Part shown: in pieces, positions 1 through 52,858 of the stretch | How the letters are laid out: each line of letters starts with the position of its first letter | How positions within the stretch are numbered: the first letter of the stretch is position 1 | Origin: Gemmatimonadaceae bacterium | GTDB lineage: Bacteria > Gemmatimonadota > Gemmatimonadetes > Gemmatimonadales > Gemmatimonadaceae | Length of the DNA: 52,858 nucleotides | Direction of reading: 5' to 3' | NCBI GenBank assembly: GCA_017881585.1 | Contig: JADGQS010000006.1 | Coordinates: 1-52,858 of the forward strand | The notes under the pieces: model-generated | What the model was told of the DNA's origin: nothing | Databases searched by the model: none | What the model saw: the letters and a program-made list of their open reading frames with translations, nothing else | Position numbers and translations under genes: made by a program

Positions 1-959
1 CCGACTTTGCGAATCGCGTGGATATCGACGTTCAGGCCGAGCGCGGCCATGGCGAGCACGGTCAGGGCCCTCGCCGAATCTCGGGCCGAGTCGACGAACG
101 GCATGCTCACCGCCCCAGCCGACCGCATCGCGCCTGCGATCATGAAGCCGACCACAAACCACGGAACGAGTGCGCCGAATCCCGTCTGAACGAGGGCGTG
201 CGTGGGCGTCTCCGCCAGCGCTTTGTGTTCGCGTCGCGCGCGGTTCCGCTCGCGCAACGAGAGTGTGACGATGAGTGGACCCAGGAGCAGTACGCGCACG
301 AGCTTCACCAACGTCGCCGTGTTGCCGGCGAGGAGGCTGACCGGGTACGCGGCCGCGATGACCTGCGGAACGGCGTACACGGTGAGGCCGGCGAGGATGC
401 CGTACTGGTAGTCGTTGAGTCCGAAGACCGGCGCCAGGAATGGGAGGCAGAGGATCACCACGACGCCGAGCACGGCGGTGTAGGCGATCGCCGAGGCGAC
501 CTCGTCCTTCTTCGCGCCGAGCACGGGAGCCAGCGCCGCGATGGCCGAGTTGCCGCAGATCGCGTTGCCGCAGGCCACCAGCAGCGCGTGCACCGGCGAC
601 AGGCCCAGCGCGCGGCCGATGGCGACGCCGGTGACGATCGCGGCCACGACCACGCCGACGATCGACGCGACGAGCGGCAGGCCGGCCTTGATGAACTGCT
701 GGAGATCGGCGCCGAATCCGAGCAGGACGATCGCGAGCTCGAGAAGGAATCCGGCGGCCAACGCGACGCCCGATGCGAAGAGGGCGGGCGGCGACCAGAA
801 CGCGCGCACGATCGCGCCGATCAGGATGGCCAGGACGATGGCTTCGAGCGTCGGGTGACCCACGGCGGCCGTGAGCGCCCGCTCGGCGATCCATGCCAGA
901 ACCGACACCGCGACGACCAGCGCCAGTCCGGGAACGCGTCGCGAGATCGCAGAGAACAT
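1..959 (-). CDS. YeiH-family putative sulfate exporter, C-terminus truncated at window edge
   Basis: Reverse strand reads MFSAISRRVPGLALVVAVSVLAWIAERALTAAVGHPTLEAIVLAILIGAIVRAFW... and continues open to base 1; multi-TM, with a GNAICGNSAIAALAP motif typical of YeiH/UPF0324. Missing from the ORF track because it has no stop inside the window. Confidence 0.82.
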   Translation of the reverse strand, partial: MFSAISRRVPGLALVVAVSVLAWIAERALTAAVGHPTLEAIVLAILIGAIVRAFWSPPALFASGVALAAGFLLELAIVLLGFGADLQQFIKAGLPLVASIVGVVVAAIVTGVAIGRALGLSPVHALLVACGNAICGNSAIAALAPVLGAKKDEVASAIAYTAVLGVVVILCLPFLAPVFGLNDYQYGILAGLTVYAVPQVIAAAYPVSLLAGNTATLVKLVRVLLLGPLIVTLSLRERNRARREHKALAETPTHALVQTGFGALVPWFVVGFMIAGAMRSAGAVSMPFVDSARDSARALTVLAMAALGLNVDIHAIRKV

Positions 960-1015
960 TGCTAATAATACATCACGGCAGGCAGATTCCGGGACACCCT
1001 TCTCCCGGAATATCG

Positions 1016-2449
1016 ATGCGCTCGCTCCGACTCCTTGCTCTGCTTTCGCTCGCCGCGGCGTCGTCGCTCGCGGCGCAGGACACTCCCACGGAGCGCGAGG
1101 CGGCGAAAGACGTCCTCAAGAAAATGGCGGCGCTCGAGCAGTCGCTCGACGTGCCCGGCTGGGTCACGAAACTCACCGTCGCGAACCCGGCGCGCGATCA
1201 GGTCGCGGCGCGCGCGAAAGAGCTCATGGACAAAGAGCTGCTCGCGATGGGCGACGACCTTACCAGACATCCCGAGATCGGGTTCGTCGAGTACGAATCG
1301 GTCAAGAAGCTGACCGACTATCTCAAGGCGCACGACTTCGACGTCGAGATTGGTGTGGGCGGCCTGAAAACGGCGTTCATCGCGCGCTACAAGAAGAACA
1401 ACGGCGCGCCCAACCTTGGCGTGATCCTCGAGTACGACGCGCTGCGCGGCACCAAGGGCGCGTTCCACGGCGACCAGCATTCCACGCAGGGACCGATCGG
1501 GATGGCCGCCGGGATCGCGATGGCGGAGTACCTCACCAAGAATCACCTGCCGGGCAGCGTCATCATGTACGGCACGCCCGGCGAAGAGATGATGCCGCCG
1601 GCGGCGAAGACGCAAATGTTCAAGGCGGGCGTGTTCAAGGAGGCGGACATCATCGTGCGCTCGCACTCGAGCGTGGCGACGTCGCGACCCGCGCCGGGAT
1701 TCGGATCGTGCTGCATGAACATCAACGGCACGAAGTACACGTTCAGCGGCGCGCCCGCGCACCAGTTGACGGCGTGGAACGGACGCAACGCGCTCACGGC
1801 GACGATCCACTTCTTCGACAACATCGACGGGATCCGGAGCAACATCCGTCCGGAATCGCGGGTGCAGGGGATCATCACCGAGGGCGGCGCGGCGCCGAAC
1901 GTGGTACCCGACCACGCGGTCGCCGATTTCTATATTCGCTACCCCGACGCCGTCTATCTCGAACAGCTGACGAAAATGGTCGACGACGCGGCGCGCGCGG
2001 CGGCGCTCGGAACCGGCACGAAAGTGAAGATCGACCACTACGGCGAGATGCGCGACGGAGTATCCGAAGCGACGCTCGCGGAAGTTGGGTTCGCGTACCT
2101 GAAGAAGTACGGCGGAACCAACGTGCTGTCAGAACCGGGGAAGGTGCAGGGCTTTGAGGAGACCGGCACTGTCGCGAGCGCAGTTCCGGGGCTCGGCTTC
2201 AGCGCGCAGACGAGCAGCGCGCCGAACCACACCTACGAAATGCTCGCCGATGCGCTCACGGACGTCGGGCACAAGGGGTTCGTGATCGATGCCGAGGCGA
2301 TGGCGTCGCTGCTATTCGATTTTGCGACGCATCCGGATTATCGCGCGGCGGTCAAGAAGGAATTCGAAGGGATCCACGCGCTGTTCGGGGAGTATCAGGA
2401 AGCGCTGAAGAAAGTGTACACGCTGCCGGTGGTGCCCGATCCCGAGTAA
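1016..2449 (+). CDS. M20-family amidohydrolase/peptidase with signal peptide
   Basis: Signal peptide MRSLRLLALLSLAAASSLAAQ; body has HPEIGFVEYESVKKL, GTPGEEMMPPAAK and SAPNHTYEM motifs of AbgB-like M20 proteins. Start placed at ATG 1016, not at the upstream ORF-track start. Confidence 0.85.
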   Translation: MRSLRLLALLSLAAASSLAAQDTPTEREAAKDVLKKMAALEQSLDVPGWVTKLTVANPARDQVAARAKELMDKELLAMGDDLTRHPEIGFVEYESVKKLTDYLKAHDFDVEIGVGGLKTAFIARYKKNNGAPNLGVILEYDALRGTKGAFHGDQHSTQGPIGMAAGIAMAEYLTKNHLPGSVIMYGTPGEEMMPPAAKTQMFKAGVFKEADIIVRSHSSVATSRPAPGFGSCCMNINGTKYTFSGAPAHQLTAWNGRNALTATIHFFDNIDGIRSNIRPESRVQGIITEGGAAPNVVPDHAVADFYIRYPDAVYLEQLTKMVDDAARAAALGTGTKVKIDHYGEMRDGVSEATLAEVGFAYLKKYGGTNVLSEPGKVQGFEETGTVASAVPGLGFSAQTSSAPNHTYEMLADALTDVGHKGFVIDAEAMASLLFDFATHPDYRAAVKKEFEGIHALFGEYQEALKKVYTLPVVPDPE

Positions 2450-2455
2450 GCCGCG

Positions 2456-3382
2456 CTAAGCGCGAGCCAACAAGCCGAGAGCCGTTCGCACCGCCCCGCG
2501 CGCCGGCACCACATCTTCCGCGTGAAGCACCATTCCTGGAATGGCGCTCTTGAGGCGCATCTCCACGAGCTTGCGCAGCCAGCTCCCGTGGCCGAACATG
2601 CCGCCGGCGAGCGCCACCGGAACCGCCGCACGCTCATCGGTGAAGAGCTGACGGGCGAGCGTGCGCACGTGCAGCACGAGTTCTTCCGTCGCGAGCGTGC
2701 ACAACGAGTTCGCGCGCAGATCGCCCGTTGCGGCGACGGTCACCACCGGTGTCGCGAGCTGCGCGAAATCTCTCGGCGTCGCGTTCGCGGCCCACGGGAT
2801 CAGCTCGTCCGGACTCTCGAGCTGAAGATGCGTCAGGATCGCCGCGAGCAGTCCGGTCTCGGGCTCGCGACCGTCGGCTGAACCCGTGATGACGCTCAGC
2901 GCTTTGCGTCCGATCCACGCGCCGCTTCCTTCGTCGCCGCACACGGGGCCCCATCCGCCGCAGCGCGCCATCTTCTGGCTCGGACCTCGGCCGTACGCCA
3001 TCGAGCCCGTGCCGCAGATCAGGACGATCCCAGCCTCCTCGGCAAAGGCATCGTTGAGCGCGATCACCGCATCGGGGAGGACAACCAGCTCGTCGGCGAG
3101 AGCTCGCTTCGAGAGCGCCTCCTCGAACGCCGAGTACTCCGCATCGCGACCCACACCCGCGACGCCCACGCAGATCGCAGACGGCATCGCCTCGTCCATG
3201 TCGCACGCCGCGAGCGCCTCGCCCACGAGCCGCGCGATCACGTCGGCGGAATGTTCGGCTTCGCCCGGTCGAACCGCGCTCGCCACACCGGTGACCGTCG
3301 CGAGTTCTGCGCCGGTTCCGTCCGCCACGATTACGTGCGTCTTCGATGCGCCGCCATCGACTCCAACCACGATGTTTGTCAT
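2456..3382 (-). CDS. BadF/BadG/BcrA/BcrD ATPase-family sugar kinase (N-acetylglucosamine/MurNAc kinase-like)
   Basis: MTNIVVGVDGGASKTHVIVADGTG... and CGTGSMAYGRG motifs of the ASKHA superfamily. The upstream part of the 769-aa ORF is out-of-frame antisense of the transporter. Confidence 0.83.
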   Translation of the reverse strand: MTNIVVGVDGGASKTHVIVADGTGAELATVTGVASAVRPGEAEHSADVIARLVGEALAACDMDEAMPSAICVGVAGVGRDAEYSAFEEALSKRALADELVVLPDAVIALNDAFAEEAGIVLICGTGSMAYGRGPSQKMARCGGWGPVCGDEGSGAWIGRKALSVITGSADGREPETGLLAAILTHLQLESPDELIPWAANATPRDFAQLATPVVTVAATGDLRANSLCTLATEELVLHVRTLARQLFTDERAAVPVALAGGMFGHGSWLRKLVEMRLKSAIPGMVLHAEDVVPARGAVRTALGLLARA

Positions 3383-3402
3383 ATGCGATGAAAGCAAAGT
3401 GT

Positions 3403-4902
3403 CTACGGACTCTTTCGCAACGCGGAGAGTGTGCCCGTGAAGAGCGTGATCGTCGTGCCGATGAGGACGTACCAGGGCCACGCTATGCCGGCGAACGGGC
3501 CGAGCACGGTCGCCACGGCGGGGAAAGCCACCGACAGCTGCTTCGCGAACACCACCGCGGCCATCGCGACGATCCCGACCGACATCCCGAGGATCGCGTC
3601 GCGCTGCCTCGCGCGGACGTTGTAGATCCCGAGGAAGAACGCGCCGAGCAGGGCGCCGTACGTGAACGACGCGATCGAGAGCGCAACGATCACCACGGGC
3701 GTGCGGCTCTCGGGGTAGAGCAACGCCCCGCCGGTGAGCACCACGCCCCACATCAGCGCGAACAGCCGCCCCGCGCGGTACGTCGCGGCATCGTCGGGCC
3801 CGCGCCGCGTCAGCGGGACCCAGATGTCCATCGTAGTGGCCGCGGCGAGCGAGTTGATGGCGCCCGAGTGCGTGCTCATCGTCGCCGCGACGATCGCCGC
3901 GACGATCAGGCCGAGGAGCCCGTGCGGCATTCGCTCGAGAATGAAGGTCGGGAAAATCGCGTCGGGCGTCGCAAAATCGCGGCCGGCGTACAGCGCCCAG
4001 AGTCCGATCCCCACCATGAGAAACAGCGTGAACTGCACGAACACCGCGAGCCCGCTGCCGATGATCGCGCGCTGGGCATCCTTCAGCGAACGCGCCGAGA
4101 GCAGCCGCTGCACGATGAGCTGGTCGGTGCCGTGCGACGCCATCGCGAGGAACGCACCGCCGATGAGCCCTGCGAAAATCGTGTGCGGCTGATCGAAGCC
4201 GGTGTAGAAACTCACCGCCTTGAGCTTTCCTGCCGTGCCGGCCGAGGATAGAATCGCGGCCCAGCCTCCGCCCACGGCGTGGCCGAGAATGACCACCGCG
4301 CAAATTCCACCGGTCACGTAGATCGCGGCCTGCAGCAGCTCGGTCCACACCACCGCGCGCATCCCGCCGCGCCAGGTGTACACGATCGTGAGCGCGCCGA
4401 GCACGAGGATCGCCGCGGGCATCAGGTATTGGCGCGGCAGCACGGGGCCCATGATCAGCGCGATCGGGATCGCCGTCGCGAACACGCGCACGGAATCGGC
4501 CATCGCGCGCGTCACCATGAACACGATCGAGGCGAACCGCCGGGTCTCGGGGCCGAATCGCGTCTCGAGAAGGGTGTACGCGGTCACGAGCTTGCCGTCG
4601 AAATAACGCGGGAGCAGTACGCGCGCGACGACCACCCGGCCCAGGATGTACCCGGCGCACACCTGCAGGAATCCGAGATTCCCGGCGTATGCGAGCCCCG
4701 GGATGGAGATGAACGTGAGCGCGCTCGTCTCCGAGGCCACAATAGAAAACATGACCGCCCACCATGGCAGTGAGCGGTCAGCGACGAAGTACTTCTGGGC
4801 GTCCTTCTGGTTTCTTCCGAGCCAGACACCGAGCGCGGTGGTGCCGGCGAGGTACGCGACGAGGACTGCGAAGTCTACGGCGCCGAACCCGCTCGCCGGC
4901 AA
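3403..4902 (-). CDS. Sodium:solute symporter (SSS family)
   Basis: 499 aa, multi-TM, DFAVLVAYLAGTTALGVWLGR start, SSS-like helices. Confidence 0.9.
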   Translation of the reverse strand: MPASGFGAVDFAVLVAYLAGTTALGVWLGRNQKDAQKYFVADRSLPWWAVMFSIVASETSALTFISIPGLAYAGNLGFLQVCAGYILGRVVVARVLLPRYFDGKLVTAYTLLETRFGPETRRFASIVFMVTRAMADSVRVFATAIPIALIMGPVLPRQYLMPAAILVLGALTIVYTWRGGMRAVVWTELLQAAIYVTGGICAVVILGHAVGGGWAAILSSAGTAGKLKAVSFYTGFDQPHTIFAGLIGGAFLAMASHGTDQLIVQRLLSARSLKDAQRAIIGSGLAVFVQFTLFLMVGIGLWALYAGRDFATPDAIFPTFILERMPHGLLGLIVAAIVAATMSTHSGAINSLAAATTMDIWVPLTRRGPDDAATYRAGRLFALMWGVVLTGGALLYPESRTPVVIVALSIASFTYGALLGAFFLGIYNVRARQRDAILGMSVGIVAMAAVVFAKQLSVAFPAVATVLGPFAGIAWPWYVLIGTTITLFTGTLSALRKSP

Positions 4903-4917
4903 AGTGTTGTTCCAGGC

Positions 4918-5274
4918 TTACGCGGAGAAGGAACTACCGCAACCGCAGCCGCCGGTCGCATTGGGGTTCTTGAAGGTGAAGCCCGAGCCCTGCATCGACG
5001 TGACGTAATCGACGGTCATGCCGCCCAGGTACTGCACCGAGAACGGATCGACGAACACGTTGAATCCGTCCTGCGCAACGACCGTGTCATCGTCCGCCGG
5101 CTTGTCTTCGATCAGCAGGCTGTACTTGAAACCCGAGCAACCGCCGGGCTGCACTGAAACGCGCAGTCCGCCGACGTCCGGCGCGACATTCTCCGCCACC
5201 ATGAACTTCTTGACCTCGACCACCGCGGCGGGTGTCATCGCCAGCAGGATTTCGGGCTGATTGATCGTGCTCAT
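4918..5274 (-). CDS. erpA: A-type iron-sulfur cluster carrier (ErpA/IscA/HesB family)
   Basis: VQPGGCSGFKYSL ... GCGCGSSF conserved cysteines; RBS AAGGAGG upstream of ATG. Confidence 0.9.
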   Translation of the reverse strand: MSTINQPEILLAMTPAAVVEVKKFMVAENVAPDVGGLRVSVQPGGCSGFKYSLLIEDKPADDDTVVAQDGFNVFVDPFSVQYLGGMTVDYVTSMQGSGFTFKNPNATGGCGCGSSFSA

Positions 5275-5329
5275 GATTCAAAACCTCCTTGGTGCAACCT
5301 TGACGAGCGATTCTTCGCGCTACGCCGTA

Positions 5330-5358
5330 ATTATACACCAATGGAAATCGAATCTCAA
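5330..5358 (-). promoter_or_regulatory. Predicted sigma70-type promoter for the Fe-S carrier gene
   Basis: Minus strand TTGAGA - 17 nt - TATAAT, about 56 nt upstream of the ATG at 5274. Confidence 0.6.
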
Positions 5359-5916
5359 GGAAACCGGCTGGTCAGGCGCGCGGGTATAGGGTTACGAATC
5401 GTGCTCGGAACCGGCGTGCTGGTCGGCAGCGCCGCGCTGGCGTGGAAGGGACTGACCAAGCCCCAGCCCAGGCCCAAGCAGGTCATCGTCCAGACGGACA
5501 GGCTGGGGCCGGGCGTGCTCACCGTAGCGGTCGCCGCGGTCGATCTCGAACTCATCGCGCCCGACGGCCGCCGCGTGCACACGGCCTCGCGGCGGGACAC
5601 GTCGATCACGCCCGCCGCCGGCGCCGAGGGACGCGTGGATTGCGCCGGATTCGGGTCGGGCAAGCAGGACGACAGCGATTGCACCGCCACGATCACGCTG
5701 CAGAACCCGGTATGGGGCGACTACAGGCTTCGCGTCACGTCGCCCGACCTGCGCGGCGAGACGATAACCATCGGCTGGACCGGCAGCACCTTCACGCGCT
5801 CCGGCGCGACGAGCGTCGGCATCACGGTGCCGCCGAGGCAGACGATGGAGTTCGTGATGATCGTGGCCCCGGAGGGTGCGTCGCAGAAGACTGCGCCGGC
5901 GGTTGTTCGTCCCTGA
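5341..5916 (+). CDS. Hypothetical protein with N-terminal TM segment
   Basis: 191-aa ORF; N-terminal hydrophobic segment GIGLRIVLGTGVLVGSAALAW. Confidence 0.65.
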   Translation: MEIESQGNRLVRRAGIGLRIVLGTGVLVGSAALAWKGLTKPQPRPKQVIVQTDRLGPGVLTVAVAAVDLELIAPDGRRVHTASRRDTSITPAAGAEGRVDCAGFGSGKQDDSDCTATITLQNPVWGDYRLRVTSPDLRGETITIGWTGSTFTRSGATSVGITVPPRQTMEFVMIVAPEGASQKTAPAVVRP

Positions 5917-7696
5917 ACGAGCGCGAGATCCAGTAGAAACTCGCGGCCGCGACCGCCAGCATCGTGAGCCCGGTGCCGTTGTAGCCGAAGATGATCTTGC
6001 CGATCCCGAATAGCGTCGCGTAGACGGCGATGATTCCGGCGATCCAGTTGGTCCACGCGAGCGCGCCGCCGGGCGTGGACTCCACTCCGAACCCGAGCCT
6101 CCTCGACACGACGGCCCATCCGGGGCCACCGGGGCGAACGCGGAGATAGAACGAGTCGAGCTTCTCGTCGGGCTCCGGCTTCGTGAGCAGCGTGACCGTG
6201 AGCCACACGACCGTGCTGATCACGACGGTCACGAGCATCACCGTCGCGGTCGCGTTCGGATCGTCCGGCGCGAAGCGCGGCTTGATGTAGATGAAGCCCA
6301 GCACGCTCACGACGAAACTCGCGGTCATCGCCGAGATCTCGCTCCACGCATTGATGCGCCACCAGTACCATCGGAGGATCAGGACGAGGCCCGTGCCGGC
6401 GCCGAGCGCGAGCAGCAGCTCCCACGCTTTCTCGACGCTCGAGAGCTGGCTCGTCACGGCGATGGACGCGAGAAAGAGCAGCACGGTGGTCGCGCGGCTC
6501 ACCGCCACGTAGTGCTTCTGTGTGGCGTCCGTCTTGAGGAAGCGCTTATACACGTCGTTGACGAGATACGACGCGCCCCAGTTGAGGTGCGTGCCGACGG
6601 TGCTCATGTAGGCGGCGGCGAAGCCGGCCAGCATGAAGCCTCTCCAGGGAGTCGGCAGGAGGTCCACGAACGCCTGCACGTAGCCGGCTTCCTTGTCCTT
6701 CAGGTTCGGATAGAGAATCACCGTCGCGAGGCCGGTGACGATCCACGGCCACGGGCGCAGGGCGTAGTGCGCGATGTTGAAGAAGAGCGTGGCGAGGACG
6801 CCGTCGCGTTCCGTCTTCGCGGCGAAGATCCGCTGGGCGATGTAGCCGCCGCCGCCCGGCTCCGCTCCCGGGTACCACGCGGCCCACCATTGGACGCTGA
6901 GATAGACGCCGAGCGTGAGCAGCGGCATCCAGGCGTAGGCGTGCAGCCCGAGCGGGCCGACGCTCACCGGGAGCACCGACAGCGCCGCCTTCTCGCTCCC
7001 GAAGTGCGCGGCGAGCTTCACCTTCATCACGTCGATTCCGCCGACGGCCCGAACAGAGAACACGGCGAGGATGATCACGGCCGTCATCTTGATGATGAAC
7101 TGCACGAGGTCGGTCCAGAGCACGGCCCACATGCCCGCGGCCACCGCATACGCGACGGTGATGAGAAAACAGATTCCGACGGCGACGACTTCGCCGCTCA
7201 CGGTCATGCCCGCGATCGAAACGTCCCGCAGGCCAAGGGAAATGGTCAGGATCTTGATCATCGCGCGGGTGACCCAGCCGAGGATGATCAGGTTGATGGG
7301 GATGGCGAGATAGATGGCGCGAAAGCCGCGCAGGAATGCGGCGGGCCTCCCGCTGTAGCGGACTTCGGCGAGTTCGACATCGGTCATCACGTTCGCCCGC
7401 CGCCAGAGGCGGGCGAAGAAGAAGACCGTGAGCATTCCGCTCATGACGAAGTTCCACCAGAGCCAGTTGCCGGCGACGCCCTTCGTCGCGACGAGTCCGG
7501 TGACGACGAGCGGCGTGTCGGCGGCGAACGTCGTGGCGACCATCGCGGCCCCCGCGAGCCACCACGGGACCTGGCGCCCGCTGAGGAAGTACTGGTCGAG
7601 TGATTCGCCGCCGCGCTTGGTGAACCACAAGCCTATTCCGGTGCTGAGCGCGAAATACGCGACTACGATGGCCCAGTCGATCGGAGAGATATGCAT
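5822..7696 (-). CDS. Sodium:solute symporter (SSS family)
   Basis: MHISPIDWAIVVAYFALSTGIGLWFTKRGGESLDQYFLSGRQVPWWLAG...; start moved to ATG 7696. Confidence 0.88.
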   Translation of the reverse strand: MHISPIDWAIVVAYFALSTGIGLWFTKRGGESLDQYFLSGRQVPWWLAGAAMVATTFAADTPLVVTGLVATKGVAGNWLWWNFVMSGMLTVFFFARLWRRANVMTDVELAEVRYSGRPAAFLRGFRAIYLAIPINLIILGWVTRAMIKILTISLGLRDVSIAGMTVSGEVVAVGICFLITVAYAVAAGMWAVLWTDLVQFIIKMTAVIILAVFSVRAVGGIDVMKVKLAAHFGSEKAALSVLPVSVGPLGLHAYAWMPLLTLGVYLSVQWWAAWYPGAEPGGGGYIAQRIFAAKTERDGVLATLFFNIAHYALRPWPWIVTGLATVILYPNLKDKEAGYVQAFVDLLPTPWRGFMLAGFAAAYMSTVGTHLNWGASYLVNDVYKRFLKTDATQKHYVAVSRATTVLLFLASIAVTSQLSSVEKAWELLLALGAGTGLVLILRWYWWRINAWSEISAMTASFVVSVLGFIYIKPRFAPDDPNATATVMLVTVVISTVVWLTVTLLTKPEPDEKLDSFYLRVRPGGPGWAVVSRRLGFGVESTPGGALAWTNWIAGIIAVYATLFGIGKIIFGYNGTGLTMLAVAAASFYWISRSFRDEQPPAQSSATHPPGPRSSRTPSSASAAP

Positions 7697-7762
7697 GGTT
7701 CTATCGGGTGAGTTGACGGGAGGCGAGGCGGGAGTGGGGCTGGAAAAGCGAGTACGCACCGT

Positions 7763-8902
7763 TCACTTCGGTGCCTCGCTGTACTTCACGATCGAATCCG
7801 CCAGCGCCTGCCGCACCGCCGTGATCTTCGTGTTGGCCCGAGTCGGATTCACCCGATTCGTGAGCATCACGATGAACAGGTCGCGCGCCGGATCGATCCA
7901 GATCGACGTCCCCGTGAACCCCGTGTGACCGAATGCCGGCCGTTTCATGAGGTGACCCGCCGAGTTCGTTCCGGTCGGGGTCTCCCACCCGAGCGCCCGG
8001 TTCGAGAACGCCGAGTCCTGCACCGTGGTGAACTCCTCGATCGTCTCCGGTTTCCAGATGCGAACCCCCTGCAGTTCGCCCCGGTTCAGGTAGACCTGCG
8101 CGATGCGGGCCAGATCCCGCGCGCTGCTGAAGAGTCCCGCATGCCCGGACACTCCGCCGAGCATCGACGCGTTCTCGTCGTGCACCTCTCCGCGAAGGTG
8201 GCGCTGGCGCCACGGATCGATCTCGGTCGGGGCGATGCGCGGAAGCAGTGACGCGGGAGGGAGGAACATCGAGTCGTGCAATTTCAGCGGACCCGCGATG
8301 TGCTTTGCGAAGTACGTATCGACACGGTCGCCGCTCACCGCGCGGACGATTTCTCCCATGAGGATGCCGCCGATGTCGGAATAGACCATGCGGACGCCGG
8401 GGAGCGTGTCGAGCGGTGTGGCGTATGCCAGACTCATCGCAGCGTCCGCGTCGGTGGCCTCCTTGTACAACGGCCGCCAGGCAGGGAGGCCGGACGAATG
8501 CGTGAGCAGATGGCGGACCGTGACCTTCTCCTTGTTCGGGCCCGTCCAGTTCGGGAGATAGCGCTGCACCGGCGCGTCGAGTTCGACCCTGTGCGCCTCG
8601 ACGAGCTGCATCATCGACGAGGTCATCGCGATGACTTTGGTGAGCGAGGCCATGTCCCACATCGTGCTTTCGGTGGGGACGGGCGACTTTTTTGGCGCCC
8701 AGTCGAGGTGGCCGGCACCGTACTTCGCGATGATTCGGTCGTGCGTTCCCACGATGACGAACGCTCCCGGGAAGGCGCTGTCGGCGACGGCGCGATCGAG
8801 CGAAGCGCGCATCGAGTCGTACATCGACGCATCGCGCGCTAGGTTCAACGGGACGATCGAGCCGACCACAAACAACGACGGGAGCAGACGGTGAATCTTC
8901 AT
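7763..8902 (-). CDS. Serine hydrolase, beta-lactamase/class C-like (YbbE-like)
   Basis: Signal peptide; SLTKV (SxxK) motif, YSDIGGILMGEIV, GHTGFTGTSIWIDP. Confidence 0.85.
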   Translation of the reverse strand: MKIHRLLPSLFVVGSIVPLNLARDASMYDSMRASLDRAVADSAFPGAFVIVGTHDRIIAKYGAGHLDWAPKKSPVPTESTMWDMASLTKVIAMTSSMMQLVEAHRVELDAPVQRYLPNWTGPNKEKVTVRHLLTHSSGLPAWRPLYKEATDADAAMSLAYATPLDTLPGVRMVYSDIGGILMGEIVRAVSGDRVDTYFAKHIAGPLKLHDSMFLPPASLLPRIAPTEIDPWRQRHLRGEVHDENASMLGGVSGHAGLFSSARDLARIAQVYLNRGELQGVRIWKPETIEEFTTVQDSAFSNRALGWETPTGTNSAGHLMKRPAFGHTGFTGTSIWIDPARDLFIVMLTNRVNPTRANTKITAVRQALADSIVKYSEAPK

Positions 8903-10180
8903 CGCGCGATCGGGCTCCTGGCTGTCTGTGCAGGTGCGCTCGGCGCCCAACGGGCGTCCGAACCGGAACGGCTCACGATCGCGAAAGTGACGCCGGGCAT
9001 CACGGTTCTGCTAGAGAAGCGCGTCGGGCTCATTCAGCATCGCCGGGTGGCCCTCGTCACGAATCAGGCCGGGCAGGACGAGCGGGGCCGGTCCGACGTC
9101 GATATCCTGCGCGCAGATCCGCGCGCTGTGAATGCGGGCGTCCGGCTCGTCGCGCTGTTCGCGCCGGAGCACGGAATCCGCGGCACCGAGGACCACAGCA
9201 ACGTTGCGAGCGAGGTCGACGCCAAGAGCGGGCTGATCGTGCACTCCTTGTATGGGTCGCAGACCATCGGTCCTCCGGATTCGCTGCTCGCCGGGGTCGA
9301 GACGCTCATCGTGGACCTGCCGGACATCGGAACGCGCACGTGGACCTTCACCGGCGTCATGCTGTACACCATGCGCGCCGCGGCGCGCCACCACATCCCG
9401 ATCCTCGTGCTCGACCGGCCGAATCCCATCACCGGCACACGCACCGAGGGCCCGCTCCTCGATTCCGCGATCGCGAATCCGGATGATCCCGCGCCCGGCA
9501 AGCCTGGAAAGGCATTCGCATTATATCCCGTGCCGTTGCGTCACGGAATGACGATGGGCGAGATGGCGCTGCTGTTCAACGATCGGCTGAAGATCGGCGC
9601 CGACCTCACCGTCGTTCCCATGGAGGGGTGGCGGCGCTCGGCGTGGTACGACGAAACCGGTCTCAAATGGGTGCGGCCATCGCCGAACCTTCCGACGCTC
9701 ACGAGTGCGCTGATCTATCCGGCGCTGGTCGCGTTCGAGGCGACGAACGTTTCGGTGGGGCGGGGAACTTCGGATGCGTTCCAGCACGTCGGGGCGCCCT
9801 GGCTCCGGGCGCGGGAGATCGTGGACCTGCTGGAGGATCGCGGAATCCCCGGTGTGAAATTCCTTGCGGAGCATTTCACGCCGAGCGCGCCGACGGACGG
9901 GAAGTTCGGGGGACAATCGATTCCGGGAGTGAAGATCGTCGTCACGGATCGAGACCGCGTGAACGCGGCGCGAGTAGGGGCGGCGCTGTTCTGGGCGATC
10001 GCGCAGACCTCGCGCGACTCGCTGAAGATTCGGGATGCCGCGTTCGACGAGCGGTTCGGCGCGGCGCGGGTTCGCGAGGCGCTGCTGCGCGGGGAGGATC
10101 CCGACAGCGTGCTGGATCGCGAACTACCCGCCACCATCGCCTTCAGGGAGTCGATCAAGGCGTATCTGCTCTACAGGTGA
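8891..10180 (+). CDS. DUF1343 protein, NamZ-like exo-beta-N-acetylmuramidase candidate
   Basis: Signal peptide, then GLIQHRRVALVTNQAG, FAPEHGIRG, LPDIGTRTWTF, VLDRPNPITG motifs of the YbbC/NamZ family; GTG start. Confidence 0.85.
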   Translation: MNLHRAIGLLAVCAGALGAQRASEPERLTIAKVTPGITVLLEKRVGLIQHRRVALVTNQAGQDERGRSDVDILRADPRAVNAGVRLVALFAPEHGIRGTEDHSNVASEVDAKSGLIVHSLYGSQTIGPPDSLLAGVETLIVDLPDIGTRTWTFTGVMLYTMRAAARHHIPILVLDRPNPITGTRTEGPLLDSAIANPDDPAPGKPGKAFALYPVPLRHGMTMGEMALLFNDRLKIGADLTVVPMEGWRRSAWYDETGLKWVRPSPNLPTLTSALIYPALVAFEATNVSVGRGTSDAFQHVGAPWLRAREIVDLLEDRGIPGVKFLAEHFTPSAPTDGKFGGQSIPGVKIVVTDRDRVNAARVGAALFWAIAQTSRDSLKIRDAAFDERFGAARVREALLRGEDPDSVLDRELPATIAFRESIKAYLLYR

Positions 10181-10229
10181 CCGCTCTCCCGTTGCCGCCC
10201 TCGAGTCACCCCCGTAACTTTGCCGGAGT

Positions 10230-10943
10230 ATGAAATCTCCCTGGGACTCGATCAAAGTAGGATATCTCCGGCTGATCGAGCCCGTTGCAGACTACCTCGT
10301 CCGCCACCGCGTGAATCCGAACGTCATCACGACGATCGGTACCCTGTGCACGATCGCGGCGGCAGTGATCTACGCCTTCGGCCACATCAGCATCGCGGGC
10401 TGGGTCCTCGGACTCACGGCGCTCTTCGACGTGCTCGACGGCACCGTCGCGCGCCGCACCGGCCGCGAGACGAAATTCGGCGCGTTCTACGATTCGTCGC
10501 TCGACCGCGTCTCCGACGGCATGATCCTCGGCGGCCTCACGGTCTTTTACGCGACCAACACGCCGCGTCACAGCGTCGCGATGGTGATCATCTGCCTCCT
10601 GGCGATCATCGGCACGTTCCTCACGTCGTACACGCGCGCCCGGGCCGATGCGCTCGGCATCGACGCCAGGGTCGGCATGCTCCAGCGTCCCGAGCGAGTC
10701 GTGCTGCTCTCGGCGCCGCAGGCGTTCTTCGGGCTCGCCTTTCACGGGCTCGTGCTCGCGGCGATCGTCATACTGCTCGCGGTCACGTCGTGGATCACGG
10801 CGGTGCAGCGCATCGCATTCGTTCACGCCGCGACCACGCCGCGTGCCGACCGCCGGGAGAAGTCCGTCGACCTGTCCTCTCAATCCACCGCCTCACCGGA
10901 CGGCGCGCGCGCCGCGGTGCACGCGCCTTCCCCGCGGCCATGA
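10230..10943 (+). CDS. CDP-alcohol phosphatidyltransferase
   Basis: DVLDGTVARRTGRETKFGAFYDSSLDRVSD matches the D(x)2DG(x)2AR(x)8G(x)3D(x)3D signature. Confidence 0.92.
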   Translation: MKSPWDSIKVGYLRLIEPVADYLVRHRVNPNVITTIGTLCTIAAAVIYAFGHISIAGWVLGLTALFDVLDGTVARRTGRETKFGAFYDSSLDRVSDGMILGGLTVFYATNTPRHSVAMVIICLLAIIGTFLTSYTRARADALGIDARVGMLQRPERVVLLSAPQAFFGLAFHGLVLAAIVILLAVTSWITAVQRIAFVHAATTPRADRREKSVDLSSQSTASPDGARAAVHAPSPRP

Positions 10944-12262
10944 CCTCGAAACAGAAGAACAGCGCAGTCCGTCCGGCAACCGGCCGTCTCGGGATCCTCA
11001 CGCCGGGGCTCGGCGCGGTCGCGACGACGTTCATGGCCGGCGTCGAGAGCATTCGCCGGGGACGCAGCAAGCCGATCGGTTCGCTGACGCAGATGGCGAC
11101 GATCCGGCTCGGCAAGCGCACGGACAATCGCTCGCCGCTCATCAAGGATTTCATCCCGCTCGCGTCGCTCGACGACATCGTGTTCGGCGCGTGGGATCCG
11201 ATCCCCGACGACGCCCTCACGGCGGCGCGGAAGGCGGGCGTGCTCGATGAGCGCGACCTCGCGCCGGTCGCCGAGTTCCTGCAGGCCATTACGCCGATGC
11301 CGGCGGTGTTCGACAACCACTATGTGACGCGCATCAACGGCGCGAATGTGAAGAAGGGAAAGAACAAGCGCGAGCTCGGCGAAGCACTGCGCAAGGACAT
11401 CCGCGACTTCAAGGCGAAGCACGCGCTCGACCGGCTCGTGATCGTCTGGTGCGCGTCCACGGAGATCTACCTGAAGCCCGGACCGCAGCACGCGACCATC
11501 GCCGCCTTCGAGAAGGCGATGGAGAGCAACGACGACCAGATCGCGCCGTCGATGCTGTACGCGTGGGCCGCGCTCATGGAGGGCGTCCCGTTCTGCAACG
11601 GCGCGCCGAATCTCTGCGTGGACATTCCCGCGCTGATCGAGCTCGCGAACGAGAAGGGCGTGCCGATCTCGGGCAAGGATTTCAAGACGGGGCAGACCTG
11701 GCTCAAGACCGTCATCGCTCCCGGTATCAAGGCGCGCATGCTCGGACTGAAGGGCTGGTACTCGACGAACATCCTGGGGAATCGCGATGGCGAGGTGCTC
11801 GACGATCCGGCGTCGTTCAAGACGAAGGAAGAATCGAAGCTCTCCGTGCTGCACACGATCCTGCAGCCCGACAAGTATCCCGACCTGTACAAGGATTTTT
11901 CGCACGTCGTGCGGATCAACTATTACCCGCCACGCGGCGACAACAAGGAAGGGTGGGACAACATCGACATCGTCGGGTGGATGAACTACCCGATGCAGAT
12001 CAAGGTGAATTTTCTGTGCCGCGATTCGATTCTCGCGGCGCCGATCGTGCTCGACGTGGCCCTCTTCTCCGACTTCGCGCACCGCGCCGGGATGAAGGGG
12101 ATTCAGGAATGGTTAAGCTTCTATTACAAATCGCCGATGACTGCTGCGGGACTGCAGCCGGAGCATGATCTTTTCATTCAGCAGACGAAGCTGAAGAACA
12201 CGCTGCGACACCTCATGGGCGAAGAGCAGATCACGCATCTTGGCTTGGAGTATTACGCATGA
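10940..12262 (+). CDS. ino1: Myo-inositol-1-phosphate synthase
   Basis: GVPFCNGAPNLCVDIPAL, SGKDFKTGQTWLKT, STNILGNRDG; ATGA overlap with the preceding gene. Confidence 0.92.
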   Translation: MTSKQKNSAVRPATGRLGILTPGLGAVATTFMAGVESIRRGRSKPIGSLTQMATIRLGKRTDNRSPLIKDFIPLASLDDIVFGAWDPIPDDALTAARKAGVLDERDLAPVAEFLQAITPMPAVFDNHYVTRINGANVKKGKNKRELGEALRKDIRDFKAKHALDRLVIVWCASTEIYLKPGPQHATIAAFEKAMESNDDQIAPSMLYAWAALMEGVPFCNGAPNLCVDIPALIELANEKGVPISGKDFKTGQTWLKTVIAPGIKARMLGLKGWYSTNILGNRDGEVLDDPASFKTKEESKLSVLHTILQPDKYPDLYKDFSHVVRINYYPPRGDNKEGWDNIDIVGWMNYPMQIKVNFLCRDSILAAPIVLDVALFSDFAHRAGMKGIQEWLSFYYKSPMTAAGLQPEHDLFIQQTKLKNTLRHLMGEEQITHLGLEYYA

Positions 12263-12765
12263 GCACAGGGCGGTTTCGCAACTTCCTGACAGCTGTCAAC
12301 TCACAGCTGTCAGGTGACAGCTCCCAGAAGCATTACTTCGCTCACGCAGCGGTGTACGCGCTGGTGATCTTCGGCATCGCCTGCGGGCCGTCGCTGTCCA
12401 ACGCCGATATGCGCGCCTGGACCCCGGAATTCGAATTCCGGATCGCGTCCGACGTCGTGCCGCCGCAGGCGCTCGAGCAGATCCATTACACGATCACCGT
12501 GCGTGACAACAAGACGCACGAGCCGATCGCGAACGGGCAGGGAAGAATTTTCGCGACGAACGCCGATGGGCATTCGATCAACGACGGGTTCCGGTACGGC
12601 CCGGAGGTCGGCGTCTACCACGCGACCCTGATGTTCATCACCGCCGGCGACTGGGCCATGAACGTCCAGTTCCGCCGCGACTCCACGAAGGCCCTCCAAA
12701 AACCCGACAACGACTGGCGACAGACCGTACTCGTCGCTGCGGAACCCGGGAGTTCCAAGCCATGA
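12259..12765 (+). CDS. Hypothetical protein, possible lipoprotein
   Basis: 168-aa ORF; ATGA overlap with ino1, or alternative GTG start at 12352 with hydrophobic VYALVIFGIACG. Confidence 0.6.
   Translation: MSTGRFRNFLTAVNSQLSGDSSQKHYFAHAAVYALVIFGIACGPSLSNADMRAWTPEFEFRIASDVVPPQALEQIHYTITVRDNKTHEPIANGQGRIFATNADGHSINDGFRYGPEVGVYHATLMFITAGDWAMNVQFRRDSTKALQKPDNDWRQTVLVAAEPGSSKP
12285..12327. repeat. Heptamer-periodic hairpin element (GCTGTCA type)
   Basis: CCTGACAGCTGT-CAACTC-ACAGCTGTCAGG perfect 12-bp stem, followed by TGACAGCTCCCAG; units gctgtca/actcaca/gctgtca/ggtgaca/gctccca. Confidence 0.8.
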
Positions 12766-13073
12766 AGCATTTTCATCGCACAACCGTCGTTCCCGATACC
12801 GTGCTCGCGGACGCTGACGCGTTCTTCCCGACGATCGGGATGAAGCAGACGGCGGCCGGCGCGCGCACGCGAAGGTTCGAGGGAACCGTGGGCGAGCCCG
12901 CTGACCACGTCACGCTCGATCTCTCGGTGAAGATGGAGGGCGGACACTACACGTTCGTCGAGGCGAAGACGTCGGCGCAGGGCGAGAGCCGGCTCGACCG
13001 CGGTGTGAAGAACTTCTTCACGCGCCTGCACCGGATGGCCGACCCGAGGCACGCGTTGAGCGCGTCGTACTGA
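12762..13073 (+). CDS. Hypothetical protein
   Basis: 103-aa ORF, ATGA overlap upstream, near-abutting the downstream gene. Confidence 0.65.
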   Translation: MKHFHRTTVVPDTVLADADAFFPTIGMKQTAAGARTRRFEGTVGEPADHVTLDLSVKMEGGHYTFVEAKTSAQGESRLDRGVKNFFTRLHRMADPRHALSASY

Positions 13074-13075
13074 GC

Positions 13076-14143
13076 GTGGCGGTGAAGGGCGACGCCCGGG
13101 GCGCGAAGCGGAAAGAAAAACACGCCGCCGCGCCTGGCGTCGCCGGGAGACTCTCGCACTCCGACAAGCTCTCGCTGTACTACTGGATGCGGCTCACGCG
13201 CACGCTCGAGGAGCGGCTCGTGAACCTGCACCGGCAGAACAAGCTCGTGGGCGGCCTCTTTCGTTCGCTCGGACAGGAGGCGGACGCCGTCGGCTCGGCG
13301 TTCGCGGTCGAGGAGCACGATGTGCTCTCGTCACTCACGCGAAACCTCGGGTCGTTGCTCGTGAAAGGCGCGACGCCCGTCGAAGTCATCCGCCAGCACA
13401 TGGCCACCGCCGATTCGCCCACGCGAGGCCGCGATCTCGGGCTGCACTTCGCGGACATGGGCCGCGGGTTCATCGGTCACATCTCGCCGCTCGGCGACAT
13501 GGTCGCGGTGATGGCCGGCGTCACGCTCTCGTTCAAGGTGCGCGGTGAACCGCGCGTCGGTCTCGTCTACCTCGGCGACGGCGCGACGAGCACCGGCGCG
13601 TTTCACGAGGGGATCAACTTCGCGGCGGTGCAGCGCTGCCCGCTGGTGGTGATCGCCGAGAACAACGGGTACGCGTACTCCACGCCGACGGCGAAGCAGA
13701 GCGCGGCGAAACAGTTCGTCGACAAGGCCGCGGGCTACGGGGTGGCCGGCGATCGGGCGGACGGCAACGACGTGCTGGCGGTGTACGAGGTGACGAAGCG
13801 CGCGGTCGATCGCGCGCGCTCGGGCGGCGGCGTCACGCTGATCGAGCTCGTGACATACCGGCGCCGCGGGCACGCGGAGCACGACAACCAGTCCTACGTT
13901 CCGGGTGGCGAGGTCGAGCGCTGGGCCGCCGAGAACGATCCGATCGACCGTTACGTGCGCGTGCTGATCGACCGGGAGAAAGTCGAACAGTCGGAGCTCG
14001 ACGCGATCGATGCGCGCGCAACCGCCGAAGTCGACGCCGCCGCCGATCAGGCGCTGCGTTCGCCGCCGCCCTCGGGACCGGACGCGCTCACGGATGTGTA
14101 CGCGGGCGCGTCGCGCCTCGCGCCGCACTGGTACCGCAAGTAA
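13076..14143 (+). CDS. 2-oxoacid dehydrogenase (pyruvate/branched-chain) E1 component alpha subunit
   Basis: GDGATSTGAFHEGINFAAV...NNGYAYSTPT thiamin-diphosphate binding motif; GTG start. Confidence 0.9.
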   Translation: MAVKGDARGAKRKEKHAAAPGVAGRLSHSDKLSLYYWMRLTRTLEERLVNLHRQNKLVGGLFRSLGQEADAVGSAFAVEEHDVLSSLTRNLGSLLVKGATPVEVIRQHMATADSPTRGRDLGLHFADMGRGFIGHISPLGDMVAVMAGVTLSFKVRGEPRVGLVYLGDGATSTGAFHEGINFAAVQRCPLVVIAENNGYAYSTPTAKQSAAKQFVDKAAGYGVAGDRADGNDVLAVYEVTKRAVDRARSGGGVTLIELVTYRRRGHAEHDNQSYVPGGEVERWAAENDPIDRYVRVLIDREKVEQSELDAIDARATAEVDAAADQALRSPPPSGPDALTDVYAGASRLAPHWYRK

Positions 14144-14145
14144 CA

Positions 14146-15120
14146 ATGGCCGAGATCACCTACCTCGAAGCCATTCGCGAGGCGCTCGTCGAGGAGATGG
14201 AGCGCGACGCGAACGTCTTCTGCCTCGGCGAGGACGTCGGCGTGTTCGGCGGCGCGTTCAAGGTCACCGAGGGGCTGCAGGCGCGGTTCGGTGAGAACCG
14301 CGTGATCGACACGCCGATCTCGGAGATCGCGATCGTCGGCGCGGCCGCTGGAGCCGCGCACATGGGCCTGCGCCCCGTCGCGGAAATGCAGTTCGCCGAT
14401 TTCATCTCGTGCGCGTACGACGTGCTGACCAACTACGTCGCGACGTCGCGCTATCGCACGGGGCTCGCCTGCCCGATGGTCGTGCGCGCGCCGAGCGGCG
14501 GCTACGTGCGCGGCGGCCCGTTCCACTCGCAGAATCCAGAGGCGGCGTTCGTGCACACGCCGGGGCTGAAGATCGTCTGCCCCGCGACGGCCGAAGACGC
14601 CAAGGGCCTCCTGAAATCCGCGATCCGTGACGACGACTGCGTGCTGTTCTTCGAGCACAAGTATCTGTACCGCCGCATCAAGGGCGTAATGCCCCCGGGC
14701 GATCACCTCACGCCGATCGGCAAGGCGCGTATCGCACGGGAAGGGAAGGATCTCTCGATCATCACGTACGGGGCCACCGTCTGGAAGGCGATCGAAGCCG
14801 CGGACCAGCTCGCGCAGGCAGGTGTCTCGGTCGAAGTGATCGACCTGAGAACGCTCGCGCCGCTCGACGACGACGCGATCGTCGCGACCGTGAAGAAGAC
14901 GAACCGCGTGGTGATCGTGCACGAGGACACGCGCACGGGCGGCATTGCGGGTGAGATCGCCGCGCGCATCAACGAACTCTGCTGGGAGTGGCTCGACGCG
15001 CCGGTGCTGCGCGTGACCGCGCACGACGTGCCGCTGCCCAGCGCCGCCGCCCTCGAAGATTTCGTGCTGCCCCAGACCGCCGACATCGTGGCGGCGGCGC
15101 AGCGCGTGGGGCGGTACTAA
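14146..15120 (+). CDS. 2-oxoacid dehydrogenase E1 component beta subunit
   Basis: ITYLEAIREALVEEMERDANVFCLGEDVG ... DTPISEIAIVGAAAGAA. Confidence 0.92.
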   Translation: MAEITYLEAIREALVEEMERDANVFCLGEDVGVFGGAFKVTEGLQARFGENRVIDTPISEIAIVGAAAGAAHMGLRPVAEMQFADFISCAYDVLTNYVATSRYRTGLACPMVVRAPSGGYVRGGPFHSQNPEAAFVHTPGLKIVCPATAEDAKGLLKSAIRDDDCVLFFEHKYLYRRIKGVMPPGDHLTPIGKARIAREGKDLSIITYGATVWKAIEAADQLAQAGVSVEVIDLRTLAPLDDDAIVATVKKTNRVVIVHEDTRTGGIAGEIAARINELCWEWLDAPVLRVTAHDVPLPSAAALEDFVLPQTADIVAAAQRVGRY

Positions 15121-15129
15121 ATTACTACG

Positions 15130-15157
15130 ATGGAAGATGGAGGATCGAAGATGGAAG
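15130..15157 (+). repeat. Heptamer array ATGGAAG x4 (degenerate)
   Basis: ATGGAAG ATGGAGG ATCGAAG ATGGAAG. Confidence 0.85.
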
Positions 15158-15432
15158 CCGAAGCGCCGCCTCGCGTATCGACCGTCCGAAAGGTCGCGAT
15201 CGGCTGCTTTACGTCGTGGCTCGGCTTCGTGAGCGGTGCGATGGTGGCCGCGCTCCTCTCGAAGTTCACCACGTTCCTCACGAGGGCGGGCGAATGTGAT
15301 GGGATTCCTTCGTGCAACTGGTACATTTGGGCAGGGATCGGCGGGCTGATCGGCGCGGTGACCCTGCCGCTGTTGGTGCTGCGGGTGCTCGGGAAGCCTG
15401 CGAAATCCGGGAGACCGGATGCGGGATTCTAG
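15130..15432 (+). CDS. Hypothetical small membrane protein
   Basis: 100 aa, two hydrophobic segments; start ATG 15130 or 15151, both inside a heptamer array. Confidence 0.6.
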   Translation: MEDGGSKMEAEAPPRVSTVRKVAIGCFTSWLGFVSGAMVAALLSKFTTFLTRAGECDGIPSCNWYIWAGIGGLIGAVTLPLLVLRVLGKPAKSGRPDAGF

Positions 15433-15455
15433 AAATGCGGGATGCGGAGTGCGGG
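15419..15455 (+). repeat. Heptamer array ATGCGGG type
   Basis: ATGCGGG ATTCTAGAA ATGCGGG ATGCGGA GTGCGGG. Confidence 0.7.
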
Positions 15456-15477
15456 ACTTAAATTGGGGGAGGTAGTC

Positions 15478-16815
15478 GTGGCTCGAGTTGACGTAATCAT
15501 GCCCCAGATGGGGGAGTCGATCGCCGAGGGGACCGTTTCGCGCTGGCTGAAGAAGGTCGGTGACGAGGTGAAGCGCGACGAACCGCTCTTCGAGATCTCC
15601 ACGGACAAGGTGGATGCGGAGATCCCGTCGCCGTCCGCCGGCGTGCTCGCCGAGATCATCGTCGGCGAGGGGAAGACGGTGACGATTCAGACCGTCGTCG
15701 CGCGCATCGAAACCGAGAAGGGCGCAGCGGTTGCCGCGCCTGTCGCGGCACCCGCGCCCGCGGCGCCATCGGCCGCTCCTGCGCCGGCGCCCCGCGCGCC
15801 CGAACGGGCCGCCGTTCCGCTGATGGTCGCGCAACCCGCGCACGCGGCGCCTCGTGCGCCGAACAGCGGCTTCGAGGAGCGCATTCGCACGAAGAGTTCG
15901 CCGCTCGTGCGCCGCATCGCGGCGGAGCACGGCGTGGAGATTTCACAGCTCGCCGGAAGCGGAATCGCGGGCCGCGTCACCAAGCGCGACCTGCTCGGAT
16001 TCCTGGAGAGCGGCGCGCCGATGCCGGCTTCGGGCAACGGCGGACACGGAGCGGTCGCGACGCCCGCGCCCGCCCCGCTCGCCGTTGCGACCGCGACGGC
16101 GTGGCCCGGCGACCTCGTCGAGCCGATGTCGAAACTGCGGCGCCTCACGTCGGAACACATGGGGATGGCGATTCGGGTGGCGACCCACGTCACCACGTTC
16201 TTCGAGTTCGACCTCACCCGCGTCGCACGCGTCCGCTCGGCGCTGCGCGCGGACTTCGAGGCGCAGACGGGACAGAAGCTCACGTACCTGCCGTTCATCA
16301 TTCAGGCCGTGGTGATGACGCTCAAGCGACACCCGATCATCAACGCCGCGGTCAACGGCGGCGAGATCATCTTCCGCCGCCGGTACAATATCGGCCTCGC
16401 GGTCGCCCTCGAGCCGACCGGGCTGATCGTGCCCGTGATCAAGAACGCGGAAGACCTGTCGCTCTCCGGCATCGCGAAGGCCGCCAACGATCTCGCGAGC
16501 CGGGCGCGCTCGAAGAAGCTCGGGCCCGCCGACGCGCAGGACGCGACATTCACCATCACGAACCCCGGCGTGTTCGGGTCGCTGATGGGCACGCCGATCA
16601 TTCCAGTCGGCACCACGTCGATCCTCGGACTCGGCACGATCGAGAAGCGGCCGAAGGTGCTCACCGGAACGGATGGCGAGGACACGATCGCGATCCGCAC
16701 CTGCGCGTACTTCTTCCTTTCGTTCGATCACAAGGTCGTGGACGGCGCCGATGCCGACCGTTTCATGGGGGACCTGAAGCGCACGCTCGAGTCGATCCCC
16801 GACAAGGGTTTCTAG
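15478..16815 (+). CDS. 2-oxoacid dehydrogenase E2, dihydrolipoamide acyltransferase
   Basis: Lipoyl domain (FEISTDKVDAEIPSP), Ala/Pro linker, E3-binding domain, catalytic FFLSFDHKVVDGADADRF; GTG start after GGGGGAGGTAGTC. Confidence 0.92.
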   Translation: MARVDVIMPQMGESIAEGTVSRWLKKVGDEVKRDEPLFEISTDKVDAEIPSPSAGVLAEIIVGEGKTVTIQTVVARIETEKGAAVAAPVAAPAPAAPSAAPAPAPRAPERAAVPLMVAQPAHAAPRAPNSGFEERIRTKSSPLVRRIAAEHGVEISQLAGSGIAGRVTKRDLLGFLESGAPMPASGNGGHGAVATPAPAPLAVATATAWPGDLVEPMSKLRRLTSEHMGMAIRVATHVTTFFEFDLTRVARVRSALRADFEAQTGQKLTYLPFIIQAVVMTLKRHPIINAAVNGGEIIFRRRYNIGLAVALEPTGLIVPVIKNAEDLSLSGIAKAANDLASRARSKKLGPADAQDATFTITNPGVFGSLMGTPIIPVGTTSILGLGTIEKRPKVLTGTDGEDTIAIRTCAYFFLSFDHKVVDGADADRFMGDLKRTLESIPDKGF

Positions 16816-16818
16816 CTG

Positions 16819-17079
16819 ATGCCGCGCGCGCTCTCGATCAAGCGTTCGATCGTTCCGCTCTCGGAGCGGGCCAAGTATCTCGAGCGCCTGAAGGCGCGAA
16901 AGGACTACTACCAGCACGCGAGCTGCGAGTTCTGGGTGTTCGAGGAGGCCGCGCTCACGGGCGCGTTCATCGAGTTCGTCGAGGCGGCCGATGCCTCGAC
17001 GCTCGAGGCCGCGCACTCCGCCGCTCCCGAGCCGGTGCTCGATCCCGCCCGCATCTACACTGAAGTGGAGCTCACCTGA
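16819..17079 (+). CDS. Hypothetical protein
   Basis: 86-aa ORF tightly packed after E2. Confidence 0.6.
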   Translation: MPRALSIKRSIVPLSERAKYLERLKARKDYYQHASCEFWVFEEAALTGAFIEFVEAADASTLEAAHSAAPEPVLDPARIYTEVELT

Positions 17080-17080
17080 C

Positions 17081-17347
17081 ATGCCCACGCGCAGCATCGA
17101 CATCGACGGCGCACGCTGGAACGTCTTCCCGTCGGGCTACACGACGCAGTACGACGCCGATGAGTTCGGCCTGCTGTTCGTGAAGGGAACCGCCGGCGAT
17201 CGCGTCGTGCGCATCACCCGCTACTCGCCGCAGGGCGCGCATTCGCGCGAGCAGTCGCTCGCGGCGCTGACGGACGCGGATGTTCGCGCGCTGTTCGGGC
17301 AGTCGCAGGCGAGCTTCACCTCGCCCGAGGCCGGTTACGCACCGTGA
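17081..17347 (+). CDS. Hypothetical protein
   Basis: 88-aa ORF; start at ATG 17081, overlaps the next gene by 4 nt. Confidence 0.6.
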   Translation: MPTRSIDIDGARWNVFPSGYTTQYDADEFGLLFVKGTAGDRVVRITRYSPQGAHSREQSLAALTDADVRALFGQSQASFTSPEAGYAP

Positions 17348-18240
17348 CGGCTCGCTTGGACGCGGACCCAGCCGGCGGTAATCCGACCGCCGCGCACAGG
17401 CCGCCCGGTTTCGTCGACCTCCATTCGCACTCCACCGCCTCGGACGGCGCGCTCGCGCCCGCCGAGGTCGTGGAGACCGCCGCGCGCGCGGGGCTCGCCG
17501 CGCTCGCGCTCACCGATCACGACACGCTCGCCGGCGTCGCGGCGGCGCGGGAAGCCGGTGAGCGGCTCGGCGTGCGGATCGTCGCGGGCGTCGAGCTGAG
17601 CCTGATGGACGGCGACAAGGAAGTGCACATGCTCGGCCTGCACATCGCACGGGTCGACGCGCTGCAGGCGGAGCTCGAGGCCGTTCGCGATTCGCGCAAG
17701 TCACGCGCCGAGCAGATCGTCGCGAAGCTGAACGCGCTTGGCGTGCCGCTGACGGTTGATGCGGTCTTTGTCCAGGCGGCGGGCGGAGCCGTGGGACGGC
17801 CGCACATCGCGCGCGCGCTGATCGCCGGCGGCTGGGTGCGCGACCAGCGCGAAGCGTTCGACAAGTACCTGGGCGCGGGGCGTCCCGCGAACGTCGAGAA
17901 ACAGCGCATCACGATTGCCGACGGCATCCGCCTGATTCACGAGTGCGGCGGACTCGCCGTGATCGCGCATCCCGGCGGCGACGGACGGCGCGAGCGTGTG
18001 GAGCCGCTCGTTGCGCTCGGACTCGACGGGCTCGAGGTGAAGCATCCGGGGCACTCGGGCGAGGACACGCTCCGCATCGCCGCACTCGCGGATTTCTTCG
18101 GACTCGTGAAGAGCGGCGGATCCGACTGGCACGGTGCGACGAACGGACCGCGTGTGCTCGGCGGAATGCAGGTGCCGGAGGAGTGGCTCGATCGCCAGGA
18201 CGCGCGACTGGAGAAGCGGCGCACCGCCGCCGTGGCGTGA
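17344..18240 (+). CDS. PHP-domain phosphoesterase (RNase AM/YciV-like)
   Basis: FVDLHSHSTASDGALAPAEVV ... LTDHDTLAG ... GSDWHG. Confidence 0.88.
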   Translation: MTARLDADPAGGNPTAAHRPPGFVDLHSHSTASDGALAPAEVVETAARAGLAALALTDHDTLAGVAAAREAGERLGVRIVAGVELSLMDGDKEVHMLGLHIARVDALQAELEAVRDSRKSRAEQIVAKLNALGVPLTVDAVFVQAAGGAVGRPHIARALIAGGWVRDQREAFDKYLGAGRPANVEKQRITIADGIRLIHECGGLAVIAHPGGDGRRERVEPLVALGLDGLEVKHPGHSGEDTLRIAALADFFGLVKSGGSDWHGATNGPRVLGGMQVPEEWLDRQDARLEKRRTAAVA

Positions 18241-18242
18241 GC

Positions 18243-18971
18243 ATGCTCGCAGGACGCGTGGCACTCGTTACGGGTGCCGGGCACCGCATGGGACGCGCGA
18301 TCGCGGTCGCGCTCGGAGAGGACGGTGCGCATGTGGCGGTGCACCATCACGACTCCGAGGAGCCGGCGCGCGCAACGGTGAAGGCGATCGAAAGCGCCGG
18401 AGGCGCCGCCTCGGTCTTTCGGGCGGACCTGCGCGATGCCGGGGCAGCCTCGAGCCTCGCCGCCGACGTTTGCCGCGCGTGCGGGCGTCTCGACGTGCTC
18501 GTGAACTCCGCCGCCACGATGATGCGCACGCCGCTCGACACGGTGACACCCGAGCAGTGGGACGAAGTGTTCGCGCTGAACCTCAGGGCGCCGTTCTTTC
18601 TCTCGATCGCCGCCGCGCGCGCGATGGGCGCGCAGGGCGGCGTGATCGTGAACATCTCGGACCACATGGGGTTCGAATCGTGGCCGGCGTTCGTGCCGCA
18701 CGGCGTGAGCAAGGCCGGCGTGTCGGCGATGACGCGCGCGCTCGCCGCCGCGCTCGCCCCGCGCGTTCGCGTGAACGCCGTCGCGCCGGGCGCGGTGCTC
18801 GCCCCGGAGGGATGGCCGGCGGCGGAGCAGGAGCGATACGCGAAGGAGACTCCGCTCGCCAGGATCGGCACGCCGGACGACGTGATCGGCGCGATTCGCT
18901 ACCTGATCGCCGCGACGTACGTGACGGGCGAGACGCTGTTCGTCGACGGCGGCCGCCATGACGCGCGCTGA
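18243..18971 (+). CDS. Short-chain dehydrogenase/reductase
   Basis: ALVTGAGHRMGRAIA, NSAATM, HGVSKAGV (modified YxxxK region), VNAVAPGAV. Confidence 0.85.
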   Translation: MLAGRVALVTGAGHRMGRAIAVALGEDGAHVAVHHHDSEEPARATVKAIESAGGAASVFRADLRDAGAASSLAADVCRACGRLDVLVNSAATMMRTPLDTVTPEQWDEVFALNLRAPFFLSIAAARAMGAQGGVIVNISDHMGFESWPAFVPHGVSKAGVSAMTRALAAALAPRVRVNAVAPGAVLAPEGWPAAEQERYAKETPLARIGTPDDVIGAIRYLIAATYVTGETLFVDGGRHDAR

Positions 18972-19716
18972 CCACGCCATAGCGGACGAAGCCCCCGCCG
19001 CGCCCCAGCACTACGGCACGATCGTCGTCGTCGGCGGCGGCTGTTATGGCAGCTACTACGTGCGCCAGCTCCGGCGCGCGCGCGAGCGCGAGGCGCTCAC
19101 GTGGGAGCGCCTGATCGTCGTCGATCACGACGAGGATTGTGGGGTCGCGCGCGAGCACCCGGCCGATCTCGAGCTGGCCGTCTCCGACTGGTCCGGGTTC
19201 TTCGCGGAGTATCTCGGCGGCGAGGCGCGGGATGTGGACGCGATCGTGCCATCGCCGCTGATGCCGCACCTCCTCTTCGAGTGGCTCGAGCAGCGCGCGC
19301 GCGAGCGGTGGCCGTCGCGGCGCGTTTCGATCGAGATGCCCGGTGCCTTGTCCGGTGTTCCGTGGCAGAAGGAGGGCGGCGAATCCACGCGCTATGTGAG
19401 CTTTGCCGAGTGGATGTGCCCCGTGAACTGCATCGAGCCACGGATTTGCCCGCATACGAGGGATGTGCGCACGTGGAGCCTGCCGCCGTCGGTGCGCGCG
19501 CATGTCGAGGCGGCGCGCGCAAACGGCGAGCAGCTTGACGGGCCTGCGATATTTCACTGCACGCACCGCGCGTACGGCGTGGGGATGATCGACGTGCGGG
19601 ATGTGCTGGGCTCGGAGCGGTTGCTCGTGGAGGCAGCGGAGCGCGGAGAGGCGCGGTTGCTCGTGGGAACGGTTTCGCATTGCCATGGAGCACTGGGGGT
19701 GCTTGTCGTGACGTAA
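18958..19716 (+). CDS. Rossmann-like protein of unknown function with a Cys-rich motif
   Basis: N-terminal TIVVVGGGCYGSYYVRQL; central MCPVNCIEPRICPHTRD. Confidence 0.7.
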   Translation: MTRADHAIADEAPAAPQHYGTIVVVGGGCYGSYYVRQLRRAREREALTWERLIVVDHDEDCGVAREHPADLELAVSDWSGFFAEYLGGEARDVDAIVPSPLMPHLLFEWLEQRARERWPSRRVSIEMPGALSGVPWQKEGGESTRYVSFAEWMCPVNCIEPRICPHTRDVRTWSLPPSVRAHVEAARANGEQLDGPAIFHCTHRAYGVGMIDVRDVLGSERLLVEAAERGEARLLVGTVSHCHGALGVLVVT

Positions 19717-19718
19717 CG

Positions 19719-19850
19719 GCAACGCTCTCAGACGCGAGCTGTCAGTGGACAGCTTTCAGACAACGGCCTCATTACCGACCGGCGCGCGGATCGGTAAAGA
19801 GGCCGTTGTCCGGCGGCTAAGGGCTGGCGGCTGTCGTCTGAGAGCGTTGC
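19719..19850. repeat. Long heptamer-periodic inverted repeat (60-nt arms, 12-nt loop)
   Basis: Arms 19719-19778 and 19791-19850; 16 bp perfect outer stem, 20 bp inner stem with one mismatch, 24-nt divergent centre that keeps heptad AG positions. Confidence 0.88.
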
Positions 19851-19926
19851 AGTTATTTGTTGCCGTTCATTGCCCCGCACTCGCAACCATGCGAAATTGC
19901 GGGAACTTGAATGAGAGGAATCAGCC

Positions 19927-20913
19927 GTGGCGAGTTTCGACTACGACGTCGTGATCATCGGAGCCGGACCCGCGGGAATGTGCGCGGGGATGTACGCGGG
20001 GCGCTCGATGCTCAGGACCGTGGTGCTGGAGCAGGGACTTCCGGGCGGTGAGCTGCTCAATACCGAAGTCATCGAGGACTACATCGGGTTCGAACACATC
20101 CTCGGCTGGGAACTCGCCGAGAAGTTCAACTCGCACGCCATGAAATTCGGCGCGGAAATCCGCACGTCGGTGCGCGTCGGGAAGGTGCGCAAACTCGCGG
20201 ACGGGTCCTTCGAGACGACGGTCGAGAACGGCGACGCGTTCCGCTCGCCGGCCGTGATCGTCACCGCGGGCGGCACGCCGGTGAAGCTCGAAGTGCCGGG
20301 CGAGATCGAGTACGCGGGGAAGGGCGTCTCGTACTGCGCGATCTGCGACGGCGCGTTCTTCAAGGGACATACCATCGCGGTCGTCGGCGGCGGCGATGCG
20401 GCGTGCGAAGAGGCGGACTTCCTCACGCGCTATGCCGACAAGGTGTGGCTCATTCACCGTCGCGACGAGTTCCGCGCCTCGAAGATCGTGCAGCAGCGCC
20501 TCTTCGCAAACCCGAAGATCGAGGTCATCCGGGACACCGTGGTCGAGAAGATCGCCGGCGCGGACGGTTTGATGACGCACGCGTCGCTCCGTCATGTGAA
20601 GACGGGCGAGCGGCGCGACCTTCCCTCGACCGGGATCTTCATTTTCGTCGGATTCTCGCCGAACACCGGCGTGATCGACGGGCACGTCGAGCACGATGCG
20701 GCCGGCTACCTGCTGACCGACTCGAACATGCAGACGTCGATCCCCGGGCTGTTTGCCGCCGGCGATGTGCGCGTGCAGCTCACCCGGCAGGTCACCACCG
20801 CCGTTGGTGACGCGACGACGGCCGCGATCGCGGTCGAGAAATACCTGACCGCGCGCAAGAACGGCGAAGGTGCACCAGCGCCGATGCCCATGCTGATGCG
20901 GAAGGCCGGATGA
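19927..20913 (+). CDS. trxB: Thioredoxin-disulfide reductase
   Basis: GAGPAGMCAGMYAGR, CAICDGAFF redox motif, VVGGGDAACEEADFL; GTG start. Confidence 0.93.
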   Translation: MASFDYDVVIIGAGPAGMCAGMYAGRSMLRTVVLEQGLPGGELLNTEVIEDYIGFEHILGWELAEKFNSHAMKFGAEIRTSVRVGKVRKLADGSFETTVENGDAFRSPAVIVTAGGTPVKLEVPGEIEYAGKGVSYCAICDGAFFKGHTIAVVGGGDAACEEADFLTRYADKVWLIHRRDEFRASKIVQQRLFANPKIEVIRDTVVEKIAGADGLMTHASLRHVKTGERRDLPSTGIFIFVGFSPNTGVIDGHVEHDAAGYLLTDSNMQTSIPGLFAAGDVRVQLTRQVTTAVGDATTAAIAVEKYLTARKNGEGAPAPMPMLMRKAG

Positions 20914-21551
20914 TCGTCTCGTCGGTCACCGTCGGCCCCTTCGCGGAGAACTGCCATCTCCTGATGGAGGAAGGTTCGCGCCTGGCGGTGCTCGTGGATC
21001 CCGGCGACGAGGGCGCGCGGATCGTGCGCGAGGTGAACGCGGCGGGCGCGCAATTGCAGGCGATCTGGATCACGCACGCGCATCTCGATCACATCGGCGG
21101 CATCGCGGCGGTACTCCGCGAGTGGAAGGTGCCGGTGTACCTGCATCCGCTCGACCGGCCGCTCTACGATCGGGGCGCGCAGCAGGCCGCTGCGTACGGC
21201 ATCCCCTTTGAATCGCCGCCGGCGCCCGATCTCGAGCTCGCGGAGGGGGACGCACTCGCGCTCGGCGCGCTTCGCTTCGGCGTGATGCACCTGCCGGGGC
21301 ACGCGCCCGGCCACGTCGCATTCTACGGTCATGGCATGCTGTTCAGCGGCGACGTGCTCTTCGCCGGCTCGGTCGGCCGGACCGACCTTCCGCTCTCGAG
21401 TCCTGCCCAGCTCGAACGCTCGCTCGAACGACTCGCGATCCTGCCGCCCGAGACCCAGGTCCATGCGGGCCATGGACCTGCAACGACGATCGGCGACGAG
21501 CTGCGAACCAACCCGTTCCTGTCGCGCGTGGCCCGGATCGCGCGCCGATGA
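20910..21551 (+). CDS. MBL-fold metallo-hydrolase (glyoxalase II-like)
   Basis: THAHLDHIGG, LPGHAPGH, SGDVLFAGSVGRTD. Confidence 0.9.
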   Translation: MIVSSVTVGPFAENCHLLMEEGSRLAVLVDPGDEGARIVREVNAAGAQLQAIWITHAHLDHIGGIAAVLREWKVPVYLHPLDRPLYDRGAQQAAAYGIPFESPPAPDLELAEGDALALGALRFGVMHLPGHAPGHVAFYGHGMLFSGDVLFAGSVGRTDLPLSSPAQLERSLERLAILPPETQVHAGHGPATTIGDELRTNPFLSRVARIARR

Positions 21552-22042
21552 ACCGCTCGGTTCGACTGCAGGCGGCGGCGCTGCTCGTGGCGGCGTGGAT
21601 CGGCGCGGCGCTGATCACCGTCGCCGTCGTGGCGCCGGGCGCGTTCGCGGTGCTCCCCTCGAGAACGATGGCGGGCACCATGGTCGGCCGCGTGCTGCCT
21701 GCGTTGTTCGTTGCGGGGATGGTGATCGGCATCCTCGTGGCCGTGGTGACGAGCGGCGCGCCGTCGACCGGCGCGCCATCGGCTGGCGCGCCCCGCTGGG
21801 CTTCGGCGAGCGCCCTCCTGGCTGCGCTCGCCTGCGGCGTCGCCCAGTTCTGGATCACCCCGAAACTGGACCGTTTGAGAGCGGGAATCGGGGGTCCGGT
21901 GGACGCCTTGCCGGCTGGTGACACCCGCCGCGTGGCATTTGGGCTCCTTCATGGGTATAACGTGGCAGGGCTGGGCGTCGCCATGTTGGGCGCCGCTGTC
22001 TGCCTGGGCTTCCTGCTCGTCGCAATGCGTCCGCGCTCTTGA
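21548..22042 (+). CDS. DUF4149-like four-TM membrane protein
   Basis: 164 aa, four hydrophobic segments, LHGYNVAGLG near the C-terminus. Confidence 0.65.
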   Translation: MNRSVRLQAAALLVAAWIGAALITVAVVAPGAFAVLPSRTMAGTMVGRVLPALFVAGMVIGILVAVVTSGAPSTGAPSAGAPRWASASALLAALACGVAQFWITPKLDRLRAGIGGPVDALPAGDTRRVAFGLLHGYNVAGLGVAMLGAAVCLGFLLVAMRPRS

Positions 22043-22072
22043 CTGAATTTCCTCACTCGACTGGAACCGCAT

Positions 22073-22879
22073 ATGCTCCGTCGCTCGTCTCCGTTCCTCG
22101 TCCTCGGCATGATCACGGTGGTCGCCTCGTGCGACAATCTCACCGGTCTCGGGGCCAGCTCCGGCACGCCAGTCGGGATCGTGCTGATGGACGCGCGCAC
22201 GAAGGGTGCCGGATACACCACGTATCCGCGGGTGAACTTCTATTCGGTGGGATCGGCGACGTTCGTGTATTCGACGATCACCTCGGACAGTTGCATCACG
22301 ACGGTGTACGACTCGACGGCGGTGCTTGCCAACACCGCGACGCAGATCGGCGCGGGCGCGTACATGATCGCGGCGGTGTCGGCAGACACGGATTCGCTCT
22401 ACAAGGCCGCGACGGGTGACCTGACGTACCACTCGAACCACATCGCCGGACTGCCGTTCACTCCCGGCGATTCGGTCTTCTTCAACATTGCGGGCGACTT
22501 GGCCGGGTTCCCGCAGCTGCAGGCGCATGCGCGCACCGCGGAACCGTTCACCATCATCCGGCCGACCATTCCGCCCTCCGGCCAGCCGATGGTCGTCCAA
22601 TGGACGCCCGCGACGGACAACAACGCCGCGATGTACCTCGCGCTGATTTACAACAGTGGCGGCGGGACGGCGCTGAACGCGCAGATCTTCTGCGACTTCC
22701 ACGACGCCGGGCAGGGAACCGTACAAGCCCGTCTGCTCGACGCGCTCCGGTCGACGTCCGTGCCGTTCGTGGTGCAGGCGCAGCGTGTGCGCGCGAACCT
22801 CGTCGTTGCGCAGGGCACGACGACGGCGTACATGAACATCGTCTCGACGTTCGAAGTGCCGACTCCGGTTTCCCCATAA
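22073..22879 (+). CDS. Hypothetical lipoprotein
   Basis: Signal MLRRSSPFLVLGMITVVASCDNL with lipobox-like VASC. Confidence 0.7.
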   Translation: MLRRSSPFLVLGMITVVASCDNLTGLGASSGTPVGIVLMDARTKGAGYTTYPRVNFYSVGSATFVYSTITSDSCITTVYDSTAVLANTATQIGAGAYMIAAVSADTDSLYKAATGDLTYHSNHIAGLPFTPGDSVFFNIAGDLAGFPQLQAHARTAEPFTIIRPTIPPSGQPMVVQWTPATDNNAAMYLALIYNSGGGTALNAQIFCDFHDAGQGTVQARLLDALRSTSVPFVVQAQRVRANLVVAQGTTTAYMNIVSTFEVPTPVSP

Positions 22880-24327
22880 TGAGTTCCAAGCCCGCCACCC
22901 GTACCGAGCGCGATCCGCTCGGCGCTCTCGAAGTACCGGCGGACGCGCTGTATGGTGTGCAGACGCTGCGCGCCGTGAAGAACTTTCCGATCAGCGGCCT
23001 GGCGCCGCTTCCGGCGTTCGTGGACGCCGTCGTGCGCATCAAGCGCGCGGCGGCGCTCACCCATAAGGACACCGGGCGCCTCGACGCGCGCCTGGCCGAC
23101 GCGATCGTCGAGGCGTGCGACGAGATTCTCGGCGGCGCGCACCGCGAGCAGTTCGTCGTGGATGTGTACCAGGCAGGTGCGGGCACCTCGCACAACATGA
23201 ACGTCAACGAGGTGCTCGCGAACCGCGCGAACGAGCTGCTCGGTGCGGCGCGCGGCGTGTACGCGCCCGTTCACCCGAACGATCACGTCAACATGGCGCA
23301 GTCGACCAACGACGTGATCCCCACGGCGATACGGCTCGCCATCCTCGGAGAGCTCGCCCCGCTCGCCGCATCGCTCTCGGCGCTGCGCGGATCGCTCGCT
23401 GCGAAGGGAGAGCAATTCGATCACGTGCTCAAGGCCGGCCGCACGCATCTGCAGGACGCGATGCCGATCCGGCTCGGCCAGGAGTTCGTGGCGTGGTCGG
23501 GGACGATCGAGCGTGCGGTGCGGCGGCTCGGCGACGCGGCCGAATACCTGCGCGACCTGGGCATCGGCGGCAGCGCGGTCGGCACGGGCGTGAACGTCGA
23601 GCCGGAGTATCCGTCGCGCATGGTGGCGCATCTGCGCGCCATGACCGGGCTGCAGCTTCGCGCCGGCGATCGCATCCAGCTCATGCAGTCGATGACGGAC
23701 GTCGCGTCGTTCAGCGCGGCACTGCGCTCGCTCGCGCTGGATCTCTCGAAGATCTCGAGTGACCTGCGCCTGCTCGCGAGCGGACCGCGCACCGGTCTCG
23801 ACGAGATCGTGCTGCCCGCGGTGCAGCCGGGCTCGTCGATCATGCCGGGCAAGGTCAATCCGTCGATCGCCGAAATGGTGAACCAAGTCTGCTTCCAGGT
23901 CGTCGGCAACGACACGACGGTGGCGATGGCGACGGAGCACGGGCAGCTCGAGCTGAATGTCATGATGCCCGTGATCGCGCACAACGTGCTCTTCTCGATG
24001 CGGATCCTCAGGAGCGCGGCGCGGACGCTCGACGAGCTCTGCGTGCAGGGCATCGAGGCGAACGTCGAACAATGCGCGTACTGGCTCGAGCGCTCGGCGG
24101 CGCTCGCCACCGCGCTGGCGCCGCGCATCGGATACGCGAAGGCCGCGGCGATCGCGAAGGAATCCGTGAAGAGCGGCGAACTCATCCGCGATCTCGCGGC
24201 TCGCGAGCAGATTCTCCCGCCGGAGGAGCTCGCGAAGGTCCTCGACCTTCGACGAATGACGGAGATTGGGGTGCCGGGGGAAGACGATGGAAGATCGAAG
24301 ATGGAAGATGGATCCGGTTCGCCGTAG
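22879..24327 (+). CDS. Aspartate ammonia-lyase / class II fumarase family
   Basis: GSSIMPGKVNPSIAEMVNQVC signature; VHPNDHVNMAQSTNDVIPTA; TAATG junction with the previous gene. Confidence 0.9.
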   Translation: MSSKPATRTERDPLGALEVPADALYGVQTLRAVKNFPISGLAPLPAFVDAVVRIKRAAALTHKDTGRLDARLADAIVEACDEILGGAHREQFVVDVYQAGAGTSHNMNVNEVLANRANELLGAARGVYAPVHPNDHVNMAQSTNDVIPTAIRLAILGELAPLAASLSALRGSLAAKGEQFDHVLKAGRTHLQDAMPIRLGQEFVAWSGTIERAVRRLGDAAEYLRDLGIGGSAVGTGVNVEPEYPSRMVAHLRAMTGLQLRAGDRIQLMQSMTDVASFSAALRSLALDLSKISSDLRLLASGPRTGLDEIVLPAVQPGSSIMPGKVNPSIAEMVNQVCFQVVGNDTTVAMATEHGQLELNVMMPVIAHNVLFSMRILRSAARTLDELCVQGIEANVEQCAYWLERSAALATALAPRIGYAKAAAIAKESVKSGELIRDLAAREQILPPEELAKVLDLRRMTEIGVPGEDDGRSKMEDGSGSP

Positions 24328-24354
24328 TCATCTTCCATCTTCCATCTTCCATCG
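24285..24354. repeat. Heptamer hairpin (GATGGAA type), 26-nt arms, 18-nt loop
   Basis: CGATGGAAGATCGAAGATGGAAGATG / CATCTTCCATCTTCCATCTTCCATCG, one mismatch. Confidence 0.92.
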
Positions 24355-24472
24355 TGGGTGATCGGTCGCGGGTCTACTCGCCTTTTTTCAGTCTCTCCCG
24401 TAAACTGGACTACATGCGCATTACGACCTGGGCCGAGTACGGCGTGGGACCTCCCATGCTGCAGGGCTGAGC

Positions 24473-25036
24473 GTGCTGCTTCCCCTGACTGCGGAGTGGC
24501 GCGCCGCGCGCGAGCGGAAGCGCAAGGCGATCGCGTTTCTCGCTGCGGTGCGGCGGGAGCCCGCCGAAGCGGACGTGCGCTGGCTCGCCGGGGTCGCCGC
24601 GCGGGACGACCAGGATCATGCGCGGTGGGAGTTGCGTTACGCGCGGCTCGCGCTGGCCGTGCTCACCGCGCAGCGCGATGCGCTGGACGACCGGACGGGG
24701 TCGGATGTCGTGGCGGCGCTGGGCGAGGCGATGGCCGAGGATCCACGGGTGGATCCGATGATGCAGGAGTTGGTTGGGCGGCAGCTGAACGACCGGCTCT
24801 CTGGATACAAAGAGGCGCTGATTGCGCGAGGTGGAGCGGTGGGGAGCGGGGAGCGGCTCGGCAGAGTGCTGCTCGCGTTCGCGTCGGATGGGGCGCGATC
24901 TGCAGGGGCGCCATTGCCGCGGGCGGTGGAGCTGCTGAGTGGGTACATCGCGGAGGCGAACGCGGCGCTGCGAAGCGTGTACGGGGAGGCGACATTGCCG
25001 GAGCATTTGCCCCCGTCCGAAGCGGCCGCGCGCTAG
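24473..25036 (+). CDS. Hypothetical protein
   Basis: 187-aa ORF with GTG start; no recognised domain. Confidence 0.6.
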   Translation: MLLPLTAEWRAARERKRKAIAFLAAVRREPAEADVRWLAGVAARDDQDHARWELRYARLALAVLTAQRDALDDRTGSDVVAALGEAMAEDPRVDPMMQELVGRQLNDRLSGYKEALIARGGAVGSGERLGRVLLAFASDGARSAGAPLPRAVELLSGYIAEANAALRSVYGEATLPEHLPPSEAAAR

Positions 25037-25056
25037 CCACCTTACCGGCGTAAAAA

Positions 25057-25118
25057 GTCATTGGTCATTGGTCGTTGGTCTTTAGTTGACCAAACACCAA
25101 TGACCAATGACCAATGAC
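25057..25118. repeat. Heptamer hairpin (TTGGTCA type), 23-nt arms, 16-nt loop
   Basis: GTCATTGGTCATTGGTCGTTGGT / ACCAATGACCAATGACCAATGAC, one mismatch. Confidence 0.92.
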
Positions 25119-25164
25119 AGATTACTCGTATTAGGCCATCCCCTCGCGCATTTCCATCCCTGAG

Positions 25165-25248
25165 TGCCGAAGGCGGGACTCGAACCCGCACGGGCTTGCA
25201 CCCACTGGCTCCTGAAGCCAGCGCGTCTACCAGTTCCACCACTCCGGC
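25165..25248 (-). tRNA. tRNA-Leu (CAG anticodon), CCA not encoded
   Basis: Minus strand GCCGGAGTGGTGGAACTGGTAGACGCGCTGGCTTCAGGAGCCAG...GGGTTCGAGTCCCGCCTTCGGCA; acceptor stem GCCGGAG/CTTCGGC, anticodon loop TTCAGGA, long variable arm. Confidence 0.95.
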
Positions 25249-25328
25249 TTGCGTGTCTAACCTAATGGCGTCGCAGCCGATACCCAAGGGTGCGGGTACT
25301 CGTCTTCCGTCGAGGGATATAATCCATC

Positions 25329-25811
25329 ATGGCCAAGCCCGCCGACAAACCGGATACCGATGCGATCGAGTCGATCGCGCGCAACAGGCGCGCGCGTTTC
25401 GACTATGAGATCATCGAGACCTGGGAAGCCGGCATCGCGCTGACGGGCACCGAAGTGAAGTCGCTGCGCAACGGCAAGGCGCAAATCACCGACGCGTACG
25501 GCATCCTGAAGGACGGCGAGGTCTGGCTCTTGAACCTGCACATCGCGCCGTACGAGCAGGGCAATCGCTTCAATCACGAGGCAACGCGCACGCGGAAGCT
25601 CCTGCTGCACAGCCGCGAGATCAAGAAGATGATCGGCGCCGTCGAGCGGCAGGGACTCACGCTCATTGCGCTCGAGATCTACTTCAAGCGCGGCCGCGCG
25701 AAGGTGCGGCTCGGGCTCGGCCGGGGGAAGAAGCTGCACGACAAACGCGCGGACCTGAAGGAGAAGGACGACAAGCGCGAGATGGCGCGCGCGGTGAAGG
25801 TGCGGCGATGA
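25329..25811 (+). CDS. smpB: SsrA-binding protein SmpB
   Basis: [57 protein letters not shown]. Confidence 0.95.
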
Positions 25812-27067
25812 TGTGCGCGCCCTTCCTGCTCGCGTTTGTCCTGCACGCGCAGGACAGCGTCCACGTGCGTGGCGTCGCGCGCGACACGACACTCGCCGTC
25901 GTGTCGACGCCCGCGGGCGGCGCGCTGCGCGCCGACGTCGTGCTGCCGCTCATCGGCGGGTCCGTGTCCGCCTCGACGACTGGCCGCTGGAAGATCGATG
26001 CGCCGGGCGTGAGCTTCACGCTCGTCGATGGCGTGCCGTTCGCGACGACCAAGGACGGCCCGATTCCGCTCGCCGCGGCCCCGATCCTCCGCAACGGCGC
26101 GCTCCTCCTGCCGCTGCAGGTCCTCGCCGACATCGTGCCGCGCATCGGCAACCGTGTCGTCTGGGACGCCGAGAGCCGCGAACTGCGCGCCTTCAGGAAC
26201 CTCGGGAAGAACGCGAACGCCTCGTCGCCGCCCGCTGCGCCGCGCACGCCCGAGCCGCGAGCCGCGAGGACACCGGCGGCCGCCACCGCGTCGACGCCGG
26301 CGCGTTCCTCCGCGCCGTCGCCGCGGCACCGGCTGATCGTCGTGGATGCCGGACACGGCGGCGTGGACCCCGGCATGCACGGCCCCATCGGCCAGCGCAC
26401 CACGCTCTACGAGAAGGACATCACGCTCGACGTGGCGAAGAAACTCGCGCACGAACTCGAAGGCCGCGGCGTTGGCGTGCTCATGACGCGCACCACCGAT
26501 ACGCTCATCGCCCTCGGTGATCGCGGCAGGATCGCGAACGCGGCCAAGGGCGACCTGTTCATCTCCATTCACGTGAACGCGGCCAACCTCAACTGGAAGG
26601 AACCCGGCGCCGCCCGCGGATTCGAGACCTACTTCCTCGCCGAGGCGAAGACCGAAGACGAGCGCCGCGTCGCGAGGATGGAGAACGAGGTCGTTCGATT
26701 CGAGAGCAGCGGCGATCCCGCGCAGGAGGGCGGTCTCGGTTTCATCCTGAAGGACATGGCGCAGAACGAACAGCTGCGCGAGTCGAGCGACCTCGCGGAG
26801 ACGATCCAGTCGCGCCTCAAGCGGATCCATCCGGGACCGAGCAGGGGAGTGAAGCAGGCCGGGTTCATGGTGCTGGTGACGGCGTTCATGCCCTCGGTGC
26901 TGGTCGAGATCGGATTCGGAACGAACCCGGCGGAGGCGGCCTACATCTCGGGCGAGGCAGGGCAGCGCGCGATCGCAAGCGCGGTCGCGGACGCGGCGAT
27001 GGAATACCTCGGGCGTTACGAGCGTCGCGTGACCGGCACCTCCACGCTTCAGGACCCCCCGAAGTGA
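25808..27067 (+). CDS. N-acetylmuramoyl-L-alanine amidase (Amidase_3)
   Basis: [38 protein letters not shown]. Confidence 0.9.
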
Positions 27068-28029
27068 CTGAGAACCGCAGCATCGCGGGCGCGAATCCGC
27101 CGTACGATTCGCCCGCGCTCAAGACGCATGCGGCCGGTCTCGACTTCCAGAATCCGCTCCTGCTCGCGGCCGGCACCGCGGCATACGGCCGCGAGCTCGC
27201 GGAGGTGATGGTCCTCGATCGCCTCGGCGGACTGGTCACGAAAGCCGTGAGCGTCGAGCCGCGCGATGGGGCGCCCGCTCCGCGCGTGACGGAGTTCGAC
27301 GGCGGGATGATCAACGCCGTCGGGCTCGCGAACCCCGGTGTGGACGAGGTGAAGGCGACGGAGCTGCCGTGGCTCGCGAAAGAACTCAGGCACGCGCGGG
27401 TGATCGTGAACGTGATCGGCCGCATCGTCGAGGATTTCGGCGAGGTCGTCGCGCGCCTCGACGACTCCCAAGGTCTTCACGCGTACGAGCTGAACGTGAG
27501 CTGTCCGAACACGCGCGCCGGCGGACTCGAGTTCGGCGCCGATGCCGCGTCGCTCACGGCGGTGATCACGCGCGCCCGCGCCGCGACGCGGCGTCCGCTC
27601 TTCGTGAAACTCTCGCCGACGCTCCCCGACATCGGTTTCACGGCGCGCTGCGCGGTGGACGCCGGCGCCGACGGCATCAGCGTGGTGAACACGATGCCCG
27701 GGCTCGTCATCGACCTGGAGACGCGCCGCCCGAGGCTCGGATTCGGGAGCGGCGGCGTGAGCGGGCCGGGACTGCGGCCCGTGGGCGTGCTCGCGACGTG
27801 GAAGGTGAGGAACGTCGTGCCGGTGCCGATCATCGGACTCGGCGGCATCGGGAGCGCGGAGCACGCGCTGCAATATCTCATCGCCGGCGCGACACTCGTC
27901 GCGGTCGGAACGGCGGCACTCGCGGACCCGCGGGTGCCCGAAAAGATCGTGCGCGATCTCGCGGCCTGGTGTGCGCTTCATGACGTGCAGCGACTGGCGG
28001 ATCTCGTCGGCACGCTTGAGTGGAGCTGA
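27064..28029 (+). CDS. pyrD: Dihydroorotate dehydrogenase
   Basis: ELNVSCPNTRAGGLEFG, FVKLSPTLPDI, GVSGPGLRPV, GLGGIGSAEHA; GTG start. Confidence 0.93.
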   Translation: MTENRSIAGANPPYDSPALKTHAAGLDFQNPLLLAAGTAAYGRELAEVMVLDRLGGLVTKAVSVEPRDGAPAPRVTEFDGGMINAVGLANPGVDEVKATELPWLAKELRHARVIVNVIGRIVEDFGEVVARLDDSQGLHAYELNVSCPNTRAGGLEFGADAASLTAVITRARAATRRPLFVKLSPTLPDIGFTARCAVDAGADGISVVNTMPGLVIDLETRRPRLGFGSGGVSGPGLRPVGVLATWKVRNVVPVPIIGLGGIGSAEHALQYLIAGATLVAVGTAALADPRVPEKIVRDLAAWCALHDVQRLADLVGTLEWS

Positions 28030-28035
28030 AAAAAC

Positions 28036-28224
28036 GGCGACGGGCGGCGCGTGAGGGGCGACTTGGCGAAGAGCGACGCGTGAGGAGTGAGGAGACCGTC
28101 TCCTCGCCCCTCACGCGTCGCTCTTCGCCCAATTGCCCCTCACGCGTCGCTCCTCGCTGTTTCGAAAACCTCTCACCGGTCGCTCATCGCTCTTCGCCCA
28201 GCCCCTCACCCGTCGCTCGTCACC
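28036..28224. repeat. Large heptamer-periodic array with internal 31-nt inverted repeat
   Basis: Left RGYGANN heptamers (ggcgacg ggcggcg cgtgagg ggcgact t ggcgaag agcgacg cgtgagg agtgagg), right NNTCRCY heptamers in four clusters; hairpin 28065-28095/28099-28129 with two mismatches. Confidence 0.9.
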
Positions 28225-28240
28225 GTTGTAATTTTGAAGT

Positions 28241-28945
28241 ATGAGTCCCCGTCCGCAGCCCATCATCGCGCTCGACGTTCCGTCCCTCGCCGACGCGCGC
28301 GCGCTCATCGCGACCCTCGGGGCCAGGGCGGACTTCTACAAGGTGGGTCTGCAGCTGTTCAGCGCCGAGGGGCCGCGGGTGGTCGAGTGGCTCCACTCGG
28401 AGGGAAAGCGCGTCTTCCTCGACCTGAAGCTGCACGACATTCCGTCGACCGTGCGGAAGGCCGCCGCGAGCGCGAAGCGCCTGAACGTGGCGCTCCTCAC
28501 GATCCACGGGCTTGGCGGCGAGGCGATGGTGCGCGCGGCGGTCGAAGGCGCGGGCGAACACACCGGCGTGCTGGTCGTCACGGTGCTCACCTCGATGGAC
28601 CTCACGACGGCGAGCGCGGCGCTGGGACGTCCCCTCGCCTCGCTGCGCGACGAGGTGCTACGGCTCGCGGCGCTGGCCGCGGGCGCCGGAGCGCACGGCG
28701 TGGTGTGCGCGGGCGCCGAATGCGCGGCGGTCCGCGCGGCACACGGCACGCGGCTCGAGCCGCTCGTGCCCGGCATTCGCACCGCTGCCACGGCGGCTGC
28801 CATTGCGGATGACGACCAGTCGCGGGTGGTTACGCCCGAGGCGGCGTCGAAGGCGGGCGCGGCGTATGTAGTGGTCGGACGCGCGGTGACCGCGGCGCCT
28901 GACCCGCTCGCGGCGCTCGAGGGAGTCCTGACCAGGCTCTCCTGA
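28241..28945 (+). CDS. pyrF: Orotidine 5'-phosphate decarboxylase
   Basis: IIALDVPSLADA, FLDLKLHDIPSTV, VPGIR. Confidence 0.93.
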   Translation: MSPRPQPIIALDVPSLADARALIATLGARADFYKVGLQLFSAEGPRVVEWLHSEGKRVFLDLKLHDIPSTVRKAAASAKRLNVALLTIHGLGGEAMVRAAVEGAGEHTGVLVVTVLTSMDLTTASAALGRPLASLRDEVLRLAALAAGAGAHGVVCAGAECAAVRAAHGTRLEPLVPGIRTAATAAAIADDDQSRVVTPEAASKAGAAYVVVGRAVTAAPDPLAALEGVLTRLS

Positions 28946-29149
28946 GGCGGGGCCGCACGTTCGGGGTCGGGTCCGGCATTCCTCTTCTGCACCCCGAATC
29001 GGGTCGACGACCCGTCAGGTACACGTCGATATGCCCACTTGTGTCAAGGCCCCGCACGGATTACGTTCCGAGACTGCCCCCAAAACGGGGCGTATCAATG
29101 CCTTCCGCATGTAATCCCTAGGTTTTCCGCTCGTCTTCGGAGTCTCTTC

Positions 29150-29266
29150 GTGAAAGTTCGCAGCAGCGTCAAGCCGATCTGTGAGCACTGCAAGGTGGTC
29201 AAGCGCCGCGGTGTGACTCGCATCATCTGCACGCGCAATCCCAAGCATAAGCAGCGGCAGGGCTAA
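29150..29266 (+). CDS. rpmJ: 50S ribosomal protein L36
   Basis: [41 protein letters not shown] start. Confidence 0.95.
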
Positions 29267-29268
29267 CC

Positions 29269-29646
29269 ATGGCACGCATTTCCGGCGTCGATCTCCCACG
29301 GGAGAAAAAGGTCGAGATCGGCCTTACCTACATCTACGGCATCGGTCGCGAGACCGCGCGCCGCATCATCGCCGCGGCCGGGGTCAGCCCCGACCAGCGC
29401 ATCAAGGATCTCTCGGACGCGGACGTGAACCGCCTCCGCCAGGAGATCGAAAAGACGTATCGCGTCGAAGGTGCCCTGCGCACTGAAGTCGCGATGAACA
29501 TCAAGCGCCTGATGGACATCGGCTCGTACCGCGGCATCCGTCATCGCCGCGGCCTGCCGACGCGCGGTCAGCGCACCCATACCAACGCCCGCACCAAGAA
29601 GGGCCCGCGCCGCGCAATCGCCGGCAAGAAGAAGGTGACCAAGTAA
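29269..29646 (+). CDS. rpsM: 30S ribosomal protein S13
   Basis: [30 protein letters not shown]... Confidence 0.96.
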
Positions 29647-30023
29647 TGGCTATCGGAAAGAAGACCAAGCGCGTGGTGGAGGCCGAAGGCGTGGCCCACA
29701 TCGCCGCGACCTTCAACAACACGACCATCACGATCACCGACGCGCACGGCAACACCGTCGCGTGGGGTTCGTCGGGCAAGGCCGGGTTCAAGGGTTCCAA
29801 GAAGTCCACGCCGTTCGCCGCCACCGTCGCCGCCGAGCAGGCTGCGCGCGAGGCGATGACGCTCGGTGTGCGCCGCGTGCACGTCCGCGTGCAGGGCCCG
29901 GGTTCGGGCCGCGAAAGCGCGATCCAGGCGCTCGCCGCCGCCGGCCTGCAAGTGAAGTCGATCAAGGACGTCACGCCGATTCCGCACAACGGCTGCCGTC
30001 CCCCGAAGCGCCGGAGGGTCTGA
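29646..30023 (+). CDS. rpsK: 30S ribosomal protein S11
   Basis: [42 protein letters not shown]... Confidence 0.96.
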
Positions 30024-30026
30024 GCC

Positions 30027-30659
30027 ATGCGTTACACCGGACCCAGCTGCCGTCAGTGCCGTCGCGAAGGCACCAAGCTGTTCCTCAAGGGCACCAAGTG
30101 CTTCACGGAGAAGTGCCCCGTCGAGCGCCGTCCCTACGCGCCCGGCGCGCACGGCCAGAGCACCGGCCGCCGCCGCAAGCTCTCGGAGTACGCGAAGCAG
30201 CTGCGTGAGAAGCAGAAGATCAAGCGCATCTACGGCGTCTCCGAAAAGCAGTTCCGCAACACGTTCGAGAAGGTGACCTCGTTGCCCGGCCTCACCGGTC
30301 ACAACCTGCTCGCCGCCCTCGAGAGCCGTCTCGACAACATGGTGTACCGCATGGGTTTCGCGCCGAGCCGCAAGGCCGCGCGCCAGCTCATCCGCCACCG
30401 CCACATCGAGATCAACGGCAAGCGCGTCGATGTGCCGAGCTTCGCCGTCGCACCGGGGCAGGAAATCCGGCTGCGTCAGGCGTCGCGCGAACTCGCGATC
30501 GTCATCGGGTCGCTCGAACAGTCCGGCCGCGGCACGACGCCGAGCTGGCTGGCCGTCGACAAAGAGACGTTCAGCGGCCGTATGCTCGAGCGGCCGCAGC
30601 GCGCGTCCATTCCGATCGCGGCACAGGAGCAGTTGGTCGTCGAGTTGTACTCCAAGTAA
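30027..30659 (+). CDS. rpsD: 30S ribosomal protein S4
   Basis: MRYTGPSCRQCRREGTKLFLKGTKC...; S4 domain. Confidence 0.96.
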   Translation: MRYTGPSCRQCRREGTKLFLKGTKCFTEKCPVERRPYAPGAHGQSTGRRRKLSEYAKQLREKQKIKRIYGVSEKQFRNTFEKVTSLPGLTGHNLLAALESRLDNMVYRMGFAPSRKAARQLIRHRHIEINGKRVDVPSFAVAPGQEIRLRQASRELAIVIGSLEQSGRGTTPSWLAVDKETFSGRMLERPQRASIPIAAQEQLVVELYSK

Positions 30660-30778
30660 CCAGACTTTTCAGGTCGGGGCCCTGACCCCATCACGATCCT
30701 ACCGCGCGTCAGGGGCGGGGTAGGGCGTAGACGGCGCCGCATGAAGGCCGTCTGACCATCATCAAGGATTCAAATACC

Positions 30779-31849
30779 ATGGTTGACGCAATCGATCTTC
30801 GCGGGCTCGTCCGCCCGCAGCTCGTTGAAGCGACGAAGCGCGAGGACGACCCGAATATCGCCGAGTTCCGCCTCCAGCCGCTGGAGCGTGGCTTCGGCCA
30901 CACGCTCGGCAACGCGATGCGGCGCATGCTGCTCTCGTCGCTGCGCGGCTCCGCGGTGTGGGGCTTTCGCATCGACGGCGTGCTCCACGAGCACCAGACC
31001 ATCCAGGGCGTCGTCGAGGACGTGCACCAGATCATCGGTAACCTCAAGACGCTGACGCTCTCGCTCGCCGACGACGCCGAGGACGCGATCCTCCGCATCA
31101 ACGCGAAGAAGGCGGGTCCCGTGACGGCCGGCGACATCGAGTCGCTGCGCGGCGCGACCATCATCAACCCGGAGCACCATCTGTTCACGATGCAGGATGA
31201 CCGCGATCTCTCGGTCGAACTGTATGTGAACAAGGGACGCGGCTACGTCGAGGCCGACCAGCACCCGGCCGACCGTTCGCTCCCCGTGGACCTCGTTCGC
31301 ATCGACTCCATCTATTCGCCGGTTCGCCGCGTGAACTTCTCCGTCGCGGAAACGCGCGTCGGACAGCGCACGGACTACGATCGCCTCGTCCTCACGGTCG
31401 AGACGAACGGCACGGTGACGCCGGAGCAGGCGGTCAGCTACGCCGCCGCGCTGGCCCAGACGCACTTCCAGTACTTCGTCGGGTTCGGCACGCACTCTGC
31501 CGCCCCGGTCGGCGGCAGTGAGTTCATCGGCACGGATGCGGCGCGACTCGCGCTCCTGCTGAAGACGCCAATTGATGACCTCGAACTTTCTGTGCGGTCC
31601 GTCAATTCGCTCAAGAACTCGAGCATCCGTTCGCTCGGTGATCTCGTGCGCCAGACGGAAGACCAGATCCTCGAAGTGAAGAACTTCGGCAAGAAGTCGC
31701 TCCAGGAAATCGCCGACCTGCTCGAGCGCGAAGGATTGAATTTCGGCATGCGTTTCGAAGAGAACGGCGATGGCGTGCGCGTGTCCGACTGGGGCACGCC
31801 GCCCAGCCGCGCGGCCGCCAAGGCGCCCGACGACGTCCCAGAGGAATAG
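30779..31849 (+). CDS. rpoA: DNA-directed RNA polymerase subunit alpha
   Basis: FGHTLGNAMRRMLLSSLRGSAV; C-terminal LSVRSVNSLKNSSIRSLGDLV. Confidence 0.96.
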   Translation: MVDAIDLRGLVRPQLVEATKREDDPNIAEFRLQPLERGFGHTLGNAMRRMLLSSLRGSAVWGFRIDGVLHEHQTIQGVVEDVHQIIGNLKTLTLSLADDAEDAILRINAKKAGPVTAGDIESLRGATIINPEHHLFTMQDDRDLSVELYVNKGRGYVEADQHPADRSLPVDLVRIDSIYSPVRRVNFSVAETRVGQRTDYDRLVLTVETNGTVTPEQAVSYAAALAQTHFQYFVGFGTHSAAPVGGSEFIGTDAARLALLLKTPIDDLELSVRSVNSLKNSSIRSLGDLVRQTEDQILEVKNFGKKSLQEIADLLEREGLNFGMRFEENGDGVRVSDWGTPPSRAAAKAPDDVPEE

Positions 31850-31852
31850 CCC

Positions 31853-32209
31853 ATGCGCCACCAGAAGGCAGGACGGCAACTCCGCCGCACGACCGAGCAG
31901 AAGCTCTCGCTCCTTCGGAACCTCGCGACCTCGCTCATCCTCGAGGGAGCCATCGAGACGACCGAGGCGAAGGCGAAGGAACTGCGTCCGTTCGTCGAGA
32001 AGCTGATCACGAAGGCCCGCACCGGCACGCTGCACGCGCGCCGTCTCGCCGGCGTTCACGTCCACAAGCGCGCGGCCTCGGACAAGCTCTTCCAGGAGCT
32101 CGGTCCCCGGTTCGCCACGCGCAAGGGCGGCTACACGCGCATCCTCAAGACCGGCCACCGCAAGGGTGACGGCGCAGAGATGGCGCGCATCGAACTCATC
32201 GAGGGCTGA
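31853..32209 (+). CDS. rplQ: 50S ribosomal protein L17
   Basis: MRHQKAGRQLRRTTEQKLSLLRNLATSLI... Confidence 0.96.
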   Translation: MRHQKAGRQLRRTTEQKLSLLRNLATSLILEGAIETTEAKAKELRPFVEKLITKARTGTLHARRLAGVHVHKRAASDKLFQELGPRFATRKGGYTRILKTGHRKGDGAEMARIELIEG

Positions 32210-32213
32210 CCCA

Positions 32214-32444
32214 ATGCCGATCGCCCGCAACAAGTGCTACGTCTGCACGAAGGGAATCGCCTTCGGCAACAACGTCTCGCACGCCAACAACAAGACCCGC
32301 CGTACCTGGAAGCCGAACCTTCAGGTCGCGCGCATCGTCATCGACGGAAAGATCCAGAAGATCAAGGTCTGCACGCGCTGCCTCGCCGCCGGCAAGATCC
32401 AGCGGGCGCCAAGAGGCGCAGCGGTGGCGGCCGTCGTCGCGTGA
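32214..32444 (+). CDS. rpmB: 50S ribosomal protein L28
   Basis: CYVCTKGIAFGNNVSHANNKTRRTWKPNLQ ... VCTRCLAAGKI; start at ATG 32214. Confidence 0.93.
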   Translation: MPIARNKCYVCTKGIAFGNNVSHANNKTRRTWKPNLQVARIVIDGKIQKIKVCTRCLAAGKIQRAPRGAAVAAVVA

Positions 32445-32470
32445 TAGAAGCTCTTCGCACGGTCAAAGAG

Positions 32471-32494
32471 GGGAGCCCAGAGGCTCCCTTTTTT
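32471..32494 (+). terminator. Intrinsic terminator after the ribosomal block
   Basis: GGGAGCC-CAGA-GGCTCCC followed by TTTTTT. Confidence 0.9.
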
Positions 32495-32507
32495 GTATGT
32501 GAGATGA

Positions 32508-32568
32508 ATGCGGGATCCGGGATTTCGACCCAATGCAGAATGCAGAAAAGGAATCCCGCATTCCGCAT
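32508..32568. repeat. Heptamer hairpin (ATGCGGG type)
   Basis: ATGCGGGATCCGGGATTTC / GGAATCCCGCATTCCGCAT (three mismatches in 19), with ATGCAGA ATGCAGA in the loop. Confidence 0.82.
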
Positions 32569-32617
32569 CCCGCAGTCACGGGGTGCAGAGTGGTCGCCAT
32601 CCAGTGCAGATTAGTAA

Positions 32618-33601
<984 letters not shown>

Positions 33602-33602
33602 C

Positions 33603-34571
33603 GTGGGGGCGAAGAAGGCGCTCGTCACCGGAGCCGGCGGGTTTGCCGGCCAGTGGCTCTGTCGCGACCTCGTACGGCAGGGATGGCATGTCACGGGCTC
33701 GTCGCTCACGGGCGATCCGGGGCCCGGCATCCTGTCGCCCGAAGATCACGCCGGGGTCGCCTGGCGCCACGAAGACCTGCGCACGCAGCATGTCGTGCGC
33801 GGGGCGATCGAGGCCTCTCAGCCGGACGCGATCTTTCACCTCGCGGGCGTCTCGTTCGTTCCGGCCGCCGGCGACGATCCGATGCTGGCGTTCGACGTGA
33901 ACACGGGTCTCGCCGTGCGCCTCCTCAACGACGTGCGCGAACGGAAGGCGGCGGGCACGCTCGACCCGGTCGTGCTGCTCGTCGGAAGCGCGGAGCAGTA
34001 CGGCCGCCATGATGCGTCCGCGATGCCGCTCGGCGAGCATGCCGAGTGCCGCCCGCGCACGTTCTACGCGGCGACGAAGATGGCGCAGGAAGTTTTCGCG
34101 CTCGAGGCCTTCCGCTCGGATGGCGTGCGCGTGGTCTGCACGCGCTCGTTCAATCACAGCGGGCGCGGGCAGGCGAAGAGCTTCCTGCTCCCGGCGCTCG
34201 TCGAACGCGTCCTCGCCGTGCGGGGCACGCCGAAGGCGAAGATCGCAATCGGCAACACCATCACCGTTCGCGATTTCCTGCATGTGGAAGACACGGTGCG
34301 CGCGTACACGCTGCTGGCGGAGCAGGGATTCACCGGCCACGTCTACAACGTGTGCAGCGGGCAGGGCGTCTCCGTCGGCGATCTGGCCGCCGAAGTGCTG
34401 AGCGCCGCCGGCGTGGACGCGACGATGGTGCCTGACGATTCGCTCCGCCGCTCCGTGGACGTCCCCTGCCTCGTGGGCCAGAACGACCGGCTGCGCGCGG
34501 ACACCGACTGGATCCCGGCGCGCACCCGCGCCGACATCATCACCGATCTCATTAATGCCGCGTCGCACTGA
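33603..34571 (+). CDS. NAD-dependent epimerase, GDP-4-keto-6-deoxymannose reductase-like
   Basis: [30 protein letters not shown]; adjacent to gmd; GTG start. Confidence 0.82.
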
Positions 34572-37500
34572 TCTCCATCGCATTCTCGTCATTGGTTCCG
34601 GGCCCATCGTCATTGGGCAGGGTGCCGAGTTCGACTACTCCGGCACCCAGGCCGCCAAGGCGCTGCGCGAGGAGGGGTACGAGGTCATCCTCGTGAACTC
34701 GAACCCGGCGACGATCATGACCGATCCGGAGGTCGCGGACCGGACCTACATCGAGCCGGTCACGCCGGAGTTCGTCGAGCTGATCATCGCGCGAGAGAAG
34801 CCGGACGCGCTGCTGCCGACGATGGGGGGCCAGACCGCGCTCAACGTGGCGATGAAGCTCCACGAGGGCGGCGTGCTCGAGAAGTACGGCGTCGAGCTGA
34901 TCGGCGCGAATGCGCGCGCGATCGCCGTCGCCGAGGATCGCAAGCTGTTCGGCGAGGCGATGACGAAGATCGGCCTCAAGTGCCCCGAGGGGCACATCGC
35001 GACGACGTGGGAAGAAGCCCTCGCGGTGAGCGAATGGACCGGCTTCCCGGCGGTCATCCGTCCCGCCTATACGCTCGGCGGTTCGGGCGGCGGCGTGGCC
35101 TACAATCGCGAGGAGTACGAGCGGATCGTGAAGGGCGGGCTCGAGGAGAGCCCCATCTCGCAGGTGCTCGTCGAGCGCTCGCTGCTCGGATGGAAGGAGT
35201 TCGAGCTCGAGGTGATGCGCGACTGCGAGGACAACGTGGTGATCGTCTGTTCGATCGAGAACCTCGACCCGATGGGCGTGCACACGGGTGACTCGATCAC
35301 CGTCGCGCCGGCGATGACGCTCACCGATCGCGAGTACCAGGTGATGCGCGACGCGGCGATCGCGGTGATTCGTGAAATCGGGGTGGATGCCGGCGGATGC
35401 AATATCCAGTTCGCCGTGAACCCGGCGAACGGCGAGATGGTCGTGATCGAGATGAACCCGCGCGTCTCGCGCTCGTCGGCGCTCGCGTCGAAGGCGACGG
35501 GCTTCGCGATCGCCCGGATCGGCACGAAGCTCGCCGTGGGGTACCGCCTCGACGAGCTGCCGAACGACATCACGAAGACGACGCCGGCGTCGTTCGAGCC
35601 CGTGCTCGACTACGTGGTGGTGAAGTGCCCGCGCTTTGCGTTCGAGAAGTTCCCGGGAGCGAATCCGACGCTCACGACGCAGATGAAGTCGGTCGGCGAG
35701 TCGATGGCGATCGGCCGCACGTTCAAGGAGGCGCTGCAGAAGGGCTTGCGGGCGCTGGAGAGCGGGCGCACCGGATGGGTCGTGGGCGAGCGTCTCCTGG
35801 ATGACCGTCTCGCCGACGATTCGCTCGACACGCTGCGCGGCGCGATGGCCACGCCCACGCCGGAACGCATCTTCCAGGTGAAGCGCGCGATGCTCGCCGA
35901 CGTGCCGCTCGAGGAGATCCACCGGATCACCGCCATCGATCTCTGGTTCCTCTCGCAGCTGCGGGAGCTCGTGGAGGCGGAGCGCGAGTACGCGGCGCTC
36001 GCCGAGCCGGACGAAGAGACCGTGCGCGCGATGAAACGGCTCGGGTTCGCCGATGCGCAGATGGCCCTGCTCCGCGGCGAGTCGGAGGCGGCCGTGCGCG
36101 AGCGTCGCTGGGCGATGGGAATCCGGCCCGTCTACAAGATGGTCGACACGTGCGCCGGCGAGTTCCCGTCGAACACGCCGTATCTCTACTCGACGTATGA
36201 CGACGAGTCCGAGGCGCCGCGGTCGGGCCGCAAGTCGGTCGTGATCCTCGGCAGCGGGCCCAACCGCATCGGGCAGGGCGTCGAGTTCGACTACTGCTGC
36301 GTGCGCGCGGCGATCGCCCTGCGCGAGAAGGGATACGAGACGATCATGGTCAACTCGAATCCCGAGACCGTGTCCACGGACTGGGACACGAGCGACAAGC
36401 TGTACTTCGAGCCGCTCACGCTGGAGCACGTGCTGGAAATCGTGCAGCGCGAGCAGCCGGTGGGCGTGATCGTGCAGCTCGGCGGTCAGACGCCGCTCAA
36501 GCTCACGCGCCCGCTCGAGGCCGCGGGGGTCACGATCCTGGGCACGTCGCCCGACTCGATCGACTCAGCCGAGGATCGCCGCCGCTTCGAGAAGATCGCG
36601 CGCGATCTCGGCGTGGCGCAGCCGCCCAATGGCACCGCCACGAGCGTGGACGGGGCCGTGGAAGCCGCAACCCGCATCGGCTACCCGGTGCTCGTCCGCC
36701 CGAGCTACGTGCTCGGGGGGCGCGCCATGGAGATCGTGTACGACGAACCGACCCTGCGCGATTACTTCGTCCGCGCCGTGCGCGTGTCCGAGGACCGCCC
36801 CGTGCTGATCGACTCGTTCCTCGAGGACGCGTACGAGTTCGACGTGGACGCGATCAGCGACGGCAGGCAGGTGGTGATCGGCGCGGTGATGCACCACATC
36901 GAGGACGCCGGCATCCATTCCGGCGACTCGGCGTGCGTGCTGCCGCCGCAGAGCCTCAGTGAGGCGAACGGCCGCGAGATGCGCGAGCATACGGTGGCGT
37001 TCGCGAAGGCGCTGGGCGTGGTGGGGCTGATCAACGTCCAGTACGCGATCCAGCACGGCGTCGTGTACGTGCTCGAGGTGAACCCCCGGGCGAGCCGCAC
37101 CGTGCCGTTCGTCTCCAAGACGATCGGCGTGCCGCTCGCCTCCTACGCCGCGCGGGTGATGCTCGGCGAGACGCTCGAGGAGATCGGCTACACGAAGGAA
37201 ATCATCGCGCCGTACGTCGCGGTGAAGGAAGCGGTGTTCCCGTTCATGAAGTTCCGCGAGTTCGACCCGATCCTCGGGCCGGAGATGCGCTCGACGGGCG
37301 AGGTGATGGGCGTATCCGACACGTTCGGGACGGCGTTCGCGAAGGCCGAGCTCGCGGCGGGCAACGGGCTGCCGCTCGAGGGCACGGTGTTCGTGACGGT
37401 GAATGACCGCGACAAGCCGAACGCCGTCGCGATCACGCGGCGCTTTCACGACATGGGATTCAAGATCGTCGCGACCCGGGGAACCGCGACCTACCTCGCG

Positions 37501-37782
37501 GAGCACGGCGTGCCGTGCAGCACCGTGCACAAGGTCAGTGTGGCGCGCCCGAACGGCATCGACCTCATCAAGAACGACGAGGTCCAGCTCCTGATCAACA
37601 CGCCGCTAGGCAAGCGGGCGCAAAAGGACGATTATTCCCTGAGGCAGGCGGCGATCGCCCACCGCATCGCGTACACGACCACGCTCAGCGCCGCGAGCGC
37701 GGCGTGCGACGCGATCCAGAGCATCAAGAGCCGGGCGGCGACGGTCCGGTCCATCCAGGAGTGGCAGGCCACGATCCCATGA
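34555..37782 (+). CDS. carB: Carbamoyl-phosphate synthase large subunit
   Basis: [31 protein letters not shown]; 1075 aa duplicated ATP-grasp architecture. Confidence 0.96.
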
Positions 37783-38369
37783 CCAGCGAAAAACCATTCA
37801 TCCACGAGAGCGCCTTCGTCGACAAGGGCGCAAAGGTCGGGGCCGACACCAAGATCTGGCACTTCTGCCACGTGATGCCCCAGGCCGTGATCGGCGAGCG
37901 GTGCGTGCTCGGGCAGAACGTGGTGGTGATGAACGGCACGAAGATCGGCAATAACGTGAAGATCCAGAACAACGTCTCGATCTACGAGGGCGTGGAACTC
38001 GAAGACAACGTGTTCTGCGGCCCCTCGATGGTCTTCACCAACGTGATCAACCCGCGCAGCCACGTGCCGCGCAGGAACGAGTTCAAGCACACGTTCGTCC
38101 GGCACGGCGCGACGATCGGCGCCAACGCGACCATCGTCTGCGGCGTGACCCTGGGCGCGTACTGCTTCATCGGCGCCGGCGCGGTGGTGACGAAGAACGT
38201 GCCGCCGCACGCGCTCGTGACCGGAGTGCCCGCGAAGATCACCGGCTGGGTGTGCGAGTGCGGCGTGAAGCTCGATGACGGCCTCATGGAGCTGACGTGC
38301 CCGGCCGACGGCAACCGGTACTCGCGACGCGGAGAGAAGCTCACCCGCATCACCCAGGAGAACGAGTGA
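37779..38369 (+). CDS. Left-handed beta-helix N-acetyltransferase (WbpD/WlbB-like)
   Basis: Hexapeptide repeats; [31 protein letters not shown] overlap with carB. Confidence 0.85.
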
Positions 38370-39406
38370 CCTCATCGCAGGCCTTTCGCGTGGCACTCGT
38401 CGGGTGCGGGCGCATCAGCCGAAACCACTTCGACGCCATCGCGAAAGTCGACGGCCTCTCCGTGTCCGCGGTGTGCGACGTCGTCGGGCAGCGGGCGAAG
38501 GAAGCGGGTGAAAAGCTCGGCGTGCCCTGGTTCACGTCGTACGAGACGATGCTGCGCGAGGCACCGTGTGAGATCGTGACGGTCATGACGCCGAGCGGGC
38601 TTCATCCCGCGCACGGCATCCTCGCGGCGAGAGCCGCCAAGCACGTCGTGTGCGAAAAGCCGATGGCGATCACGCTGGCCTCGGCCGACGATCTCGTGCA
38701 TGCGTGCGACGACGCGAACGTCAAGCTGTTCGTGGTGAAGCAGAACCGGCTCAACCCGCCCGTGCAGCTCCTGAAGCGCGCGATGGACAAGGGACGGTTC
38801 GGCAAGATCTATCTCGCCAACACGACGGTCCGCTGGACGCGGCCGCAGGAATACTACGACCAGGCGCCCTGGCGCGGGACGTGGGAATTCGACGGCGGCG
38901 CCTTCATGAACCAGGCGTCACACTACGTCGACCTGATGCAGTGGCTCGTGGGCCCGGTCGAGAGCGTGATCGCCAAGACGGCGACGCTCGCGCGGAAGAT
39001 CGAGGCCGAAGACACGGGGGTCGCGGTGCTGCGATTCAGGAGCGGCGCTCTCGGCACGATCGAGGTGACGATGCTGACGTACCCGAAGAATCTCGAGGGG
39101 TCGATCACGATCCTCGGCGAGAAGGGGACGGCGAAAATCGGCGGGACGGCGGTCAACAAGGTCGAGCACTGGGAGTTCGCCGATGCCGACGCGGATGACG
39201 CACTGGTCGAGGCGTCGAATACGAATCCGACTTCGGTGTATGGATTCGGGCACGAGGGGTACTACAGGAACGTCCTCTCCGTGCTGCGTGGCGAGGCCGT
39301 GGCTGATACGGACGGGCGAGGAGGGCGGAAGTCGCTCGAGCTGATTCTCGGGATTTACCAGTCGGCTCGCACGGGGCGCGAGGTTCCGCTGCCGCTGAAG
39401 GCGTAG
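38366..39406 (+). CDS. Gfo/Idh/MocA oxidoreductase (WbpB/WlbA-like)
   Basis: [31 protein letters not shown] start overlapping the preceding gene. Confidence 0.87.
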
Positions 39407-39420
39407 GGAAATACAAAAAA

Positions 39421-39475
39421 AGCGTTACCACGGAGCACACGGAAAACGGCAAAGGCGACAACTGGTGGTAACGCT
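39421..39475. repeat. Inverted repeat between convergent genes, possibly related to the heptamer hairpins
   Basis: AGCGTTACCAC ... GTGGTAACGCT (11 bp perfect). Confidence 0.7.
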
Positions 39476-39488
39476 GTTGCCGTTGTCT

Positions 39489-40379
39489 TTAGGCCGACAC
39501 TACGCGCAACGCTCCGGGTAAGCACACGACCTCGAGTTCTGCGGTCTTCGCCTGACGGTGTTCGCCGTCGGTCTCGTATGCGGGCGGCGCGTCAAAAGTC
39601 AGCGTGAAGTTTGACGCTTGTTCTACGTTCACGCCGGACATCGCGCCGTGCGTCCCCTTCACGGCCGCCGCAAAGAGCCGCAGCCGGCGGAGCGCGGGTG
39701 CGTCATGAATCGCGATCGCGTCCAGCTTCCCGTCGAATAGCGATGCTGCCGGCGCGATCTTGAACGCTCCGCCGAAGTTCCTCGCGTTGGCGATGACCAG
39801 CATGAGGTGCCGCGAGTTCCCGCGCTGCCGGGCGTGCGACCCCACGTCGATGTCCACACCGCCGTACCCTACGATCTGCCGCAGCGCCGAGTAGAGGTAC
39901 AGGGCATCGCCGCGCAGCCACGTGATGCGCGCGACGTCCTCGAGCACGGCGATGTCGAAGCCGAAGCCCGCGATGTTCAGGAAGTACCGATCCTCGATGC
40001 GCCCGACGTCCACGCGCACGTCGGGTCCCTCCACCGCGAGGCGGGCGGTAAGCGGAATGTCACGCATCGGCGCGCCGACGGTCTTCGCGAAGTCGTTGCC
40101 GGTGCCCGCCGCGATCAGCGCGAGACGGCAATCGGCGCGCGACGCGATGATCGCGTTCGCGACGTTCCCCCACGTGCCGTCGCCGCCCACCGCGACGAGC
40201 GTCGTGAACCCCTCGTCGATCGCCCGCCGTGCGACGGCGCGCTCGTCCTCGCGCGCCTCGGTCGTCCGCACGTCGCCGACGCCGACGGCGGCGAACGCCT
40301 CGCGCACCGCGGGCAGTGTGCGCGCCCCGCGCCCCCTGCCGGCTGCCGGGTTCACGATCACGCACACCCTCCCCGGCAT
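39489..40379 (-). CDS. Diacylglycerol/sphingosine kinase-family lipid kinase
   Basis: VIVNPAAGRGRG, VAVGGDGTWGNVANAI, AAGTGNDFAKT. Confidence 0.88.
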   Translation of the reverse strand: MPGRVCVIVNPAAGRGRGARTLPAVREAFAAVGVGDVRTTEAREDERAVARRAIDEGFTTLVAVGGDGTWGNVANAIIASRADCRLALIAAGTGNDFAKTVGAPMRDIPLTARLAVEGPDVRVDVGRIEDRYFLNIAGFGFDIAVLEDVARITWLRGDALYLYSALRQIVGYGGVDIDVGSHARQRGNSRHLMLVIANARNFGGAFKIAPAASLFDGKLDAIAIHDAPALRRLRLFAAAVKGTHGAMSGVNVEQASNFTLTFDAPPAYETDGEHRQAKTAELEVVCLPGALRVVSA

Positions 40380-41089
40380 CAGACGGCCGCGGTGGCCAGC
40401 GTTTCGAGCGGGTGGAACGTCTGCAGGCCGTCGCGCATCCAGAGCTCGCGGAACGGCATCGTGTTCACGCCGTCGCGGTCGATGGCGGCCGTGAACGCGT
40501 GCGGGTGGATGGTGATGTCGCCGCGCTCCTCTTCGTTCTCGCTGAACTCGGCGTCCATGACGATCGTGGACATGTACGACCCATCCGCGTCGTGCATGAA
40601 ACACTGGTAGCGGTGCGAGACCTGTTCCCAGTCGTAATCGGTGATCCGCATGTCGATGATCGGCCGCCCGCCGTGCGCCGCGGCGATGCGGATCTCGTCG
40701 GCCCGCGCGTCGAACGAGAGATCGATGTTCTCCATGAAGTGCGGCAGGTGCCAGCGCGCGATCGCGTGATCGCGCGCGGCCTTCGTGGTCGTGCCGAGCA
40801 GGAACGGATAGAAGGCGGAGCGGGGGAGGAGCGCGCCCGGCTCCACGCGCGGCATCACGAGCACGGAAAGGATCAGCTCGCCGTACTCGCCCACCATCGA
40901 CTTGTGAAAATCGAACGCCATCACGGAGAACACGCTCTGCCCGTGATGCGGCTCCACCGGGTGCAGGTGCGGCGGAAGGATCTTGCGCGCGTTGGCGGTC
41001 GGAAACTCGAAGAACCCGCCGATCGCGTGCCGGAAATGGTACTTGACGAATTCCGGCGAGGCGCCACCGGCGCCGTTCGTACCGCTCAT
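40379..41089 (-). CDS. Acetoacetate-decarboxylase-fold protein
   Basis: Single in-frame ORF; YGELILSVLVMPRV and overall pattern resemble ADC; overlaps both neighbours by ATGA-type junctions. Confidence 0.55.
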   Translation of the reverse strand: MSGTNGAGGASPEFVKYHFRHAIGGFFEFPTANARKILPPHLHPVEPHHGQSVFSVMAFDFHKSMVGEYGELILSVLVMPRVEPGALLPRSAFYPFLLGTTTKAARDHAIARWHLPHFMENIDLSFDARADEIRIAAAHGGRPIIDMRITDYDWEQVSHRYQCFMHDADGSYMSTIVMDAEFSENEEERGDITIHPHAFTAAIDRDGVNTMPFRELWMRDGLQTFHPLETLATAAV

Positions 41090-42399
41090 CGCATGCCCTC
41101 CGCCTGCAGCACGTCGCTCAGGATGGTGGCGGCCTCGTCGAGCTGCTGCGACGTGTGCACGGCGGAGATCGAAATGCGGAAGCGTGAGCGATTCTTGGCC
41201 ACTGCGGGATAGATGATGGGTTGGAGATAGAGCCCGGCCCGCTGCAGTGCCCGGGCGATTCCGAAAATTTTGCGGTCGTTGCGGATCATGATCGGGATGA
41301 TCTGCGACGTGGATTCGCCGACGTCGATGCCGGCCTCCGCGAGCAGCCCGCGCATGTGCGCGACGTTCGACCAGAGGGTTTCCCGGAGCTGCGGCTCGCG
41401 TTCCGCGATGTGCAGCGCCTGGAGCACGCCCGCCGACACCGCGGGAGCGAGCGCGCACGAGAACACGCGCGACCGCGCGAATCCCATCAGGTAGTTGTAC
41501 AGCGACTGCGAGCCCGCGACGAATCCGCCCATGCCGCCGAGCGCCTTCGAGAAGGTGCCGACGTGGATGTCGATGTCGTCCTCGACTCCGTACTTCTCGG
41601 CGACGCCGCGCCCTGCCTTGCCGTAGAGGAAGCTCGAGTGCGCCTCGTCGATCATGATGCGTGCGTCGTGACGCTTCGCGACCTCCACGATTTCGGGGAG
41701 CCGCGCTTCGTCGCCGTCCATCGAGTAGACGCCCTCGACGATCACGAGCCGCTTGCCGCTCGTGCCGCTCAGCTTCTTCTCGAGATCGTCGGGCCGGTTG
41801 TGCCTGAAGAAACGGACGTTCGCCTTCGAGAGGATGGCGCCGTCGACGATGCTCGCGTGGACGTTCTGGTCCATGATGACCCAGTCGCCCGGGCGCATCA
41901 GCGCCGAAATGAGCCCCACGTTCGTGCTGTAGCCGGTGGGGAACACCATCGCGGCGTCCTTCTGCTTGAACTTCGCGATCGCCTTCTCGAGCTGCACGTG
42001 GATTTCCATCGTGCCGCTGAGGATCGGCGATCCCGCCGCGCCGAGCCCGTACTGGTCGAGCGCCTGCTTGGCCGCGTCGATGACTTCGGGGTGATACGAG
42101 AGACCGAGGTAGTTGTACGACGCCAGGTTCAGCAGATGGAGCCGCTCGTGTCCCATCTGCTCTTCCAGGTCGATCCGCGGGCCCGGAGGCGTCGACATCG
42201 GCTGCGAATACAGGTAGTAGCCGTTGTTCCGCGCGTGCCCGTACCACCACTCGTTGTACGGATCGAAAATCGCGAAAATATCGTCGCTGGACGAGTAGTA
42301 GAAATTGCTGTAATCGAAGTCCGCAATGCCGCCTGGTGGTGCGGCGGCAACGCTCGGTTGTGGTCCGGGAGGCATGGTGCTCGAGATTCGTGTCGCCAT
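41086..42399 (-). CDS. Alpha-oxoamine synthase family PLP enzyme, serine palmitoyltransferase-like
   Basis: LLNLASYNYLGLSYHPEV, GAAGSPILSGTMEIHVQLE, DEAHSSFLYGKAGRG, GTFSKALGGMGGF. Confidence 0.82.
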   Translation of the reverse strand: MATRISSTMPPGPQPSVAAAPPGGIADFDYSNFYYSSSDDIFAIFDPYNEWWYGHARNNGYYLYSQPMSTPPGPRIDLEEQMGHERLHLLNLASYNYLGLSYHPEVIDAAKQALDQYGLGAAGSPILSGTMEIHVQLEKAIAKFKQKDAAMVFPTGYSTNVGLISALMRPGDWVIMDQNVHASIVDGAILSKANVRFFRHNRPDDLEKKLSGTSGKRLVIVEGVYSMDGDEARLPEIVEVAKRHDARIMIDEAHSSFLYGKAGRGVAEKYGVEDDIDIHVGTFSKALGGMGGFVAGSQSLYNYLMGFARSRVFSCALAPAVSAGVLQALHIAEREPQLRETLWSNVAHMRGLLAEAGIDVGESTSQIIPIMIRNDRKIFGIARALQRAGLYLQPIIYPAVAKNRSRFRISISAVHTSQQLDEAATILSDVLQAEGMR

Positions 42400-42595
42400 G
42401 GGTGGGTTGTTCTCCGTGGTGCGGCCGGATCTTCGGTTCACGGCGCTCAATGTAACGGCGGTATTATACCCTGTGTGCCGCGCTGAAACCACGATCCATG
42501 GAGTTCGTTGACTTCCTCCATGCGTAACGCGAGCTTTGATAGTTTCGTTGCACGCAAATGCTTCATCAGAATATCACAAAACTGACCAAATAGAC

Positions 42596-43708
42596 ATGCC
42601 AGTACCATTGCTCGACCTGCGCGCCCAGCACGCCACCATCCGGGAATCGGTCCTCGCGGCGATGCTGCCCGTGGTGGACGACCAGGCCTTCATCCTCGGA
42701 CAGCCCGTCGTCCAACTGGAGGCGGAGGTCGCGGCGCTCTCCAATACGAAGTTCGCCGTGGGCTGCGCCAACGGCACCGACGCCCTGCTGATCGCGATGC
42801 GCGCGCTCGACGTCGGCCGGGATGACGAAGTGATTACAACGCCGTTCACCTTCTTCGCCACGGCCGGCACGATTCACAACGTCGGCGCAAAGCCCGTGTT
42901 CGTCGACATCGACCCGAAGACCTATAACATCCGCCCCGATCTGGCCGCCGCCGCCGTCACCTCCAGGACGAAGGCGGTGATCCCGGTCGATCTCTTCGGG
43001 CAGATCGCCCAGATCGAGGAGATCCGTCGCCTGATGCCGCGCGTGCCGCTCATCGAGGATGCCGCGCAGTCGATCGGTGCGCGCCGCTCGATCGACGGCG
43101 AGTGGCGCATGGCGGGCGAAGTCGCCACGATCGGGACCTTCTCGTTCTTCCCCTCGAAGAACCTCGGCGGATACGGCGATGGCGGCATGATGGTCACGCA
43201 GGACGAGGCCATCTACCACCGCCTCATGCGCCTTCGCACGCACGGAAGCGTGAAGACCTACTTCCACGAGGAAGTCGGATACAACTCGCGACTCGACGCG
43301 CTGCAGGCCGCGGTCCTCAAGGCGAAGCTCCCGTTCCTCGCGAAGTGGAGCGCCAGGCGCCGCGAGAACGCCGCGTATTACAACGCCGCGTTCGCCGACG
43401 TCGCCGAGATCGGCACGCCGTTCGTCGAGCCGGCGAACGAGTCGATCTTCAACCAGTACACGATTCGCGTGCCGCGCCGCGACAAGTTCCGCGAGCACCT
43501 CAGCGCCAAGGGGATCGGGCACTCGGTCTACTATCCGCTGCCGCTGCACCTCCAGCCCTGCTTCGCGTACCTCGGCTACAAGGCCGGCGCGTGCCCGGAG
43601 TCGGAGAAGGCCGCGAACGAAGTCGTGTCGCTCCCGGTGTTCCCGGAGCTGACGCGCCCGCAGCTCGACGAAGTCATCGCGGCCGTACGCGGTTTCTTCG
43701 GCCGCTAA
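42596..43708 (+). CDS. DegT/DnrJ/EryC1/StrS aminotransferase (WbpE-like)
   Basis: EVITTPFTFFATAGTIHNVGAKPVFVDID, IEDAAQSIGA, FSFFPSKNLGGYGDGGM. Confidence 0.92.
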   Translation: MPVPLLDLRAQHATIRESVLAAMLPVVDDQAFILGQPVVQLEAEVAALSNTKFAVGCANGTDALLIAMRALDVGRDDEVITTPFTFFATAGTIHNVGAKPVFVDIDPKTYNIRPDLAAAAVTSRTKAVIPVDLFGQIAQIEEIRRLMPRVPLIEDAAQSIGARRSIDGEWRMAGEVATIGTFSFFPSKNLGGYGDGGMMVTQDEAIYHRLMRLRTHGSVKTYFHEEVGYNSRLDALQAAVLKAKLPFLAKWSARRRENAAYYNAAFADVAEIGTPFVEPANESIFNQYTIRVPRRDKFREHLSAKGIGHSVYYPLPLHLQPCFAYLGYKAGACPESEKAANEVVSLPVFPELTRPQLDEVIAAVRGFFGR

Positions 43709-43718
43709 GGAGATTACA

Positions 43719-45065
43719 GTGGCCGACACGGGCTCGATCAAGACGCGCCTGCTCTCGAAGCTCGCGGACCGCTCCGCCGTGACGGCGGTGATCGGTCTCG
43801 GCTACGTCGGACTCCCGCTCGCGATGGAGTTCTGCGACGCCGGGTTCACCGTGATCGGCTACGACATCACGCAGTCGCTCGTCGACCAGCTCATGAAGGG
43901 CGTCTCGCACATCCAGGACGTGCCGTCGAGCCAGGTCGCCGCGCATGTGAAGAGCGGAAAGTTCGTCGCGACCACCGACGAGGCCGCGATCGCGCGCGCC
44001 GATACGATCTCCATCGCCGTGCCGACGCCGCTCGCGAAGACGCGCGACCCCGACATGTCGTACGTGATCGCGGCCGCCGAAGCCGTCGCCCGCCACGCGC
44101 ACCAGGGCCTGCTGGTCGTGCTCGAGAGCACCACGTATCCGGGCACGACGCGCGACGTGATGCAGCCGCGCCTGGAAAAGCTCGGCCTGGTGATCGGCGC
44201 GGACGTGTTCCTCGCGTTCTCGCCCGAGCGCGTCGATCCGGGCAATCCCACCTGGCACACGAAGAACACGCCCAAGGTGCTCGGCGGCATCACGCCCGCG
44301 TGCACCGAGGTCGCGGCCGCGCTCTACGGCACGTGCATCGACCGCATCGTGTCCGTGTCGTCGCCGGAAGCGGCCGAGCTCACCAAGCTGCTCGAGAACA
44401 CCTTCCGCTCGGTGAACATCGGGCTCGTGAACGAGATGGCGATCATCTGCGACCGCCTCGGCGTGGACGTGTGGGAAGTCATCGAGGCCGCCGCGACCAA
44501 GCCATTCGGCTTCATGAAGTTCACGCCCGGCCCCGGCATCGGCGGGCACTGCATTCCGCTCGACCCGCACTATCTCGCGTGGAAGATGCGGACGCTGAAC
44601 TACAAGACGCGCTTCATCGACCTCGCGAGCGAAATCAACAGCGCGATGCCCGACGTCGTCGTGAACAAGGTGTCGCTCGCGCTCAACGATGAACGCAAGG
44701 CCGTGCGCGGGAGCCGCGTGCTCGTGCTCGGCGTCGCGTACAAGAAGGACATCGAGGACATGCGCGAGAGTCCCGCGCTCGACGTGATCCGCCTGCTCGA
44801 GGAACATGGCGCCGAGGTGGCGTACCACGATCCGCACGTCCCGCGCTACAAGGAGGACGGCCACGAGCGAATCAGCGTCGCGCTCACTGACGACGTGCTT
44901 GCACGCGCCGACGCGGTCGTGATCGTCACCGACCACTCGGCCGTCGACTATCAGCGTCTCGTCGACAAGGCGTCGCTCGTCGTCGACACGCGCAACGCGC
45001 TCGCCAGGACGAAGCGTTCCCGGGCGCGCATCGTCTCGCTCACTCCGAGAGCCCCGCACGCATGA
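43719..45065 (+). CDS. Nucleotide sugar dehydrogenase (UDP-GlcNAc 6-dehydrogenase WbpA-like)
   Basis: VIGLGYVGLPLAMEFCDAGF; PGPGIGGHCIPLDPHYLAW; GTG start. Confidence 0.88.
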   Translation: MADTGSIKTRLLSKLADRSAVTAVIGLGYVGLPLAMEFCDAGFTVIGYDITQSLVDQLMKGVSHIQDVPSSQVAAHVKSGKFVATTDEAAIARADTISIAVPTPLAKTRDPDMSYVIAAAEAVARHAHQGLLVVLESTTYPGTTRDVMQPRLEKLGLVIGADVFLAFSPERVDPGNPTWHTKNTPKVLGGITPACTEVAAALYGTCIDRIVSVSSPEAAELTKLLENTFRSVNIGLVNEMAIICDRLGVDVWEVIEAAATKPFGFMKFTPGPGIGGHCIPLDPHYLAWKMRTLNYKTRFIDLASEINSAMPDVVVNKVSLALNDERKAVRGSRVLVLGVAYKKDIEDMRESPALDVIRLLEEHGAEVAYHDPHVPRYKEDGHERISVALTDDVLARADAVVIVTDHSAVDYQRLVDKASLVVDTRNALARTKRSRARIVSLTPRAPHA

Positions 45066-46369
45066 ACATCACCGTGGTGGGCACCGGATACGTGGGTCTC
45101 GTCGCGGGCGCATGCCTCGCCGAGACGGGAAGCCAGGTCGTCTGCGCCGACGTCGATCGGGCGAAGATCGACGGGCTCAAGCGGAACGTGCTCCCGATCT
45201 ACGAACCCGGTCTCGACTCCCTCGTGGAGCGCAACCAGGCGCAGGGCCGGCTGGCGTTCACGACGGACGTCGCGGCCGCGGTCGCTTCCGCCGAGGTCGT
45301 CTTCATCGCCGTGGGCACGCCGCCCGACGAGGACGGCTCGGCCGACCTCCGGCACGTGCTCGCGGTCGCGGAGACGATCGGCAGGAACCAGAAGCGCGAG
45401 CTCGTCGTCGTGACGAAGTCCACGGTCCCGGTCGGCACCGCGGAGAAGGTGCAGGCGGCCGTCGCGATGCACGCGAAGCTGCCGTTTCACGTCGTGTCGA
45501 ACCCCGAGTTCCTGAAGGAGGGCGCGGCGGTCGACGACTTCATGAAGCCCGATCGCGTCGTGCTCGGCGTGGAAAGCGATTTCGCGCGCAGCGTCATGGC
45601 CGAGCTGTACGCGCCGTTCGTGCGCACGGGAAAACCGATCATCTTCATGGACGTCCCGTCGGCCGAGATGACGAAGTACGCCGCAAACGCGATGCTCGCC
45701 ACGCGCATCTCGTTCATGAACGAGATCGCGAACCTGTGCGAGAAGGTCGGCGCGAACGTGGATCTCGTGCGGAAGGGAATTGGCAGCGACGCCCGCATCG
45801 GGCCGTCGTTCCTGTTCCCGGGGCCCGGGTACGGCGGATCGTGCTTCCCGAAGGACGTGCAGGCGCTGATGCGCACCTCGGACGACGTCGGCGCGCCGAT
45901 GCTGGTGCTGCAGGCGGTGGAAAAGGCCAACGACCGCCAGAAGCACCGGCTGTTCGGGAAGCTCAGCGCCGTGCTCGGTTCGTCGATCAAGGGCGCGCGC
46001 ATCGCCATCTGGGGTCTCGCGTTCAAGGCGCAGACCGACGACATGCGCGAATCTCCCGCGCTGACGCTCATCGAGGAACTGCTCGGCGCCGGCGCGACCG
46101 TGGTGGCGCACGATCCGGCCGCGATGCACGAGGGCGAGCGCCGCCTCGGCAAGCGGATCGCGTTCGCGAAAACGAATTACGAGGCGCTCGCGGGCGCCGA
46201 CGCGCTCGTGGTCGTCACGGACTGGAACGAGTACCGCTTCCCGGATTTCGCGCGCATCAAGAGCGCGCTCAGCAAGCCGGTGGTGATCGACGGCCGCAAT
46301 CTCTACGACCCTGCGAAGATGCGGGCGCTCGGCTTCACCTATCGCTCGCTCGGGCGGGGGCGCGAGTGA
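45062..46369 (+). CDS. ugd: UDP-glucose 6-dehydrogenase
   Basis: [35 protein letters not shown]. Confidence 0.92.
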
Positions 46370-46376
46370 AAACGCC

Positions 46377-47365
<989 letters not shown>

Positions 47366-47369
<4 letters not shown>

Positions 47370-48190
47370 CGCGTTCGTCCACCGTGGTGCGCGCCGCCGT
47401 CCTGGTGGCGACGCTCACCGTTGCGGCCGCGTGCCGTCCCGGATTCCAGCCGCGCGGCTACGCGTCGAGCGGCAAGCTGTTCGATGCGTCGCTCGCGGAG
47501 TACAGGAAGAAGAACTACGACAATGCCGTCACGGGCTTCGAGCGGCTGACGCTCGATCTCTCGGCGCGCGACACCCTGCTGCCGCTCGCGCACTGGTACC
47601 TGGCCCACGCGCACGAGATGAAGGTGGAGCACCTGCTTGCGGCGTCCAGCTATGCGCGCCTCGCGGAATCGTTCCCGGACGACTCGCTCGCTCCGGTCGC
47701 GCTGCTGCTCGCCGGCCACTCGTACGCGGCGCTCTGGCACAGGCCCGATCTCGACGCCACCTACGGCGACCTCGCGCAGATCCAGTACCGGCAGCTCGCC
47801 GCGATCTACCCCGACTCGCCCCAGCGGAAGGCGGCTGACAGCTCGTCGCGGGCGATCGACGAGAAGAAGGCGCTGAAGGACTACGGCGTGGGCATGCACT
47901 ACGTGCGCCGCAAGGCGTTCGAGTCCGCGCTCATCTACTTCAAGGACGTCGTCAAGAACTACCCGATGACGAAGGTCGCGCACGACGCCTTGATGGAGAT
48001 GGTCGTGGTGTACCGCCGGCCGGAGCTGAAGTACCTGCCTGAGGCCGCCGAGACCTGCGTCACGCTGCGCACGGCGTACGCGGGGGAAGCCGCGATCGCG
48101 GCGCTCTGTCCGGGCGTCGTTCCCGCGGATTCGGCGGGGGTCAAGGTGAAACCGCCGGCGGCGGTGCCCACCAAGAAACCTGCGCGCTGA
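47366..48190 (+). CDS. BamD-like outer-membrane assembly lipoprotein (TPR)
   Basis: Lipobox-like AAACRPG; TPR pattern ending in [16 protein letters not shown] and [22 protein letters not shown]. Confidence 0.78.
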
Positions 48191-48212
48191 CGTTCTTCGT
48201 AGGTTCCAGCCC

Positions 48213-48782
48213 ATGCGCATCGGCATCTTCGGCGGCACCTTCGATCCACCCCACATCGGTCATCTCCTGGCCGCCAGCGACGCGTACGAGGCGCTGGGGC
48301 TGGATCGAGTCCTGTTCGTGCCGGCGGCAGGCCAGCCGCTGAAGGCGGCCGTCGTGGCATCCCCGGCTGACCGCTTGGCCATGGTCGAACGGCTCGTGGA
48401 AGGCGACGCGCGCTTCGCGGCGGACCCCATCGAAATCGAGCGGGGCGGGTTATCTTACACGGTTGACACGCTTCGGGCCTTTCATGACCGCTGGAAGTCG
48501 GACGGGGCCTTGGCTCTGGTCTTGCTTCTTGGAGCGGATGCGGCGGCGACGCTGCCGCAGTGGCGTGAGCCGGCCGACGTGGCCTCGCTCGCGGAAGTCG
48601 TCGTGCTGAGGCGCGCGGGCGGGGCGGAGACCCCTCCGGCGACGGGAAGAGCGATCGAAACGAGGCGCGTGGACGTGTCGTCGACGGAGATCCGTGCGCG
48701 GGTGCGCGCGGGAAAGTCGATCCGCGGATTCGTGCCTGAGCCGGTGGCCGCTTACATCGAGGGTCGGCGGCTGTACCGGTAG
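48213..48782 (+). CDS. nadD: Nicotinate-nucleotide adenylyltransferase
   Basis: MRIGIFGGTFDPPHIGHLLAA; DVSSTEIRARVRAG. Confidence 0.93.
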   Translation: MRIGIFGGTFDPPHIGHLLAASDAYEALGLDRVLFVPAAGQPLKAAVVASPADRLAMVERLVEGDARFAADPIEIERGGLSYTVDTLRAFHDRWKSDGALALVLLLGADAAATLPQWREPADVASLAEVVVLRRAGGAETPPATGRAIETRRVDVSSTEIRARVRAGKSIRGFVPEPVAAYIEGRRLYR

Positions 48783-48798
48783 AGGAGCCCAATCGGGA

Positions 48799-52062
<3,264 letters not shown>

Positions 52063-52064
52063 CC

Positions 52065-52106
52065 GAAGATGGAAGATGGAAGATGGAAGATGGAAGATGG
52101 AAGATG
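52065..52106 (+). repeat. Perfect heptamer tandem array, GAAGATG x6
   Basis: Six contiguous identical GAAGATG units, two nt after the secA stop. Confidence 0.95.
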
Positions 52107-52199
52107 AAAGGCGGTGCGCGGGCGGGACGACTTCCAAATTCGACATGGCTGCGGTTATTCGATGACGCGGAGGGCATGCACCGGGCGTAGACTCGGCGC

Positions 52200-52858
52200 A
52201 TGCCCTCTTCAATTGCGCTCCGCTTGCGGGAGCTGCCGCGCACCGAGCGGCCGCGCGAGCGGCTCAGGGATCTCGGCGCGCACGCGCTGAGCTCGTCGGA
52301 GCTCCTCGCCATCCTCATCGGGTCCGGCACGGCCGGCAGTTCCGCGCTCGTGCTCGCGCAGAACGTGCTCGCGCGCTCAGAGGGCTCGCTGCGCAGACTC
52401 GCGAGCCAGCCGGTCGCCGCGCTGACCGCGGTGCACGGCCTGGGCGCCGCCCGCGCCGTCGCGATTCACGCCGCGCTCGAGCTCGGCCGGAGGCTCGCCG
52501 CCGAGTCGCGCGACGAAGGCGCGCCGCTGCGCACGCCGCGCGACGTGTGGGCCGCGTACGCGCCGCGGCTGGAAGATCTTCCCGTGGAGGAATTTCACGT
52601 CGCGGTGCTCGACGCCCAGCACCGGCTCGAGCGCGACATCACGATCACCCGCGGAATCCTCAACTCGTCACTGGTGCACCCGCGGGAAGTGTTCCGCGAG
52701 GCGATCGCGGAGCGGGCGGCGGCGATCATCCTCGTGCACAATCATCCGAGCGGCGATCCTACGCCGTCGGCGGACGATCGTTCCATCACCGCGCAATTGG
52801 TCGCCGCCGGGCGGTTGCTCGACATTCCGGTGGCGGACCACGTGGTGATTGGGAGGGG
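52200..52858 (+). CDS. radC: RadC/JAB-domain DNA repair protein, C-terminus truncated at window edge
   Basis: MPSSIALRLRELPRTERPRERLRDLGAHALSSSELLAILIGSGT ... ILVHNHPSGDPTPSADD. Absent from the ORF track because it has no stop in the window. Confidence 0.93.
   Translation, partial: MPSSIALRLRELPRTERPRERLRDLGAHALSSSELLAILIGSGTAGSSALVLAQNVLARSEGSLRRLASQPVAALTAVHGLGAARAVAIHAALELGRRLAAESRDEGAPLRTPRDVWAAYAPRLEDLPVEEFHVAVLDAQHRLERDITITRGILNSSLVHPREVFREAIAERAAAIILVHNHPSGDPTPSADDRSITAQLVAAGRLLDIPVADHVVIGR

Follow-up and report, generated by a model that had tools for sequence, protein, structure and literature searches.

A heptad-repeat hairpin between pyrD and pyrF belongs to a dispersed palindrome family whose arms also flank genes for the S23/IVP protein

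REP/REPIN sequences are short intergenic palindromes dispersed by a protein, RAYT, that is thought to act in trans, and they occur in solitary and gene-carrying forms. The intervening sequence (IVS) of Coxiella is bounded by 28-bp terminal repeats, with tandem heptamers next to its S23 open reading frame; IVS insertions in rRNA are tolerated, as RNase III cuts them out, and the role of the S23/IVP protein has been described as unknown (PMC4990558). Avd of diversity-generating retroelements is a reported homologue of the PF05635 fold to which S23/IVP belongs (PMC10053308), and IVP genes in cas loci were earlier counted among CRISPR-associated functions (PMC3936711). Degenerate heptamers are also described in the STRR repeats of heterocystous cyanobacteria and in tRNA-Leu intron P6b, where they fall into the classes TDNGATT and NNTGAGT, with a conserved core and two complementary sides that form hairpins (PMC4476775); polymerase slippage has been offered as the reason why such repeats are so abundant in bacteria (PMC4692102). 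Heptamer repeats, cas-locus IVP genes and IVS elements each have a literature of their own (PMC4692102, PMC4679880, PMC4476775, PMC4990558, PMC3936711). In the openly searchable literature we found no published link between heptamer repeats and S23/IVP, and the open STRR and P6b literature likewise yielded none.

The window considered here is the whole stretch of 52,858 nt that was analysed, from a Gemmatimonadota genome (G000; a 3.09-Mb assembly in 240 contigs, about 90% complete). An earlier note on the window had pointed to a two-sided heptamer array at 28036-28224, in the 211-nt gap between pyrD and pyrF. We read this array, with a probability of about 0.7, as a non-autonomous palindromic mobile repeat (MITE-like or REPIN-like) that has spread recently and derives from IVP-carrying elements, of which the classical 23S IVSs would be one form. 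The array and its neighbours are laid out as follows.

27064-28029, plus strand: pyrD, the upstream neighbour (gene name as given in the earlier note)
28032-28162, no strand assigned: palindromic core, arms 28032-28096 and 28098-28162 about a single central base, centre GAGACCGTCTC (inverted-repeat search)
28036-28091, plus strand: left arm, RGYGANN heptads (from the sequence; aligned over 31 copies, phase test)
28104-28158, plus strand: right arm, NNTCRCY (reverse-complement) heptads, with a tandem half copy at 28128-28158 (direct-repeat search; TRF 28118-28218)
28168-28224, plus strand: two more tandem right-arm modules, 28168-28198 and 28194-28224 (repeat search; comparison with the stub at L057)
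28241-28945, plus strand: pyrF, the downstream neighbour (context)

The sequence reads on both sides as had been described. The palindrome proposed in the earlier note also stands, but its size does not: in place of a 31-nt inverted repeat with a 3-nt loop, the inverted-repeat search gave arms of 65 nt, about twice as long, 86% complementary around a 1-nt centre. The right arm is present four times in register, at 28099, 28128, 28168 and 28194. The heptad periodicity survived statistical testing, with a lag-7 identity of 0.52 that exceeds all of 2000 shuffles (mean 0.29, maximum 0.40). Structure prediction, which the note had proposed as a check, gave an RNA fold of -130 kcal/mol (z = -11 versus dinucleotide shuffles). 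An Rfam scan of the window returned a single tRNA only, the array matching no family above gathering score. A scan of 28000-28300 on both strands, which covered the pyrD-pyrF copy only, found no terminator-like site of the kind with a T tract after a GC-rich stem.

The interpretation in the earlier note proved right in part. It had treated the array as peculiar to the pyrD-pyrF gap; instead, the array is a single member of a dispersed family. In G000 the palindrome occurs at no fewer than 43 loci (about 40 found by blastn, 3 more by a core pattern), the counts being drawn from searches and examined stretches. Core-pattern matches numbered 113 in G000, 70 in its closest relative, the sister genome G011, 25 in G014 and 11 in G002, against 0-2 for a reversed control pattern in these four genomes; the remaining genus members had 1-9 matches, against 0-5 for the control. 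A wider collection of genome contigs yielded five core-pattern matches, two of which (Thermoplasmata and Prevotella) resemble chance hits in other sequence. Viral contigs contained no exact core match and a phage collection no IVP match, and a phage origin of the hairpin was rejected on these grounds. The palindrome copies are intergenic and are commonest between converging gene ends: among 30 copies with both neighbours called, 14 were in convergent, 11 in tandem and 5 in divergent contexts, and the convergent share far exceeded that of other gaps (11/146, p = 1e-6).

Sites of the family differ between genomes. With pyrF orthologues we located the corresponding gap in 17 relatives; in G002 and G014 it is short and the repeat is absent, and in G011 it holds a stub (L057) that retains only the outer end of the 28168-28224 side. 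Matching 34 G000 sites to their orthologous G011 regions showed that about a quarter (9/34) hold the family there. Some counterparts are short and repeat-free (L003/L083, L020/L092, L050/L103), and others besides pyrD-pyrF are stubs retaining outer ends (L045/L100, L010/L095). Still others hold different hairpins, with GGAAGCC heptads (L111), ATGCGGG heptads (L082, L085, L097) or a CCACGGATTT hairpin (L098, L109). Such filled, empty, stub and replaced sites indicate that the family moves, and that sites of this kind see turnover among several families. By eye we recognised no target-site duplication at the handful of clean empty sites. In G011, L098, L109 and L089 represent a distinct intergenic hairpin family, CCACGGATTTACGCGGA...TCCGTGGTA, often around a GGGGGAAC-type stem and with no obvious heptad period.

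Copies at unlinked sites have in common a 115-nt core whose centre and polarity are fixed; the centre is of type GAGACNGTCTC or GAGAACGTCTC, and nearly all copies have ungapped 57-nt arms. Alignment of 31 copies bore out the claim that core positions of the heptad are conserved while outer ones vary: the phase-2 G of the RGYGANN register was present in 62 of 62 arms for each of seven heptads, and phases 1, 3 and 7 were variable. A permutation test of the phase effect gave p = 0.01, and no such effect was seen with frames of 5, 6, 8 or 9. We agree with the earlier note that simple slippage is inadequate to explain such phase-specific conservation in a two-sided array. The register shifts once by one base, between heptads 3 and 4, where there is an extra T in ...GAYYTGGCGA.... 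The arms can be told apart by their signatures, GACTTGG...AGCGAGGAGAC in one and GATCTGG...AGTGAGGAGAA in the other, which gives the element a polarity (tested against 60 re-paired null sets). Arm-to-arm gene conversion was rejected, as the two arms keep these distinct signatures in fixed polarity.

The hairpins might instead be bidirectional terminators or 3'-end stabilisers, kept for ending or protecting transcripts, with different sequences able to serve one site. The enrichment in convergent gaps, the very stable fold and the different hairpin found in the sister genome at several orthologous sites all favour this possibility, yet the pairing within copies does not. Arms of the same element were no more complementary or alike than arms drawn from different elements: 1446 Watson-Crick pairs were observed against 1457 expected from re-paired arms, compensatory changes were rare (19 among about 300), and G-U was not favoured over A-C. 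Five copies lie between divergent genes, and the pyrD-pyrF copy, which has no terminator-like tail, sits between two same-strand genes whose gap in relatives does without it. We consider a terminator or stabiliser role unlikely. On the same pairing results we rejected a selected RNA structure in single copies. Low compensatory change, together with the lack of within-element arm likeness, rather argues that the hairpin is copied as a unit from a master copy and then decays. On the evidence of the aligned copies, the hairpin is inherited from that master copy and not maintained by RNA-level selection, single copies bearing no sign of selection for pairing.

The mobile-repeat reading gains from larger relatives of the family, about 550-800 nt long, in which arms of this kind surround an IVP gene. 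In L120 of G011 the arms are about 570 nt apart, and the open reading frame between them encodes a 23S_rRNA_IVP/S23 four-helix-bundle protein (PF05635, E 8e-15; TIGR02436, E 1.5e-17), a relative of XCC0516, whose structure is solved (2GSC, E 9e-6). This element (G011:C133) has an orthologue in G000 (G000:C182, L144), 98.6% identical in DNA, the six changes giving a dN/dS of about 0.17. Solitary loci of the pyrD-pyrF family that match the arms of L144 and L120 number 26-35, so solitary and gene-carrying copies in the same genome share their ends, as in MITE-like families. The pyrD-pyrF array is not a degraded protein gene, the case that the earlier note had named as refuting its reading; the protein-coding relative is a separate full-length element, with the four-helix-bundle gene between related arms. 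Four other IVP elements have arms that match other solitary hairpins, one of them a palindrome within the window at 19714-19855. G000 has seven IVP genes, all 7 with inverted repeats visible by eye, mostly of short tandem units and different in sequence in each. Where G000 has one of its IVP elements, G011 has instead a solitary hairpin belonging to a different family. L140 (1402-1979) and L267 (1855-2429), from the two species, carry their IVP gene segment in opposite orientations within outer arms that have not moved, as would be expected from recombination between inverted arms.

Several other hairpins and repeats were noted. The intergenic palindrome at 19714-19855 has 71-nt arms, 76% complementary, with AGCTGTC-type heptads, and both arms match the flank of the G011 IVP gene L161. 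Heptad arrays of GATGGAA/GAAGATG form a full inverted hairpin at 24284-24355 and are one-sided at 15129-15157 and 52065-52110. A CTGACAG/CTGTCAG heptad hairpin lies at 12286-12322, and G011 has one of the same type (L269) where G000 has an IVP element at the orthologous position. At 32470-32573 a canonical intrinsic terminator, GGGGAGCCCAGAGGCTCCCTTTTTT, is directly followed by a heptad hairpin of the ATGCGGG type, which also flanks the IVP gene L146. A TCATTGG/TGACCAA heptad hairpin at 25050-25125 lies near a tRNA gene (25165-25248); its heptad resembles one that we take to be from the cyanobacterial STRR literature. An 82-nt convergent gap contains the hairpin GCGTTACCAC...GTGGTAACGC at 39422-39474, preceded by an A tract. 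In locus L002 (2134-2320) a 12-nt unit is repeated in tandem (CCGGCGTCACCA / CCGGCGTCACTG), in a region that may be coding.

Inverted heptads accompany IVP genes beyond this family as well. Flanks could be scored at 57 IVP loci of Gemmatimonadota; the inverted-repeat score was above 30 at 48 of these, compared with 4 of 83 control genes (the threshold being about the 95th percentile of those controls), and 36 exceeded the control maximum. A second control, 73 genes in the same kind of loci, scored a mean of 23, with a 95th percentile of 29 and a maximum of 54. The best arm period was 7 in 67 of 93 arms, where about 9 would be expected by chance. Arms of separate IVP loci are mostly unrelated in sequence, and at several other IVP loci of the genus and phylum inverted repeats did not rise above background. 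Of the 16 IVP genes carried on named plasmids, most of them cyanobacterial, 15 had adjoining inverted repeats, with period 7 on both sides in 13 of the 16; some are in cas or T4SS operons. A plasmid-borne IVP gene of Azospirillum (L211) is located within a 23S rRNA gene, as a classical intervening sequence whose stems are made of heptads. On three cyanobacterial plasmids (L204, L208, L209), IVP genes with repeat arms were seen between cas genes (cas6-cas4, cas10-cmr3).

Solitary heptad arrays were surveyed as well. Two IVP-free genus members (297 kb each) had lag-7 arrays in 0 of 236 intergenic gaps. Apart from the pyrD-pyrF family, such arrays were found in 4 of 80 gaps in G014, 10 of 56 in the G000 loci and 9 of 41 in the G011 loci, in total 23 of 177 in these three IVP-rich genomes. 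The G000 and G011 loci were chosen near elements, so the comparison for G014, which has 11 IVP genes, is the only one free of ascertainment (4/80 versus 0/236, p = 0.004). Few genomes enter the comparison of IVP-rich with IVP-free as a whole. A stricter lag-7 threshold left none in G014 and two arrays in the window; it was relaxed alike for all genomes and for control lags. A 50-kb stretch of one IVP-bearing Nostoc plasmid contained no solitary heptad arrays.

These results bear on two further alternatives. The first is a pure replication artefact, in which polymerase slippage and fold-back template switching make heptad palindromes and no protein takes part. Many bacteria have heptamers in excess, a slippage mechanism acting on the 7 nt that sit within the polymerase has been proposed (PMC4692102, PMC4679880), and the tandem arm copies and stubs seen here show that local slippage or deletion does occur. 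An artefact would nevertheless have to place a 115-nt core of fixed centre and polarity at unlinked sites, leave the arms within an element unhomogenised, tie heptad arms to IVP genes in two phyla and spare both IVP-free relatives, and we regard it as quite improbable. The second, that IVP genes are passengers inserted into pre-existing heptad hairpins that serve as target and are not part of the element, can point to classical IVSs located in hairpin regions of 23S rRNA and to solitary hairpins outnumbering IVP elements, but it is very improbable, with heptads directly adjoining the IVP gene in cas operons, T4SS operons and the Azospirillum 23S gene, and a whole IVP element present with its arms in one species and absent in the other.

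Our preferred reading remains a mobile repeat. The pyrD-pyrF family is dispersed, occupies polymorphic sites, is copied as whole units with fixed polarity and matches the arms of gene-carrying elements, and IVP genes are associated with inverted heptads in both Gemmatimonadota and cyanobacteria. Its autonomous relatives are likely the 550-800-nt IVP elements. A role of IVP in moving the hairpin is one that we infer from the sequences: full-length elements would encode IVP, which may recognise the heptad hairpin and drive the copying of short derivatives in trans. Against IVP as the mover, the protein carries no known nuclease or recombinase domain. Insertions would be tolerated because most sit at the 3' ends of genes, and a hairpin in the RNA there may be cut (e.g. 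by RNase III) or be harmless; such tolerance is the simplest explanation of the gene-end placement, much as rRNA IVSs are tolerated through RNase III excision. Movement would need neither a resident Y1 transposase nor a reverse transcriptase. Y1_Tnp (PF01797) had no match in the G000 assembly, about 90% complete, with control genomes positive, and we rejected a RAYT/REP system for this reason. RVT_1 (PF00078) was absent from G000 and from 16 of 17 searched genus relatives, and a retro-element with a resident reverse transcriptase was rejected likewise.

Among known systems, the 23S rRNA IVSs with an S23/IVP open reading frame (Leptospira, Coxiella and others) resemble the elements described here in having an inverted-repeat stem around a PF05635 gene. 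The elements here differ in being intergenic and present in many copies. The pyrD-pyrF copy has the long complementary stem of an IVS; it is not at a 23S rRNA site and has no S23/IVP gene, and since it lacks these two defining features we describe it as a non-autonomous relative, not an IVS. Classical IVSs, with their location in 23S rRNA genes, seem to be elements of this kind that occupy another site, and the cas-locus IVP genes look like insertions of these elements. The family resembles REP/REPIN in consisting of dispersed short extragenic palindromes; it differs in that Y1_Tnp is missing, the partner gene encodes a four-helix bundle and the arms are heptad arrays. Avd systems differ by their reverse transcriptase, none being detected in G000. 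The STRR and P6b repeats share with the pyrD-pyrF family degenerate heptads that form hairpins, with unrelated sequences, and cyanobacterial plasmids bear IVP genes flanked by STRR-like heptads. Tentatively, S23/IVP proteins may be the mobility factors of widespread elements that end in inverted heptad arrays and need no Y1 transposase or reverse transcriptase in the genome, which would unite 23S IVSs, operon IVP genes including those of cas loci, cyanobacterial STRR and the Gemmatimonadota hairpins. The consistent physical link between heptamers and IVP, seen across two phyla and once within a 23S rRNA gene, offers a testable common cause for both, and suggests IVP as a common partner of two long-puzzling kinds of bacterial DNA.
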